Source: Clostridia bacterium (GTDB lineage Bacteria; Bacillota_A; Clostridia; Christensenellales; Aristaeellaceae). Taken from it: DNA of 8,656 nucleotides. Positions 1-8,656 of this stretch are shown one piece after another (the stretch's first letter is position 1; every line of letters starts with the position of its first letter). Below the pieces are notes generated by a model. The model was not told where the DNA came from. It saw only the letters and a list, made by a program, of their open reading frames with translations, and made no database searches. Location: contig JAGBAU010000013.1 in assembly GCA_017938785.1 (NCBI GenBank), positions 1 through 8,656 on the forward strand. The letters run 5' to 3'. The position numbers and the translations under genes are program-made.

Positions 1-490
1 ATACATGCAGGAAACTGTCATACTGGATGTTGAACGCAGAAATATTCACGTAATCCAGCATGGCGGTATGGAACTGCAGGTCTTCCCTCCAGAATTCGCG
101 CAGATCCGGTTCTTTCTGGCTGGTCAACAATTCACACTGGCGGTCCAGGGCGGCCTGCATCTTTGCGATGACGGCGCGCGCAGCTCTTTTCTTGTGATCT
201 CTGGCAATCAGGGCGGCGCAATAGCTGTCCGCCATCATGCGGATGTGATAGGCTTCGTTTACATCTGCTTCCGTGGGCTTATGCAGCTTAAAACCACGGT
301 TGGGCAGGATATCGATATAGCGCTCCCGGTTCAGACGGGTCAGAGCCTCGCGCATGGGCGTTCTGGAAATGGAGAGCTGTTCCGCCATGCGGGTTTCGCT
401 GTAAATTGTTTCAAAATCCAATTTGCGGCTGTAGATCATATCCCGCAGATAATTATATGCAAGGTCCTGTAAGGGTTTATACTCAGCCAT
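1..490 (-). CDS. GntR-family (FCD/FadR-type) transcriptional regulator, C-terminus off the window
   Basis: A likely ligand-responsive repressor of the divergent transporter and enzyme genes. 163 residues are visible; the rest runs off the left edge. Residues about 8-70 form the GntR winged helix: SISRTPMREAL at 40-50 is the recognition-helix signature and the wing ends in PNRGFKL. From about residue 73 an FCD effector domain begins, with Arg84 in the first helix and a DLQFH segment (Asp137, His141) matching the first two metal ligands of metal-binding FCD domains. The remaining histidine ligands lie off the window. The start at 490 is preferred over an in-frame ATG at 508 because GGAAAG lies about 10 bases upstream of it and because the predicted transcript would begin only about 8 bases before 508. 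FCD regulators commonly bind sugar acids or other carboxylates, which fits the neighbouring genes. Family assignment is firm; the effector is unknown. Confidence 0.93.
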   Translation of the reverse strand, partial: MAEYKPLQDLAYNYLRDMIYSRKLDFETIYSETRMAEQLSISRTPMREALTRLNRERYIDILPNRGFKLHKPTEADVNEAYHIRMMADSYCAALIARDHKKRAARAVIAKMQAALDRQCELLTSQKEPDLREFWREDLQFHTAMLDYVNISAFNIQYDSFLHV

Positions 491-522
491 TTTCAACGCA
501 CTTTCCATTTAATATTCATTCG

Positions 523-551
523 ATTATAGCATATTTGTGGTGCAAGAACAA
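523..551 (-). promoter_or_regulatory. Predicted extended -10 promoter of the GntR regulator
   Basis: Read on the minus strand, a perfect TATAAT (positions 528-523) is preceded by TG one base upstream, giving an extended -10 (TGCTATAAT). A weak -35, TTGTTC at 551-546, sits at the ideal 17-base spacing. Transcription would start near 516, leaving a leader of about 26 bases before the ATG at 490. No copy of the 764-785 palindrome overlaps this promoter, so autoregulation through that exact sequence is not evident. Confidence 0.68.
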
Positions 552-566
552 GGAGATATAGTGCAA

Positions 567-615
567 AACTATAGCTAAAGTTGACATGGTCAATGTTAAA
601 TCGCGACAAATGTCA
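567..615. repeat. Cluster of short inverted repeats upstream of the promoters
   Basis: Three small dyads lie side by side. 567-582 is a 16-base palindrome with one mismatched pair (AACTATAGCTAAAGTT). 581-593 is TTGAC-ATG-GTCAA, with 5-base arms. 605-614 is GACA-AA-TGTC. In addition TGACAT at 582-587 pairs with ATGTCA at 610-615. They lie upstream of the regulator -35 and well upstream of the tctC promoter, where an activator or second regulator could bind. Short dyads arise easily in AT-rich DNA, so function is uncertain. Confidence 0.35.
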
Positions 616-724
616 GATTTGATTGTAAATAAAGGCGAGTTAATTGAATGTAGAAAATGAACTAAACAAAATGGATTAAATTATAGCACAGAAGGATAAA
701 TTTTCAAAACAGGTAATTTTGAGA

Positions 725-754
725 TTGACAAACAGGTTAAACTCATATTATAGT
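725..754 (+). promoter_or_regulatory. Predicted sigma-A promoter of the tctC operon
   Basis: A perfect -35 TTGACA at 725-730 is followed after 18 bases by TATAGT at 749-754, five of six matches to the -10 consensus. Transcription should begin near 761-763, giving a leader of about 109 bases. The 22-bp palindrome begins immediately at the predicted start, which is where a repressor would block initiation or early elongation. Confidence 0.7.
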
Positions 755-763
755 ATAGATGTA

Positions 764-785
764 AATTGTATACCGGTATACAATT
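764..785. promoter_or_regulatory. Perfect 22-bp palindromic operator, probable GntR/FCD binding site
   Basis: The half-site AATTGTATACC is followed directly by its exact reverse complement, so all 11 base pairs match around the centre at 774/775. The core contains TTGTATAC and its mirror GTATACAA, in keeping with the GTATAC-type sites seen for several FCD-type GntR regulators. It covers roughly +2 to +24 of the predicted tctC transcript. With a GntR gene divergently next door, the simplest reading is repression relieved by the imported substrate or a catabolite. In RNA the same sequence could form a 5'-end hairpin that protects the message. Confidence 0.75.
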
Positions 786-827
786 GTATGACAGATATAG
801 GTTACAGAGGTTATCTTTTTCTGAATC

Positions 828-850
828 CAGGCGCAAAGGCATTGCGCTTG
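828..850 (+). promoter_or_regulatory. Leader hairpin just upstream of the tctC ribosome binding site
   Basis: GCGCAA at 831-836 pairs with TTGCGC at 842-847 across the loop AGGCA. The stem extends outward by a G-U, an A-U and a C-G pair to 828/850, giving nine pairs. It ends six bases before AAGGAGG at 856. No T-run follows, so it is not a terminator. It may stabilise the mRNA or affect ribosome access. No known riboswitch class is recognisable in the leader. Confidence 0.4.
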
Positions 851-870
851 AAAATAAGGAGGATAAAACC

Positions 871-1911
871 ATGAAGAAACTGTTTGCTCTGGTACTGGCT
901 CTGGCTCTGGTACTCAGCTGCTCTGCAATGGCAGCAATCTGGCCCGATGGCACCCCCACCGTCTATATCGGCTACGGCGCCGGCGGCGGAACCGATACTG
1001 CTGTACGTCCTGTGATTGCTGAAATGGCAAAGTATCTGGGCGAAACCATCAACTGCTCTAACATGGAAGGCGCAAACTCCGCAGTTGCTTGCGACTATGT
1101 TCTGGGCGAGGCTCACAACGGCTACAACCTGTTTGCAACCGGCACCGGCGGATTCTCTTCCTATCCGGTATATGCCTATTCCGATTCCAGCTGGCAGGAT
1201 TGGATCTCCCTGCATCCGTATTCCGGCCCTGCAGTTGTTTATGCCAATGTTGATTCCGGCATCAAGACCACTGCAGACCTGCTGGCCCATCTGGCAGAAG
1301 GCAACAACTTCGGCGTAGGCGCATACGGCAACGGCCCGCACACCCAGTTCGAAGCCATCATGGCTGCTGCTGGCCAGGCTGCTCCCACCTATTCCCTGTT
1401 CGGCTCCTGCGGCGACACCGGCGTTGCCGTAATCGCTGGCGACGTTAAGGTTGGCGCATCCTCCCTGTCCGCAGTTATCGATTACATCAACTCCGGCATG
1501 GTAACCCCCATCTTCGTTACCTGCGCAGATCCCTTCGAGTTCGCAACCGGCACCTGCCCCTCTGTTGTGACCGAGGTTCCCGGCACCGACGCCATCCCCA
1601 ACCTGAACGAAACCTGGCCCATCATGATCCCGCGCGATACCCCCGCTGAGATCGTTGACGCTCTGGTCGAAGCCTTCAATGCCGCTATCGAAACCGAGGC
1701 TGTTAAGGAATTCGCTGCTTCCAAGGGCTACACCATGATCGGCCTCACCGGCGAAGAAGCTGATAAGTTCATGTCTTACTCCATCTCCGGCTACAGCTGG
1801 ACCCTGTACAATGCCGGCCTGGGCGAGGGCAACCCCGCTGACTACGGCATCCCGACCCTCGAAGAGTACGATTGGGAAACCCTGAAGCTGACCTGTGACG
1901 CTTACAAGTAA
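871..1911 (+). CDS. tctC: TctC/Bug-type solute-binding protein of a tripartite tricarboxylate transporter
   Basis: The extracytoplasmic receptor that captures the substrate, usually an organic acid, and delivers it to TctAB. 346 residues, slightly longer than the usual 300-330. Residues 1-22 are a signal peptide: MKK, a Leu/Ala/Val core, then SCSAMAA. It could be cut by signal peptidase I after AMA, or lipidated at Cys17, though Leu15 makes a weak lipobox. The mature protein has the family hallmarks: the glycine-rich ligand loop GAGGGTD at 36-42, ENMEGA-like NMEGANSAVACDY at 64-76, and HNGYNLF at 82-88 equivalent to the usual DGYTL. The ATG at 871 is chosen because AAGGAGG lies eight bases upstream and the signal peptide follows at once; an upstream in-frame ATG at 766 lies in the operator. 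It is first in the operon and is separated from tctB by hairpins. Substrate cannot be read from sequence; context favours a sugar acid. Confidence 0.92.
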   Translation: MKKLFALVLALALVLSCSAMAAIWPDGTPTVYIGYGAGGGTDTAVRPVIAEMAKYLGETINCSNMEGANSAVACDYVLGEAHNGYNLFATGTGGFSSYPVYAYSDSSWQDWISLHPYSGPAVVYANVDSGIKTTADLLAHLAEGNNFGVGAYGNGPHTQFEAIMAAAGQAAPTYSLFGSCGDTGVAVIAGDVKVGASSLSAVIDYINSGMVTPIFVTCADPFEFATGTCPSVVTEVPGTDAIPNLNETWPIMIPRDTPAEIVDALVEAFNAAIETEAVKEFAASKGYTMIGLTGEEADKFMSYSISGYSWTLYNAGLGEGNPADYGIPTLEEYDWETLKLTCDAYK

Positions 1912-1941
1912 GAATCGCATCTAACAGCGCTGCAAAGGAAA

Positions 1942-1963
1942 AATCGGAATTCGAATTCTGATT
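1942..1963 (+). repeat. Near-perfect palindrome after tctC (mRNA hairpin)
   Basis: Two abutting GAATTC copies (1947-1952 and 1953-1958) form a 12-base palindrome. Flanking AATCG and TGATT extend it to 22 bases, with a single G-U pair. It lies 30 bases after the tctC stop and directly before the terminator stem at 1977. No T-run follows, so it is more likely a 3'-end stabilising hairpin for the tctC message than a terminator. Confidence 0.5.
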
Positions 1964-1976
1964 AACTGATTTTCCG

Positions 1977-2016
1977 GGGCATCGCGGACGCGACCCGTCT
2001 GCGATGCCCTCTTTTT
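1977..2016 (+). terminator. Intrinsic terminator/attenuator between tctC and tctB
   Basis: A 14-pair stem (arms 1977-1990 and 1996-2009, one G-U pair at 1986/2000) closes on the five-base loop CGACC and is followed by TCTTTTT at 2010-2016. This is a strong Rho-independent terminator by form. No promoter is visible between it and tctB at 2042, so tctBA probably depend on partial read-through. That would make far more binding protein than membrane subunits, a usual need in binding-protein-dependent transport. Confidence 0.85.
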
Positions 2017-2041
2017 AAATCAAACCAAGAGGTGACTGAAT

Positions 2042-2533
2042 ATGGATGGACAGAAGAAAAGGAATGCTGCCAAGGATTTTGCATCCGGCATCGCTCTTGT
2101 CCTGTTTGGTATTTATATTATCATTGAATCGCTGAACATGAAGGTCTATAACACCTTCATCGATGCGCCCGGTTTCTTCCCGCTGATCATCGGCGTCGTG
2201 CTCACGGTTCTGGGTGCGATTCTGACCATTATCGGCTACAAAACCGGCGGTGTTGCGGAACTGAAGGAAGTGCTCACGGGCAAGTTCCTGAAGGCATTCG
2301 TAAAGGATGATTCCACCATCCGCGTACTGATCCTGCTGGCAATGATGGTGGTTTATATGTACATCCTCGTGGGCCGCATCCATTTCATTCTGGCTACGAC
2401 CATTTACCTGACCGCCAATTTCCTCTATCTGAAGGCGCTCAAGAAATGGTGGGTATCCATTATCGTGGCAGTGGTGGCCTCTGTTGTGATTTTCTATGCA
2501 TTCCAGCTTGGCCTGGGCATTACCATGCCGTAA
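2042..2533 (+). CDS. tctB: TctB small membrane subunit of the tripartite tricarboxylate transporter
   Basis: The small, poorly conserved integral membrane partner of TctA. 163 residues, within the usual 140-180. Four hydrophobic stretches are visible at about 13-30, 43-66, 92-130 (long enough for two passes) and 136-161. The segment APGFFP at 42-47 corresponds to the conserved GFFP motif after the first helix of TctB proteins. The N-terminus is basic and cytoplasmic-looking (KKRNAAK). AAGAGGTGA at 2027-2035 provides the ribosome binding site. It lies 20 bases before tctA, with tctC upstream of a terminator, the classic C-B-A order. Family assignment rests on position, topology and the GFFP motif, since TctB sequences diverge widely. 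Confidence 0.88.
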   Translation: MDGQKKRNAAKDFASGIALVLFGIYIIIESLNMKVYNTFIDAPGFFPLIIGVVLTVLGAILTIIGYKTGGVAELKEVLTGKFLKAFVKDDSTIRVLILLAMMVVYMYILVGRIHFILATTIYLTANFLYLKALKKWWVSIIVAVVASVVIFYAFQLGLGITMP

Positions 2534-2553
2534 CATCGAAGGAGGATACATAA

Positions 2554-4071
2554 ATGAGTGAATTCGTAAAGCAGCTTGGCTTCCTTGTGGATGCCTTGGG
2601 CGGCGTATTCCAGGGTTGGAACCTCCTGGTGATCGCCGGCGCAGTATTGCTGGGCCTGATCGTTGGCGCCATTCCCGGCCTCACCGGCACCATGGCCCTG
2701 GCTCTGCTGATCAACATTACCTACACCATGGAAACCTCGTCCGCCGTCGCCTTCATGCTGGGCGTATACGTCGGCGCCGTTTCCGGCGGTCTCTTCTCCG
2801 CCATCATGCTCAACATTCCCGGCACGCCCAACGCGGCGGCCACAGCCTTGGACGGCTACCCATTGGCCAAGCAGGGCAAGGGCGGCAAGGCCCTGTTCGG
2901 CGGCGTTCTCACCAGCTGCCTGGGCACCCTGCTCTCCGTTGTGCTGATGATGGTCGCTACCCCCTTCCTGTACAAGATCGCCCTGAAGTTCGGCAAGTGG
3001 GAGCTGTTCCTGCTGGCCATCTTCGGCATCACCATCTGCGGTAACCTGTCCGTTGACGCTTCTCCCCTCAAGGGCTGGATCGGCGGCTTCCTGGGCTTCT
3101 TCTGTGCCATGGTGGGCGTGGACGCCATCTACAACGGCCCCCGCTTCATCTGGACCGGCAGCCTGACCTCCGGTATCACCCTGATCCCTGCCCTGATCGG
3201 TCTCTTCGGCATCGCCGAGGTTCTGTGCGTGCTGATGGATAAAACGGATTTCGTGGTCAATAAGGATATGGGCTCCATATTCCCCAACAAGCAGGAGTTG
3301 AAGGGCTTGCTCAAGCCCACCGTGCGATCCGCTTTGATCGGCTGCGGCATCGGCGCCATCCCCGGCGCGGGCGAGGATATCGCCGCCTGGATGTCCTACT
3401 CCGTGGGTAAGTCCAGCAGCAAGGATAAGGCCAACTTCGGCAAGGGCAGCTTCGAAGGCCTGTCCTGCTCCGAAACCGCCAACAATGCCTGCATTCCCGG
3501 CGCGATGATTCCCATGCTCACCCTGGCCATTCCGGGCTCCACCCAGGCCGCTATGTTCCTGGCTGCCCTGAACCTGCATGGCATCCAGCCTGGTCCGCTG
3601 CTCACCGTAAAGACCCCCAGCTTCATGTACACCGTCGGCCTTACCCTGGCCGTGGGCGCCATCATCATGGTTCTGCTGGCCCTGATTCTTACCAAGCCCA
3701 TGGTTAAGATCCTGCAGATTAACCGCAAGGTTCTGATGCCCATCATCGTTGTATTTACCGTTGTGGGTGCCTATGCTTCCCGTTCCAGCATGTTTGATAT
3801 CAAGCTGGCGCTGGTATTCGGCGTGATCGGCTTCATTCTCAGAAAACTCAATTTCCCGCTGGCACCCGTTACCCTGGGCCTGATTCTGGGCGGCACCGCC
3901 GACTCCAGCTTCCGTATGGCGCTTACCCAGGGCAAGGGCTCCATCATTCCGCTGCTGTCCCGTCCTCTGGGTGATATCCTGATCCTGGTTGTGCTGTACT
4001 CCCTGGTATCCGGCGCCATCAAGACCATCAAGAGCACCAAGGCGGAACTTGCAGGTAAGAGCCTGAACTGA
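2554..4071 (+). CDS. tctA: TctA large membrane subunit of the tripartite tricarboxylate transporter
   Basis: The main permease, expected to couple uptake of the TctC-delivered substrate to an ion gradient. 505 residues, the normal full length, with many hydrophobic helices. Both halves of the family's internal repeat are visible. The first has GAIPGLTG at 38-45, then a segment at 72-108 carrying YVGAVSGGLFSAI, NIPGTP and DGYPLAKQG. The second has GAIPGAGEDIAAWMSY at 268-283, followed by SETANNA at 307-313 and LAIPGS at 325-330. AAGGAGG at 2539-2545 sits eight bases before the ATG. Thirty bases separate it from the first SDR, so enzymes and transporter probably share a transcript. TTT systems are best known from Proteobacteria; here one is wired to sugar-acid enzymes in what looks like a Clostridia genome. 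Confidence 0.95.
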   Translation: MSEFVKQLGFLVDALGGVFQGWNLLVIAGAVLLGLIVGAIPGLTGTMALALLINITYTMETSSAVAFMLGVYVGAVSGGLFSAIMLNIPGTPNAAATALDGYPLAKQGKGGKALFGGVLTSCLGTLLSVVLMMVATPFLYKIALKFGKWELFLLAIFGITICGNLSVDASPLKGWIGGFLGFFCAMVGVDAIYNGPRFIWTGSLTSGITLIPALIGLFGIAEVLCVLMDKTDFVVNKDMGSIFPNKQELKGLLKPTVRSALIGCGIGAIPGAGEDIAAWMSYSVGKSSSKDKANFGKGSFEGLSCSETANNACIPGAMIPMLTLAIPGSTQAAMFLAALNLHGIQPGPLLTVKTPSFMYTVGLTLAVGAIIMVLLALILTKPMVKILQINRKVLMPIIVVFTVVGAYASRSSMFDIKLALVFGVIGFILRKLNFPLAPVTLGLILGGTADSSFRMALTQGKGSIIPLLSRPLGDILILVVLYSLVSGAIKTIKSTKAELAGKSLN

Positions 4072-4101
4072 TTCTTTTATCCGCAAGAAAGAAGGCAAAG
4101 C

Positions 4102-4854
4102 ATGAACGTTAAAGATAAAGTCATTATGATCACCGGCGCAGGCGGCGGCCTGGGCAGTGAAATGGCGCGCCTGCTTTCCAGCAAGGGCGCAATCGTGTAC
4201 ATCCTGGACCTGAACGAAGAATTGGGCAAGGGCGTTGCGGATGAAATCTGCGCCGCAGGCGGCCAGGCCTACTTCTTCAAGGCGGATGTGACCAATGAAG
4301 AGAGCTGGCAGGCGGCTGTTAATTACGCCGTTGAAACCAGCGGCAAGCTGGACGTACTAGTGAACAACGCCGGCATCAATATCCGCAAGCCCGTTGAAGA
4401 GATGAACATCGACGAATGGAGCACCATGATGAAGGTGAATACCGGCAGCGTGTTCCTCGGCTGCAAGTATGCAATTCCCGTCATGCGCAAGCAGGGCGGC
4501 GGCTGCATCATCAACACCAGCAGCGTCTGCGGCCTGATCGGTCACAAGTACACCCCCGAAGCCTACACCGCCACCAAGGGCGCAGTTACGCTTCTGACCA
4601 AGGCCATTGCATCCCGCTATGCCAAGGACGGCATCCGCTGCAATTCCATTCATCCCAGCACCGTCGATACTCCGCTCGTGGCGGAAAAACTGAAGGATCC
4701 CCATTTTGCAAGTGAGCGCCTGGGCGAGGTTCCGCTGGGCCGTCTGGCCTCTTCTGCGGATGTTGCCAACGCAGTTCTGTATCTCGCCAGTGAGGAAGCC
4801 AGCTTTATCAACGGCGTTGCACTGCCGGTGGACGGCGGCGTGACCTGCTATTAA
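4102..4854 (+). CDS. Classical short-chain dehydrogenase/reductase (SDR), first of two
   Basis: A cytoplasmic NAD(P)-dependent oxidoreductase of 250 residues, typical for the family. The Rossmann glycine motif TGAGGGLG is at 11-18. Asp36 at the end of the second strand suggests NAD(H) over NADP(H). NNAG is at 88-91 and structural Asn at 113. The catalytic set is Ser141, Tyr155 and Lys159 in YTATK. The C-terminus has the usual INGVALPVDGG. Substrate specificity cannot be read directly. Being first among enzymes after the transporter and just before the transketolase pair, it may oxidise a hydroxyl of the imported sugar acid (penultimate-carbon oxidation would create a transketolase donor); this is inference. 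A weak AAAGAAGG at 4088-4095 serves as ribosome binding site. It is clearly distinct from the second SDR at 7635, so this is not a recent duplication. Confidence 0.9.
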   Translation: MNVKDKVIMITGAGGGLGSEMARLLSSKGAIVYILDLNEELGKGVADEICAAGGQAYFFKADVTNEESWQAAVNYAVETSGKLDVLVNNAGINIRKPVEEMNIDEWSTMMKVNTGSVFLGCKYAIPVMRKQGGGCIINTSSVCGLIGHKYTPEAYTATKGAVTLLTKAIASRYAKDGIRCNSIHPSTVDTPLVAEKLKDPHFASERLGEVPLGRLASSADVANAVLYLASEEASFINGVALPVDGGVTCY

Positions 4855-4858
4855 GGAG
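4853..4858 (+). promoter_or_regulatory. Ribosome binding site that sets the transketolase N-subunit start
   Basis: AAGGAG at 4853-4858 overlaps the TAA stop of the first SDR and ends at the first base of an in-frame GTG at 4858. Eight bases of spacing place the ATG at 4867 as the real start; GTG 4858 would have no spacing. Stop codon and ribosome site overlap, so translation of the two genes is probably coupled. Confidence 0.8.
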
Positions 4859-4866
4859 TGACGCAT

Positions 4867-5703
4867 ATGTATACTGCAAATGAAATTCGTGAACTCAAGC
4901 AGATTGCTGCAACCCTGCGCGGCAACCTGATCGAGATGATCCCTCCGGGAAAGGTGGGTCATCTGGGCGGCAGCAGCTCCATCGTGGATGTGGTCGCCGC
5001 ACTGTACTTCAAGCACATGAAGGTATTTGCCGATCCCAAGGATCCCCGCCGCGACCGCTGCGTGTTCTCCAAGGGCCATGCGGTTCTGGCACAGTATGCC
5101 GCTTTTGCTGAGTTGAACTACTTCGACCGTGAAGAGCTCAAGCACGTCAAGACCCTGGACGGCACCCTGCAGGGCCATCCGGATATGGACCACACCCCGG
5201 GCATCGAGGCCGTTACCGGTTCCCTGGGCCAGGGCCTGAGCGTTTGCCTGGGTATGGCCTTCGGCCTGAAGGTGGACAAGAGCGAAAGCCGCGTCTACTG
5301 TGTTGTAGGCGACGGCGAACTGGACGAGGGCCAGATCTGGGAGGCCGCCATGGCTGCAGCCGCCCATAAGGTGGACAACCTCTGCGCCATCGTGGACCGC
5401 AACCAGGTGCAGGCCACCGATACCATCGCCAATGTTCTGCCCAATGAGCAGCTCGCCGAGAAGTGGGCCGCATTCGGCTGGAACGTGATCGAAATCGACG
5501 GCCATGATATGGCACAGATCCTCGAAGCATTGGATGCTTCCCGCGAATGTGCCGGCAAACCCACCGTCATCATCGCCAACACCGTCAAGGGCAAGGGCTT
5601 CCCCTTTGCCGAGGGCAAGGCTGCATTCCACAATGCTGCCCTGAACGATGAACAGTATGCTCTCTGCCTTGAACTGGTTGAGCAGATGAAGAAGGAGGCA
5701 TAA
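4867..5703 (+). CDS. Transketolase, N-terminal (thiamine diphosphate pyrophosphate-binding) subunit
   Basis: One half of a two-gene transketolase; it holds the pyrophosphate end of thiamine diphosphate and Mg2+. 278 residues, usual for split N-subunits. Motifs in order: GHLGG at 31-35, SKGHA at 68-72, GHP at 103-105, TGSLGQGL at 117-124 and the ThDP signature GDGELDEGQIWEA at 148-160, ending at Asn179 in DRNQ. KGKGFPF follows at 241-247. All expected cofactor residues seem present. The partner follows two bases after the stop. Split transketolases occur in many anaerobes either as housekeeping pentose-phosphate enzymes or inside dedicated catabolic operons, such as the apulose-4-phosphate (AptAB) and sulfoquinovose (SqwGH) pathways. 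Placement between a transporter and sugar-acid dehydrogenases favours a dedicated role here. Confidence 0.93.
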   Translation: MYTANEIRELKQIAATLRGNLIEMIPPGKVGHLGGSSSIVDVVAALYFKHMKVFADPKDPRRDRCVFSKGHAVLAQYAAFAELNYFDREELKHVKTLDGTLQGHPDMDHTPGIEAVTGSLGQGLSVCLGMAFGLKVDKSESRVYCVVGDGELDEGQIWEAAMAAAAHKVDNLCAIVDRNQVQATDTIANVLPNEQLAEKWAAFGWNVIEIDGHDMAQILEALDASRECAGKPTVIIANTVKGKGFPFAEGKAAFHNAALNDEQYALCLELVEQMKKEA

Positions 5704-5705
5704 CC

Positions 5706-6638
5706 ATGAAGAATATGCGTACCGCCTATGGCCAGGCTCTGCTGGAGCTGGGCCGCAGCAATGAAAAGGTTGTAGCCCTGGAGGCCGACCTGGGCAAGAG
5801 CACCATGTCCAACATGTTCGGCGGCGAGTTCCCGGAGCGCTACTTCCAGATGGGCATCGCCGAAGCCAACATGATTTCTGCAGCCGCAGGTCTGGCGCTG
5901 ACCGATCACGTTTCTTATGCAAGCACCTTTGCCGTGTTTGCCACCGGCCGCCCCTACGATCAGATCAGATCCTCCGTCTGCATCCCCCGACTGAACGTGA
6001 AGATCTGCGGCTCTTCTGCAGGCCTTTCCGACTTCGGTGACGGCAAGACCCATCAGTCCGTGGATGATATCACCCTGATGCGCGTGCTGCCCAACATGAA
6101 GGTATTTTCTCCCGCAGACGCCAACGAAGCCTATCACATCACCAAGGCCATGGCCGATATCCTCGGCCCCTGCTACATCCGCGTGAACCGCAATGATGTG
6201 CCGGAAGTTACCGCCGAGGATGAACCCTTTGTATACGGCAAGGTGAAGCTGATGAAGGACGGCAAGGACGCCGTTGTATTCGCCACCGGCTTCATGGTAT
6301 ACCAGGCACTGGAGGCTGCAAAGGCACTGGAGGCCGAGGGCATCTCCCTGAAGGTTGTGAATGTGAACACCATCAAGCCCCTGGATGCGGAAGGCGTTTG
6401 CGCCCATGCCGCAGGCATGAAGGCTGCAATCACCGTTGAGGAAGCCAGCATCTACGGCGGCCTGGGCAGCGCAGTATGCGAAACCCTGTGCGCCGGCCCC
6501 GCTGAGAGCCGCATCCCCGTAAAGGTCATGGGCATTCAGGATTGCTTCGGCACCTCCGCCCAGAAGTATGACGAGCTGCTGGTGGAATACGGCCTGACCG
6601 CCAAGGACATCGCCGAAACCGTGAAGGCAGCTCTCTAA
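5706..6638 (+). CDS. Transketolase, C-terminal (pyrimidine-binding and C-terminal domain) subunit
   Basis: The second transketolase half; it supplies the glutamate that activates thiamine and much of the sugar pocket. 310 residues, normal for split C-subunits. Glu53 in MGIAEANM is the activating glutamate. Arg5, Ser32 (DLGKS) and Arg162 (VNRND) match phosphate-binding positions of E. coli and yeast transketolase. GDGKTHQSVDDI at 111-122 gives the catalytic-site His116. NTIKPLD at 221-227 and EEASIYGGLGSAV at 245-257 mark the C-terminal domain. One oddity: the position that in classical enzymes is a phosphate-contacting histidine, 12 residues before His116, is Ser104 here. AAGGAGG at 5692-5698, inside the end of the N-subunit gene, drives translation, so the halves are made together. 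Donor and acceptor cannot be fixed from sequence. Confidence 0.93.
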   Translation: MKNMRTAYGQALLELGRSNEKVVALEADLGKSTMSNMFGGEFPERYFQMGIAEANMISAAAGLALTDHVSYASTFAVFATGRPYDQIRSSVCIPRLNVKICGSSAGLSDFGDGKTHQSVDDITLMRVLPNMKVFSPADANEAYHITKAMADILGPCYIRVNRNDVPEVTAEDEPFVYGKVKLMKDGKDAVVFATGFMVYQALEAAKALEAEGISLKVVNVNTIKPLDAEGVCAHAAGMKAAITVEEASIYGGLGSAVCETLCAGPAESRIPVKVMGIQDCFGTSAQKYDELLVEYGLTAKDIAETVKAAL

Positions 6639-6666
6639 ACAACAGATCGAAAGGATTGAAATCGCT

Positions 6667-7554
6667 ATGAAAATCGGATTTATCGGATTGGGCATCATGG
6701 GCAAGCCCATGGCAAAGAACCTGCTGAAGGCCGGCTATGATGTGGTTGTAGCCGACAAGTTTGCTCCGGCAAATGTGGCTGACGTAGTTGCATGCGGCGC
6801 AAAGGAAGGCGCATCCAACATGGACGTCGGTTCCCAGGCAGATATCCTGATCACCATGGTTCCCAATTCTCCCCACGTAAAGGAAGCCCTGTTCGGTGAG
6901 GACGGCGCAGCCAAGACCCTGAAGAAAGGCGCCATCGTTCTGGATTGCTCCTCCATCAGCCCTGTGGCATCCCGCGAAATCTATGCACAGCTCCAGGAGC
7001 TGGGCATCGAAATGCTGGACTGCCCGGTATCCGGCGGCGAACCCAAGGCCATCGACGGCACCCTGGCCTTCATGGTGGGCGGCAAGCAGGAAATCTTTGA
7101 TCAGTGCAAGCCGATCCTCGAAAAGATGGGCGCATCCGTTGTGCTTTGCGGCGATATCGGCGCAGGCAACGTGACCAAGCTGTGCAACCAGATCGTGGTA
7201 GCCGTGAATATTGCCGCAGTTGCAGAAGCCCTGACCCTGGGCCAGCTGGCAGGCGTAGAGCCGGAGAAGATCTTCAACGCCATCAAGGGCGGCCTGGCCG
7301 GATCCACCGTAATGAACGCCAAGGCACCGATGATGATGGACCAGAACTTCAAGCCGGGCTTCCGCATTGACCTGCACATCAAGGACCTGAACAATGCCGT
7401 GGACACCGCCAGAGAAGTGGATTCTCCGATCCCGCTGACCCAGTCCATGCTGGAAATGATGAAGATTCTGCACCGCGATGGCGACGGCAGCTGCGATCAC
7501 AGCGCACTGCTGAAGTACTATCAGAAGCTGACCGGCGAGATTCTGCATCACTAA
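6667..7554 (+). CDS. garR: Tartronate semialdehyde reductase (2-hydroxy-3-oxopropionate reductase), beta-hydroxyacid dehydrogenase family
   Basis: Predicted to reduce tartronate semialdehyde to D-glycerate with NAD(P)H in the cytoplasm. 295 residues, the normal length of GarR/GlxR. The Rossmann motif GLGIMGKPM is at 7-15; the substrate loop VSGGEPKAIDGTL at 121-133 and GAGNVTKLCNQ at 165-175 (catalytic Lys171, Asn174) match the GarR subgroup closely, as does GFRIDLHIKD at 231-240. Similarity to E. coli GarR runs the whole length, including NSPHVKEA and GGLAGSTV, which favours this activity over 3-hydroxyisobutyrate dehydrogenase. The usual suppliers of its substrate, a keto-deoxyglucarate aldolase or glyoxylate carboligase, are not in the window; the transketolase directly upstream is the only C-C cleaving enzyme. 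The ribosome site AAAGGA at 6650-6655 is rather distant (11 bases). It ends the main operon before a terminator. Confidence 0.9.
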   Translation: MKIGFIGLGIMGKPMAKNLLKAGYDVVVADKFAPANVADVVACGAKEGASNMDVGSQADILITMVPNSPHVKEALFGEDGAAKTLKKGAIVLDCSSISPVASREIYAQLQELGIEMLDCPVSGGEPKAIDGTLAFMVGGKQEIFDQCKPILEKMGASVVLCGDIGAGNVTKLCNQIVVAVNIAAVAEALTLGQLAGVEPEKIFNAIKGGLAGSTVMNAKAPMMMDQNFKPGFRIDLHIKDLNNAVDTAREVDSPIPLTQSMLEMMKILHRDGDGSCDHSALLKYYQKLTGEILHH

Positions 7555-7565
7555 TCACCAAACGA

Positions 7566-7603
7566 ATGGAGCCGGGGACAGATATGCCCCTGGCTCCGTT
7601 TTT
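7566..7603 (+). terminator. Intrinsic terminator after garR
   Basis: GGAGCC at 7568-7573 pairs with GGCTCC at 7592-7597. GGGG at 7574-7577 continues the stem with CCCC at 7587-7590, leaving T7591 as a bulge or a G-U pair. The loop is about nine bases. The stem is followed by G and TTTTT at 7599-7603. It marks the likely end of the main transcript. No promoter is recognisable in the 31 bases before the next gene, so the downstream pair may depend on read-through or an unseen start. Confidence 0.8.
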
Positions 7604-7634
7604 CAAGGAACTGTCGGTTTACTGAGGTAAGCAA

Positions 7635-8399
7635 ATGAACAGCATATTTTCACTTCAGGGCCGGGTCGCGCTGGTAACGGGCAGCGGCAAGGGCCTGGGA
7701 AACGTAATTGCCCGCGGCCTTGCCGAGGCGGGCGCACGGGTAGTGCTCAACGATGTGGATGAAAAAACCCTGGCCGCCGCTTACGAACAGTTCAGGGCCG
7801 AGGGTCATGATGTATATGCCGCCGCCTTTGATATCACCAATGAAGAGCAGGTTGTACAGGTCATAGAAACCGTTGAGCGCGAATTCGGCCCCATTGACAT
7901 CCTGGTCAACAATGCAGGCATCCATAAGCGCGACCTGCTGGTGGATATGCCTGCGGAAAATTGGCGAAAGGTCATCGACGTGAACCTGAACGGCGCGTTC
8001 ATCGTGGGCCGGGCGGTGGCCCGGGGGATGATTGAACGCAGGCACGGCAAGATCATCAACATTACGTCCATCAACGCACAGATGGTGCGTCCCAACATCG
8101 GCAATTACTGCGCGGCCAAGGGCGGCATCGTCACCCTCACCAAATCCATGGCCACGGAGTGGGGTCCCTACAACATCAATGTCAACGCCATCGGTCCGGG
8201 TTATTTTCTGACCGATCTCACCCGTCCGCTCTCCGAGGATGCACAGTTCGACGCCTGGGTCAAGAGCGAAGTTCCCCTCAGAAGATGGGGTAATCCCGAG
8301 GATCTGGTGGGTATTTCGGTGCTGCTGGCGTCCGGGGCATCTGATTTTATCAGCGGACAGACCATCTATGTGGACGGCGGCTGGCAGGCCTGCCTGTAA
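7635..8399 (+). CDS. SDR resembling gluconate 5-dehydrogenase (IdnO/Gno type)
   Basis: A 254-residue cytoplasmic SDR. TGSGKGLG is at 15-22, NNAG at 92-95, Asn117, then the catalytic set Ser145, Tyr158 and Lys162. Asp40 after the second strand is compatible with NAD(H). Resemblance to IdnO is seen at the N-terminus (FSL-G), in GPIDILVNNAGI at 85-96, GPGYFLTDLTR at 187-197 and in the substrate-side helix and tail (AW then P, RRWGNPEDLVG at 216-226, ASDFISG at 235-241). IdnO-type enzymes interconvert a sugar acid and its penultimate-carbon ketone (gluconate and 5-ketogluconate). The exact substrate could be another aldonate, or a related KduD-type substrate. GAGGTAA at 7624-7630 is its ribosome site. 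It follows a terminator and precedes a sugar kinase by 26 bases, forming a second unit. Confidence 0.85.
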   Translation: MNSIFSLQGRVALVTGSGKGLGNVIARGLAEAGARVVLNDVDEKTLAAAYEQFRAEGHDVYAAAFDITNEEQVVQVIETVEREFGPIDILVNNAGIHKRDLLVDMPAENWRKVIDVNLNGAFIVGRAVARGMIERRHGKIINITSINAQMVRPNIGNYCAAKGGIVTLTKSMATEWGPYNINVNAIGPGYFLTDLTRPLSEDAQFDAWVKSEVPLRRWGNPEDLVGISVLLASGASDFISGQTIYVDGGWQACL

Positions 8400-8425
8400 A
8401 GAGATAGACACAGGAGGAGAATCTT

Positions 8426-8656
8426 ATGTCCAAGAAATACCAGCTCATCACGGCCAGCTCCATGGGCGTGCGCATCACCCCTATGGACCGCCAGCCGGTG
8501 GGCATCGGCAACCATTACATCATGCATTCCACCAGCGCAGAATCCAATGTGCTGAATGTGGCTGCATCCCTGGGCATGTGCACCAAGGTGCTCACCCGCT
8601 TTGTGAAGGATAGCCCCATCGCAGCCTTCATCAAGGGCGACCTGCGCCGCAGGAAC
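8426..8656 (+). CDS. PfkB-family sugar kinase, 2-keto-3-deoxygluconate kinase-like, N-terminal part only
   Basis: The first 77 residues of a kinase that continues past the right edge. AGGAGG at 8412-8417 with eight bases of spacing fixes the ATG at 8426. The order LITASSMGVRITPM (first strand), a lid-like segment, SAESNVLNVAASLG at 37-50, then TKVLTRFVKDSPIAAFIKGDLRR follows the N-terminal plan of PfkB kinases, especially KDG kinases. The usual substrate signature GG-A/G-x-x-N is altered: the two glycines appear as Thr36-Ser37, while Asn41 is kept. The ATP-binding and catalytic Asp motifs lie off the window. Paired with an IdnO-like SDR it probably phosphorylates a keto or keto-deoxy sugar acid, but another hexose, pentose or glycerate-like substrate is possible. 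Confidence 0.75.
   Translation, partial: MSKKYQLITASSMGVRITPMDRQPVGIGNHYIMHSTSAESNVLNVAASLGMCTKVLTRFVKDSPIAAFIKGDLRRRN

Follow-up and report, generated by a model that had tools for sequence, protein, structure and literature searches.

What is the task of a gene cluster that places both halves of a transketolase between an organic-acid transporter and a tartronate semialdehyde reductase? The question is raised by an 8,656-nt stretch of DNA from a Clostridia bacterium (GCA_017938785.1, contig JAGBAU010000013.1, positions 1 to 8,656, forward strand), referred to here as the window. As far as gene content can tell, the somewhat favoured answer is a redox-neutral pathway for the catabolism of an aldonic (sugar) acid that proceeds through a keto-aldonate, the split transketolase and GarR. 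The oxidised sugar acid would probably be broken down by a route for which no description was found; a search limited to titles and the start of abstracts retrieved no published transketolase–GarR cluster, a weak result, as most subscription papers fell outside its coverage. The features of the window are the following:

2..508, minus strand: GntR-family regulator with an FCD domain, divergent and cut by the window start (PF00392 above cut-off)
725..754, plus strand: sigma-70-like promoter, TTGACA-18-TATAGT, 11/12 consensus (consensus evidence only)
764..785, no strand: perfect 22-bp palindrome AATTGTATACCGGTATACAATT, putative GntR operator
871..1911, plus strand: TctC, solute-binding protein of a tripartite tricarboxylate transporter (TTT) (PF03401, 36.2 bits, cut-off 27)
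2042..2533, plus strand: TctB, small membrane subunit of the TTT (PF07331, 66.9 bits)
2554..4071, plus strand: TctA, large membrane subunit of the TTT (PF01970, 438.7 bits)
4102..4854, plus strand: SDR1, short-chain dehydrogenase (profile matches)
4858..5703, plus strand: TKN, N-terminal (ThDP-binding) half of a split transketolase (PF00456, 161.7 bits; closest solved chain 6yak)
5706..6638, plus strand: TKC, C-terminal half of the split transketolase (PF02779/PF02780; closest solved chain 6yaj)
6667..7554, plus strand: GarR, tartronate semialdehyde (2-hydroxy-3-oxopropionate) reductase (two equivalog cut-offs passed; closest solved chain 1vpd)
7635..8399, plus strand: SDR2, resembling gluconate 5-dehydrogenase and hexonate dehydrogenases (NF005488, 300.3 bits, cut-off of 369 unreached)
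8426..8656, plus strand: first part of a gene for a PfkB-family sugar(-acid) kinase that runs off the window (87% identity with the complete PfkB of the related locus L001)

The initial annotation had described a close-packed set of TTT, SDR, both transketolase halves and GarR within 871..7554, and all of these genes are present and co-directional, with successive gaps from TctC to GarR of 130, 20, 30, 3, 2 and 28 bp. The cluster does, however, continue past 7554 with SDR2 and the beginning of the kinase gene, giving the order TctCBA, SDR1, TKN/TKC, GarR, SDR2 and PfkB, all in one direction. The TTT assignment relies on TctA, TctB and TctC all scoring over their Pfam cut-offs. The PfkB fragment by itself matched no Pfam model, and its full-length counterpart in L001 resembles 2-keto-3-deoxygluconate kinase.

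Upstream of the operon, the FCD domain of the divergent regulator scores just under its cut-off (23.9 against 24.3) in an incomplete gene. The palindrome AATTGTATACCGGTATACAATT is the sole perfect palindrome of at least 14 bp in the window, and is likely to be the operator of this GntR regulator. Among eight upstream regions inspected in relatives, ACCGGTATACCGGT occurs in four (L001, L003, L004 and L008) and was not found in the other four (L005, L007, L089 and L091). Since four sigma-70-like sites are seen in the region against 1.9 expected, the promoter is supported by consensus evidence only. An Rfam scan of the window gave no match, and there is thus no riboswitch that could name the ligand.

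The halves of the split transketolase are encoded by separate genes and together hold the catalytic residues His26 and His261 and a ThDP-binding Pfam domain, and the family to which it belongs forms one clade (support 100/98). Ordinary transketolases carry the phosphate motif RSFHR, corresponding to E. coli positions 358/385/434/461/520 in the numbering mapped in this analysis, whereas the window enzyme carries RSFSR. The serine in place of His461 of E. coli TktA is found in all 39 aligned TKC rows, the window included, where it is Ser104 of TKC (codon 6015-6017, placed by hand) followed by D-F-G-D. The whole motif RSFSR is shared by 38/38 complete family rows (one more row is partial) and by none of 33 other split transketolases, 26 of which keep the histidine; Arg358, Ser385 and Arg520 are retained in the family. 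An asparagine after the catalytic His261 is similarly restricted (38/38 family rows against 0/30 others). Ser461 also occurs in another transketolase lineage with the motif RSPSR (4/33), whose two loci with flanking sequence, L118 and L119, contain no GarR, and a D-F-A-D loop is present in 2/33 of the other enzymes. Every one of ten genomes tested encodes at least one further Transketolase_N gene (at least 125 bits) outside the cluster, so that the cluster copy looks dedicated.

The reductase shares 61% identity with E. coli GarR and passes both NCBIfam equivalogs for 2-hydroxy-3-oxopropionate reductase (NF008592, 452.9 against 397; TIGR01505, 392.1 against 340.75), which bears out, by curated cut-offs, the earlier assignment as a GarR-type enzyme. 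When the transketolase-linked GarRs of the window and ten relatives were scanned, 11/11 passed TIGR01505 and 10/11 NF008592, and all were well under the L-threonate dehydrogenase cut-off. Homologues of E. coli GarL, Gcl and Hyi, which are other sources of tartronate semialdehyde, were found in none of 40 sequences (the window and 39 loci, E 1e-3). Hydroxypyruvate, once considered as a donor, was set aside in view of the missing Hyi homologue, although other sources of it are possible.

A nearby glycerate kinase, proposed earlier as a check, does occur in relatives. A MOFRL-type enzyme follows GarR directly in L002 and, in L009, is encoded on the opposite strand next to the cluster, and a PF02595-type enzyme (49% to E. 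coli GarK) follows GarR directly in L088, so that the kinases after GarR in L002 and L088 come from two different Pfam families. Only these 3/39 loci hold the kinase in or beside the cluster; at genome level it is present in 40/40 searched genomes with this transketolase (35 MOFRL, 5 PF02595). In the order of G007 it is found in 18/18 genomes with the transketolase and 105/162 others, which is consistent with the route but confounded by descent.

The initial annotation had regarded the SDR within its range as IdnO-like, which does not hold specifically for SDR1: the only model that it passes among the 25 matches listed is the broad subfamily NF005559 'glucose 1-dehydrogenase' (242.8 against 215), and it reaches just 169.8 with the gluconate 5-dehydrogenase model NF006070 (cut-off 279). 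Homologues 65-82% identical to SDR1 nevertheless lie beside the transketolase in 15/39 relatives (L001-L009, L011, L089-L092 and L113). SDR2 resembles gluconate 5-dehydrogenases while staying under their cut-offs (NF005488, 300.3/369; NF005983, 282.9/408; NF006070, 253.4/279), and its closest solved chain is 4g81, a 'Putative hexonate dehydrogenase'. Which of them, SDR1 and/or SDR2, would act as the first dehydrogenase is ambiguous from these matches. Across the family, 32/39 loci hold a dehydrogenase within 6.5 kb of the transketolase, of the SDR type in 25 and the zinc-MDR type in seven but never both, suggesting a conserved oxidation step carried out by enzymes of different families; comparison loci have an SDR in 2/30 and an MDR in 2/30. 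Neither type was found in seven loci (L088, L093, L095, L098, L107, L109 and L112), some of which lie at contig ends; dehydrogenases of other kinds are present in L095. For three SDRs from other relatives, no NCBIfam model matched at 1e-65.

The gene-set survey that had been suggested was carried out on 39 related loci and 30 comparison split-transketolase loci, with gene orders of relatives taken from protein matches and neighbourhoods defined as within 6.5 kb of the transketolase. GarR lies near the transketolase in 34/39 related loci and 0/30 others (Fisher p about 1e-14, uncorrected for relatedness), a recurrence that argues against a chance pairing. As the related loci were selected by transketolase similarity and 8/30 comparison loci have less than 4 kb on one side, this count holds for this transketolase family and with that limit. 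GarR is absent from L092 and L110, although the contigs of both extend far enough for it to be seen. A GntR gene (25/39) and TctA (22/39) are also frequent near the transketolase and occur in 0/30 comparison loci; other relatives carry ABC permeases (six loci) or TRAP transporters (three). The gene cluster is found in uncultured gut and rumen bacteria.

The window indeed lacks any aldolase, dehydratase or isomerase, as reported, but not all relatives do: a transaldolase-family gene stands ahead of TctC in L001, L003 and L007. On its opposite strand, L007 also has a dihydroxy-acid-dehydratase-like gene, and in L087 a xylose isomerase follows GarR. Apiosidase-like and other glycoside hydrolases neighbour the cluster in L001, L004, L005, L113 and L115; no single form of these genes recurs, and they were set aside as evidence on the substrate.

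From these components, a pathway can be proposed in which the acid would be imported by the TTT system and oxidised by SDR1 and/or SDR2 (in relatives, by an SDR or a zinc-MDR) at the carbon adjacent to the CH2OH terminus, yielding an acid of the type HOCH2-CO-CHOH-...-COO-. The split transketolase, given its family, catalytic residues and altered motif, is predicted to move the C2 ketol from this donor onto an aldose phosphate (for example glyceraldehyde-3-phosphate), forming xylulose-5-phosphate and a shortened aldehyde acid. With a 4-keto-pentonate, this acid would be tartronate semialdehyde, which GarR may reduce to D-glycerate with the NADH from the first step, and D-glycerate would then enter glycolysis via glycerate kinase. 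The earlier interpretation is thereby partly supported: its core logic of a ketol acid, C2 removal and GarR stands up to the sequence-based tests (the conserved set, the changed phosphate site, the GarR match and the glycerate kinases of relatives), but some relatives hold genes superfluous to the scheme (transaldolase-like; PfkB with Gnd; a DUF1537 kinase with PdxA2). The D-threo arrangement usual for transketolase is present, when worked out by hand, in C4-oxidised D-arabinonate and L-xylonate and in the hexonates 5-keto-D-gluconate and D-fructuronate. Stereochemistry does not decide the substrate, because C2 of tartronate semialdehyde can enolise. A 4-keto-pentonate seems to fit best, with 5-keto-hexonate as the main rival.

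In the hexonate version, SDR2 or SDR1 would form a 5-keto-hexonate (5-keto-D-gluconate or fructuronate-type), the transketolase would leave a C4 tetruronate and GarR would reduce it to a tetronate. This is a possible but doubtful reading. It gains from the closeness of SDR2 to gluconate and hexonate dehydrogenases, from an engineered transketolase reported as active on 5-keto-D-gluconate and a wild-type one proposed for it (PMC12016104, PMC7970118), and from the DUF1537 kinase and PdxA2 following GarR in L009 and PdxA2 lying after GarR in L095, separated from it by three other genes, which point to C4 acids. PdxA2, however, is present in 2/39 loci only, the scanned GarRs match the C3 enzyme throughout, and the kinases directly after GarR in L002 and L088 are glycerate, not tetronate, kinases. 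A second branch in L001-L003, from 5-keto-gluconate through gluconate and 6-phosphogluconate to ribulose-5-phosphate via SDR2, PfkB and Gnd, is likewise tentative: SDR2, PfkB and Gnd in L001 and L003 and PfkB with Gnd in L002 point to hexonates, Gnd passes TIGR00873 in L001 (779.3) and L002 (757.1; cut-off 426.7), and zwf was found in 0/3 genomes searched (metagenome-assembled, hence weak), so that Gnd there may serve gluconate.

That an ordinary pentose-phosphate enzyme landed by chance in a sugar-acid operon, to rearrange pentose phosphates from the imported acid, is improbable; the enzyme has kept most residues of the phosphate motif and the catalytic residues that were sampled, and Gnd and the transaldolase-like gene each occur in 3/39 relatives, but the family-wide loss of His461, the tie of one clade to GarR and the additional transketolases of all ten genomes speak against it. 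A transaldolase route in some family members (L001, L003, L007), in which removal of C3 from a 5-keto-hexonate would give tartronate semialdehyde in one step and the transketolase would be left to act on pentonates or to rearrange pentose phosphates, would parallel the published bifurcated sulfo-TK/sulfo-TAL pathway for sulfoquinovose (PMC11659671). A TAL_FSA-family gene (113.8 bits) does precede TctC in L001, and both L003 and L007 have a homologue of it. This route is nonetheless very improbable, the gene being confined to 3/39 loci, absent from the window and of low similarity to known transaldolases (in L001, best NCBIfam score 73.7 against 367, best PDB E 6.6e-11).

The preferred reading is thus that of a natural keto-aldonate transketolase family in clostridial and Synergistaceae-type anaerobes, serving a redox-neutral pentonate pathway from 4-keto-pentonate to xylulose-5-phosphate and tartronate semialdehyde, and on to D-glycerate, which is judged a little more probable than the contrary. 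If true, this would be an additional means of sugar-acid breakdown that does without a dehydratase, an aldolase and prior phosphorylation, and nature would provide an enzyme for a donor class under engineering for tartaric acid production, where the step from 5-keto-D-gluconate to tartaric semialdehyde is proposed and linked with the variant TktA_M (PMC12016104). The predictions (donor, product and redox balance) are clear and cheap to test, and the sequence signature could be used to spot it in genomes from the gut, the rumen and Synergistaceae-type bacteria.

Among known systems, the E. coli gar operon (GarP, GarL, GarR, GarK) similarly leads through GarR to D-glycerate, with the glycerate kinase gene beside GarR. 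There, tartronate semialdehyde is made by the aldolase GarL, whose place would be taken by the transketolase in the window and the 39 GarL-free loci. The L-idonate/gluconate pathway, consisting of IdnO, gluconokinase and Gnd, has a parallel in the gluconate 5-dehydrogenase-like SDR2 and in the PfkB and Gnd genes that follow in L001 and L003, but the window cluster adds the transketolase and GarR, and its kinase is of the PfkB family.

AptAB (E. coli SE15 ECSF_RS02710/RS02715), the transketolase of the D-apiose pathway (aptA/aptB labels as given in PMC13001218), is also a dedicated split enzyme in a carbohydrate operon with SDR genes. By sequence it is not the same enzyme: AptB and AptA are 33.8% and 36.9% identical to the window proteins, against 44-49% (by another method) for the TKC of the Clostridia split transketolases L026 and L028-L033. 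AptAB also differs at the residues beside the motif (YGPL, HH; the AptB alignment there is uncertain), and its cluster holds an FGGY kinase and no GarR. TktA_M, which carries R358I/H461S/R520Q and is improved for 5-keto-D-gluconate according to PMC12016104, has the H461S change in common with the window family and would also share a keto-aldonate donor; the natural family thus carries a change that engineers introduced. However, it is a laboratory variant for synthesis, whereas in the natural family both Arg358 and Arg520 are retained and GarR accompanies the enzyme.

A further parallel is SqwGH from Clostridium sp. MSTE9 and Faecalicatena, reported as a dedicated split transketolase that takes C2 off a phosphate-free anionic ketose and has a changed phosphate motif (PMC11659671, PMC12890257). 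By its motif the window enzyme is not SqwGH, as the published motif RAFDR (PMC11659671) occurs in 0/39 rows, all with RSFSR or its visible part. Neither the sulfoquinovose isomerase SqvD nor the isomerase SqwI was seen among the annotated neighbours, the annotation covering part of them. The sulfo-transketolase route has aldose–ketose isomerases where the window cluster has a dehydrogenase, and SqwF instead of GarR as reductase; the window transporter is a TTT. Both nevertheless combine a dedicated split transketolase, a changed phosphate motif and, on the reading proposed here, the processing of a short aldehyde acid, and with the proposed donor the window route would do for carboxylates what the sulfo-transketolase and sulfo-transaldolase routes do for sulfoquinovose.

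The plus strand of the window carries one operon, with a regulator gene divergent from it, and the features are as follows:

2–508, minus strand, divergent: GntR-FCD regulator, truncated at the start of the window
725–754: sigma-70-like site, a good match, behind which the palindrome stands
764–785: perfect 22-bp palindrome AATTGTATACCGGTATACAATT, 85 bp before the TctC start
Plus strand: operon of TctC (871–1911), TctB (2042–2533), TctA (2554–4071), SDR1 (4102–4854), TKN (4858–5703), TKC (5706–6638), GarR (6667–7554), SDR2 (7635–8399) and the start of a PfkB kinase

The gaps between SDR1 and TKN, TKN and TKC, and TKC and GarR measure 3, 2 and 28 bp, respectively, and only the first 77 codons of the PfkB kinase lie inside the window. 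The initial annotation named the gene set correctly, although the range it gave left out SDR2 and this kinase. The palindrome, which resembles the sites of uronate regulators, is likely the operator of the GntR-FCD regulator, and ACCGGTATACCGGT is found upstream of the operon in the related loci L001, L003, L004 and L008 (four of the eight upstream regions inspected). Between TctC and TctB, a terminator-like stem of 15 pairs (1976–2010; two found in the region against 1.8 expected) may cause the binding protein TctC to be made in excess.

A search of genome contigs with the window TKC yielded 37 loci with related split transketolases (TKs). TKC is 66–84% identical in ten of them (L001–L009 and L011), all MAG contigs, and at most 49% identical in the remainder. 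Eight of the ten (L001–L006, L008 and L009) come from Clostridia, Clostridiales or Eubacteriales MAGs, L007 from a Synergistaceae MAG and L011 from a Fretibacterium MAG, with goat jejunum or roe deer rumen named as the source for L004, L007 and L011. The gene order of L007 is the clostridial one, and its TKC falls in the window clade, apart from the other loci of its own order, which suggests that the cluster crossed from one phylum to another, unless the contig was misbinned. The family is found in 2 of 297 genomes from the order of genome G001 (E ≤ 1e-95), 10 of 200 from its family (E ≤ 1e-88), 18 of 180 from the order of the Synergistaceae genome G007, where the shortened copy of G010 fell slightly below the threshold used, and 5 of 30 from the order of G011; these sets were drawn by kinship and overlap, some genomes being counted more than once. 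The family set comprises 39 loci (L001–L009, L011 and L087–L115), with G514, one of the 18 genomes from the order of G007, whose match lies at a contig end, left out. All loci were picked by TK similarity. The ten closest are MAG contigs and many of the others lie on short contigs, so single gene absences mean little.

In a maximum-likelihood phylogeny with 77 TKC rows, the 39 family rows form one branch (100/98). The solved structures closest to the window TKC and TKN are 6yaj and 6yak, respectively, from the split enzyme of Carboxydothermus. When aligned to E. coli TktA (L011 being too short to align), all 39 TKC rows retain Asp469 and His473, and every complete row retains Arg358, Ser385 and Arg520. 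The position of His461, by contrast, holds Ser in all 39, the window included, and His461 is kept in 26 of the 33 other split TKs left after removal of duplicates, among which the family motif RSFSR occurs in none, RSPSR in four, RSFYR in two and RKIGK in one. Other marks of the family are D-[FY]-x-D at 466–469 (39/39; D-F-A-D also in 2 of the 33), Asn after His261 (38/38 TKN rows versus 0/30 others) and the change of Pro27 to Leu, Val or Ile (38/38, and also 6/30 others). The published phosphate motif, mapped here onto E. coli numbering, reads RSFHR in ordinary transketolase and RAFDR in sulfofructose transketolase, according to PMC11659671. The TktA variant R358I/H461S/R520Q is credited with 55.3% enhanced activity on 5-keto-D-gluconate in PMC12016104. 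H461S is common to the family and the engineered enzyme, an independent hint that the donor is a keto-aldonate; however, both arginines are changed in the variant, whereas the natural enzymes keep Arg358 and Arg520. Since at least one further Transketolase_N gene (≥125 bits) lies outside the cluster in all ten genomes tested (G001–G010), a sole housekeeping role for the cluster TK is unlikely.

Other split transketolases were also noted. G001–G004 hold a second one (L118 and L119, also L054–L057), with RSPSR and Leu in place of Asp469; its neighbours in L118 are a sulfoquinovose-isomerase-like gene (114.7 bits against a cut-off of 700), a sugar ABC transporter and a glycerol-kinase-like gene. 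The enzymes of L025 and L035 carry Tyr at 461 (RSFYR), and that of L025, encoded near an HMG-CoA-lyase-like gene and genes for a 2-hydroxyacid dehydrogenase and zinc-MDR dehydrogenases, possibly serves another dedicated transketolase route.

Of the 39 family loci, 34 have GarR no more than 6.5 kb from the TK, against none of 30 other split-TK loci (L012–L037 and L116–L119; eight have less than 4 kb on one side). The five exceptions are L011 and L098, at contig ends, L093, whose contig begins with the TK, and L092 and L110, from which GarR looks truly absent. In L006 (5154–6042) the GarR match is split into two overlapping pieces, probably by a frameshift or assembly error. An SDR is near the TK in 25/39 family loci versus 2/30 others and a zinc-MDR dehydrogenase in 7/39 versus 2/30, never both in one of the 39; the corresponding counts are 22/39 versus 0/30 for TctA, 6/39 versus 1/30 for ABC permeases, 3/39 versus 0/30 for TRAP and 25/39 versus 0/30 for GntR, the Fisher values for this linkage ignoring the relatedness of loci. 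The dehydrogenase step is therefore kept while its enzyme family and the transporter vary, which argues for selected reactions rather than chance linkage. The usual arrangement in the order of G007 is GntR, TKN, TKC, GarR, TctC, TctB, TctA, then SDR or MDR, and in L113 an SDR1 homologue (74%) stands between TKC and GarR. The scanned MDRs are matched best by the models for threonine 3-dehydrogenase or for inosose dehydrogenase, none of them reaching the cut-off, and L-idonate 5-dehydrogenase ranks lower.

The window GarR shares 61% identity with its E. coli counterpart and exceeds two curated tartronate-semialdehyde-reductase cut-offs, that of a third model of the same name (NF011633) not being reached. 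Ten TK-linked relatives were scanned: all exceed the cut-off of TIGR01505 and nine that of NF008592, and no relative reaches those of the threonate and sulfolactaldehyde models. Behind GarR, L002 holds a homologue of MOFRL glycerate 2-kinase (234.9 bits against a model cut-off of 550; PF05161 above cut-off), a 64% homologue of which lies beside the L009 cluster on the opposite strand, and L088 a glycerate kinase of the PF02595 type, truncated where the contig ends and 49% identical to E. coli GarK. All 40 genomes searched that carry the family TK encode a glycerate kinase (MOFRL in 35, PF02595 in the other five). GarL, Gcl and Hyi are alternative possible makers of tartronate semialdehyde, and at E 1e-3 nothing in the window or in any of the 39 loci matches the E. 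coli proteins. Together, these results support D-glycerate as the predicted product, with the transketolase making the C3 aldehyde acid.

A 4-keto-pentonate donor would lose C5–C4 as the ketol unit, leaving C3–C1 as tartronate semialdehyde; of the aldonate lengths, it is the one that agrees with both the GarR assignment and the presence of glycerate kinases without further steps. One NADH would be gained at the dehydrogenase and one consumed by GarR, and such a redox-neutral route would suit fermenters. In part of the family, a 5-keto-hexonate may instead be the donor, which would leave a C4 acid: in L009 (3030–5352) TK-GarR is followed by genes of the DUF1537 kinase and PdxA2-like types, and in L095 (5395–6435) by a PdxA2-like gene, hinting at C4 acid metabolism there. 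Further, SDR2, PfkB and 6-phosphogluconate dehydrogenase (Gnd) occur in L001 and L003, and PfkB and Gnd in L002; because zwf is found in none of these three genomes, Gnd is suggested to act on gluconate-derived 6-phosphogluconate. A transaldolase-like gene in L001, L003 and L007 could also yield tartronate semialdehyde from 5-keto-hexonate. Given these genes, the TK family may serve more than one sugar acid, and all substrate assignments for the cluster are putative.

No description of a cluster of this kind was found in the literature searched, whose coverage was partial. Two known split enzymes were rejected as identities for the window TK: SqwGH, as the RAFDR motif is lacking, and AptAB of the D-apiose pathway, with just 34–37% identity and an AptB alignment that is uncertain around the motif. 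AptA shares 43% identity with the TKN of the second split transketolase (L118) and 37% with that of the window. By logic, the closest systems are the sulfo-TK pathway and the bifurcated sulfo-TK/TAL pathway, and the cluster would represent a variant of this known type, in which the dedicated transketolase would use a carboxylate as its donor.
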